From positions 60,348,025 to 60,412,024 of the forward strand of contig CP136068.1 of assembly GCA_032622095.1 (NCBI GenBank): a stretch of 64,000 bases of DNA, given 5' to 3'. The stretch is from Siphonodentalium dalli. Lineage: Eukaryota; Mollusca; Scaphopoda; Gadilida; Siphonodentaliidae. The notes under the pieces are model-generated. The model had not been told where the DNA came from. It ran no database searches and saw nothing but the letters and a program-made list of their open reading frames with translations. A program made the translations under genes and the position numbers. This document shows positions 1 through 64,000 of this stretch, in pieces (the first letter of the stretch is position 1; every line of letters begins with the position of its first letter).

Positions 1-82
1 CCGAAATTTCTCTGAATGTTCGCTATTCCGAAGGTTCACCAATCCGAAGGTTCGTTATTCCGAAGGTTCTGTGTTCCAAAGA
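1..82. repeat. 16-bp minisatellite (TTCGYTATTCCGAAGG-like)
   Basis: Four adjacent 16-base units lie at 19-34, 35-50, 51-66 and 67-82, built on TTCGTTATTCCGAAGG. The last is degenerate (TTCTGTGTTCCAAAGA), and 1-18 looks like a further decayed unit. A lone related piece (TTCATTATCACGAAGA) sits near 130-145. The array may continue to the left of the window. Confidence 0.75.
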
Positions 83-690
83 TTTTTTTTATTTTAAGGT
101 TAATTCTATATTCTAAAGTAACGAGAGGGTTCATTATCACGAAGATTCTTTTTATGAAGGAAATAACGTAAAACATTAAATGTGATTTTGTTTTGTTTTC
201 GAGGGTTTTCTTGAGTTTAATGTCATTACGTATGACCTTATTTCTCATTACATATTCACGCCAAGGAGCCCACACAATTGCTATGTTACGATGCGATTTA
301 ATGTGATTATGTGTGACCTAATATCTCAATAATCTGAGGCAAGAGTACGCCTGCTAAAGGCGAATTATAACAGTTGGGGGTATAACGCTCAATAAATACT
401 GGAGGCTATAACAAACTGCGCAGTAGAATATCGCTGAATGGACGAGTATGAGATGAGCCTAAATGCAATTGTGACTTTGTTTAAAGGCCCACTTAATTTT
501 CGAGTCATTAATTTTTTATAGTATATACGGTTTTAATAACAATTTATGCCATAAAATTTGAATAAACTACTATAATTCATCACCATTTGAAAGGCAGAAT
601 ACTTCTATCTCCTAGTTTGAAACACCTTCAAAATACCGCGTCGTATATCTAGCAATAAGCAACCAACATGTCCTCCTCGGCTTTCCATAG
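83..690. other. Non-coding stretch with an imperfect 32-bp duplication
   Basis: I find no credible gene. The only structure is an imperfect direct repeat. The block starting TTTAATGTCATTACGTATGA at 216-247 recurs at 297-328 with about five mismatches, 81 bases apart. The open frame on the minus strand over 36-275 covers the minisatellite and has no coding character. Confidence 0.6.
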
Positions 691-1202
691 ATTTCAACGT
701 AATTTGATACTTATGGGTATTTGTGTCCGGGAAGTGTTTTGAACGGGTCAAATCGTGACCCCGACCTGACCTTGACCTTTAAAACTGTCAATGCAAGGTC
801 AATTTGGGTAAAACGGACAAATTTCGGCGAAATTTTATACCTAGGGATACTTTGGTCCGAGGAGAGTTTTGAACGGGTCAAATCGTGACCTCGGCCTGAC
901 CTTGACCTTCAATATGGCCAATCAAAGGTCAACTCGGATAAAACGGATAGATTTCGACGAAATTTGATACCTATGGGTACTTTTGTCGGGGGGGGGGGTG
1001 TTTTGGACGGGTCAAATCATGACTCTGACCTTACCTTGACCTTCAAAATTGTTAATTAAAGTTCAAGTTGGGAAAAACGGACGGATTTCGACGAAATATG
1101 ATACCTATGGGTAGTTTTCTACGGGTGGGGGTGTTTTGGACTGGACAAATCATGACCCTGACCTGACCTTGACTTTCGAAATAGTCAATTGAAGGTCAAA
1201 TC
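691..1202. repeat. Four diverged tandem copies of a ~130-bp repeat with TGACCT half-sites
   Basis: Copies start at 691, 821, 951 and 1085 with the shared opening ATTTCGACGAAATTTGATAC; spacings are 130, 130 and 134 bases, and the last copy is cut short near 1202. Each holds GGGTCAAATC followed by a TGACC-rich block (for example CCTGACCTTGACCTT). Copy 3 is lengthened by an 11-G run at 988-998. TGACCT is the complement of the nuclear-receptor half-site AGGTCA; whether that matters is unknown. Divergence between copies is far greater than in the large array, so this is an old repeat. Confidence 0.85.
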
Positions 1203-1454
1203 GCACCTTTCACCGGAAAGCAGATGGGAAACAGCCCGGGTGAAGTCGGGCCTATCAGCTTGTGTAATAAAGAAGACAGTTTGATGAAAGTAATGTATGC
1301 CACGAGAAACGGGAAAACTTGAAATATGGAAGTACGCAAATTTCCCGCATAAAATTTGAAAGCTAGTTTATAGAATAATTGTATTATTATTTATATTTAT
1401 GGCTAATAATACGATCTTGGTGGCGTTACCATTTCTGACTATGGTTTTCTTGTG
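1203..1454. other. Upstream region of the 103-codon gene
   Basis: No gene is seen. A small hairpin (GCCCG at 1234-1238 pairing with CGGGC at 1247-1251) is present. The DNA becomes AT-rich toward the TATA box at 1455. Confidence 0.5.
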
Positions 1455-1461
1455 TATATAT
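1455..1461 (+). promoter_or_regulatory. Putative TATA box of the 103-codon gene
   Basis: TATATAT lies about 30 bases upstream of an initiator-like TTCATAAC (1483-1490) and 68 bases before the ATG at 1523. This spacing suits a polymerase II core promoter with a 5' leader of roughly 35-40 bases. The assignment rests on spacing and motif only. Confidence 0.4.
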
Positions 1462-1522
1462 GGCGTTGTATCACGATAGGGGTTCATAACAAATCGCAAT
1501 ATTCACATACATCACACAAACA

Positions 1523-1834
1523 ATGACAAGTCTTCGTAAACGTGAAATCGAGCGCCTTTTGTCGAAAGCAAAAGATGCAACGGACAGACTCATGCAGGGT
1601 GGTTATCCAGCGGCGTTCGTATGTCTCACAAAGGACACAACCCATACTGCCGTGAACATGACTGCATCCCCGGAATCGGAGGCAGCTAACTTCACCGTTG
1701 CGATATCGGAATGTGAATCACAATTGGAAAGATTAACAACGGACGACCACGAGGAACCTCACAGAGAAACGCCACAGAGACGAATTCCCAGACAAAGGAA
1801 ACCGCGCGTAGTTTTCACGCCAAGTAACCAATGA
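1523..1834 (+). CDS. Unrecognised 103-residue protein, compact intronless gene
   Basis: I do not recognise the family. The ATG has A at -3 (acaATG), a favourable eukaryotic context, and is the first ATG after the predicted start site. Residues 1-25 form a charged, possibly helical segment (SLRKREIERLLSKAKDATDR). The middle, about 26-75, is mixed and rich in Thr, Ala and Glu. The tail, about 76-103, is strongly basic (RRIPRQRKPRVVF) and could bind nucleic acid or act as a nuclear localisation signal. There is no signal peptide or membrane segment. A TATA box at 1455 and poly(A) signals at 1912-1921 bracket the frame closely, giving a complete small transcription unit. It may be a mobile-element accessory gene, a lineage-specific gene or a chance open frame; homology was not tested. 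Confidence 0.45.
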   Translation: MTSLRKREIERLLSKAKDATDRLMQGGYPAAFVCLTKDTTHTAVNMTASPESEAANFTVAISECESQLERLTTDDHEEPHRETPQRRIPRQRKPRVVFTPSNQ

Positions 1835-1911
1835 CTTTCAAGTGTAATAATGTAAATCAAAGTTCTGATTATTCTGTTAAAGTTTCTGATATAGCTCTAT
1901 TTCGTCATTTT

Positions 1912-1921
1912 AATAAATAAA
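1912..1921 (+). terminator. Overlapping AATAAA poly(A) signals
   Basis: Two overlapping AATAAA hexamers (1912-1917 and 1916-1921) lie about 80 bases after the stop codon at 1834, followed by T-rich DNA. This is the expected layout for 3'-end processing of the 103-codon gene. Confidence 0.45.
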
Positions 1922-2490
1922 ATTATATATTCATTTGCAAAAACGTTTGTCTTGTCCTTTTTATATACGACATTATAACACAAAATAGCCATGTGCAATT
2001 TGTTGGTTTATGAGACATGTTGATTGTCATGCGCAATTTCCACTCTGCGCATGTGTTGGTTTATGAGGCATGCGCGTGTGTGGATATCCGCAGCCTCAAT
2101 ATAACTGTCAGCGCCTGCGGGTTTGTCAATACAGGGATCACGTTACCGCAGAGCCACACAATGCTCATTTGTCGGCTTAACTACGGCAAACCCGCCGTGC
2201 GCCTTTGTGTTAATCCCGCCAAATTACATACCTCCAAAATGCGTTGAATAGCACAACATGTCAATTTCTAGAAAGTAGGCAGAGATCATTTACTAATGAT
2301 AAAAATTTATCCCAAAATGACTACCGAAAATCGGACAGTTGATAGCAGTTATATCCATTTCGTTTTCTACGAATTGGAATATTTGGAGCAAAAATTGCGA
2401 ACGTTTAACATGTAGGCTGAGTCAGTTGATATTTTGTCACCTGATCAGATCAAACGAATCTCTATTGTGTTGTTGGATATCGAGAGTCAA
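1922..2490. other. Non-coding stretch with a 19-bp direct repeat
   Basis: A motif of the form TGTTGGTTTATGAGRCATG occurs at 2001-2019 and 2053-2071, 52 bases apart, and a related ATGYGCAATTT occurs before each. The 76-codon open frame at 2017-2247 runs through these repeats and has no features of a protein I know, so I do not call it. Nothing else is recognisable up to the end of the decayed gene at 2491. Confidence 0.5.
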
Positions 2491-2946
2491 TTAAACATTG
2501 GCATCTGAATCACAATGACCAGCACACACACATAGTGCAGTACACGGTAGGTTAGCTTTAACACACTTGCACAAGTTTTTGCACGCTTTCTTGCAACCGC
2601 AGTGAATTAACTCCTGACAAACGTTGCTGGCATAAGGAAGTTGTGACCACTTTGGTGCGAATCCATCTGGAAGAATATTCCAGCCCCAATCGGATGGGCA
2701 GGGCAACTTCTGTGCAGCGACGAATGACTGTCCCCAGATGAAACCTGCTTGATATGCAACTCGATTGACGTGTTCCCTGAGAGCGCCAAGTGTCGGTGGA
2801 ATGGTCTCTATGGTTCTAGTACCTTTGGCGAATAACAATCTCCTAGCCTCATTCACAGTCATTGTTCCAGAAGTCTTGGAGTACATAAGAACGACGAACC
2901 GCTGTATAATATCCAATGAACCCTCGTCAACACTTGAGTCAAGCAT
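2491..2946 (-). pseudogene. C-terminal segment with a ten-cysteine cluster
   Basis: A 151-codon frame in the same phase as the preceding segment. It contains SLDIIQRFVVLMYSKTS, VNEARRLLF, TIETIPPTLGALREHVNRVA, YQAGFIWGQ and a Trp/Pro-rich stretch. It ends in ten cysteines within about 36 residues, spaced CxC, CxxxC, CxC, CTALCxCxxxC. The cluster recalls CXC or pre-SET type zinc clusters, so zinc binding is a reasonable inference. The natural stop is TAA at 2491-2493, so the C-terminus appears complete. Confidence 0.7.
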
Positions 2947-2964
2947 AACAAGGCGTCCGTGAGT

Positions 2965-3890
2965 TCAGGATACGATTCCCATGCAGACATGCCACGCTGT
3001 TTTCTTACCTCTCCCGGCAAAATCGGATGTAGTGTCTGACCCAGTTAATGCATGGAAAGCCGGTAACATCTTTGATTTATCGGGACCAATCGAAGCAGCT
3101 ATTTCATAGGTTGGTATCAAACGATAGTTTTTTTTTACCCCGAAGGCAATCCACAATTCTTCAATTTCAAATTGACAAACATTAGCTACGGCAAGAACTA
3201 CAACGTCGGTATCGACAGTTCGGGTTAAAACTTTGGTGTCTCCGTTGCTAACTGAATGTGATACATGAAGAATAACCCGCGTATCTGCCTCTTCGTGATT
3301 GCACGATACCATTCCGTCAATCGGTGCGTCTCCACCATTAATACACAACACATGGTTCTCTTCCGTCACGAATAGTTGCTTCTGGGAAACATCGAGTTCG
3401 ACTAATTTATTGGACAGAAATGAAAACAATTCAGACTTATTCTCCGAATTACGGAGGTACGATGACCAGTTGCGTAGTATCTGAGTTTTTTCCAGCACAC
3501 GTCTTCTGATCCCTTCACCTCGCTGTTCTCTGATTCCAGATTTCAAATTTTTTGGTAAGTATCTATCCCATACAACGTCAACTCGTTTCGCGTTTTCTAG
3601 CTGTGACGTCACATATGGCACAAACGAGTTATCTGCATAATCACCAAATGTTGCTGAAGATGCTGGTTGGACCATGTTGACAATCACCGATCCATCAAGT
3701 ACAATCGCCGTCACATCTGGTGGGTGTTCAGATGCTTTGCTTGGCGCGGTCTGTTCCAAACAGCTTAGAAGATCAGACTTCGTCCCAGTTCGCAGCTTGC
3801 CATTAGCAGAAAGTGCTGGAGGGTTCGCTTGATTTTCGTGGGAAAAGAATTGTTCCAGGTCACCATCTCTCACTTGACACCCTATTTTTT
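2965..3890 (-). pseudogene. HEEADTR / TGSDTTS segment of the decayed family copy
   Basis: Longest intact part, about 302 codons from the internal ATG at 3873; the family-like reading starts before it, after the A6 run. Landmarks in order: RDGDLEQFFSHENQ, GKLRTGTKSDLL, VTAIVLDGSVIVNM, RVDVVWDRYLPKNLKSG, REQRGEGIRRRV, CNHEEADTRVILH (about residue 190), RTVDTDVVVLAVA (about 218), ELWIAFGVKKNYR and HALTGSDTTSDFAGRGKKTAW (about 272-292). The Asp/Glu-rich motifs resemble a metal-binding nuclease-like core, but this is inference; I know of no assay for the family. The frame ends at a TGA at 2965-2967. The adjacent frame from 2981 reads WESYPELTDALL, the expected continuation. Confidence 0.75.
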
Positions 3891-4535
3891 CCGCGAAAAC
3901 AACAGACAGTCGTTTTTCAAAGAGTAATTTTTATTTTGGAGTTTTTATTTTCTTTTAGATTGAGTACCGAAGAGAGACAGGGACAACTTTGTAATTGTAT
4001 CAGAATGTGGGTCATTTGAGTCTGGTTTGAGCAATCTCTGTTCAACGAACTCGGCGTATTTTTCAGCTGCTTTCTGCCTTGCAGATGTTATTGAAACAAT
4101 CACATCGGTTGACATACAGTCCATAGTATCGAGTCGAATAAGGTCAGGACTTGTCTCAAGAAAAGGGTTGCCAACTTATTCCAACACAGAAACAAGCGAA
4201 GACACATCATTAAGAAAATATGCATGCTTCTTTGGTGACCATTCATGATGATTAGATGCTAATACGTCTGTGTGGTTAGAGTATTCGAACTCATTAATAA
4301 TTCTCAGGTCCTGACAAAAGCCACTAGAATATTATGATCTAGTGAGAAAAACCAGGGCATTATTTTGTCCAGGCAATCCAAATAAAGAGGGAAATCTCCA
4401 ACCCTGAGTGATCGCACGAAAACATTGAGAAGAATTTCTAGTTCGGCCACTGTGTACCAATACATGAACTGCGGATAGTTTTTAACACACCCTTCGCACC
4501 ACTTCCCAAATGACAGTTTTGAAGTACACTCGTTT
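3891..4535 (-). pseudogene. Frame-shifted middle of the decayed family copy, with deletion and two stops
   Basis: No long open frame exists here, but the translation is readable in pieces. 4535-4328 gives KWCEGCVKNYPQF, LLNVFVRSLRVGDFPLYLD and MPWFFSLDHN. The phase then changes and RIINEFEYSN follows directly. By my memory of the family, several dozen residues normally sit between these blocks (including a QAHEQNN-type motif), so an internal deletion is inferred near 4320-4331. The reading continues through HHEWSPKKHAYFLND, a TAA at 4176-4178, GNPFLETSPDLIRLDT, a TAA at 3945-3947 in a Lys-rich linker, and SLKNDCLLFSR, up to the A6 frameshift at 3885-3890. Confidence 0.65.
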
Positions 4536-5559
4536 GTTGATCATTGATAAAATCAGTGTATGTCCTATCTAAGAGAACAGGAAGGGCTGCCACAGTTACT
4601 TGATGAGCATAACGAGATTGCTTGAGTTTATGTCCGGACAATATTGAATCACATTTGCCTGATGTAGTTATACCCGCACGAACAAACATATCTGACCAAC
4701 CACTGTTAGCCAGCCACTGTCCCAATACTGACAAAAACGCCATCTCGATATGCGTGCCACCCATCATGATGACGCACGTATTCTCACCATAACGTTCGGG
4801 AAATGTCCATTGGATGCGCTTTGCTAGACTAAATAAAGGTTGATCCATAGCTAAAACAGGAATCTGTCCTGCGTTGGGAAATTCAACAGCATCTTGCACA
4901 ATTCGCATTGAGTGCATAATCATCGCTGCCGAATTTGCATTCTCTGTGAATAGAGGCAGAAGTCCAATTATTGCTTGTGGCATCACACGTTCCTGTTTAT
5001 TTGAGTAGAATGCTGACCAATTAAGGTGCGAGTCCACTTTCTCCACTTCATTTGATTTCCCATGAGATACTACATCCACCAGCTTGGACAACCACTCGTC
5101 TTCGTCAGCTGTGGCAAGCTGGAATTTCTGTCCATCTGGACGAACAGCACCTTCAACAGGCGGTACCAAAACATCAGAATTGCTCAAAGAAACAGGTTTG
5201 ACCATGGTATAACTGTGCGGGGTGTTGCCAGTGAATGAACTCCCTGATGAGTCGTAGTTATGCCTTGCCCTCTGTGATCCTGTATTTTCTGTAGAAACAT
5301 GATTCGTTAGTGATACGGCGGTACCGTGGAATGAATCCTTAGCCGTAGTCGATGAAGGATTATGATCTATGTTGTCCACGGCGGCAGTTGTGAACACACC
5401 AGTTTTCATATCAGGTGGACAAACCAAACCCTCTTGTGCAAACTGGGCGCACACAGTATTAGCAAGGCAGTTTGAGATACTCATCACGCGTTTGTATGAT
5501 ACAGAAAGTCCAAGACTATGAAGTTTGTCGACAATTTTTTTTCTTTCTGGTTGCCTCAT
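4438..5559 (-). pseudogene. Central segment of the decayed family copy (IDHNPSS, GGTHIEM)
   Basis: A 373-codon frame in the same phase as the upstream segment, separated from it by a single stop. Landmarks are SLGLSVSYKRVM near the start, AVDNIDHNPSSTTAKDSFHG around residue 60, LLPLFTENANSAAM around 200, PVLAMDQPLFSLAKRIQW around 235, MMGGTHIEMAFLSVLGQWL around 270, and RYAHQVTVAALPVLL around 320. The last roughly 35 residues of the open frame are out of phase. From about 4535 the family-like reading shifts to another frame with KWCEGCVKNYPQFMYWY. Residues 80-160 are Ser/Thr-rich and low in conservation signals. Confidence 0.7.
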
Positions 5560-5562
5560 GAA

Positions 5563-5898
5563 TCACCACGCCGAGATAAATTGCCAGGGGGGGGGGGTTT
5601 CCCGTTTTGTATCATAACGAGTATGTTCATTTGGTTTGCGTGACGTTCGTTTATCCTTGACCACATTATACCCTATGAGTTGTGATATGCTATGCCCTGG
5701 TACAGAATAATCTGGACTGTCCTCTTTAATATCTTTAGACACACATTTTGGTCCATACAGTATAAGCCTGACAAGGGTACTGAGCATGTTCGGTACAGAC
5801 TTTTGCTGCCACTCCGCGTTAAGATGTCCATGAAATTCCTCCCCGTGTTCTTGGGTGCTAAATATTTCATCACGAACCATTCTGGCTACTTTCTCCAA
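5563..5898 (-). pseudogene. N-terminal segment of the decayed family copy
   Basis: About 111 codons. The first ATG is at 5880 (MVRDEIF); the codons before it follow a stop, so the true N-terminus is missing or lies in another frame. Recognisable family-like stretches are the SVPNMLSTLVRLILYGP block and SISQLIGYNVVKDKR. After the C11 tract the frame reads into WQFISAW and a TGA at 5560-5562. The adjacent frame instead reads LAIYLGVVIHEATRKK, which fits the family better, and the original frame resumes after the A8 run. Confidence 0.65.
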
Positions 5899-6618
5899 TC
5901 AGGAAGGCATCAGAATCAAACACGATTATTTCTTATATACTGTGTTATAGGTACGTACGCATAACTTTTACCTATGGTAACAGCATCAATTATCGTTTGT
6001 GATGTATTGGACACGAGAGAAGCTAAAATAAAACAAAAACAAAAAAACCTCAGAATACGTTTTAGCTTATTGTATAAATGGCGTTATTTTTAACTTCCGG
6101 TTGCCATTCATGGGTTATCTGACATTTTTGTGGATAAGTTGTATTCCATACAGATCATATGCATATAATGGTTGTCTTTTGAGAGTAACAGCAAGCTTAT
6201 TGCGACAACACACTAGCTAGAGCTCATTTCATGTCACCAATAATGTACAGGACGTTTTAACACTGTCTCTTTGGTACCTTTGTTTAACCTAATTCTATAA
6301 ATTACTCGCATACCAGAAAAGACTTTATATGGTAGGCTAAAGATTTACGCCAATAAACAATGCAAAAAAAGACCATAATTATATATTATTTACCCATATT
6401 TTTTTCAATTTAATTCAAAAATAGTAAAAAACAAAACAAAAATTTGAATTTTGGCGGCCATTTTGGGCAGCCATCTTGGATTATTAAAAAAAATAATTAG
6501 ATTCAGAAGAAAGTATATTATGTTCACAATGTTCCCACAATTTTCCACCTGTATTCCGATATAAATATAGGTTATTTCTGAGAGTTAAGGCGACTACCAT
6601 GAAAAACTGTTACTTTAG
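5899..6618. other. Gene-free AT-rich stretch with paired GCCATYTTGG motifs
   Basis: No gene is seen. It has A-rich runs (6020-6050, 6425-6445). A motif GCCATTTTGG at 6457-6466 is repeated as GCCATCTTGG at 6470-6479. The shared core resembles a YY1-type site, but the pair may equally be part of a dispersed repeat. Confidence 0.5.
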
Positions 6619-6652
6619 AAGGTCAAGGTCAAATAAAAGGTCAAGGAGGTCA
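6619..6652 (+). repeat. Cluster of four AGGTCA half-sites
   Basis: AGGTCA occurs at 6620-6625, 6626-6631, 6638-6643 and 6647-6652, the first two with no spacer. It is the complement of the TGACCT motif of the 691-1202 repeat. It could be a nuclear-receptor type element or a remnant of a dispersed repeat. Confidence 0.55.
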
Positions 6653-7005
6653 TTAAAAGTTGGAACCCGCTAACTGGGTAATGTACACCACATACAGACA
6701 AAACCCTGAAAGTTTCATGCTTCTATCACAAAGTGAACGATTGGTGCAGCTAGGCCCTCCACTAAATATCGCTACCTGGAAGTCTCCGGTCCCATAACGT
6801 AATCGCGGATAAAATTTCGTAACCGCATCTCAACTGATTGCCATCTTCGTCTACCCCATTGACCTCATTCTGGACACCTCGACCTATGACATCTGGGCTA
6901 CGGAATCTGACGATGTTTGCCGAATGCATCTTAAGGGTGTGTTTCAGTTAGTCCCGTCGCTGGCTCAGTCCACTCCGCTTACTACTCCGTAACGTTACGC
7001 TCCCG
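6653..7005. other. Unique DNA abutting the satellite array
   Basis: No gene is seen. The base composition is visibly richer in G+C than the DNA to its left. A perfect 12-bp palindrome, CGTAACGTTACG, lies at 6988-6999, six bases before the array begins. I find none of this stretch inside the array. Confidence 0.55.
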
Positions 7006-7011
7006 ACTATA

Positions 7012-7463
7012 GGTTACAATACACCAAATACAAATTAGTAGAGTGATTTCCCCTGGGACCCCCCAAGCTAGGATCAGCATAAAAAAAATTCTGGCAGCTG
7101 AATGGTCAATGATACATGGATGAAAAGTGCACGAAAAAATGCACAGATGTGTTTCCCGTCGAGAAACATCAAATATAACCACATGGTAAATGGTTATGGC
7201 TGTGCAAGTGGCGAATAATTTATGGGAGGTGTTTGTGTTTTTTTCGATGTCATTTTTTTCACAATTTTAAGGGTAGTGTGACGTTTGTCAAGCTCCAGTG
7301 TGATCTACCATGTTAACAAGTACTTTTTTGCACATTTCTGTGTGTCTAAAAGGACGTTCTTTAATTTCAAATACTCGTGCAGGGTCAAAGCTTTGCAACG
7401 AATATAGGCCAGCGGGATTTGTTAACACTGAGGCCTATGTAAATCATTTGGTGTATTGTAACC
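7012..7463. mobile_element. MITE-like cassette, first copy at the array edge
   Basis: Begins GGTTACAATACACCAAAT (7012-7029) and ends with its exact reverse complement (7446-7463), giving 18-bp perfect terminal inverted repeats. TATA flanks it on both sides (7008-7011, 7464-7467). It is 452 bases here because of a C6 run; the usual copy is 451. It has no coding capacity. There are 32 copies in the window, each ending five bases before a monomer start: 14 up to 24783, then before 28746, 30078, 31410, 35374, 36706, 40669, 42001, 45087, 47296, 50382, 51714, 53046, 54378, 56587, 57919, 59251, 62337 and 63669. Features fit a non-autonomous DNA transposon. The superfamily cannot be fixed because the palindromic target hides the exact duplication length (0 to 4 bases). 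Confidence 0.75.
7127..7197. other. Three consecutive hairpins inside the cassette
   Basis: First: GTGCA 7127-7131 with TGCAC 7140-7144. Second: GATGTGTTTC 7146-7155 with GAAACATC 7163-7170, with a small bulge. Third: ATAACCA 7175-7181 with TGGTTAT 7191-7197. They follow one another within 71 bases and recur in the other cassette copies. This could be structural DNA of a MITE or a folded RNA; no function is shown. Confidence 0.5.
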
Positions 7464-7784
7464 TATAGTGAAAAATGGTCGTTTTTCAGATTTCTGCTCT
7501 GAAACAAGTCCCGTGCTTATTATGCCCATGAAACAAATTGGAGACATAAAGCACGCGATACGACAGCTTATTTGGCGCCGGAGCCGTCCAATAAAATTAC
7601 AAATTAACCCCTCTGATGCTATTTCTGCTTCTCGTTGTAGAACCGAAAATTACCATTTTCGACATATTTTTGGGCCCAATGGTGTCCCTTTAATGAATGT
7701 GAGACCATATTTGTTGGCGTCCGACATCCTAGATGAACGACAAGGCAGATTTGTCGGGTTTGGGCACGACATGAGAGTAAAGCG

Positions 7785-7792
7785 TGACGTCA
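7785..7792. promoter_or_regulatory. CRE palindrome TGACGTCA in each monomer
   Basis: A perfect TGACGTCA, the consensus for CREB/ATF-type factors, repeated once per monomer. A related TGACGTGG lies at 8272-8279, just before the TATA box. Function is not shown by sequence alone. Confidence 0.35.
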
Positions 7793-8009
7793 GATGGACC
7801 ATACCCTAAAATGTGATGCAAAATCGGACCCGATTCGGGTCAAACTAAGTTGAATTGCCCCTGTTAGATGACAGGTTGACAAAAAAGCCTACCATGGAAG
7901 TTTGCAGAAATGGTTCGACTATCCAACGCGCACAAATTTCGGCCAATAAATATATTCTTGTGACGGGACAATTTTGATTTTCTGTCGATATTTTTCGAAA
8001 ATTGTGTAG

Positions 8010-8055
8010 GTGCGCCCAATGTGAAACCTAAGTGCGCCCAATTCGCCTAGCGAAT
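8010..8055. repeat. Doubled 11-mer and adjoining hairpin
   Basis: GTGCGCCCAAT occurs at 8010-8020 and 8032-8042 with an 11-base spacer that itself starts GTG, a period of 22 bases or about two helical turns. A perfect six-base hairpin with a CTA loop (8041-8055) overlaps the second copy's end. The layout resembles a paired protein-binding site and is present in every monomer. Confidence 0.55.
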
Positions 8056-8253
8056 CGTATGGCATATTTTCTGGAAGTGGCATCTACAAGCTATCAGATC
8101 GACAACCTGTATGTACATCGTCATTGTTTACTTTGCCAATATTCAGCTAAAATGAAAAAAAATTGACATTCAAGTCAAAGTAATTTGTTTGCAAATTCAG
8201 CTATGGGTGGTGACAGAAAAGGGTTAATAAAGTAAGAACACAGACATATTTCG

Positions 8254-8270
8254 AATAAAATTTATTTATT
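8254..8270. terminator. Opposed poly(A) signals in each monomer
   Basis: AATAAA on the plus strand (8254-8259) is followed directly by TTTATT at 8261-8266 and 8265-8270, which is AATAAA on the minus strand. If transcribed from either side, the monomer could end transcripts here, 11 bases before the TATA box. Confidence 0.35.
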
Positions 8271-8271
8271 T

Positions 8272-8288
8272 TGACGTGGGTATATAAA
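8272..8288 (+). promoter_or_regulatory. Putative core promoter repeated in each monomer
   Basis: TGACGTGG (8272-8279) directly precedes TATATAAA (8281-8288). Initiation 25-32 bases downstream would fall in CATTTGGGCGACTTTC, about 30-40 bases before the cassette insertion point. In long monomers the transcript would run into the cassette; in short ones, straight into the next body. Confidence 0.35.
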
Positions 8289-11200
8289 TGGACGCAATAT
8301 AACATCATTTGGGCGACTTTCTTTACCTTCCAGTGATCACTATAGGTTACAATACACCAAATACAAATTAGTAGAGTGATTTCCCCTGGGACCCCCAAGC
8401 TAGGATCAGCATAAAAAAAATTCTGGCAGCTGAATGGTCAATGATACATGGATGAAAAGTGCACGAAAAAATGCACAGATGTGTTTCCCGTCGAGAAACA
8501 TCAAATATAACCACATGGTAAATGGTTATGGCTGTGCAAGTGGCGAATAATTTATGGGAGGTGTTTGTGTTTTTTTCGATGTCATTTTTTTCACAATTTT
8601 AAGGGTAGTGTGACGTTTGTCAAGCTCCAGTGTGATCTACCATGTTAACAAGTACTTTTTTGCACATTTCTGTGTGTCTAAAAGGACGTTCTTTAATTTC
8701 AAATACTCGTGCAGGGTCAAAGCTTTGCAACGAATATAGGCCAGCGGGATTTGTTAACACTGAGGCCTATGTAAATCATTTGGTGTATTGTAACCTATAG
8801 TGAAAAATGGTCGTTTTTCAGATTTCTGCTCTGAAACAAGTCCCGTGCTTATTATGCCCATGAAACAAATTGGAGACATAAAGCACGCGATACGACAGCT
8901 TATTTGGCGCCGGAGCCGTCCAATAAAATTACAAATTAACCCCTCTGATGCTATTTCTGCTTCTCGTTGTAGAACCGAAAATTACCATTTTCGACATATT
9001 TTTGGGCCCAATGGTGTCCCTTTAATGAATGTGAGACCATATTTGTTGGCGTCCGACATCCTAGATGAACGACAAGGCAGATTTGTCGGGTTTGGGCACG
9101 ACATGAGAGTAAAGCGTGACGTCAGATGGACCATACCCTAAAATGTGATGCAAAATCGGACCCGATTCGGGTCAAACTAAGTTGAATTGCCCCTGTTAGA
9201 TGACAGGTTGACAAAAAAGCCTACCATGGAAGTTTGCAGAAATGGTTCGACTATCCAACGCGCACAAATTTCGGCCAATAAATATATTCTTGTGACGGGA
9301 CAATTTTGATTTTCTGTCGATATTTTTCGAAAATTGTGTAGGTGCGCCCAATGTGAAACCTAAGTGCGCCCAATTCGCCTAGCGAATCGTATGGCATATT
9401 TTCTGGAAGTGGCATCTACAAGCTATCAGATCGACAACCTGTATGTACATCGTCATTGTTTACTTTGCCAATATTCAGCTAAAATGAAAAAAAATTGACA
9501 TTCAAGTCAAAGTAATTTGTTTGCAAATTCAGCTATGGGTGGTGACAGAAAAGGGTTAATAAAGTAAGAACACAGACATATTTCGAATAAAATTTATTTA
9601 TTTTGACGTGGGTATATAAATGGACGCAATATAACATCATTTGGGCGACTTTCTTTACCTTCCAGTGATCACTATAGGTTACAATACACCAAATACAAAT
9701 TAGTAGAGTGATTTCCCCTGGGACCCCAAGCTTGGATCAGCATAAAAAAAATTCTGGCAGCTGAATGGTCAATGATACATGGATGAAAAGTGCACGAAAA
9801 AATGCACAGATGTGTTTCCCGTCGAGAAACATCAAATATAACCACATGGTAAATGGTTATGGCTGTGCAAGTGGCGAATAATTTATGGGAGGTGTTTGTG
9901 TTTTTTTCGATGTCATTTTTTTCACAATTTTAAGGGTAGTGTGACGTTTGTCAAGCTCCAGTGTGATCTACCATGTTAACAAGTACTTTTTTGCACATTT
10001 CTGTGTGTCTAAAAGGACGTTCTTTAATTTCAAATACTCGTGCAGGGTCAAAGCTTTGCAACGAATATAGGCCAGCGGGATTTGTTAACACTGAGGCCTA
10101 TGTAAATCATTTGGTGTATTGTAACCTATAGTGAAAAATGGTCGTTTTTCAGATTTCTGCTCTGAAACAAGTCCCGTGCTTATTATGCCCATGAAACAAA
10201 TTGGAGACATAAAGCACGCGATACGACAGCTTATTTGGCGCCGGAGCCGTCCAATAAAATTACAAATTAACCCCTCTGATGCTATTTCTGCTTCTCGTTG
10301 TAGAACCGAAAATTACCATTTTCGACATATTTTTGGGCCCAATGGTGTCCCTTTAATGAATGTGAGACCATATTTGTTGGCGTCCGACATCCTAGATGAA
10401 CGACAAGGCAGATTTGTCGGGTTTGGGCACGACATGAGAGTAAAGCGTGACGTCAGATGGACCATACCCTAAAATGTGATGCAAAATCGGACCCGATTCG
10501 GGTCAAACTAAGTTGAATTGCCCCTGTTAGATGACAGGTTGACAAAAAAGCCTACCATGGAAGTTTGCAGAAATGGTTCGACTATCCAACGCGCACAAAT
10601 TTCGGCCAATAAATATATTCTTGTGACGGGACAATTTTGATTTTCTGTCGATATTTTTCGAAAATTGTGTAGGTGCGCCCAATGTGAAACCTAAGTGCGC
10701 CCAATTCGCCTAGCGAATCGTATGGCATATTTTCTGGAAGTGGCATCTACAAGCTATCAGATCGACAACCTGTATGTACATCGTCATTGTTTACTTTGCC
10801 AATATTCAGCTAAAATGAAAAAAAATTGACATTCAAGTCAAAGTAATTTGTTTGCAAATTCAGCTATGGGTGGTGACAGAAAAGGGTTAATAAAGTAAGA
10901 ACACAGACATATTTCGAATAAAATTTATTTATTTTGACGTGGGTATATAAATGGACGCAATATAACATCATTTGGGCGACTTTCTTTACCTTCCAGTGAT
11001 CACTATAGGTTACAATACACCAAATACAAATTAGTAGAGTGATTTCCCCTGGGACCCCCAAGCTAGGATCAGCATAAAAAAAATTCTGGCAGATGAATGG
11101 TCAATGATACATGGATGAAAAGTGCACGAAAAAATGCACAGATGTGTTTCCCGTCGAGAAACATCAAATATAACCACATGGTAAATGGTTATGGCTGTGC

Positions 11201-14200
11201 AAGTGGCGAATAATTTATGGGAGGTGTTTGTGTTTTTTTCGATGTCATTTTTTTCACAATTTTAAGGGTAGTGTGACGTTTGTCAAGCTCCAGTGTGATC
11301 TACCATGTTAACAAGTACTTTTTTGCACATTTCTGTGTGTCTAAAAGGACGTTCTTTAATTTCAAATACTCGTGCAGGGTCAAAGCTTTGCAACGAATAT
11401 AGGCCAGCGGGATTTGTTAACACTGAGGCCTATGTAAATCATTTGGTGTATTGTAACCTATAGTGAAAAATGGTCGTTTTTCAGATTTCTGCTCTGAAAC
11501 AAGTCCCGTGCTTATTATGCCCATGAAACAAATTGGAGACATAAAGCACGCGATACGACAGCTTATTTGGCGCCGGAGCCGTCCAATAAAATTACAAATT
11601 AACCCCTCTGATGCTATTTCTGCTTCTCGTTGTAGAACCGAAAATTACCATTTTCGACATATTTTTGGGCCCAATGGTGTCCCTTTAATGAATGTGAGAC
11701 CATATTTGTTGGCGTCCGACATCCTAGATGAACGACAAGGCAGATTTGTCGGGTTTGGGCACGACATGAGAGTAAAGCGTGACGTCAGATGGACCATACC
11801 CTAAAATGTGATGCAAAATCGGACCCGATTCGGGTCAAACTAAGTTGAATTGCCCCTGTTAGATGACAGGTTGACAAAAAAGCCTACCATGGAAGTTTGC
11901 AGAAATGGTTCGACTATCCAACGCGCACAAATTTCGGCCAATAAATATATTCTTGTGACGGGACAATTTTGATTTTCTGTCGATATTTTTCGAAAATTGT
12001 GTAGGTGCGCCCAATGTGAAACCTAAGTGCGCCCAATTCGCCTAGCGAATCGTATGGCATATTTTCTGGAAGTGGCATCTACAAGCTATCAGATCGACAA
12101 CCTGTATGTACATCGTCATTGTTTACTTTGCCAATATTCAGCTAAAATGAAAAAAAATTGACATTCAAGTCAAAGTAATTTGTTTGCAAATTCAGCTATG
12201 GGTGGTGACAGAAAAGGGTTAATAAAGTAAGAACACAGACATATTTCGAATAAAATTTATTTATTTTGACGTGGGTATATAAATGGACGCAATATAACAT
12301 CATTTGGGCGACTTTCTTTACCTTCCAGTGATCACTATAGGTTACAATACACCAAATACAAATTAGTAGAGTGATTTCCCCTGGGACCCCCAAGCTAGGA
12401 TCAGCATAAAAAAAATTCTGGCAGCTGAATGGTCAATGATACATGGATGAAAAGTGCACGAAAAAATGCACAGATGTGTTTCCCGTCGAGAAACATCAAA
12501 TATAACCACATGGTAAATGGTTATGGCTGTGCAAGTGGCGAATAATTTATGGGAGGTGTTTGTGTTTTTTTCGATGTCATTTTTTTCACAATTTTAAGGG
12601 TAGTGTGACGTTTGTCAAGCTCCAGTGTGATCTACCATGTTAACAAGTACTTTTTTGCACATTTCTGTGTGTCTAAAAGGACGTTCTTTAATTTCAAATA
12701 CTCGTGCAGGGTCAAAGCTTTGCAACGAATATAGGCCAGCGGGATTTGTTAACACTGAGGCCTATGTAAATCATTTGGTGTATTGTAACCTATAGTGAAA
12801 AATGGTCGTTTTTCAGATTTCTGCTCTGAAACAAGTCCCGTGCTTATTATGCCCATGAAACAAATTAGAGACATAAAGCACGCGATACGACAGCTTATTT
12901 GGCGCCGGAGCCGTCCAATAAAATTACAAATTAACCCCTCTGATGCTATTTCTGCTTCTCGTTGTAGAACCGAAAATTACCATTTTCGACATATTTTTGG
13001 GCCCAATGGTGTCCCTTTAATGAATGTGAGACCATATTTGTTGGCGTCCGACATCCTAGATGAACGACAAGGCAGATTTGTCGGGTTTGGGCACGACATG
13101 AGAGTAAAGCGTGACGTCAGATGGACCATACCCTAAAATGTGATGCAAAATCGGACCCGATTCGGGTCAAACTAAGTTGAATTGCCCCTGTTAGATGACA
13201 GGTTGACAAAAAAGCCTACCATGGAAGTTTGCAGAAATGGTTCGACTATCCAACGCGCACAAATTTCGGCCAATAAATATATTCTTGTGACGGGACAATT
13301 TTGATTTTCTGTCGATATTTTTCGAAAATTGTGTAGGTGCGCCCAATGTGAAACCTAAGTGCGCCCAATTCGCCTAGCGAATCGTATGGCATATTTTCTG
13401 GAAGTGGCATCTACAAGCTATCAGATCGACAACCTGTATGTACATCGTCATTGTTTACTTTGCCAATATTCAGCTAAAATGAAAAAAAATTGACATTCAA
13501 GTCAAAGTAATTTGTTTGCAAATTCAGCTATGGGTGGTGACAGAAAAGGGTTAATAAAGTAAGAACACAGACATATTTCGAATAAAATTTATTTATTTTG
13601 ACGTGGGTATATAAATGGACGCAATATAACATCATTTGGGCGACTTTCTTTACCTTCCAGTGATCACTATAGGTTACAATACACCAAATACAAATTAGTA
13701 GAGTGATTTCCCCTGGGACCCCCAAGCTAGGATCAGCATAAAAAAAATTCTGGCAGATGAATGGTCAATGATACATGGATGAAAAGTGCACGAAAAAATG
13801 CACAGATGTGTTTCCCGTCGAGAAACATCAAATATAACCACATGGTAAATGGTTATGGCTGTGCAAGTGGCGAATAATTTATGGGAGGTGTTTGTGTTTT
13901 TTTCGATGTCATTTTTTTCACAATTTTAAGGGTAGTGTGACGTTTGTCAAGCTCCAGTGTGATCTACCATGTTAACAAGTACTTTTTTGCACATTTCTGT
14001 GTGTCTAAAAGGACGTTCTTTAATTTCAAATACTCGTGCAGGGTCAAAGCTTTGCAACGAATATAGGCCAGCGGGATTTGTTAACACTGAGGCCTATGTA
14101 AATCATTTGGTGTATTGTAACCTATAGTGAAAAATGGTCGTTTTTCAGATTTCTGCTCTGAAACAAGTCCCGTGCTTATTATGCCCATGAAACAAATTGG

Positions 14201-17200
14201 AGACATAAAGCACGCGATACGACAGCTTATTTGGCGCCGGAGCCGTCCAATAAAATTACAAATTAACCCCTCTGATGCTATTTCTGCTTCTCGTTGTAGA
14301 ACCGAAAATTACCATTTTCGACATATTTTTGGGCCCAATGGTGTCCCTTTAATGAATGTGAGACCATATTTGTTGGCGTCCGACATCCTAGATGAACGAC
14401 AAGGCAGATTTGTCGGGTTTGGGCACGACATGAGAGTAAAGCGTGACGTCAGATGGACCATACCCTAAAATGTGATGCAAAATCGGACCCGATTCGGGTC
14501 AAACTAAGTTGAATTGCCCCTGTTAGATGACAGGTTGACAAAAAAGCCTACCATGGAAGTTTGCAGAAATGGTTCGACTATCCAACGCGCACAAATTTCG
14601 GCCAATAAATATATTCTTGTGACGGGACAATTTTGATTTTCTGTCGATATTTTTCGAAAATTGTGTAGGTGCGCCCAATGTGAAACCTAAGTGCGCCCAA
14701 TTCGCCTAGCGAATCGTATGGCATATTTTCTGGAAGTGGCATCTACAAGCTATCAGATCGACAACCTGTATGTACATCGTCATTGTTTACTTTGCCAATA
14801 TTCAGCTAAAATGAAAAAAAATTGACATTCAAGTCAAAGTAATTTGTTTGCAAATTCAGCTATGGGTGGTGACAGAAAAGGGTTAATAAAGTAAGAACAC
14901 AGACATATTTCGAATAAAATTTATTTATTTTGACGTGGGTATATAAATGGACGCAATATAACATCATTTGGGCGACTTTCTTTACCTTCCAGTGATCACT
15001 ATAGGTTACAATACACCAAATACAAATTAGTAGAGTGATTTCCCATGGGACCCCCAAGCTAGGATCAGCATAAAAAAAATTCTGGCAGCTGAATGGTCAA
15101 TGATACATGGATGAAAAGTGCACGAAAAAATGCACAGATGTGTTTCCCGTCGAGAAACATCAAATATAACCACATGGTAAATGGTTATGGCTGTGCAAGT
15201 GGCGAATAATTTATGGGAGGTGTTTGTGTTTTTTTCGATGTCATTTTTTTCACAATTTTAAGGGTAGTGTGACGTTTGTCAAGCTCCAGTGTGATCTACC
15301 ATGTTAACAAGTACTTTTTTGCACATTTCTGTGTGTCTAAAAGGACGTTCTTTAATTTCAAATACTCGTGCAGGGTCAAAGCTTTGCAACGAATATAGGC
15401 CAGCGGGATTTGTTAACACTGAGGCCTATGTAAATCATTTGGTGTATTGTAACCTATAGTGAAAAATGGTCGTTTTTCAGATTTCTGCTCTGAAACAAGT
15501 CCCGTGCTTATTATGCCCATGAAACAAATTGGAGACATAAAGCACGCGATACGACAGCTTATTTGGCGCCGGAGCCGTCCAATAAAATTACAAATTAACC
15601 CCTCTGATGCTATTTCTGCTTCTCGTTGTAGAACCGAAAATTACCATTTTCGACATATTTTTGGGCCCAATGGTGTCCCTTTAATGAATGTGAGACCATA
15701 TTTGTTGGCGTCCGACATCCTAGATGAACGACAAGGCAGATTTGTCGGGTTTGGGCACGACATGAGAGTAAAGCGTGACGTCAGATGGACCATACCCTAA
15801 AATGTGATGCAAAATCGGACCCGATTCGGGTCAAACTAAGTTGAATTGCCCCTGTTAGATGACAGGTTGACAAAAAAGCCTACCATGGAAGTTTGCAGAA
15901 ATGGTTCGACTATCCAACGCGCACAAATTTCGGCCAATAAATATATTCTTGTGACGGGACAATTTTGATTTTCTGTCGATATTTTTCGAAAATTGTGTAG
16001 GTGCGCCCAATGTGAAACCTAAGTGCGCCCAATTCGCCTAGCGAATCGTATGGCATATTTTCTGGAAGTGGCATCTACAAGCTATCAGATCGACAACCTG
16101 TATGTACATCGTCATTGTTTACTTTGCCAATATTCAGCTAAAATGAAAAAAAATTGACATTCAAGTCAAAGTAATTTGTTTGCAAATTCAGCTATGGGTG
16201 GTGACAGAAAAGGGTTAATAAAGTAAGAACACAGACATATTTCGAATAAAATTTATTTATTTTGACGTGGGTATATAAATGGACGCAATATAACATCATT
16301 TGGGCGACTTTCTTTACCTTCCAGTGATCACTATAGGTTACAATACACCAAATACAAATTAGTAGAGTGATTTCCCCTGGGACCCCCAAGCTAGGATCAG
16401 CATAAAAAAAATTCTGGCAGCTGAATGGTCAATGATACATGGATGAAAAGTGCACGAAAAAATGCACAGATGTGTTTCCCGTCGAGAAACATCAAATATA
16501 ACCACATGGTAAATGGTTATGGCTGTGCAAGTGGCGAATAATTTATGGGAGGTGTTTGTGTTTTTTTCGATGTCATTTTTTTCACAATTTTAAGGGTAGT
16601 GTGACGTTTGTCAAGCTCCAGTGTGATCTACCATGTTAACAAGTACTTTTTTGCACATTTCTGTGTGTCTAAAAGGACGTTCTTTAATTTCAAATACTCG
16701 TGCAGGGTCAAAGCTTTGCAACGAATATAGGCCAGCGGGATTTGTTAACACTGAGGCCTATGTAAATCATTTGGTGTATTGTAACCTATAGTGAAAAATG
16801 GTCGTTTTTCAGATTTCTGCTCTGAAACAAGTCCCGTGCTTATTATGCCCATGAAACAAATTAGAGACATAAAGCACGCGATACGACAGCTTATTTGGCG
16901 CCGGAGCCGTCCAATAAAATTACAAATTAACCCCTCTGATGCTATTTCTGCTTCTCGTTGTAGAACCGAAAATTACCATTTTCGACATATTTTTGGGCCC
17001 AATGGTGTCCCTTTAATGAATGTGAGACCATATTTGTTGGCGTCCGACATCCTAGATGAACGACAAGGCAGATTTGTCGGGTTTGGGCACGACATGAGAG
17101 TAAAGCGTGACGTCAGATGGACCATACCCTAAAATGTGATGCAAAATCGGACCCGATTCGGGTCAAACTAAGTTGAATTGCCCCTGTTAGATGACAGGTT

Positions 17201-20200
17201 GACAAAAAAGCCTACCATGGAAGTTTGCAGAAATGGTTCGACTATCCAACGCGCACAAATTTCGGCCAATAAATATATTCTTGTGACGGGACAATTTTGA
17301 TTTTCTGTCGATATTTTTCGAAAATTGTGTAGGTGCGCCCAATGTGAAACCTAAGTGCGCCCAATTCGCCTAGCGAATCGTATGGCATATTTTCTGGAAG
17401 TGGCATCTACAAGCTATCAGATCGACAACCTGTATGTACATCGTCATTGTTTACTTTGCCAATATTCAGCTAAAATGAAAAAAAATTGACATTCAAGTCA
17501 AAGTAATTTGTTTGCAAATTCAGCTATGGGTGGTGACAGAAAAGGGTTAATAAAGTAAGAACACAGACATATTTCGAATAAAATTTATTTATTTTGACGT
17601 GGGTATATAAATGGACGCAATATAACATCATTTGGGCGACTTTCTTTACCTTCCAGTGATCACTATAGGTTACAATACACCAAATACAAATTAGTAGAGT
17701 GATTTCCCCTGGGACCCCCAAGCTAGGATCAGCATAAAAAAAATTCTGGCAGCTGAATGGTCAATGATACATGGATGAAAAGTGCACGAAAAAATGCACA
17801 GATGTGTTTCCCGTCGAGAAACATCAAATATAACCACATGGTAAATGGTTATGGCTGTGCAAGTGGCGAATAATTTATGGGAGGTGTTTGTGTTTTTTTC
17901 GATGTCATTTTTTTCACAATTTTAAGGGTAGTGTGACGTTTGTCAAGCTCCAGTGTGATCTACCATGTTAACAAGTACTTTTTTGCACATTTCTGTGTGT
18001 CTAAAAGGACGTTCTTTAATTTCAAATACTCGTGCAGGGTCAAAGCTTTGCAACGAATATAGGCCAGCGGGATTTGTTAACACTGAGGCCTATGTAAATC
18101 ATTTGGTGTATTGTAACCTATAGTGAAAAATGGTCGTTTTTCAGATTTCTGCTCTGAAACAAGTCCCGTGCTTATTATGCCCATGAAACAAATTAGAGAC
18201 ATAAAGCACGCGATACGACAGCTTATTTGGCGCCGGAGCCGTCCAATAAAATTACAAATTAACCCCTCTGATGCTATTTCTGCTTCTCGTTGTAGAACCG
18301 AAAATTACCATTTTCGACATATTTTTGGGCCCAATGGTGTCCCTTTAATGAATGTGAGACCATATTTGTTGGCGTCCGACATCCTAGATGAACGACAAGG
18401 CAGATTTGTCGGGTTTGGGCACGACATGAGAGTAAAGCGTGACGTCAGATGGACCATACCCTAAAATGTGATGCAAAATCGGACCCGATTCGGGTCAAAC
18501 TAAGTTGAATTGCCCCTGTTAGATGACAGGTTGACAAAAAAGCCTACCATGGAAGTTTGCAGAAATGGTTCGACTATCCAACGCGCACAAATTTCGGCCA
18601 ATAAATATATTCTTGTGACGGGACAATTTTGATTTTCTGTCGATATTTTTCGAAAATTGTGTAGGTGCGCCCAATGTGAAACCTAAGTGCGCCCAATTCG
18701 CCTAGCGAATCGTATGGCATATTTTCTGGAAGTGGCATCTACAAGCTATCAGATCGACAACCTGTATGTACATCGTCATTGTTTACTTTGCCAATATTCA
18801 GCTAAAATGAAAAAAAATTGACATTCAAGTCAAAGTAATTTGTTTGCAAATTCAGCTATGGGTGGTGACAGAAAAGGGTTAATAAAGTAAGAACACAGAC
18901 ATATTTCGAATAAAATTTATTTATTTTGACGTGGGTATATAAATGGACGCAATATAACATCATTTGGGCGACTTTCTTTACCTTCCAGTGATCACTATAG
19001 GTTACAATACACCAAATACAAATTAGTAGAGTGATTTCCCCTGGGACCCCCAAGCTAGGATCAGCATAAAAAAAATTCTGGCAGCTGAATGGTCAATGAT
19101 ACATGGATGAAAAGTGCACGAAAAAATGCACAGATGTGTTTCCCGTCGAGAAACATCAAATATAACCACATGGTAAATGGTTATGGCTGTGCAAGTGGCG
19201 AATAATTTATGGGAGGTGTTTGTGTTTTTTTCGATGTCATTTTTTTCACAATTTTAAGGGTAGTGTGACGTTTGTCAAGCTCCAGTGTGATCTACCATGT
19301 TAACAAGTACTTTTTTGCACATTTCTGTGTGTCTAAAAGGACGTTCTTTAATTTCAAATACTCGTGCAGGGTCAAAGCTTTGCAACGAATATAGGCCAGC
19401 GGGATTTGTTAACACTGAGGCCTATGTAAATCATTTGGTGTATTGTAACCTATAGTGAAAAATGGTCGTTTTTCAGATTTCTGCTCTGAAACAAGTCCCG
19501 TGCTTATTATGCCCATGAAACAAATTAGAGACATAAAGCACGCGATACGACAGCTTATTTGGCGCCGGAGCCGTCCAATAAAATTACAAATTAACCCCTC
19601 TGATGCTATTTCTGCTTCTCGTTGTAGAACCGAAAATTACCATTTTCGACATATTTTTGGGCCCAATGGTGTCCCTTTAATGAATGTGAGACCATATTTG
19701 TTGGCGTCCGACATCCTAGATGAACGACAAGGCAGATTTGTCGGGTTTGGGCACGACATGAGAGTAAAGCGTGACGTCAGATGGACCATACCCTAAAATG
19801 TGATGCAAAATCGGACCCGATTCGGGTCAAACTAAGTTGAATTGCCCCTGTTAGATGACAGGTTGACAAAAAAGCCTACCATGGAAGTTTGCAGAAATGG
19901 TTCGACTATCCAACGCGCACAAATTTCGGCCAATAAATATATTCTTGTGACGGGACAATTTTGATTTTCTGTCGATATTTTTCGAAAATTGTGTAGGTGC
20001 GCCCAATGTGAAACCTAAGTGCGCCCAATTCGCCTAGCGAATCGTATGGCATATTTTCTGGAAGTGGCATCTACAAGCTATCAGATCGACAACCTGTATG
20101 TACATCGTCATTGTTTACTTTGCCAATATTCAGCTAAAATGAAAAAAAATTGACATTCAAGTCAAAGTAATTTGTTTGCAAATTCAGCTATGGGTGGTGA

Positions 20201-23200
20201 CAGAAAAGGGTTAATAAAGTAAGAACACAGACATATTTCGAATAAAATTTATTTATTTTGACGTGGGTATATAAATGGACGCAATATAACATCATTTGGG
20301 CGACTTTCTTTACCTTCCAGTGATCACTATAGGTTACAATACACCAAATACAAATTAGTAGAGTGATTTCCCCTGGGACCCCCAAGCTAGGATCAGCATA
20401 AAAAAAATTCTGGCAGCTGAATGGTCAATGATACATGGATGAAAAGTGCACGAAAAAATGCACAGATGTGTTTCCCGTCGAGAAACATCAAATATAACCA
20501 CATGGTAAATGGTTATGGCTGTGCAAGTGGCGAATAATTTATGGGAGGTGTTTGTGTTTTTTTCGATGTCATTTTTTTCACAATTTTAAGGGTAGTGTGA
20601 CGTTTGTCAAGCTCCAGTGTGATCTACCATGTTAACAAGTACTTTTTTGCACATTTCTGTGTGTCTAAAAGGACGTTCTTTAATTTCAAATACTCGTGCA
20701 GGGTCAAAGCTTTGCAACGAATATAGGCCAGCGGGATTTGTTAACACTGAGGCCTATGTAAATCATTTGGTGTATTGTAACCTATAGTGAAAAATGGTCG
20801 TTTTTCAGATTTCTGCTCTGAAACAAGTCCCGTGCTTATTATGCCCATGAAACAAATTGGAGACATAGAGCACGCGATACGACAGCTTATTTGGCGCCGG
20901 AGCCGTCCAATAAAATTACAAATTAACCCCTCTGATGCTATTTCTGCTTCTCGTTGTAGAACCGAAAATTACCATTTTCGACATATTTTTGGGCCCAATG
21001 GTGTCCCTTTAATGAATGTGAGACCATATTTGTTGGCGTCCGACATCCTAGATGAACGACAAGGCAGATTTGTCGGGTTTGGGCACGACATGAGAGTAAA
21101 GCGTGACGTCAGATGGACCATACCCTAAAATGTGATGCAAAATCGGACCCGATTCGGGTCAAACTAAGTTGAATTGCCCCTGTTAGATGACAGGTTGACA
21201 AAAAAGCCTACCATGGAAGTTTGCAGAAATGGTTCGACTATCCAACGCGCACAAATTTCGGCCAATAAATATATTCTTGTGACGGGACAATTTTGATTTT
21301 CTGTCGATATTTTTCGAAAATTGTGTAGGTGCGCCCAATGTGAAACCTAAGTGCGCCCAATTCGCCTAGCGAATCGTATGGCATATTTTCTGGAAGTGGC
21401 ATCTACAAGCTATCAGATCGACAACCTGTATGTACATCGTCATTGTTTACTTTGCCAATATTCAGCTAAAATGAAAAAAAATTGACATTCAAGTCAAAGT
21501 AATTTGTTTGCAAATTCAGCTATGGGTGGTGACAGAAAAGGGTTAATAAAGTAAGAACACAGACATATTTCGAATAAAATTTATTTATTTTGACGTGGGT
21601 ATATAAATGGACGCAATATAACATCATTTGGGCGACTTTCTTTACCTTCCAGTGATCACTATAGGTTACAATACACCAAATACAAATTAGTAGAGTGATT
21701 TCCCCTGGGACCCCCAAGCTAGGATCAGCATAAAAAAAATTCTGGCAGCTGAATGGTCAATGATACATGGATGAAAAGTGCACGAAAAAATGCACAGATG
21801 TGTTTCCCGTCGAGAAACATCAAATATAACCACATGGTAAATGGTTATGGCTGTGCAAGTGGCGAATAATTTATGGGAGGTGTTTGTGTTTTTTTCGATG
21901 TCATTTTTTTCACAATTTTAAGGGTAGTGTGACGTTTGTCAAGCTCCAGTGTGATCTACCATGTTAACAAGTACTTTTTTGCACATTTCTGTGTGTCTAA
22001 AAGGACGTTCTTTAATTTCAAATACTCGTGCAGGGTCAAAGCTTTGCAACGAATATAGGCCAGCGGGATTTGTTAACACTGAGGCCTATGTAAATCATTT
22101 GGTGTATTGTAACCTATAGTGAAAAATGGTCGTTTTTCAGATTTCTGCTCTGAAACAAGTCCCGTGCTTATTATGCCCATGAAACAAATTGGAGACATAA
22201 AGCACGCGATACGACAGCTTATTTGGCGCCGGAGCCGTCCAATAAAATTACAAATTAACCCCTCTGATGCTATTTCTGCTTCTCGTTGTAGAACCGAAAA
22301 TTACCATTTTCGACATATTTTTGGGCCCAATGGTGTCCCTTTAATGAATGTGAGACCATATTTGTTGGCGTCCGACATCCTAGATGAACGACAAGGCAGA
22401 TTTGTCGGGTTTGGGCACGACATGAGAGTAAAGCGTGACGTCAGATGGACCATACCCTAAAATGTGATGCAAAATCGGACCCGATTCGGGTCAAACTAAG
22501 TTGAATTGCCCCTGTTAGATGACAGGTTGACAAAAAAGCCTACCATGGAAGTTTGCAGAAATGGTTCGACTATCCAACGCGCACAAATTTCGGCCAATAA
22601 ATATATTCTTGTGACGGGACAATTTTGATTTTCTGTCGATATTTTTCGAAAATTGTGTAGGTGCGCCCAATGTGAAACCTAAGTGCGCCCAATTCGCCTA
22701 GCGAATCGTATGGCATATTTTCTGGAAGTGGCATCTACAAGCTATCAGATCGACAACCTGTATGTACATCGTCATTGTTTACTTTGCCAATATTCAGCTA
22801 AAATGAAAAAAAATTGACATTCAAGTCAAAGTAATTTGTTTGCAAATTCAGCTATGGGTGGTGACAGAAAAGGGTTAATAAAGTAAGAACACAGACATAT
22901 TTCGAATAAAATTTATTTATTTTGACGTGGGTATATAAATGGACGCAATATAACATCATTTGGGCGACTTTCTTTACCTTCCAGTGATCACTATAGGTTA
23001 CAATACACCAAATACAAATTAGTAGAGTGATTTCCCCTGGGACCCCCAAGCTAGGATCAGCATAAAAAAAATTCTGGCAGCTGAATGGTCAATGATACAT
23101 GGATGAAAAGTGCACGAAAAAATGCACAGATGTGTTTCCCGTCGAGAAACATCAAATATAACCACATGGTAAATGGTTATGGCTGTGCAAGTGGCGAATA

Positions 23201-24782
23201 ATTTATGGGAGGTGTTTGTGTTTTTTTCGATGTCATTTTTTTCACAATTTTAAGGGTAGTGTGACGTTTGTCAAGCTCCAGTGTGATCTACCATGTTAAC
23301 AAGTACTTTTTTGCACATTTCTGTGTGTCTAAAAGGACGTTCTTTAATTTCAAATACTCGTGCAGGGTCAAAGCTTTGCAACGAATATAGGCCAGCGGGA
23401 TTTGTTAACACTGAGGCCTATGTAAATCATTTGGTGTATTGTAACCTATAGTGAAAAATGGTCGTTTTTCAGATTTCTGCTCTGAAACAAGTCCCGTGCT
23501 TATTATGCCCATGAAACAAATTGGAGACATAAAGCACGCGATACGACAGCTTATTTGGCGCCGGAGCCGTCCAATAAAATTACAAATTAACCCCTCTGAT
23601 GCTATTTCTGCTTCTCGTTGTAGAACCGAAAATTACCATTTTCGACATATTTTTGGGCCCAATGGTGTCCCTTTAATGAATGTGAGACCATATTTGTTGG
23701 CGTCCGACATCCTAGATGAACGACAAGGCAGATTTGTCGGGTTTGGGCACGACATGAGAGTAAAGCGTGACGTCAGATGGACCATACCCTAAAATGTGAT
23801 GCAAAATCGGACCCGATTCGGGTCAAACTAAGTTGAATTGCCCCTGTTAGATGACAGGTTGACAAAAAAGCCTACCATGGAAGTTTGCAGAAATGGTTCG
23901 ACTATCCAACGCGCACAAATTTCGGCCAATAAATATATTCTTGTGACGGGACAATTTTGATTTTCTGTCGATATTTTTCGAAAATTGTGTAGGTGCGCCC
24001 AATGTGAAACCTAAGTGCGCCCAATTCGCCTAGCGAATCGTATGGCATATTTTCTGGAAGTGGCATCTACAAGCTATCAGATCGACAACCTGTATGTACA
24101 TCGTCATTGTTTACTTTGCCAATATTCAGCTAAAATGAAAAAAAATTGACATTCAAGTCAAAGTAATTTGTTTGCAAATTCAGCTATGGGTGGTGACAGA
24201 AAAGGGTTAATAAAGTAAGAACACAGACATATTTCGAATAAAATTTATTTATTTTGACGTGGGTATATAAATGGACGCAATATAACATCATTTGGGCGAC
24301 TTTCTTTACCTTCCAGTGATCACTATAGGTTACAATACACCAAATACAAATTAGTAGAGTGATTTCCCCTGGGACCCCCAAGCTAGGATCAGCATAAAAA
24401 AAATTCTGGCAGCTGAATGGTCAATGATACATGGATGAAAAGTGCACGAAAAAATGCACAGATGTGTTTCCCGTCGAGAAACATCAAATATAACCACATG
24501 GTAAATGGTTATGGCTGTGCAAGTGGCGAATAATTTATGGGAGGTGTTTGTGTTTTTTTCGATGTCATTTTTTTCACAATTTTAAGGGTAGTGTGACGTT
24601 TGTCAAGCTCCAGTGTGATCTACCATGTTAACAAGTACTTTTTTGCACATTTCTGTGTGTCTAAAAGGACGTTCTTTAATTTCAAATACTCGTGCAGGGT
24701 CAAAGCTTTGCAACGAATATAGGCCAGCGGGATTTGTTAACACTGAGGCCTATGTAAATCATTTGGTGTATTGTAACCTATA

Positions 24783-27413
24783 GTGAAAAATGGTCGTTTT
24801 TCAGATTTCTGCTCTGAAACAAGTCCCGTGCTTATTATGCCCATGAAACAAATTGGAGACATAAAGCACGCGATACGACAGCTTATTTGGCGCCGGAGCC
24901 GTCCAATAAAATTACAAATTAACCCCTCTGATGCTATTTCTGCTTCTCGTTGTAGAACCGAAAATTACCATTTTCGACATATTTTTGGGCCCAATGGTGT
25001 CCCTTTAATGAATGTGAGACCATATTTGTTGGCGTCCGACATCCTAGATGAACGACAAGGCAGATTTGTCGGGTTTGGGCACGACATGAGAGTAAAGCGT
25101 GACGTCAGATGGACCATACCCTAAAATGTGATGCAAAATCGGACCCGATTCGGGTCAAACTAAGTTGAATTGCCCCTGTTAGATGACAGGTTGACAAAAA
25201 AGCCTACCATGGAAGTTTGCAGAAATGGTTCGACTATCCAACGCGCACAAATTTCGGCCAATAAATATATTCTTGTGACGGGACAATTTTGATTTTCTGT
25301 CGATATTTTTCGAAAATTGTGTAGGTGCGCCCAATGTGAAACCTAAGTGCGCCCAATTCGCCTAGCGAATCGTATGGCATATTTTCTGGAAGTGGCATCT
25401 ACAAGCTATCAGATCGACAACCTGTATGTACATCGTCATTGTTTACTTTGCCAATATTCAGCTAAAATGAAAAAAAATTGACATTCAAGTCAAAGTAATT
25501 TGTTTGCAAATTCAGCTATGGGTGGTGACAGAAAAGGGTTAATAAAGTAAGAACACAGACATATTTCGAATAAAATTTATTTATTTTGACGTGGGTATAT
25601 AAATGGACGCAATATAACATCATTTGGGCGACTTTCTTTACCTTCCAGTGATCACTATAGTGAAAAATGGTCGTTTTTCAGATTTCTGCTCTGAAACAAG
25701 TCCCGTGCTTATTATGCCCATGAAACAAATTGGAGACATAAAGCACGCGATACGACAGCTTATTTGGCGCCGGAGCCGTCCAATAAAATTACAAATTAAC
25801 CCCTCTGATGCTATTTCTGCTTCTCGTTGTAGAACCGAAAATTACCATTTTCGACATATTTTTGGGCCCAATGGTGTCCCTTTAATGAATGTGAGACCAT
25901 ATTTGTTGGCGTCCGACATCCTAGATGAACGACAAGGCAGATTTGTCGGATTTGGGCACGACATGAGAGTAAAGCGTGACGTCAGATGGACCATACCCTA
26001 AAATGTGATGCAAAATCGGACCCGATTCGGGTCAAACTAAGTTGAATTGCCCCTGTTAGATGACAGGTTGACAAAAAAGCCTACCATGGAAGTTTGCAGA
26101 AATGGTTCGACTATCCAACGCGCACAAATTTCGGCCAATAAATATATTCTTGTGACGGGACAATTTTGATTTTCTGTCGATATTTTTCGAAAATTGTGTA
26201 GGTGCGCCCAATGTGAAACCTAAGTGCGCCCAATTCGCCTAGCGAATCGTATGGCATATTTTCTGGAAGTGGCATCTACAAGCTATCAGATCGACAACCT
26301 GTATGTACATCATCATTGTTTACTTTGCCAATATTCAGCTAAAATGAAAAAAAATTGACATTCAAGTCAAAGTAATTTGTTTGCAAATTCAGCTATGGGT
26401 GGTGACAGAAAAGGGTTAATAAAGTAAGAACACAGACATATTTCGAATAAAATTTATTTATTTTGACGTGGGTATATAAATGGACGCAATATAACATCAT
26501 TTGGGCGACTTTCTTTACCTTCCAGTGATCACTATAGTGAAAAATGGTCGTTTTTCAGATTTCTGCTCTGAAACAAGTCCCGTGCTTATTATGCCCATGA
26601 AACAAATTGGAGACATAAAGCACGCGATACGACAGCTTATTTGGCGCCGGAGCCGTCCAATAAAATTACAAATTAACCCCTCTGATGCTATTTCTGCTTC
26701 TCGTTGTAGAACCGAAAATTACCATTTTCGACATATTTTTGGGCCCAATGGTGTCCCTTTAATGAATGTGAGACCATATTTGTTGGCGTCCGACATCCTA
26801 GATGAACGACAAGGCAGATTTGTCGGGTTTGGGCACGACATGAGAGTAAAGCGTGACGTCAGATGGACCATACCCTAAAATGTGATGCAAAATCGGACCC
26901 GATTCGGGTCAAACTAAGTTGAATTGCCCCTGTTAGATGACAGGTTGACAAAAAAGCCTACCATGGAAGTTTGCAGAAATGGTTCGACTATCCAACGCGC
27001 ACAAATTTCGGCCAATAAATATATTCTTGTGACGGGACAATTTTGATTTTCTGTCGATATTTTTCGAAAATTGTGTAGGTGCGCCCAATGTGAAACCTAA
27101 GTGCGCCCAATTCGCCTAGCGAATCGTATGGCATATTTTCTGGAAGTGGCATCTACAAGCTATCAGATCGACAACCTGTATGTACATCGTCATTGTTTAC
27201 TTTGCCAATATTCAGCTAAAATGAAAAAAAATTGACATTCAAGTCAAAGTAATTTGTTTGCAAATTCAGCTATGGGTGGTGACAGAAAAGGGTTAATAAA
27301 GTAAGAACACAGACATATTTCGAATAAAATTTATTTATTTTGACGTGGGTATATAAATGGACGCAATATAACATCATTTGGGCGACTTTCTTTACCTTCC
27401 AGTGATCACTATA
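24783..27413 (+). repeat. Run of three short monomers
   Basis: First loss of the cassette in the array. The empty sites CACTATAGTG are at 25653-25662, 26530-26539 and 27407-27416. The middle monomer carries two marker changes, A at 25950 (GGG to GGA) and A at 26312 (CGT to CAT). Confidence 0.95.
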
Positions 27414-30400
27414 GTGAAAAATGGTCGTTTTTCAGATTTCTGCTCTGAAACAAGTCCCGTGCTTATTATGCCCATGAAACAAATTGGAGACATAAAGCAC
27501 GCGATACGACAGCTTATTTGGCGCCGGAGCCGTCCAATAAAATTACAAATTAACCCCTCTGATGCTATTTCTGCTTCTCGTTGTAGAACCGAAAATTACC
27601 ATTTTCGACATATTTTTGGGCCCAATGGTGTCCCTTTAATGAATGTGAGACCATATTTGTTGGCGTCCGACATCCTAGATGAACGACAAGGCAGATTTGT
27701 CGGGTTTGGGCACGACATGAGAGTAAAGCGTGACGTCAGATGGACCATACCCTAAAATGTGATGCAAAATCGGACCCGATTCGGGTCAAACTAAGTTGAA
27801 TTGCCCCTGTTAGATGACAGGTTGACAAAAAAGCCTACCATGGAAGTTTGCAGAAATGGTTCGACTATCCAACGCGCACAAATTTCGGCCAATAAATATA
27901 TTCTTGTGACGGGACAATTTTGATTTTCTGTCGATATTTTTCGAAAATTGTGTAGGTGCGCCCAATGTGAAACCTAAGTGCGCCCAATTCGCCTAGCGAA
28001 TCGTATGGCATATTTTCTGGAAGTGGCATCTACAAGCTATCAGATCGACAACCTGTATGTACATCGTCATTGTTTACTTTGCCAATATTCAGCTAAAATG
28101 AAAAAAAATTGACATTCAAGTCAAAGTAATTTGTTTGCAAATTCAGCTATGGGTGGTGACAGAAAAGGGTTAATAAAGTAAGAACACAGACATATTTCGA
28201 ATAAAATTTATTTATTTTGACGTGGGTATATAAATGGACGCAATATAACATCATTTGGGCGACTTTCTTTACCTTCCAGTGATCACTATAGGTTACAATA
28301 CACCAAATACAAATTAGTAGAGTGATTTCCCCTGGGACCCCCAAGCTAGGATCAGCATAAAAAAAATTCTGGCAGCTGAATGGTCAATGATACATGGATG
28401 AAAAGTGCACGAAAAAATGCACAGATGTGTTTCCCGTCGAGAAACATCAAATATAACCACATGGTAAATGGTTATGGCTGTGCAAGTGGCGAATAATTTA
28501 TGGGAGGTGTTTGTGTTTTTTTCGATGTCATTTTTTTCACAATTTTAAGGGTAGTGTGACGTTTGTCAAGCTCCAGTGTGATCTACCATGTTAACAAGTA
28601 CTTTTTTGCACATTTCTGTGTGTCTAAAAGGACGTTCTTTAATTTCAAATACTCGTGCAGGGTCAAAGCTTTGCAACGAATATAGGCCAGCGGGATTTGT
28701 TAACACTGAGGCCTATGTAAATCATTTGGTGTATTGTAACCTATAGTGAAAAATGGTCGTTTTTCAGATTTCTGCTCTGAAACAAGTCCCGTGCTTATTA
28801 TGCCCATGAAACAAATTGGAGACATAAAGCACGCGATACGACAGCTTATTTGGCGCCGGAGCCGTCCAATAAAATTACAAATTAACCCCTCTGATGCTAT
28901 TTCTGCTTCTCGTTGTAGAACCGAAAATTACCATTTTCGACATATTTTTGGGCCCAATGGTGTCCCTTTAATGAATGTGAGACCATATTTGTTGGCGTCC
29001 GACATCCTAGATGAACGACAAGGCAGATTTGTCGGGTTTGGGCACGACATGAGAGTAAAGCGTGACGTCAGATGGACCATACCCTAAAATGTGATGCAAA
29101 ATCGGACCCGATTCGGGTCAAACTAAGTTGAATTGCCCCTGTTAGATGACAGGTTGACAAAAAAGCCTACCATGGAAGTTTGCAGAAATGGTTCGACTAT
29201 CCAACGCGCACAAATTTCGGCCAATAAATATATTCTTGTGACGGGACAATTTTGATTTTCTGTCGATATTTTTCGAAAATTGTGTAGGTGCGCCCAATGT
29301 GAAACCTAAGTGCGCCCAATTCGCCTAGCGAATCGTATGGCATATTTTCTGGAAGTGGCATCTACAAGCTATCAGATCGACAACCTGTATGTACATCGTC
29401 ATTGTTTACTTTGCCAATATTCAGCTAAAATGAAAAAAAATTGACATTCAAGTCAAAGTAATTTGTTTGCAAATTCAGCTATGGGTGGTGACAGAAAAGG
29501 GTTAATAAAGTAAGAACACAGACATATTTCGAATAAAATTTATTTATTTTGACGTGGGTATATAAATGGACGCAATATAACATCATTTGGGCGACTTTCT
29601 TTACCTTCCAGTGATCACTATAGGTTACAATACACCAAATACAAATTAGTAGAGTGATTTCCCCTGGGACCCCCAAGCTAGGATCAGCATAAAAAAAATT
29701 CTGGCAGCTGAATGGTCAATGATACATGGATGAAAAGTGCACGAAAAAATGCACAGATGTGTTTCCCGTCGAGAAACATCAAATATAACCACATGGTAAA
29801 TGGTTATGGCTGTGCAAGTGGCGAATAATTTATGGGAGGTGTTTGTGTTTTTTTCGATGTCATTTTTTTCACAATTTTAAGGGTAGTGTGACGTTTGTCA
29901 AGCTCCAGTGTGATCTACCATGTTAACAAGTACTTTTTTGCACATTTCTGTGTGTCTAAAAGGACGTTCTTTAATTTCAAATACTCGTGCAGGGTCAAAG
30001 CTTTGCAACGAATATAGGCCAGCGGGATTTGTTAACACTGAGGCCTATGTAAATCATTTGGTGTATTGTAACCTATAGTGAAAAATGGTCGTTTTTCAGA
30101 TTTCTGCTCTGAAACAAGTCCCGTGCTTATTATGCCCATGAAACAAATTGGAGACATAAAGCACGCGATACGACAGCTTATTTGGCGCCGGAGCCGTCCA
30201 ATAAAATTACAAATTAACCCCTCTGATGCTATTTCTGCTTCTCGTTGTAGAACCGAAAATTACCATTTTCGACATATTTTTGGGCCCAATGGTGTCCCTT
30301 TAATGAATGTGAGACCATATTTGTTGGCGTCCGACATCCTAGATGAACGACAAGGCAGATTTGTCGGGTTTGGGCACGACATGAGAGTAAAGCGTGACGT

Positions 30401-31409
30401 CAGATGGACCATACCCTAAAATGTGATGCAAAATCGGACCCGATTCGGGTCAAACTAAGTTGAATTGCCCCTGTTAGATGACAGGTTGACAAAAAAGCCT
30501 ACCATGGAAGTTTGCAGAAATGGTTCGACTATCCAACGCGCACAAATTTCGGCCAATAAATATATTCTTGTGACGGGACAATTTTGATTTTCTGTCGATA
30601 TTTTTCGAAAATTGTGTAGGTGCGCCCAATGTGAAACCTAAGTGCGCCCAATTCGCCTAGCGAATCGTATGGCATATTTTCTGGAAGTGGCATCTACAAG
30701 CTATCAGATCGACAACCTGTATGTACATCGTCATTGTTTACTTTGCCAATATTCAGCTAAAATGAAAAAAAATTGACATTCAAGTCAAAGTAATTTGTTT
30801 GCAAATTCAGCTATGGGTGGTGACAGAAAAGGGTTAATAAAGTAAGAACACAGACATATTTCGAATAAAATTTATTTATTTTGACGTGGGTATATAAATG
30901 GACGCAATATAACATCATTTGGGCGACTTTCTTTACCTTCCAGTGATCACTATAGGTTACAATACACCAAATACAAATTAGTAGAGTGATTTCCCCTGGG
31001 ACCCCCAAGCTAGGATCAGCATAAAAAAAATTCTGGCAGCTGAATGGTCAATGATACATGGATGAAAAGTGCACGAAAAAATGCACAGATGTGTTTCCCG
31101 TCGAGAAACATCAAATATAACCACATGGTAAATGGTTATGGCTGTGCAAGTGGCGAATAATTTATGGGAGGTGTTTGTGTTTTTTTCGATGTCATTTTTT
31201 TCACAATTTTAAGGGTAGTGTGACGTTTGTCAAGCTCCAGTGTGATCTACCATGTTAACAAGTACTTTTTTGCACATTTCTGTGTGTCTAAAAGGACGTT
31301 CTTTAATTTCAAATACTCGTGCAGGGTCAAAGCTTTGCAACGAATATAGGCCAGCGGGATTTGTTAACACTGAGGCCTATGTAAATCATTTGGTGTATTG
31401 TAACCTATA
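27414..31409 (+). repeat. Run of three long monomers
   Basis: All with the consensus state at the marker positions; with the preceding three short monomers they form a 6627-bp block. Confidence 0.95.
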
Positions 31410-34041
31410 GTGAAAAATGGTCGTTTTTCAGATTTCTGCTCTGAAACAAGTCCCGTGCTTATTATGCCCATGAAACAAATTGGAGACATAAAGCACGCGA
31501 TACGACAGCTTATTTGGCGCCGGAGCCGTCCAATAAAATTACAAATTAACCCCTCTGATGCTATTTCTGCTTCTCGTTGTAGAACCGAAAATTACCATTT
31601 TCGACATATTTTTGGGCCCAATGGTGTCCCTTTAATGAATGTGAGACCATATTTGTTGGCGTCCGACATCCTAGATGAACGACAAGGCAGATTTGTCGGG
31701 TTTGGGCACGACATGAGAGTAAAGCGTGACGTCAGATGGACCATACCCTAAAATGTGATGCAAAATCGGACCCGATTCGGGTCAAACTAAGTTGAATTGC
31801 CCCTGTTAGATGACAGGTTGACAAAAAAGCCTACCATGGAAGTTTGCAGAAATGGTTCGACTATCCAACGCGCACAAATTTCGGCCAATAAATATATTCT
31901 TGTGACGGGACAATTTTGATTTTCTGTCGATATTTTTCGAAAATTGTGTAGGTGCGCCCAATGTGAAACCTAAGTGCGCCCAATTCGCCTAGCGAATCGT
32001 ATGGCATATTTTCTGGAAGTGGCATCTACAAGCTATCAGATCGACAACCTGTATGTACATCGTCATTGTTTTACTTTGCCAATATTCAGCTAAAATGAAA
32101 AAAAATTGACATTCAAGTCAAAGTAATTTGTTTGCAAATTCAGCTATGGGTGGTGACAGAAAAGGGTTAATAAAGTAAGAACACAGACATATTTCGAATA
32201 AAATTTATTTATTTTGACGTGGGTATATAAATGGACGCAATATAACATCATTTGGGCGACTTTCTTTACCTTCCAGTGATCACTATAGTGAAAAATGGTC
32301 GTTTTTCAGATTTCTGCTCTGAAACAAGTCCCGTGCTTATTATGCCCATGAAACAAATTGGAGACATAAAGCACGCGATACGACAGCTTATTTGGCGCCG
32401 GAGCCGTCCAATAAAATTACAAATTAACCCCTCTGATGCTATTTCTGCTTCTCGTTGTAGAACCGAAAATTACCATTTTCGACATATTTTTGGGCCCAAT
32501 GGTGTCCCTTTAATGAATGTGAGACCATATTTGTTGGCGTCCGACATCCTAGATGAACGACAAGGCAGATTTGTCGGATTTGGGCACGACATGAGAGTAA
32601 AGCGTGACGTCAGATGGACCATACCCTAAAATGTGATGCAAAATCGGACCCGATTCGGGTCAAACTAAGTTGAATTGCCCCTGTTAGATGACAGGTTGAC
32701 AAAAAAGCCTACCATGGAAGTTTGCAGAAATGGTTCGACTATCCAACGCGCACAAATTTCGGCCAATAAATATATTCTTGTGACGGGACAATTTTGATTT
32801 TCTGTCGATATTTTTCGAAAATTGTGTAGGTGCGCCCAATGTGAAACCTAAGTGCGCCCAATTCGCCTAGCGAATCGTATGGCATATTTTCTGGAAGTGG
32901 CATCTACAAGCTATCAGATCGACAACCTGTATGTACATCATCATTGTTTACTTTGCCAATATTCAGCTAAAATGAAAAAAAATTGACATTCAAGTCAAAG
33001 TAATTTGTTTGCAAATTCAGCTATGGGTGGTGACAGAAAAGGGTTAATAAAGTAAGAACACAGACATATTTCGAATAAAATTTATTTATTTTGACGTGGG
33101 TATATAAATGGACGCAATATAACATCATTTGGGCGACTTTCTTTACCTTCCAGTGATCACTATAGTGAAAAATGGTCGTTTTTCAGATTTCTGCTCTGAA
33201 ACAAGTCCCGTGCTTATTATGCCCATGAAACAAATTGGAGACATAAAGCACGCGATACGACAGCTTATTTGGCGCCGGAGCCGTCCAATAAAATTACAAA
33301 TTAACCCCTCTGATGCTATTTCTGCTTCTCGTTGTAGAACCGAAAATTACCATTTTCGACATATTTTTGGGCCCAATGGTGTCCCTTTAATGAATGTGAG
33401 ACCATATTTGTTGGCGTCCGACATCCTAGATGAACGACAAGGCAGATTTGTCGGGTTTGGGCACGACATGAGAGTAAAGCGTGACGTCAGATGGACCATA
33501 CCCTAAAATGTGATGCAAAATCGGACCCGATTCGGGTCAAACTAAGTTGAATTGCCCCTGTTAGATGACAGGTTGACAAAAAAGCCTACCATGGAAGTTT
33601 GCAGAAATGGTTCGACTATCCAACGCGCACAAATTTCGGCCAATAAATATATTCTTGTGACGGGACAATTTTGATTTTCTGTCGATATTTTTCGAAAATT
33701 GTGTAGGTGCGCCCAATGTGAAACCTAAGTGCGCCCAATTCGCCTAGCGAATCGTATGGCATATTTTCTGGAAGTGGCATCTACAAGCTATCAGATCGAC
33801 AACCTGTATGTACATCGTCATTGTTTACTTTGCCAATATTCAGCTAAAATGAAAAAAAATTGACATTCAAGTCAAAGTAATTTGTTTGCAAATTCAGCTA
33901 TGGGTGGTGACAGAAAAGGGTTAATAAAGTAAGAACACAGACATATTTCGAATAAAATTTATTTATTTTGACGTGGGTATATAAATGGACGCAATATAAC
34001 ATCATTTGGGCGACTTTCTTTACCTTCCAGTGATCACTATA
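31410..34041 (+). repeat. Run of three short monomers, copy of the 24783 run
   Basis: The middle monomer (32288) carries the same two changes as the one at 25660 (A at 32578 and 32940), which shows that the run was copied as a block. The first monomer has one extra T near 32070, arising after the duplication or as an error. Confidence 0.95.
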
Positions 34042-36705
34042 GTGAAAAATGGTCGTTTTTCAGATTTCTGCTCTGAAACAAGTCCCGTGCTTATTATGCC
34101 CATGAAACAAATTGGAGACATAAAGCACGCGATACGACAGCTTATTTGGCGCCGGAGCCGTCCAATAAAATTACAAATTAACCCCTCTGATGCTATTTCT
34201 GCTTCTCGTTGTAGAACCGAAAATTACCATTTTCGACATATTTTTGGGCCCAATGGTGTCCCTTTAATGAATGTGAGACCATATTTGTTGGCGTCCGACA
34301 TCCTAGATGAACGACAAGGCAGATTTGTCGGGTTTGGGCACGACATGAGAGTAAAGCGTGACGTCAGATGGACCATACCCTAAAATGTGATGCAAAATCG
34401 GACCCGATTCGGGTCAAACTAAGTTGAATTGCCCCTGTTAGATGACAGGTTGACAAAAAAGCCTACCATGGAAGTTTGCAGAAATGGTTCGACTATCCAA
34501 CGCGCACAAATTTCGGCCAATAAATATATTCTTGTGACGGGACAATTTTGATTTTCTGTCGATATTTTTCGAAAATTGTGTAGGTGCGCCCAATGTGAAA
34601 CCTAAGTGCGCCCAATTCGCCTAGCGAATCGTATGGCATATTTTCTGGAAGTGGCATCTACAAGCTATCAGATCGACAACCTGTATGTACATCGTCATTG
34701 TTTACTTTGCCAATATTCAGCTAAAATGAAAAAAAATTGACATTCAAGTCAAAGTAATTTGTTTGCAAATTCAGCTATGGGTGGTGACAGAAAAGGGTTA
34801 ATAAAGTAAGAACACAGACATATTTCGAATAAAATTTATTTATTTTGACGTGGGTATATAAATGGACGCAATATAACATCATTTGGGCGACTTTCTTTAC
34901 CTTCCAGTGATCACTATAGGTTACAATACACCAAATACAAATTAGTAGAGTGATTTCCCCTGGGACCCCCAAGCTAGGATCAGCATAAAAAAAATTCTGG
35001 CAGCTGAATGGTCAATGATACATGGATGAAAAGTGCACGAAAAAATGCACAGATGTGTTTCCCGTCGAGAAACATCAAATATAACCACATGGTAAATGGT
35101 TATGGCTGTGCAAGTGGCGAATAATTTATGGGAGGTGTTTGTGTTTTTTTCGATGTCATTTTTTTCACAATTTTAAGGGTAGTGTGACGTTTGTCAAGCT
35201 CCAGTGTGATCTACCATGTTAACAAGTACTTTTTTGCACATTTCTGTGTGTCTAAAAGGACGTTCTTTAATTTCAAATACTCGTGCAGGGTCAAAGCTTT
35301 GCAACGAATATAGGCCAGCGGGATTTGTTAACACTGAGGCCTATGTAAATCATTTGGTGTATTGTAACCTATAGTGAAAAATGGTCGTTTTTCAGATTTC
35401 TGCTCTGAAACAAGTCCCGTGCTTATTATGCCCATGAAACAAATTGGAGACATAAAGCACGCGATACGACAGCTTATTTGGCGCCGGAGCCGTCCAATAA
35501 AATTACAAATTAACCCCTCTGATGCTATTTCTGCTTCTCGTTGTAGAACCGAAAATTACCATTTTCGACATATTTTTGGGCCCAATGGTGTCCCTTTAAT
35601 GAATGTGAGACCATATTTGTTGGCGTCCGACATCCTAGATGAACGACAAGGCAGATTTGTCGGGTTTGGGCACGACATGAGAGTAAAGCGTGACGTCAGA
35701 TGGACCATACCCTAAAATGTGATGCAAAATCGGACCCGATTCGGGTCAAACTAAGTTGAATTGCCCCTGTTAGATGACAGGTTGACAAAAAAGCCTACCA
35801 TGGAAGTTTGCAGAAATGGTTCGACTATCCAACGCGCACAAATTTCGGCCAATAAATATATTCTTGTGACGGGACAATTTTGATTTTCTGTCGATATTTT
35901 TCGAAAATTGTGTAGGTGCGCCCAATGTGAAACCTAAGTGCGCCCAATTCGCCTAGCGAATCGTATGGCATATTTTCTGGAAGTGGCATCTACAAGCTAT
36001 CAGATCGACAACCTGTATGTACATCGTCATTGTTTACTTTGCCAATATTCAGCTAAAATGAAAAAAAATTGACATTCAAGTCAAAGTAATTTGTTTGCAA
36101 ATTCAGCTATGGGTGGTGACAGAAAAGGGTTAATAAAGTAAGAACACAGACATATTTCGAATAAAATTTATTTATTTTGACGTGGGTATATAAATGGACG
36201 CAATATAACATCATTTGGGCGACTTTCTTTACCTTCCAGTGATCACTATAGGTTACAATACACCAAATACAAATTAGTAGAGTGATTTCCCCTGGGACCC
36301 CCAAGCTAGGATCAGCATAAAAAAAATTCTGGCAGCTGAATGGTCAATGATACATGGATGAAAAGTGCACGAAAAAATGCACAGATGTGTTTCCCGTCGA
36401 GAAACATCAAATATAACCACATGGTAAATGGTTATGGCTGTGCAAGTGGCGAATAATTTATGGGAGGTGTTTGTGTTTTTTTCGATGTCATTTTTTTCAC
36501 AATTTTAAGGGTAGTGTGACGTTTGTCAAGCTCCAGTGTGATCTACCATGTTAACAAGTACTTTTTTGCACATTTCTGTGTGTCTAAAAGGACGTTCTTT
36601 AATTTCAAATACTCGTGCAGGGTCAAAGCTTTGCAACGAATATAGGCCAGCGGGATTTGTTAACACTGAGGCCTATGTAAATCATTTGGTGTATTGTAAC
36701 CTATA
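34042..36705 (+). repeat. Run of two long monomers
   Basis: Consensus at the marker positions; completes the first clear short-short-short-long-long module (31410-36705). Confidence 0.95.
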
Positions 36706-39336
36706 GTGAAAAATGGTCGTTTTTCAGATTTCTGCTCTGAAACAAGTCCCGTGCTTATTATGCCCATGAAACAAATTGGAGACATAAAGCACGCGATACG
36801 ACAGCTTATTTGGCGCCGGAGCCGTCCAATAAAATTACAAATTAACCCCTCTGATGCTATTTCTGCTTCTCGTTGTAGAACCGAAAATTACCATTTTCGA
36901 CATATTTTTGGGCCCAATGGTGTCCCTTTAATGAATGTGAGACCATATTTGTTGGCGTCCGACATCCTAGATGAACGACAAGGCAGATTTGTCGGATTTG
37001 GGCACGACATGAGAGTAAAGCGTGACGTCAGATGGACCATACCCTAAAATGTGATGCAAAATCGGACCCGATTCGGGTCAAACTAAGTTGAATTGCCCCT
37101 GTTAGATGACAGGTTGACAAAAAAGCCTACCATGGAAGTTTGCAGAAATGGTTCGACTATCCAACGCGCACAAATTTCGGCCAATAAATATATTCTTGTG
37201 ACGGGACAATTTTGATTTTCTGTCGATATTTTTCGAAAATTGTGTAGGTGCGCCCAATGTGAAACCTAAGTGCGCCCAATTCGCCTAGCGAATCGTATGG
37301 CATATTTTCTGGAAGTGGCATCTACAAGCTATCAGATCGACAACCTGTATGTACATCGTCATTGTTTACTTTGCCAATATTCAGCTAAAATGAAAAAAAA
37401 TTGACATTCAAGTCAAAGTAATTTGTTTGCAAATTCAGCTATGGGTGGTGACAGAAAAGGGTTAATAAAGTAAGAACACAGACATATTTCGAATAAAATT
37501 TATTTATTTTGACGTGGGTATATAAATGGACGCAATATAACATCATTTGGGCGACTTTCTTTACCTTCCAGTGATCACTATAGTGAAAAATGGTCGTTTT
37601 TCAGATTTCTGCTCTGAAACAAGTCCCGTGCTTATTATGCCCATGAAACAAATTGGAGACATAAAGCACGCGATACGACAGCTTATTTGGCGCCGGAGCC
37701 GTCCAATAAAATTACAAATTAACCCCTCTGATGCTATTTCTGCTTCTCGTTGTAGAACCGAAAATTACCATTTTCGACATATTTTTGGGCCCAATGGTGT
37801 CCCTTTAATGAATGTGAGACCATATTTGTTGGCGTCCGACATCCTAGATGAACGACAAGGCAGATTTGTCGGATTTGGGCACGACATGAGAGTAAAGCGT
37901 GACGTCAGATGGACCATACCCTAAAATGTGATGCAAAATCGGACCCGATTCGGGTCAAACTAAGTTGAATTGCCCCTGTTAGATGACAGGTTGACAAAAA
38001 AGCCTACCATGGAAGTTTGCAGAAATGGTTCGACTATCCAACGCGCACAAATTTCGGCCAATAAATATATTCTTGTGACGGGACAATTTTGATTTTCTGT
38101 CGATATTTTTCGAAAATTGTGTAGGTGCGCCCAATGTGAAACCTAAGTGCGCCCAATTCGCCTAGCGAATCGTATGGCATATTTTCTGGAAGTGGCATCT
38201 ACAAGCTATCAGATCGACAACCTGTATGTACATCGTCATTGTTTACTTTGCCAATATTCAGCTAAAATGAAAAAAAATTGACATTCAAGTCAAAGTAATT
38301 TGTTTGCAAATTCAGCTATGGGTGGTGACAGAAAAGGGTTAATAAAGTAAGAACACAGACATATTTCGAATAAAATTTATTTATTTTGACGTGGGTATAT
38401 AAACGGACGCAATATAACATCATTTGGGCGACTTTCTTTACCTTCCAGTGATCACTATAGTGAAAAATGGTCGTTTTTCAGATTTCTGCTCTGAAACAAG
38501 TCCCGTGCTTATTATGCCCATGAAACAAATTGGAGACATAAAGCACGCGATACGACAGCTTATTTGGCGCCGGAGCCGTCCAATAAAATTACAAATTAAC
38601 CCCTCTGATGCTATTTCTGCTTCTCGTTGTAGAACCGAAAATTACCATTTTCGACATATTTTTGGGCCCAATGGTGTCCCTTTAATGAATGTGAGACCAT
38701 ATTTGTTGGCGTCCGACATCCTAGATGAACGACAAGGCAGATTTGTCGGGTTTGGGCACGACATGAGAGTAAAGCGTGACGTCAGATGGACCATACCCTA
38801 AAATGTGATGCAAAATCGGACCCGATTCGGGTCAAACTAAGTTGAATTGCCCCTGTTAGATGACAGGTTGACAAAAAAGCCTACCATGGAAGTTTGCAGA
38901 AATGGTTCGACTATCCAACGCGCACAAATTTCGGCCAATAAATATATTCTTGTGACGGGACAATTTTGATTTTCTGTCGATATTTTTCGAAAATTGTGTA
39001 GGTGCGCCCAATGTGAAACCTAAGTGCGCCCAATTCGCCTAGCGAATCGTATGGCATATTTTCTGGAAGTGGCATCTACAAGCTATCAGATCGACAACCT
39101 GTATGTACATCGTCATTGTTTACTTTGCCAATATTCAGCTAAAATGAAAAAAAATTGACATTCAAGTCAAAGTAATTTGTTTGCAAATTCAGCTATGGGT
39201 GGTGACAGAAAAGGGTTAATAAAGTAAGAACACAGACATATTTCGAATAAAATTTATTTATTTTGACGTGGGTATATAAATGGACGCAATATAACATCAT
39301 TTGGGCGACTTTCTTTACCTTCCAGTGATCACTATA
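36706..39336 (+). repeat. Run of three short monomers
   Basis: The first two carry the GGA marker (offset 290) but not the CAT marker. The second has a private T-to-C at 38404 inside the sequence just after the TATA box (TATATAAACGG). Confidence 0.95.
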
Positions 39337-42000
39337 GTGAAAAATGGTCGTTTTTCAGATTTCTGCTCTGAAACAAGTCCCGTGCTTATTATGCCCATGA
39401 AACAAATTGGAGACATAAAGCACGCGATACGACAGCTTATTTGGCGCCGGAGCCGTCCAATAAAATTACAAATTAACCCCTCTGATGCTATTTCTGCTTC
39501 TCGTTGTAGAACCGAAAATTACCATTTTCGACATATTTTTGGGCCCAATGGTGTCCCTTTAATGAATGTGAGACCATATTTGTTGGCGTCCGACATCCTA
39601 GATGAACGACAAGGCAGATTTGTCGGGTTTGGGCACGACATGAGAGTAAAGCGTGACGTCAGATGGACCATACCCTAAAATGTGATGCAAAATCGGACCC
39701 GATTCGGGTCAAACTAAGTTGAATTGCCCCTGTTAGATGACAGGTTGACAAAAAAGCCTACCATGGAAGTTTGCAGAAATGGTTCGACTATCCAACGCGC
39801 ACAAATTTCGGCCAATAAATATATTCTTGTGACGGGACAATTTTGATTTTCTGTCGATATTTTTCGAAAATTGTGTAGGTGCGCCCAATGTGAAACCTAA
39901 GTGCGCCCAATTCGCCTAGCGAATCGTATGGCATATTTTCTGGAAGTGGCATCTACAAGCTATCAGATCGACAACCTGTATGTACATCGTCATTGTTTAC
40001 TTTGCCAATATTCAGCTAAAATGAAAAAAAATTGACATTCAAGTCAAAGTAATTTGTTTGCAAATTCAGCTATGGGTGGTGACAGAAAAGGGTTAATAAA
40101 GTAAGAACACAGACATATTTCGAATAAAATTTATTTATTTTGACGTGGGTATATAAATGGACGCAATATAACATCATTTGGGCGACTTTCTTTACCTTCC
40201 AGTGATCACTATAGGTTACAATACACCAAATACAAATTAGTAGAGTGATTTCCCCTGGGACCCCCAAGCTAGGATCAGCATAAAAAAAATTCTGGCAGCT
40301 GAATGGTCAATGATACATGGATGAAAAGTGCACGAAAAAATGCACAGATGTGTTTCCCGTCGAGAAACATCAAATATAACCACATGGTAAATGGTTATGG
40401 CTGTGCAAGTGGCGAATAATTTATGGGAGGTGTTTGTGTTTTTTTCGATGTCATTTTTTTCACAATTTTAAGGGTAGTGTGACGTTTGTCAAGCTCCAGT
40501 GTGATCTACCATGTTAACAAGTACTTTTTTGCACATTTCTGTGTGTCTAAAAGGACGTTCTTTAATTTCAAATACTCGTGCAGGGTCAAAGCTTTGCAAC
40601 GAATATAGGCCAGCGGGATTTGTTAACACTGAGGCCTATGTAAATCATTTGGTGTATTGTAACCTATAGTGAAAAATGGTCGTTTTTCAGATTTCTGCTC
40701 TGAAACAAGTCCCGTGCTTATTATGCCCATGAAACAAATTGGAGACATAAAGCACGCGATACGACAGCTTATTTGGCGCCGGAGCCGTCCAATAAAATTA
40801 CAAATTAACCCCTCTGATGCTATTTCTGCTTCTCGTTGTAGAACCGAAAATTACCATTTTCGACATATTTTTGGGCCCAATGGTGTCCCTTTAATGAATG
40901 TGAGACCATATTTGTTGGCGTCCGACATCCTAGATGAACGACAAGGCAGATTTGTCGGGTTTGGGCACGACATGAGAGTAAAGCGTGACGTCAGATGGAC
41001 CATACCCTAAAATGTGATGCAAAATCGGACCCGATTCGGGTCAAACTAAGTTGAATTGCCCCTGTTAGATGACAGGTTGACAAAAAAGCCTACCATGGAA
41101 GTTTGCAGAAATGGTTCGACTATCCAACGCGCACAAATTTCGGCCAATAAATATATTCTTGTGACGGGACAATTTTGATTTTCTGTCGATATTTTTCGAA
41201 AATTGTGTAGGTGCGCCCAATGTGAAACCTAAGTGCGCCCAATTCGCCTAGCGAATCGTATGGCATATTTTCTGGAAGTGGCATCTACAAGCTATCAGAT
41301 CGACAACCTGTATGTACATCGTCATTGTTTACTTTGCCAATATTCAGCTAAAATGAAAAAAAATTGACATTCAAGTCAAAGTAATTTGTTTGCAAATTCA
41401 GCTATGGGTGGTGACAGAAAAGGGTTAATAAAGTAAGAACACAGACATATTTCGAATAAAATTTATTTATTTTGACGTGGGTATATAAATGGACGCAATA
41501 TAACATCATTTGGGCGACTTTCTTTACCTTCCAGTGATCACTATAGGTTACAATACACCAAATACAAATTAGTAGAGTGATTTCCCCTGGGACCCCCAAG
41601 CTAGGATCAGCATAAAAAAAATTCTGGCAGCTGAATGGTCAATGATACATGGATGAAAAGTGCACGAAAAAATGCACAGATGTGTTTCCCGTCGAGAAAC
41701 ATCAAATATAACCACATGGTAAATGGTTATGGCTGTGCAAGTGGCGAATAATTTATGGGAGGTGTTTGTGTTTTTTTCGATGTCATTTTTTTCACAATTT
41801 TAAGGGTAGTGTGACGTTTGTCAAGCTCCAGTGTGATCTACCATGTTAACAAGTACTTTTTTGCACATTTCTGTGTGTCTAAAAGGACGTTCTTTAATTT
41901 CAAATACTCGTGCAGGGTCAAAGCTTTGCAACGAATATAGGCCAGCGGGATTTGTTAACACTGAGGCCTATGTAAATCATTTGGTGTATTGTAACCTATA
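39337..42000 (+). repeat. Run of two long monomers
   Basis: Consensus at the marker positions; ends the second short-short-short-long-long module (36706-42000), which is 5295 bp like the first minus its extra T. Confidence 0.95.
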
Positions 42001-43754
42001 GTGAAAAATGGTCGTTTTTCAGATTTCTGCTCTGAAACAAGTCCCGTGCTTATTATGCCCATGAAACAAATTGGAGACATAAAGCACGCGATACGACAGC
42101 TTATTTGGCGCCGGAGCCGTCCAATAAAATTACAAATTAACCCCTCTGATGCTATTTCTGCTTCTCGTTGTAGAACCGAAAATTACCATTTTCGACATAT
42201 TTTTGGGCCCAATGGTGTCCCTTTAATGAATGTGAGACCATATTTGTTGGCGTCCGACATCCTAGATGAACGACAAGGCAGATTTGTCGGATTTGGGCAC
42301 GACATGAGAGTAAAGCGTGACGTCAGATGGACCATACCCTAAAATGTGATGCAAAATCGGACCCGATTCGGGTCAAACTAAGTTGAATTGCCCCTGTTAG
42401 ATGACAGGTTGACAAAAAAGCCTACCATGGAAGTTTGCAGAAATGGTTCGACTATCCAACGCGCACAAATTTCGGCCAATAAATATATTCTTGTGACGGG
42501 ACAATTTTGATTTTCTGTCGATATTTTTCGAAAATTGTGTAGGTGCGCCCAATGTGAAACCTAAGTGCGCCCAATTCGCCTAGCGAATCGTATGGCATAT
42601 TTTCTGGAAGTGGCATCTACAAGCTATCAGATCGACAACCTGTATGTACATCGTCATTGTTTACTTTGCCAATATTCAGCTAAAATGAAAAAAAATTGAC
42701 ATTCAAGTCAAAGTAATTTGTTTGCAAATTCAGCTATGGGTGGTGACAGAAAAGGGTTAATAAAGTAAGAACACAGACATATTTCGAATAAAATTTATTT
42801 ATTTTGACGTGGGTATATAAATGGACGCAATATAACATCATTTGGGCGACTTTCTTTACCTTCCAGTGATCACTATAGTGAAAAATGGTCGTTTTTCAGA
42901 TTTCTGCTCTGAAACAAGTCCCGTGCTTATTATGCCCATGAAACAAATTGGAGACATAAAGCACGCGATACGACAGCTTATTTGGCGCCGGAGCCGTCCA
43001 ATAAAATTACAAATTAACCCCTCTGATGCTATTTCTGCTTCTCGTTGTAGAACCGAAAATTACCATTTTCGACATATTTTTGGGCCCAATGGTGTCCCTT
43101 TAATGAATGTGAGACCATATTTGTTGGCGTCCGACATCCTAGATGAACGACAAGGCAGATTTGTCGGATTTGGGCACGACATGAGAGTAAAGCGTGACGT
43201 CAGATGGACCATACCCTAAAATGTGATGCAAAATCGGACCCGATTCGGGTCAAACTAAGTTGAATTGCCCCTGTTAGATGACAGGTTGACAAAAAAGCCT
43301 ACCATGGAAGTTTGCAGAAATGGTTCGACTATCCAACGCGCACAAATTTCGGCCAATAAATATATTCTTGTGACGGGACAATTTTGATTTTCTGTCGATA
43401 TTTTTCGAAAATTGTGTAGGTGCGCCCAATGTGAAACCTAAGTGCGCCCAATTCGCCTAGCGAATCGTATGGCATATTTTCTGGAAGTGGCATCTACAAG
43501 CTATCAGATCGACAACCTGTATGTACATCGTCATTGTTTACTTTGCCAATATTCAGCTAAAATGAAAAAAAATTGACATTCAAGTCAAAGTAATTTGTTT
43601 GCAAATTCAGCTATGGGTGGTGACAGAAAAGGGTTAATAAAGTAAGAACACAGACATATTTCGAATAAAATTTATTTATTTTGACGTGGGTATATAAATG
43701 GACGCAATATAACATCATTTGGGCGACTTTCTTTACCTTCCAGTGATCACTATA
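42001..43754 (+). repeat. Run of two short monomers
   Basis: Both carry the GGA marker. This matches the first two monomers of the 36706 module, with the third short one absent. Confidence 0.95.
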
Positions 43755-45086
43755 GTGAAAAATGGTCGTTTTTCAGATTTCTGCTCTGAAACAAGTCCCG
43801 TGCTTATTATGCCCATGAAACAAATTGGAGACATAAAGCACGCGATACGACAGCTTATTTGGCGCCGGAGCCGTCCAATAAAATTACAAATTAACCCCTC
43901 TGATGCTATTTCTGCTTCTCGTTGTAGAACCGAAAATTACCATTTTCGACATATTTTTGGGCCCAATGGTGTCCCTTTAATGAATGTGAGACCATATTTG
44001 TTGGCGTCCGACATCCTAGATGAACGACAAGGCAGATTTGTCGGGTTTGGGCACGACATGAGAGTAAAGCGTGACGTCAGATGGACCATACCCTAAAATG
44101 TGATGCAAAATCGGACCCGATTCGGGTCAAACTAAGTTGAATTGCCCCTGTTAGATGACAGGTTGACAAAAAAGCCTACCATGGAAGTTTGCAGAAATGG
44201 TTCGACTATCCAACGCGCACAAATTTCGGCCAATAAATATATTCTTGTGACGGGACAATTTTGATTTTCTGTCGATATTTTTCGAAAATTGTGTAGGTGC
44301 GCCCAATGTGAAACCTAAGTGCGCCCAATTCGCCTAGCGAATCGTATGGCATATTTTCTGGAAGTGGCATCTACAAGCTATCAGATCGACAACCTGTATG
44401 TACATCGTCATTGTTTACTTTGCCAATATTCAGCTAAAATGAAAAAAAATTGACATTCAAGTCAAAGTAATTTGTTTGCAAATTCAGCTATGGGTGGTGA
44501 CAGAAAAGGGTTAATAAAGTAAGAACACAGACATATTTCGAATAAAATTTATTTATTTTGACGTGGGTATATAAATGGACGCAATATAACATCATTTGGG
44601 CGACTTTCTTTACCTTCCAGTGATCACTATAGGTTACAATACACCAAATACAAATTAGTAGAGTGATTTCCCCTGGGACCCCCAAGCTAGGATCAGCATA
44701 AAAAAAATTCTGGCAGCTGAATGGTCAATGATACATGGATGAAAAGTGCACGAAAAAATGCACAGATGTGTTTCCCGTCGAGAAACATCAAATATAACCA
44801 CATGGTAAATGGTTATGGCTGTGCAAGTGGCGAATAATTTATGGGAGGTGTTTGTGTTTTTTTCGATGTCATTTTTTTCACAATTTTAAGGGTAGTGTGA
44901 CGTTTGTCAAGCTCCAGTGTGATCTACCATGTTAACAAGTACTTTTTTGCACATTTCTGTGTGTCTAAAAGGACGTTCTTTAATTTCAAATACTCGTGCA
45001 GGGTCAAAGCTTTGCAACGAATATAGGCCAGCGGGATTTGTTAACACTGAGGCCTATGTAAATCATTTGGTGTATTGTAACCTATA
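43755..45086 (+). repeat. Single long monomer
   Basis: Consensus at the GGG/GGA position. Confidence 0.95.
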
Positions 45087-45963
45087 GTGAAAAATGGTCG
45101 TTTTTCAGATTTCTGCTCTGAAACAAGTCCCGTGCTTATTATGCCCATGAAACAAATTGGAGACATAAAGCACGCGATACGACAGCTTATTTGGCGCCGG
45201 AGCCGTCCAATAAAATTACAAATTAACCCCTCTGATGCTATTTCTGCTTCTCGTTGTAGAACCGAAAATTACCATTTTCGACATATTTTTGGGCCCAATG
45301 GTGTCCCTTTAATGAATGTGAGACCATATTTGTTGGCGTCCGACATCCTAGATGAACGACAAGGCAGATTTGTCGGATTTGGGCACGACATGAGAGTAAA
45401 GCGTGACGTCAGATGGACCATACCCTAAAATGTGATGCAAAATCGGACCCGATTCGGGTCAAACTAAGTTGAATTGCCCCTGTTAGATGACAGGTTGACA
45501 AAAAAGCCTACCATGGAAGTTTGCAGAAATGGTTCGACTATCCAACGCGCACAAATTTCGGCCAATAAATATATTCTTGTGACGGGACAATTTTGATTTT
45601 CTGTCGATATTTTTCGAAAATTGTGTAGGTGCGCCCAATGTGAAACCTAAGTGCGCCCAATTCGCCTAGCGAATCGTATGGCATATTTTCTGGAAGTGGC
45701 ATCTACAAGCTATCAGATCGACAACCTGTATGTACATCGTCATTGTTTACTTTGCCAATATTCAGCTAAAATGAAAAAAAATTGACATTCAAGTCAAAGT
45801 AATTTGTTTGCAAATTCAGCTATGGGTGGTGACAGAAAAGGGTTAATAAAGTAAGAACACAGACATATTTCGAATAAAATTTATTTATTTTGACGTGGGT
45901 ATATAAATGGACGCAATATAACATCATTTGGGCGACTTTCTTTACCTTCCAGTGATCACTATA
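45087..45963 (+). repeat. Single short monomer
   Basis: Carries the GGA marker; empty site at 45957-45966. Confidence 0.95.
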
Positions 45964-47295
45964 GTGAAAAATGGTCGTTTTTCAGATTTCTGCTCTGAAA
46001 CAAGTCCCGTGCTTATTATGCCCATGAAACAAATTGGAGACATAAAGCACGCGATACGACAGCTTATTTGGCGCCGGAGCCGTCCAATAAAATTACAAAT
46101 TAACCCCTCTGATGCTATTTCTGCTTCTCGTTGTAGAACCGAAAATTACCATTTTCGACATATTTTTGGGCCCAATGGTGTCCCTTTAATGAATGTGAGA
46201 CCATATTTGTTGGCGTCCGACATCCTAGATGAACGACAAGGCAGATTTGTCGGATTTGGGCACGACATGAGAGTAAAGCGTGACGTCAGATGGACCATAC
46301 CCTAAAATGTGATGCAAAATCGGACCCGATTCGGGTCAAACTAAGTTGAATTGCCCCTGTTAGATGACAGGTTGACAAAAAAGCCTACCATGGAAGTTTG
46401 CAGAAATGGTTCGACTATCCAACGCGCACAAATTTCGGCCAATAAATATATTCTTGTGACGGGACAATTTTGATTTTCTGTCGATATTTTTCGAAAATTG
46501 TGTAGGTGCGCCCAATGTGAAACCTAAGTGCGCCCAATTCGCCTAGCGAATCGTATGGCATATTTTCTGGAAGTGGCATCTACAAGCTATCAGATCGACA
46601 ACCTGTATGTACATCGTCATTGTTTACTTTGCCAATATTCAGCTAAAATGAAAAAAAATTGACATTCAAGTCAAAGTAATTTGTTTGCAAATTCAGCTAT
46701 GGGTGGTGACAGAAAAGGGTTAATAAAGTAAGAACACAGACATATTTCGAATAAAATTTATTTATTTTGACGTGGGTATATAAATGGACGCAATATAACA
46801 TCATTTGGGCGACTTTCTTTACCTTCCAGTGATCACTATAGGTTACAATACACCAAATACAAATTAGTAGAGTGATTTCCCCTGGGACCCCCAAGCTAGG
46901 ATCAGCATAAAAAAAATTCTGGCAGCTGAATGGTCAATGATACATGGATGAAAAGTGCACGAAAAAATGCACAGATGTGTTTCCCGTCGAGAAACATCAA
47001 ATATAACCACATGGTAAATGGTTATGGCTGTGCAAGTGGCGAATAATTTATGGGAGGTGTTTGTGTTTTTTTCGATGTCATTTTTTTCACAATTTTAAGG
47101 GTAGTGTGACGTTTGTCAAGCTCCAGTGTGATCTACCATGTTAACAAGTACTTTTTTGCACATTTCTGTGTGTCTAAAAGGACGTTCTTTAATTTCAAAT
47201 ACTCGTGCAGGGTCAAAGCTTTGCAACGAATATAGGCCAGCGGGATTTGTTAACACTGAGGCCTATGTAAATCATTTGGTGTATTGTAACCTATA
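45964..47295 (+). repeat. Single long monomer with the short-class marker
   Basis: The only long monomer with the GGA change that otherwise occurs only in short ones. It looks like an exchange product joining a short-type body to a cassette. Confidence 0.9.
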
Positions 47296-49049
47296 GTGAA
47301 AAATGGTCGTTTTTCAGATTTCTGCTCTGAAACAAGTCCCGTGCTTATTATGCCCATGAAACAAATTGGAGACATAAAGCACGCGATACGACAGCTTATT
47401 TGGCGCCGGAGCCGTCCAATAAAATTACAAATTAACCCCTCTGATGCTATTTCTGCTTCTCGTTGTAGAACCGAAAATTACCATTTTCGACATATTTTTG
47501 GGCCCAATGGTGTCCCTTTAATGAATGTGAGACCATATTTGTTGGCGTCCGACATCCTAGATGAACGACAAGGCAGATTTGTCGGGTTTGGGCACGACAT
47601 GAGAGTAAAGCGTGACGTCAGATGGACCATACCCTAAAATGTGATGCAAAATCGGACCCGATTCGGGTCAAACTAAGTTGAATTGCCCCTGTTAGATGAC
47701 AGGTTGACAAAAAAGCCTACCATGGAAGTTTGCAGAAATGGTTCGACTATCCAACGCGCACAAATTTCGGCCAATAAATATATTCTTGTGACGGGACAAT
47801 TTTGATTTTCTGTCGATATTTTTCGAAAATTGTGTAGGTGCGCCCAATGTGAAACCTAAGTGCGCCCAATTCGCCTAGCGAATCGTATGGCATATTTTCT
47901 GGAAGTGGCATCTACAAGCTATCAGATCGACAACCTGTATGTACATCGTCATTGTTTACTTTGCCAATATTCAGCTAAAATGAAAAAAAATTGACATTCA
48001 AGTCAAAGTAATTTGTTTGCAAATTCAGCTATGGGTGGTGACAGAAAAGGGTTAATAAAGTAAGAACACAGACATATTTCGAATAAAATTTATTTATTTT
48101 GACGTGGGTATATAAATGGACGCAATATAACATCATTTGGGCGACTTTCTTTACCTTCCAGTGATCACTATAGTGAAAAATGGTCGTTTTTCAGATTTCT
48201 GCTCTGAAACAAGTCCCGTGCTTATTATGCCCATGAAACAAATTGGAGACATAAAGCACGCGATACGACAGCTTATTTGGCGCCGGAGCCGTCCAATAAA
48301 ATTACAAATTAACCCCTCTGATGCTATTTCTGCTTCTCGTTGTAGAACCGAAAATTACCATTTTCGACATATTTTTGGGCCCAATGGTGTCCCTTTAATG
48401 AATGTGAGACCATATTTGTTGGCGTCCGACATCCTAGATGAACGACAAGGCAGATTTGTCGGATTTGGGCACGACATGAGAGTAAAGCGTGACGTCAGAT
48501 GGACCATACCCTAAAATGTGATGCAAAATCGGACCCGATTCGGGTCAAACTAAGTTGAATTGCCCCTGTTAGATGACAGGTTGACAAAAAAGCCTACCAT
48601 GGAAGTTTGCAGAAATGGTTCGACTATCCAACGCGCACAAATTTCGGCCAATAAATATATTCTTGTGACGGGACAATTTTGATTTTCTGTCGATATTTTT
48701 CGAAAATTGTGTAGGTGCGCCCAATGTGAAACCTAAGTGCGCCCAATTCGCCTAGCGAATCGTATGGCATATTTTCTGGAAGTGGCATCTACAAGCTATC
48801 AGATCGACAACCTGTATGTACATCGTCATTGTTTACTTTGCCAATATTCAGCTAAAATGAAAAAAAATTGACATTCAAGTCAAAGTAATTTGTTTGCAAA
48901 TTCAGCTATGGGTGGTGACAGAAAAGGGTTAATAAAGTAAGAACACAGACATATTTCGAATAAAATTTATTTATTTTGACGTGGGTATATAAATGGACGC
49001 AATATAACATCATTTGGGCGACTTTCTTTACCTTCCAGTGATCACTATA
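47296..49049 (+). repeat. Run of two short monomers
   Basis: The second (48173) is the last in the window with the GGA marker. Confidence 0.95.
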
Positions 49050-52000
49050 GTGAAAAATGGTCGTTTTTCAGATTTCTGCTCTGAAACAAGTCCCGTGCTT
49101 ATTATGCCCATGAAACAAATTGGAGACATAAAGCACGCGATACGACAGCTTATTTGGCGCCGGAGCCGTCCAATAAAATTACAAATTAACCCCTCTGATG
49201 CTATTTCTGCTTCTCGTTGTAGAACCGAAAATTACCATTTTCGACATATTTTTGGGCCCAATGGTGTCCCTTTAATGAATGTGAGACCATATTTGTTGGC
49301 GTCCGACATCCTAGATGAACGACAAGGCAGATTTGTCGGGTTTGGGCACGACATGAGAGTAAAGCGTGACGTCAGATGGACCATACCCTAAAATGTGATG
49401 CAAAATCGGACCCGATTCGGGTCAAACTAAGTTGAATTGCCCCTGTTAGATGACAGGTTGACAAAAAAGCCTACCATGGAAGTTTGCAGAAATGGTTCGA
49501 CTATCCAACGCGCACAAATTTCGGCCAATAAATATATTCTTGTGACGGGACAATTTTGATTTTCTGTCGATATTTTTCGAAAATTGTGTAGGTGCGCCCA
49601 ATGTGAAACCTAAGTGCGCCCAATTCGCCTAGCGAATCGTATGGCATATTTTCTGGAAGTGGCATCTACAAGCTATCAGATCGACAACCTGTATGTACAT
49701 CGTCATTGTTTACTTTGCCAATATTCAGCTAAAATGAAAAAAAATTGACATTCAAGTCAAAGTAATTTGTTTGCAAATTCAGCTATGGGTGGTGACAGAA
49801 AAGGGTTAATAAAGTAAGAACACAGACATATTTCGAATAAAATTTATTTATTTTGACGTGGGTATATAAATGGACGCAATATAACATCATTTGGGCGACT
49901 TTCTTTACCTTCCAGTGATCACTATAGGTTACAATACACCAAATACAAATTAGTAGAGTGATTTCCCCTGGGACCCCCAAGCTAGGATCAGCATAAAAAA
50001 AATTCTGGCAGCTGAATGGTCAATGATACATGGATGAAAAGTGCACGAAAAAATGCACAGATGTGTTTCCCGTCGAGAAACATCAAATATAACCACATGG
50101 TAAATGGTTATGGCTGTGCAAGTGGCGAATAATTTATGGGAGGTGTTTGTGTTTTTTTCGATGTCATTTTTTTCACAATTTTAAGGGTAGTGTGACGTTT
50201 GTCAAGCTCCAGTGTGATCTACCATGTTAACAAGTACTTTTTTGCACATTTCTGTGTGTCTAAAAGGACGTTCTTTAATTTCAAATACTCGTGCAGGGTC
50301 AAAGCTTTGCAACGAATATAGGCCAGCGGGATTTGTTAACACTGAGGCCTATGTAAATCATTTGGTGTATTGTAACCTATAGTGAAAAATGGTCGTTTTT
50401 CAGATTTCTGCTCTGAAACAAGTCCCGTGCTTATTATGCCCATGAAACAAATTGGAGACATAAAGCACGCGATACGACAGCTTATTTGGCGCCGGAGCCG
50501 TCCAATAAAATTACAAATTAACCCCTCTGATGCTATTTCTGCTTCTCGTTGTAGAACCGAAAATTACCATTTTCGACATATTTTTGGGCCCAATGGTGTC
50601 CCTTTAATGAAAGTGAGACCATATTTGTTGGCGTCCGACATCCTAGATGAACGACAAGGCAGATTTGTCGGGTTTGGGCACGACATGAGAGTAAAGCGTG
50701 ACGTCAGATGGACCATACCCTAAAATGTGATGCAAAATCGGACCCGATTCGGGTCAAACTAAGTTGAATTGCCCCTGTTAGATGACCGGTTGACAAAAAA
50801 GCCTACCATGGAAGTTTGCAGAAATGGTTCGACTATCCAACGCGCACAAATTTCGGCCAATAAATATATTCTTGTGACGGGACAATTTTGATTTTCTGTC
50901 GATATTTTTCGAAAATTGTGTAGGTGCGCCCAATGTGAAACCTAAGTGCGCCCAATTCGCCTAGCGAATCGTATGGCATATTTTCTGGAAGTGGCATCTA
51001 CAAGCTATCAGATCGACAACCTGTATGTACATCGTCATTGTTTACTTTGCCAATATTCAGCTAAAATGAAAAAAAATTGACATTCAAGTCAAAGTAATTT
51101 GTTTGCAAATTCAGCTATGGGTGGTGACAGAAAAGGGTTAATAAAGTAAGAACACAGACATATTTCGAATAAAATTTATTTATTTTGACGTGGGTATATA
51201 AATGGACGCAATATAACATCATTTGGGCGACTTTCTTTACCTTCCAGTGATCACTATAGGTTACAATACACCAAATACAAATTAGTAGAGTGATTTCCCC
51301 TGGGACCCCCAAGCTAGGATCAGCATAAAAAAAATTCTGGCAGCTGAATGGTCAATGATACATGGATGAAAAGTGCACGAAAAAATGCACAGATGTGTTT
51401 CCCGTCGAGAAACATCAAATATAACCACATGGTAAATGGTTATGGCTGTGCAAGTGGCGAATAATTTATGGGAGGTGTTTGTGTTTTTTTCGATGTCATT
51501 TTTTTCACAATTTTAAGGGTAGTGTGACGTTTGTCAAGCTCCAGTGTGATCTACCATGTTAACAAGTACTTTTTTGCACATTTCTGTGTGTCTAAAAGGA
51601 CGTTCTTTAATTTCAAATACTCGTGCAGGGTCAAAGCTTTGCAACGAATATAGGCCAGCGGGATTTGTTAACACTGAGGCCTATGTAAATCATTTGGTGT
51701 ATTGTAACCTATAGTGAAAAATGGTCGTTTTTCAGATTTCTGCTCTGAAACAAGTCCCGTGCTTATTATGCCCATGAAACAAATTGGAGACATAAAGCAC
51801 GCGATACGACAGCTTATTTGGCGCCGGAGCCGTCCAATAAAATTACAAATTAACCCCTCTGATGCTATTTCTGCTTCTCGTTGTAGAACCGAAAATTACC
51901 ATTTTCGACATATTTTTGGGCCCAATGGTGTCCCTTTAATGAATGTGAGACCATATTTGTTGGCGTCCGACATCCTAGATGAACGACAAGGCAGATTTGT

Positions 52001-54377
52001 CGGGTTTGGGCACGACATGAGAGTAAAGCGTGACGTCAGATGGACCATACCCTAAAATGTGATGCAAAATCGGACCCGATTCGGGTCAAACTAAGTTGAA
52101 TTGCCCCTGTTAGATGACAGGTTGACAAAAAAGCCTACCATGGAAGTTTGCAGAAATGGTTCGACTATCCAACGCGCACAAATTTCGGCCAATAAATATA
52201 TTCTTGTGACGGGACAATTTTGATTTTCTGTCGATATTTTTCGAAAATTGTGTAGGTGCGCCCAATGTGAAACCTAAGTGCGCCCAATTCGCCTAGCGAA
52301 TCGTATGGCATATTTTCTGGAAGTGGCATCTACAAGCTATCAGATCGACAACCTGTATGTACATCGTCATTGTTTACTTTGCCAATATTCAGCTAAAATG
52401 AAAAAAAATTGACATTCAAGTCAAAGTAATTTGTTTGCAAATTCAGCTATGGGTGGTGACAGAAAAGGGTTAATAAAGTAAGAACACAGACATATTTCGA
52501 ATAAAATTTATTTATTTTGACGTGGGTATATAAATGGACGCAATATAACATCATTTGGGCGACTTTCTTTACCTTCCAGTGATCACTATAGGTTACAATA
52601 CACCAAATACAAATTAGTAGAGTGATTTCCCCTGGGACCCCCAAGCTAGGATCAGCATAAAAAAAATTCTGGCAGCTGAATGGTCAATGATACATGGATG
52701 AAAAGTGCACGAAAAAATGCACAGATGTGTTTCCCGTCGAGAAACATCAAATATAACCACATGGTAAATGGTTATGGCTGTGCAAGTGGCGAATAATTTA
52801 TGGGAGGTGTTTGTGTTTTTTTCGATGTCATTTTTTTCACAATTTTAAGGGTAGTGTGACGTTTGTCAAGCTCCAGTGTGATCTACCATGTTAACAAGTA
52901 CTTTTTTGCACATTTCTGTGTGTCTAAAAGGACGTTCTTTAATTTCAAATACTCGTGCAGGGTCAAAGCTTTGCAACGAATATAGGCCAGCGGGATTTGT
53001 TAACACTGAGGCCTATGTAAATCATTTGGTGTATTGTAACCTATAGTGAAAAATGGTCGTTTTTCAGATTTCTGCTCTGAAACAAGTCCCGTGCTTATTA
53101 TGCCCATGAAACAAATTGGAGACATAAAGCACGCGATACGACAGCTTATTTGGCGCCGGAGCCGTCCAATAAAATTACAAATTAACCCCTCTGATGCTAT
53201 TTCTGCTTCTCGTTGTAGAACCGAAAATTACCATTTTCGACATATTTTTGGGCCCAATGGTGTCCCTTTAATGAATGTGAGACCATATTTGTTGGCGTCC
53301 GACATCCTAGATGAACGACAAGGCAGATTTGTCGGGTTTGGGCACGACATGAGAGTAAAGCGTGACGTCAGATGGACCATACCCTAAAATGTGATGCAAA
53401 ATCGGACCCGATTCGGGTCAAACTAAGTTGAATTGCCCCTGTTAGATGACCGGTTGACAAAAAAGCCTACCATGGAAGTTTGCAGAAATGGTTCGACTAT
53501 CCAACGCGCACAAATTTCGGCCAATAAATATATTCTTGTGACGGGACAATTTTGATTTTCTGTCGATATTTTTCGAAAATTGTGTAGGTGCGCCCAATGT
53601 GAAACCTAAGTGCGCCCAATTCGCCTAGCGAATCGTATGGCATATTTTCTGGAAGTGGCATCTACAAGCTATCAGATCGACAACCTGTATGTACATCGTC
53701 ATTGTTTACTTTGCCAATATTCAGCTAAAATGAAAAAAAATTGACATTCAAGTCAAAGTAATTTGTTTGCAAATTCAGCTATGGGTGGTGACAGAAAAGG
53801 GTTAATAAAGTAAGAACACAGACATATTTCGAATAAAATTTATTTATTTTGACGTGGGTATATAAATGGACGCAATATAACATCATTTGGGCGACTTTCT
53901 TTACCTTCCAGTGATCACTATAGGTTACAATACACCAAATACAAATTAGTAGAGTGATTTCCCCTGGGACCCCCAAGCTAGGATCAGCATAAAAAAAATT
54001 CTGGCAGCTGAATGGTCAATGATACATGGATGAAAAGTGCACGAAAAAATGCACAGATGTGTTTCCCGTCGAGAAACATCAAATATAACCACATGGTAAA
54101 TGGTTATGGCTGTGCAAGTGGCGAATAATTTATGGGAGGTGTTTGTGTTTTTTTCGATGTCATTTTTTTCACAATTTTAAGGGTAGTGTGACGTTTGTCA
54201 AGCTCCAGTGTGATCTACCATGTTAACAAGTACTTTTTTGCACATTTCTGTGTGTCTAAAAGGACGTTCTTTAATTTCAAATACTCGTGCAGGGTCAAAG
54301 CTTTGCAACGAATATAGGCCAGCGGGATTTGTTAACACTGAGGCCTATGTAAATCATTTGGTGTATTGTAACCTATA
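49050..54377 (+). repeat. Run of four long monomers
   Basis: A new marker appears: A to C at offset 405 (GATGACCGG), in the monomers at 50382 and 53046 but not 51714. A private T-to-A lies at 50612. Confidence 0.95.
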
Positions 54378-55254
54378 GTGAAAAATGGTCGTTTTTCAGA
54401 TTTCTGCTCTGAAACAAGTCCCGTGCTTATTATGCCCATGAAACAAATTGGAGACATAAAGCACGCGATACGACAGCTTATTTGGCGCCGGAGCCGTCCA
54501 ATAAAATTACAAATTAACCCCTCTGATGCTATTTCTGCTTCTCGTTGTAGAACCGAAAATTACCATTTTCGACATATTTTTGGGCCCAATGGTGTCCCTT
54601 TAATGAATGTGAGACCATATTTGTTGGCGTCCGACATCCTAGATGAACGACAAGGCAGATTTGTCGGGTTTGGGCACGACATGAGAGTAAAGCGTGACGT
54701 CAGATGGACCATACCCTAAAATGTGATGCAAAATCGGACCCGATTCGGGTCAAACTAAGTTGAATTGCCCCTGTTAGATGACCGGTTGACAAAAAAGCCT
54801 ACCATGGAAGTTTGCAGAAATGGTTCGACTATCCAACGCGCACAAATTTCGGCCAATAAATATATTCTTGTGACGGGACAATTTTGATTTTCTGTCGATA
54901 TTTTTCGAAAATTGTGTAGGTGCGCCCAATGTGAAACCTAAGTGCGCCCAATTCGCCTAGCGAATCGTATGGCATATTTTCTGGAAGTGGCATCTACAAG
55001 CTATCAGATCGACAACCTGTATGTACATCGTCATTGTTTACTTTGCCAATATTCAGCTAAAATGAAAAAAAATTGACATTCAAGTCAAAGTAATTTGTTT
55101 GCAAATTCAGCTATGGGTGGTGACAGAAAAGGGTTAATAAAGTAAGAACACAGACATATTTCGAATAAAATTTATTTATTTTGACGTGGGTATATAAATG
55201 GACGCAATATAACATCATTTGGGCGACTTTCTTTACCTTCCAGTGATCACTATA
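54378..55254 (+). repeat. Single short monomer
   Basis: Carries the offset-405 C marker; empty site at 55248-55257. Confidence 0.95.
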
Positions 55255-58200
55255 GTGAAAAATGGTCGTTTTTCAGATTTCTGCTCTGAAACAAGTCCCG
55301 TGCTTATTATGCCCATGAAACAAATTGGAGACATAAAGCACGCGATACGACAGCTTATTTGGCGCCGGAGCCGTCCAATAAAATTACAAATTAACCCCTC
55401 TGATGCTATTTCTGCTTCTCGTTGTAGAACCGAAAATTACCATTTTCGACATATTTTTGGGCCCAATGGTGTCCCTTTAATGAATGTGAGACCATATTTG
55501 TTGGCGTCCGACATCCTAGATGAACGACAAGGCAGATTTGTCGGGTTTGGGCACGACATGAGAGTAAAGCGTGACGTCAGATGGACCATACCCTAAAATG
55601 TGATGCAAAATCGGACCCGATTCGGGTCAAACTAAGTTGAATTGCCCCTGTTAGATGACAGGTTGACAAAAAAGCCTACCATGGAAGTTTGCAGAAATGG
55701 TTCGACTATCCAACGCGCACAAATTTCGGCCAATAAATATATTCTTGTGACGGGACAATTTTGATTTTCTGTCGATATTTTTCGAAAATTGTGTAGGTGC
55801 GCCCAATGTGAAACCTAAGTGCGCCCAATTCGCCTAGCGAATCGTATGGCATATTTTCTGGAAGTGGCATCTACAAGCTATCAGATCGACAACCTGTATG
55901 TACATCGTCATTGTTTACTTTGCCAATATTCAGCTAAAATGAAAAAAAATTGACATTCAAGTCAAAGTAATTTGTTTGCAAATTCAGCTATGGGTGGTGA
56001 CAGAAAAGGGTTAATAAAGTAAGAACACAGACATATTTCGAATAAAATTTATTTATTTTGACGTGGGTATATAAATGGACGCAATATAACATCATTTGGG
56101 CGACTTTCTTTACCTTCCAGTGATCACTATAGGTTACAATACACCAAATACAAATTAGTAGAGTGATTTCCCCTGGGACCCCCAAGCTAGGATCAGCATA
56201 AAAAAAATTCTGGCAGCTGAATGGTCAATGATACATGGATGAAAAGTGCACGAAAAAATGCACAGATGTGTTTCCCGTCGAGAAACATCAAATATAACCA
56301 CATGGTAAATGGTTATGGCTGTGCAAGTGGCGAATAATTTATGGGAGGTGTTTGTGTTTTTTTCGATGTCATTTTTTTCACAATTTTAAGGGTAGTGTGA
56401 CGTTTGTCAAGCTCCAGTGTGATCTACCATGTTAACAAGTACTTTTTTGCACATTTCTGTGTGTCTAAAAGGACGTTCTTTAATTTCAAATACTCGTGCA
56501 GGGTCAAAGCTTTGCAACGAATATAGGCCAGCGGGATTTGTTAACACTGAGGCCTATGTAAATCATTTGGTGTATTGTAACCTATAGTGAAAAATGGTCG
56601 TTTTTCAGATTTCTGCTCTGAAACAAGTCCCGTGCTTATTATGCCCATGAAACAAATTGGAGACATAAAGCACGCGATACGACAGCTTATTTGGCGCCGG
56701 AGCCGTCCAATAAAATTACAAATTAACCCCTCTGATGCTATTTCTGCTTCTCGTTGTAGAACCGAAAATTACCATTTTCGACATATTTTTGGGCCCAATG
56801 GTGTCCCTTTAATGAATGTGAGACCATATTTGTTGGCGTCCGACATCCTAGATGAACGACAAGGCAGATTTGTCGGGTTTGGGCACGACATGAGAGTAAA
56901 GCGTGACGTCAGATGGACCATACCCTAAAATGTGATGCAAAATCGGACCCGATTCGGGTCAAACTAAGTTGAATTGCCCCTGTTAGATGACAGGTTGACA
57001 AAAAAGCCTACCATGGAAGTTTGCAGAAATGGTTCGACTATCCAACGCGCACAAATTTCGGCCAATAAATATATTCTTGTGACGGGACAATTTTGATTTT
57101 CTGTCGATATTTTTCGAAAATTGTGTAGGTGCGCCCAATGTGAAACCTAAGTGCGCCCAATTCGCCTAGCGAATCGTATGGCATATTTTCTGGAAGTGGC
57201 ATCTACAAGCTATCAGATCGACAACCTGTATGTACATCGTCATTGTTTACTTTGCCAATATTCAGCTAAAATGAAAAAAAATTGACATTCAAGTCAAAGT
57301 AATTTGTTTGCAAATTCAGCTATGGGTGGTGACAGAAAAGGGTTAATAAAGTAAGAACACAGACATATTTCGAATAAAATTTATTTATTTTGACGTGGGT
57401 ATATAAATGGACGCAATATAACATCATTTGGGCGACTTTCTTTACCTTCCAGTGATCACTATAGGTTACAATACACCAAATACAAATTAGTAGAGTGATT
57501 TCCCCTGGGACCCCCAAGCTAGGATCAGCATAAAAAAAATTCTGGCAGCTGAATGGTCAATGATACATGGATGAAAAGTGCACGAAAAAATGCACAGATG
57601 TGTTTCCCGTCGAGAAACATCAAATATAACCACATGGTAAATGGTTATGGCTGTGCAAGTGGCGAATAATTTATGGGAGGTGTTTGTGTTTTTTTCGATG
57701 TCATTTTTTTCACAATTTTAAGGGTAGTGTGACGTTTGTCAAGCTCCAGTGTGATCTACCATGTTAACAAGTACTTTTTTGCACATTTCTGTGTGTCTAA
57801 AAGGACGTTCTTTAATTTCAAATACTCGTGCAGGGTCAAAGCTTTGCAACGAATATAGGCCAGCGGGATTTGTTAACACTGAGGCCTATGTAAATCATTT
57901 GGTGTATTGTAACCTATAGTGAAAAATGGTCGTTTTTCAGATTTCTGCTCTGAAACAAGTCCCGTGCTTATTATGCCCATGAAACAAATTGGAGACATAA
58001 AGCACGCGATACGACAGCTTATTTGGCGCCGGAGCCGTCCAATAAAATTACAAATTAACCCCTCTGATGCTATTTCTGCTTCTCGTTGTAGAACCGAAAA
58101 TTACCATTTTCGACATATTTTTGGGCCCAATGGTGTCCCTTTAATGAATGTGAGACCATATTTGTTGGCGTCCGACATCCTAGATGAACGACAAGGCAGA

Positions 58201-59250
58201 TTTGTCGGGTTTGGGCACGACATGAGAGTAAAGCGTGACGTCAGATGGACCATACCCTAAAATGTGATGCAAAATCGGACCCGATTCGGGTCAAACTAAG
58301 TTGAATTGCCCCTGTTAGATGACCGGTTGACAAAAAAGCCTACCATGGAAGTTTGCAGAAATGGTTCGACTATCCAACGCGCACAAATTTCGGCCAATAA
58401 ATATATTCTTGTGACGGGACAATTTTGATTTTCTGTCGATATTTTTCGAAAATTGTGTAGGTGCGCCCAATGTGAAACCTAAGTGCGCCCAATTCGCCTA
58501 GCGAATCGTATGGCATATTTTCTGGAAGTGGCATCTACAAGCTATCAGATCGACAACCTGTATGTACATCGTCATTGTTTACTTTGCCAATATTCAGCTA
58601 AAATGAAAAAAAATTGACATTCAAGTCAAAGTAATTTGTTTGCAAATTCAGCTATGGGTGGTGACAGAAAAGGGTTAATAAAGTAAGAACACAGACATAT
58701 TTCGAATAAAATTTATTTATTTTGACGTGGGTATATAAATGGACGCAATATAACATCATTTGGGCGACTTTCTTTACCTTCCAGTGATCACTATAGGTTA
58801 CAATACACCAAATACAAATTAGTAGAGTGATTTCCCCTGGGACCCCCAAGCTAGGATCAGCATAAAAAAAATTCTGGCAGCTGAATGGTCAATGATACAT
58901 GGATGAAAAGTGCACGAAAAAATGCACAGATGTGTTTCCCGTCGAGAAACATCAAATATAACCACATGGTAAATGGTTATGGCTGTGCAAGTGGCGAATA
59001 ATTTATGGGAGGTGTTTGTGTTTTTTTCGATGTCATTTTTTTCACAATTTTAAGGGTAGTGTGACGTTTGTCAAGCTCCAGTGTGATCTACCATGTTAAC
59101 AAGTACTTTTTTGCACATTTCTGTGTGTCTAAAAGGACGTTCTTTAATTTCAAATACTCGTGCAGGGTCAAAGCTTTGCAACGAATATAGGCCAGCGGGA
59201 TTTGTTAACACTGAGGCCTATGTAAATCATTTGGTGTATTGTAACCTATA
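55255..59250 (+). repeat. Run of three long monomers
   Basis: The first two lack the offset-405 C; the third (57919) carries it, starting a second C-marked module. Confidence 0.95.
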
Positions 59251-61004
59251 GTGAAAAATGGTCGTTTTTCAGATTTCTGCTCTGAAACAAGTCCCGTGCT
59301 TATTATGCCCATGAAACAAATTGGAGACATAAAGCACGCGATACGACAGCTTATTTGGCGCCGGAGCCGTCCAATAAAATTACAAATTAACCCCTCTGAT
59401 GCTATTTCTGCTTCTCGTTGTAGAACCGAAAATTACCATTTTCGACATATTTTTGGGCCCAATGGTGTCCCTTTAATGAATGTGAGACCATATTTGTTGG
59501 CGTCCGACATCCTAGATGAACGACAAGGCAGATTTGTCGGGTTTGGGCACGACATGAGAGTAAAGCGTGACGTCAGATGGACCATACCCTAAAATGTGAT
59601 GCAAAATCGGACCCGATTCGGGTCAAACTAAGTTGAATTGCCCCTGTTAGATGACCGGTTGACAAAAAAGCCTACCATGGAAGTTTGCAGAAATGGTTCG
59701 ACTATCCAACGCGCACAAATTTCGGCCAATAAATATATTCTTGTGACGGGACAATTTTGATTTTCTGTCGATATTTTTCGAAAATTGTGTAGGTGCGCCC
59801 AATGTGAAACCTAAGTGCGCCCAATTCGCCTAGCGAATCGTATGGCATATTTTCTGGAAGTGGCATCTACAAGCTATCAGATCGACAACCTGTATGTACA
59901 TCGTCATTGTTTACTTTGCCAATATTCAGCTAAAATGAAAAAAAATTGACATTCAAGTCAAAGTAATTTGTTTGCAAATTCAGCTATGGGTGGTGACAGA
60001 AAAGGGTTAATAAAGTAAGAACACAGACATATTTCGAATAAAATTTATTTATTTTGACGTGGGTATATAAATGGACGCAATATAACATCATTTGGGCGAC
60101 TTTCTTTACCTTCCAGTGATCACTATAGTGAAAAATGGTCGTTTTTCAGATTTCTGCTCTGAAACAAGTCCCGTGCTTATTATGCCCATGAAACAAATTG
60201 GAGACATAAAGCACGCGATACGACAGCTTATTTGGCGCCGGAGCCGTCCAATAAAATTACAAATTAACCCCTCTGATGCTATTTCTGCTTCTCGTTGTAG
60301 AACCGAAAATTACCATTTTCGACATATTTTTGGGCCCAATGGTGTCCCTTTAATGAATGTGAGACCATATTTGTTGGCGTCCGACATCCTAGATGAACGA
60401 CAAGGCAGATTTGTCGGGTTTGGGCACGACATGAGAGTAAAGCGTGACGTCAGATGGACCATACCCTAAAATGTGATGCAAAATCGGACCCGATTCGGGT
60501 CAAACTAAGTTGAATTGCCCCTGTTAGATGACCGGTTGACAAAAAAGCCTACCATGGAAGTTTGCAGAAATGGTTCGACTATCCAACGCGCACAAATTTC
60601 GGCCAATAAATATATTCTTGTGACGGGACAATTTTGATTTTCTGTCGATATTTTTCGAAAATTGTGTAGGTGCGCCCAATGTGAAACCTAAGTGCGCCCA
60701 ATTCGCCTAGCGAATCGTATGGCATATTTTCTGGAAGTGGCATCTACAAGCTATCAGATCGACAACCTGTATGTACATCGTCATTGTTTACTTTGCCAAT
60801 ATTCAGCTAAAATGAAAAAAAATTGACATTCAAGTCAAAGTAATTTGTTTGCAAATTCAGCTATGGGTGGTGACAGAAAAGGGTTAATAAAGTAAGAACA
60901 CAGACATATTTCGAATAAAATTTATTTATTTTGACGTGGGTATATAAATGGACGCAATATAACATCATTTGGGCGACTTTCTTTACCTTCCAGTGATCAC
61001 TATA
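59251..61004 (+). repeat. Run of two short monomers
   Basis: Both carry the offset-405 C marker. Compared with the 53046-57918 module this is the same order with one additional short monomer. Confidence 0.95.
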
Positions 61005-63668
61005 GTGAAAAATGGTCGTTTTTCAGATTTCTGCTCTGAAACAAGTCCCGTGCTTATTATGCCCATGAAACAAATTGGAGACATAAAGCACGCGATACGA
61101 CAGCTTATTTGGCGCCGGAGCCGTCCAATAAAATTACAAATTAACCCCTCTGATGCTATTTCTGCTTCTCGTTGTAGAACCGAAAATTACCATTTTCGAC
61201 ATATTTTTGGGCCCAATGGTGTCCCTTTAATGAATGTGAGACCATATTTGTTGGCGTCCGACATCCTAGATGAACGACAAGGCAGATTTGTCGGGTTTGG
61301 GCACGACATGAGAGTAAAGCGTGACGTCAGATGGACCATACCCTAAAATGTGATGCAAAATCGGACCCGATTCGGGTCAAACTAAGTTGAATTGCCCCTG
61401 TTAGATGACAGGTTGACAAAAAAGCCTACCATGGAAGTTTGCAGAAATGGTTCGACTATCCAACGCGCACAAATTTCGGCCAATAAATATATTCTTGTGA
61501 CGGGACAATTTTGATTTTCTGTCGATATTTTTCGAAAATTGTGTAGGTGCGCCCAATGTGAAACCTAAGTGCGCCCAATTCGCCTAGCGAATCGTATGGC
61601 ATATTTTCTGGAAGTGGCATCTACAAGCTATCAGATCGACAACCTGTATGTACATCGTCATTGTTTACTTTGCCAATATTCAGCTAAAATGAAAAAAAAT
61701 TGACATTCAAGTCAAAGTAATTTGTTTGCAAATTCAGCTATGGGTGGTGACAGAAAAGGGTTAATAAAGTAAGAACACAGACATATTTCGAATAAAATTT
61801 ATTTATTTTGACGTGGGTATATAAATGGACGCAATATAACATCATTTGGGCGACTTTCTTTACCTTCCAGTGATCACTATAGGTTACAATACACCAAATA
61901 CAAATTAGTAGAGTGATTTCCCCTGGGACCCCCAAGCTAGGATCAGCATAAAAAAAATTCTGGCAGCTGAATGGTCAATGATACATGGATGAAAAGTGCA
62001 CGAAAAAATGCACAGATGTGTTTCCCGTCGAGAAACATCAAATATAACCACATGGTAAATGGTTATGGCTGTGCAAGTGGCGAATAATTTATGGGAGGTG
62101 TTTGTGTTTTTTTCGATGTCATTTTTTTCACAATTTTAAGGGTAGTGTGACGTTTGTCAAGCTCCAGTGTGATCTACCATGTTAACAAGTACTTTTTTGC
62201 ACATTTCTGTGTGTCTAAAAGGACGTTCTTTAATTTCAAATACTCGTGCAGGGTCAAAGCTTTGCAACGAATATAGGCCAGCGGGATTTGTTAACACTGA
62301 GGCCTATGTAAATCATTTGGTGTATTGTAACCTATAGTGAAAAATGGACGTTTTTCAGATTTCTGCTCTGAAACAAGTCCCGTGCTTATTATGCCCATGA
62401 AACAAATTGGAGACATAAAGCACGCGATACGACAGCTTATTTGGCGCCGGAGCCGTCCAATAAAATTACAAATTAACCCCTCTGATGCTATTTCTGCTTC
62501 TCGTTGTAGAACCGAAAATTACCATTTTCGACATATTTTTGGGCCCAATGGTGTCCCTTTAATGAATGTGAGACCATATTTGTTGGCGTCCGACATCCTA
62601 GATGAACGACAAGGCAGATTTGTCGGGTTTGGGCACGACATGAGAGTAAAGCGTGACGTCAGATGGACCATACCCTAAAATGTGATGCAAAATCGGACCC
62701 GATTCGGGTCAAACTAAGTTGAATTGCCCCTGTTAGATGACAGGTTGACAAAAAAGCCTACCATGGAAGTTTGCAGAAATGGTTCGACTATCCAACGCGC
62801 ACAAATTTCGGCCAATAAATATATTCTTGTGACGGGACAATTTTGATTTTCTGTCGATATTTTTCGAAAATTGTGTAGGTGCGCCCAATGTGAAACCTAA
62901 GTGCGCCCAATTCGCCTAGCGAATCGTATGGCATATTTTCTGGAAGTGGCATCTACAAGCTATCAGATCGACAACCTGTATGTACATCGTCATTGTTTAC
63001 TTTGCCAATATTCAGCTAAAATGAAAAAAAATTGACATTCAAGTCAAAGTAATTTGTTTGCAAATTCAGCTATGGGTGGTGACAGAAAAGGGTTAATAAA
63101 GTAAGAACACAGACATATTTCGAATAAAATTTATTTATTTTGACGTGGGTATATAAATGGACGCAATGTAACATCATTTGGGCGACTTTCTTTACCTTCC
63201 AGTGATCACTATAGGTTACAATACACCAAATACAAATTAGTAGAGTGATTTCCCCTGGGACCCCCAAGCTAGGATCAGCATAACAAAAATTCTGGCAGCT
63301 GAATGGTCAATGATACATGGATGAAAAGTGCACGAAAAAATGCACAGATGTGTTTCCCGTCGAGAAACATCAAATATAACCACATGGTAAATGGTTATGG
63401 CTGTGCAAGTGGCGAATAATTTATGGGAGGTGTTTGTGTTTTTTTCGATGTCATTTTTTTCACAATTTTAAGGGTAGTGTGACGTTTGTCAAGCTCCAGT
63501 GTGATCTACCATGTTAACAAGTACTTTTTTGCACATTTCTGTGTGTCTAAAAGGACGTTCTTTAATTTCAAATACTCGTGCAGGGTCAAAGCTTTGCAAC
63601 GAATATAGGCCAGCGGGATTTGTTAACACTGAGGCCTATGTAAATCATTTGGTGTATTGTAACCTATA
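61005..63668 (+). repeat. Run of two long monomers with extra private changes
   Basis: Without the offset-405 C marker. The second monomer has T to A at 62348, A to G at 63168 and A to C at 63284, more private changes than a typical copy. Confidence 0.95.
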
Positions 63669-64000
63669 GTGAAAAATGGTCGTTTTTCAGATTTCTGCTC
63701 TGAAACAAGTCCCGTGCTTATTATGCCCATGAAACAAATTGGAGACATAAAGCACGCGATACGACAGCTTATTTGGCGCCGGAGCCGTCCAATAAAATTA
63801 CAAATTAACCCCTCTGATGCTATTTCTGCTTCTCGTTGTAGAACCGAAAATTACCATTTTCGACATATTTTTGGGCCCAATGGTGTCCCTTTAATGAATG
63901 TGAGACCATATTTGTTGGCGTCCGACATCCTAGATGAACGACAAGGCAGATTTGTCGGGTTTTGGGCACGACATGAGAGTAAAGCGTGACGTCAGATGGA
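63669..64000 (+). repeat. Partial monomer at the window edge
   Basis: First 332 bases of a body. It contains one extra T (run at 63960-63963), which breaks the open frame that is intact in the other copies. Confidence 0.95.

Follow-up and report, generated by a model that had tools for sequence, protein, structure and literature searches.

The two kinds of units in the satellite array

The locus raises the question of whether a segment that is present in some units of a satellite array and precisely absent from others is a transposon, and how it became multiplied with the array. In the window, by which we mean the whole 64,000-nucleotide stretch of Siphonodentalium dalli DNA that was analysed, a tandem array on the plus strand begins at about position 7006 and continues up to 64000, where the window end cuts it. 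It consists of 1332-bp units, which contain the segment (hereafter the cassette), and 877-bp core units without it, such as that at 25656..26532 (plus strand); the exceptions are one unit of 1331 bp, one of 878 bp and the last unit, which is cut. The cassette occupies 32 of the 49 junction sites in the array, and the other 17 are empty. We observed that the units are ~99.9% alike, with 26 of 48 complete cores free of any change and 26 of 32 cassettes identical to one another. These core counts omit the last core (63665-64000), which is cut by the window end and has one extra T. The order of occupied and empty sites showed mild clustering (17 runs over 49 sites, P 0.037). However, this was gone when the first 13 sites were omitted (36 sites, P 0.31), and the clustering therefore carries no weight.

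We rejected coding in the core, as a 127-aa open frame, obtained when the core is read as circular, was reached by 46 of 500 random sequences. Pfam gave no match for the open frame of the satellite core, and Rfam gave none in 1-12000, the region holding core copies. Within the core, at 9605-9623 and the equivalent place of each copy, GACGTGGGTATATAAATGG looks promoter-like by eye.

The cassette and its inverted ends

The cassette (8345..8795, plus strand) is 451 bp long and shows no coding signal. An end search placed its left inverted end, GGTTACAATACACCAAAT, at 8345..8362 on the plus strand and its right inverted end, the exact complement, at 8778..8795 on the minus strand. Over the whole window, GGTTACAATACACCAAAT was matched 32 times on the plus strand and 32 times on the minus strand, always in pairs, and beyond these 32 pairs no match with up to three mismatches was found in the window (0.17 expected from shuffles). 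An earlier sequence-only reading of this DNA had described a 451-bp insert with perfect 18-bp inverted repeats. Both descriptions hold: 30 of 32 cassettes are 451 bp long, one is 452 bp and one 450 bp, and the perfect 18-bp inverted ends are present in all 32. With separated arms, 18 bp is also the longest perfect inverted repeat in one 1332-bp unit, whereas 100 random units with matched dinucleotide composition averaged 10 and did not exceed 12. This control was used in place of an earlier one, with 300 base shuffles, in which self-palindromes were counted and the maximum, 20, was greater than the length of the ends alone (18 bp).

At 76 aa, the longest open frame of the cassette falls short of the mean under the random model (82.8), and no direct repeat of 12 bp or longer was found in the cassette. 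Taken with its flanks, the cassette forms a much stronger fold than shuffled sequences do (z -4.41), a property that goes with the inverted ends. A special interior fold was rejected, because the interior alone gave a z of -1.18 and 14 of 100 shuffles were equally good. Six distinct variants, carried by 6 of the 32 cassettes, all fall inside a 45-bp stretch near the left end (8386-8430 and the equivalent place in other cassettes) that contains C and A runs. The after-the-fact chance of such clustering is ~4.5e-5 if the variants are independent, and the stretch may be prone to mutation or difficult to sequence.

Junctions and empty sites

Sliding of the junctions located a copy of CTATAG on each side of the cassette, at 8340..8345 on the left (TATA at 8341-8344) and at 8795..8800 on the right (TATA at 8796-8799). 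The insert boundary slides over seven positions, each of which restores the same empty site, and the direct repeat is thus 6 bp long; the target duplication of up to 4 bp that had been suggested was too short. Similarly, the TATA previously noted on both sides is indeed found within both CTATAG copies, but it is not uniquely supported because of this sliding. Since CTATAG is palindromic, four symmetric readings fit equally well, namely a 6-bp duplication (CTATAG) around a 449-bp element GTTAC...GTAAC, a 4-bp duplication (TATA) around a 451-bp element GGTTAC...GTAACC, a 2-bp duplication (AT) around a 453-bp element, and no duplication with a 455-bp element TAGG...CCTA.

All 17 empty sites read CACTATAGTG, are identical over 26 bp and carry no footprint. 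The first lies at 25653..25662, at the centre of the palindrome TCACTATAGTGA, which is 12 bp long and not 10 bp as formerly given. An alternative reading of such a palindrome is that two element tips have been fused there. The intact empty site of the sequence-only reading is uniform throughout the window but could result from a deletion. The cassette flanks read GTGATCACTATA and TATAGTGAAAAA in 31 of 32 cases, in keeping with the form CACTATA-GG...CC-TATAGTG assigned earlier to the long copies, except that the first cassette (7012) has the left flank CTCCCGACTATA. With the flanks counted, the inverted repeat extends to 26 bp, and to 24 bp at this first copy. As CTATAG is palindromic and lies inside the extended inverted repeat, it provides no independent proof of a target duplication.

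One insertion or many

A mid-cassette probe showed the same orientation for all 32 cassettes, although the site is palindromic. Repeated insertions at a palindromic site should go both ways, and the single orientation thus argues for one insertion followed by amplification, as had been proposed when the cassette was said to have been amplified with its satellite host. We further compared core variants by the site to the right of the core. Variant 410C occurs in three occupied and three empty units, and variant 295A in one occupied and eight empty units. The association of 295A with an empty right-hand site (8/9, Fisher P 0.0005) is strong, implying that exchange between occupied and empty units is real but limited. 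By the right-hand site, pi was 0.00148 for 17 empty cores and 0.00084 for 31 occupied cores; by the left-hand site, it was 0.00107 for empty and 0.00116 for occupied cores. With pi higher in empty cores on the former classification and alike on the latter, neither order is clearly favoured. The simplest reading is one event, then amplification with some exchange.

The left edge of the array

At the left edge (6960..7011, plus strand), unrelated DNA is followed by ACTATA and then by the first cassette end. Comparison of 1-7007 with the core and cassette revealed no similarity beyond short matches (best E 0.15), and the first cassette is preceded by CTCCCGACTATA where the other 31 have GTGATCACTATA. 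The array therefore starts at the cassette tip, between ACTATA and GG, with ACTATA kept, a boundary that is absent from the earlier account. As a simple ratio, the chance that a random edge lies no more than 7 bp from that tip is ~0.5% for a 1332-bp unit. The edge constitutes a second left flank with TATA, at which one end only is visible, and TATA is not rare left of the array (40 occurrences in 1-7011). The sequence-only reading had called for cassette copies flanked by other DNA, and the left edge is half of such an independent flank. It also fits recombination through the cassette, or a palindrome breakpoint. According to the abstract of PMC5139131, one of the satellites examined has its edges within a palindrome in four mollusc species; the paper also concludes that satellite edges do not necessarily feature palindromes.

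These observations suggest that cassette ends may have served to seed or anchor the array. We tentatively put forward, as one possibility among others, that the satellite was born or moved through transposon ends and that cassette tips border the entire array (at least ~57 kb), which would then be a composite transposon or a recombination product of two same-direction cassettes. If this is true, it is the ends of an element that delimit a satellite array. A 12-bp palindrome, CGTAACGTTACG, is also found at 6988-6999, ending 12 bp before the first cassette. It contains GTAAC and GTTAC like the cassette tips, a likeness that is probably due to chance.

Comparison with transposon superfamilies

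Transposons of the piggyBac and Kolobok superfamilies duplicate TTAA, those of PIF/Harbinger a 3-bp TAA or TTA, and those of Tc1/mariner TA at symmetric ends. The cassette follows none of these rules, because its junction bases, CTATAG, exclude TTAA and TAA/TTA duplications altogether, and a TA duplication if the ends are symmetric. The 3-bp readings are all asymmetric and none is TAA or TTA, the sole symmetric 2-bp reading is AT, and a TA duplication needs one end that is 2 bp longer. Mosquito genomes harbour MITEs with TAYA or TTAA targets. The cassette would share a fixed, AT-rich 4-bp target with these on its TATA reading, one of the four symmetric readings (6, 4, 2 or 0 bp). Our literature searches found no paper on MITEs with TATA or TAYA targets and no single paper giving the duplications of several superfamilies. 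A sequence-string match in the literature led to a Staphylococcus paper and was taken as chance.

A proposed MITE-like element and alternative explanations

Taken together, we propose that the cassette is probably a non-autonomous, MITE-like DNA transposon, which we assign to no superfamily, that was inserted once and co-amplified with the satellite. It has the perfect or near-perfect terminal inverted repeats of MITEs (18 bp, perfect in 32/32), and it is short and without transposase coding (450-452 bp, the 76-aa open frame not being above random). The transposon reading that had been offered from the sequence alone gains from the perfect ends, the precise presence or absence and the amplification, but its duplication length is left at 6, 4, 2 or 0 bp, and the empty site may have arisen by deletion. 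A target preference is also needed to place an insertion precisely at the middle of a 12-bp palindrome, as 1-7011 contains only two perfect palindromes of that length, and the window contains only one unrelated flank, the left edge, and no dispersed copy with both flanks. Mechanistically, an element with GG(T)TAC... inverted ends would have entered a palindromic CTATAG/TATA target by cut and paste, with a duplication of at most 6 bp. Unequal exchange or rolling-circle amplification would then have multiplied this one insertion together with the 877-bp unit, and the two kinds of units would have become mixed as occupied and empty ones exchanged sequence. Joining of the array to the chromosome through the cassette, by recombination with a cassette copy already there, would have set the left edge at a cassette tip; alternatively, two copies in the same direction on either side of the first core may have recombined, or the whole block may have transposed.

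The main rival is a longer-ended, CACTA-like transposon, CACTATAGGTTAC...GTAACCTATAGTG, with CACTATAGG as its true end, in which case the short units would be internal deletions that ran from one CTATAG repeat to the other, were favoured by pairing of the 25-26-bp ends into a hairpin and left two tips fused. Such an element would explain the palindrome without coincidence through the 26-bp inverted repeat that runs into the flanks, and it agrees with the 6-bp direct repeat bordering the deleted part and with the strong fold of the cassette plus flanks (z -4.41) relative to the interior alone (z -1.18). CACTA (En/Spm) elements have CACTA termini with a 2-4-bp duplication outside them. The extended cassette termini would likewise read CACTA...TAGTG, but they do so only with the flanks counted, and the left-edge copy, GACTATAGG, reads GACTA, with G in place of the terminal C. 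Moreover, the bases outside CAC...GTG show no duplication of 2, 3, 4 or 5 bp (AT/AA, GAT/AAA, TGAT/AAAA and GTGAT/AAAAA), although amplification could have hidden one. On balance, we regard a CACTA-like origin as rather unlikely.

Of the two remaining explanations, one involves no transposon at all; part of the satellite, prone to form hairpins through its inverted repeat, would be lost or gained by replication slippage between the CTATAG repeats, and the left edge would be a palindrome breakpoint. The cassette was indeed found only in this array, in a comparison over the window (up to three mismatches) and exact-match scans of the viral and prokaryotic collections, although absence from these is uninformative, and the abstract of PMC5139131 puts the edges of one mollusc satellite within a palindrome. 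However, an element accounts better for the perfect ends in 32/32 cassettes and for an edge placed exactly at a tip, which makes slippage improbable. Repeated precise excision, as in piggyBac, from an originally all-occupied array could likewise have produced the short units, in agreement with the lack of a footprint at 17/17 empty sites and with the two core variants common to occupied and empty units. Nevertheless, a single event with exchange suffices for these features, pi does not clearly favour one order over the other by either the right-hand (0.00148 vs 0.00084, empty vs occupied) or the left-hand site (0.00107 vs 0.00116), and no further end copy, with up to three mismatches, marks an autonomous partner in the window. 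We therefore consider excision highly improbable.

Relation to known satellite-transposon links

Mobile elements that have inserted into satellite arrays, and satellites that arose from MITEs, are described in PMC12628747, PMC5139131 and PMC9659126, bivalve cases included, indicating that an association of this kind is already known. MITEs that lie within satellite DNA or have given rise to it include those of Messor ants and Xstir and miDNA4 of Xenopus. As described there, these share with the cassette a short, gene-less structure with inverted ends that is tied to a tandem array. In Xstir and miDNA4, however, the MITE contains or is the source of the tandem repeat, whereas here the MITE-like piece lies inside the satellite unit, is precisely present or absent and marks the visible array edge. 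The Pearl, CvA and DTC84 elements of bivalves, as presented in PMC5139131 and PMC9659126, similarly link satellite-like repeats with non-autonomous mobile elements. They carry short internal tandem arrays, unlike the cassette, which has perfect inverted ends and no direct repeat of at least 12 bp. The exact edge and the clean presence or absence make the cassette array a good example of this known kind, in which the order of insertion, seeding, amplification and loss could be read directly from the other array edge and the empty alleles.

Searches for other copies and the region upstream of the array

An exact-match scan of the viral collection with the end sequence gave one match, in L001 (12,251 bases). 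We rejected it as a cassette carrier and ascribe the match to chance, since it has one exact end and no second, and the 1401 bases around the match contain no cassette. Neither the cassette end plus TATA nor a 23-base piece of the core had an exact match in the viral or prokaryotic collection, which says little about a eukaryotic element.

Upstream of the array, four open frames of 111-374 aa on the minus strand (2491-5898) resemble fragments of a single disrupted gene or mobile element. Pfam gave no match for any of the four. For one of them, three PDB sequences matched at E 0.41-0.64 only, which has no significance, and a search for viral relatives gave none. We rejected these frames as an autonomous partner of the cassette because no cassette end lies nearby. 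Further upstream, at 689-1199, a 130-bp repeat in which GACCTTGACCTT is abundant is present in about four copies, with 79% matches.
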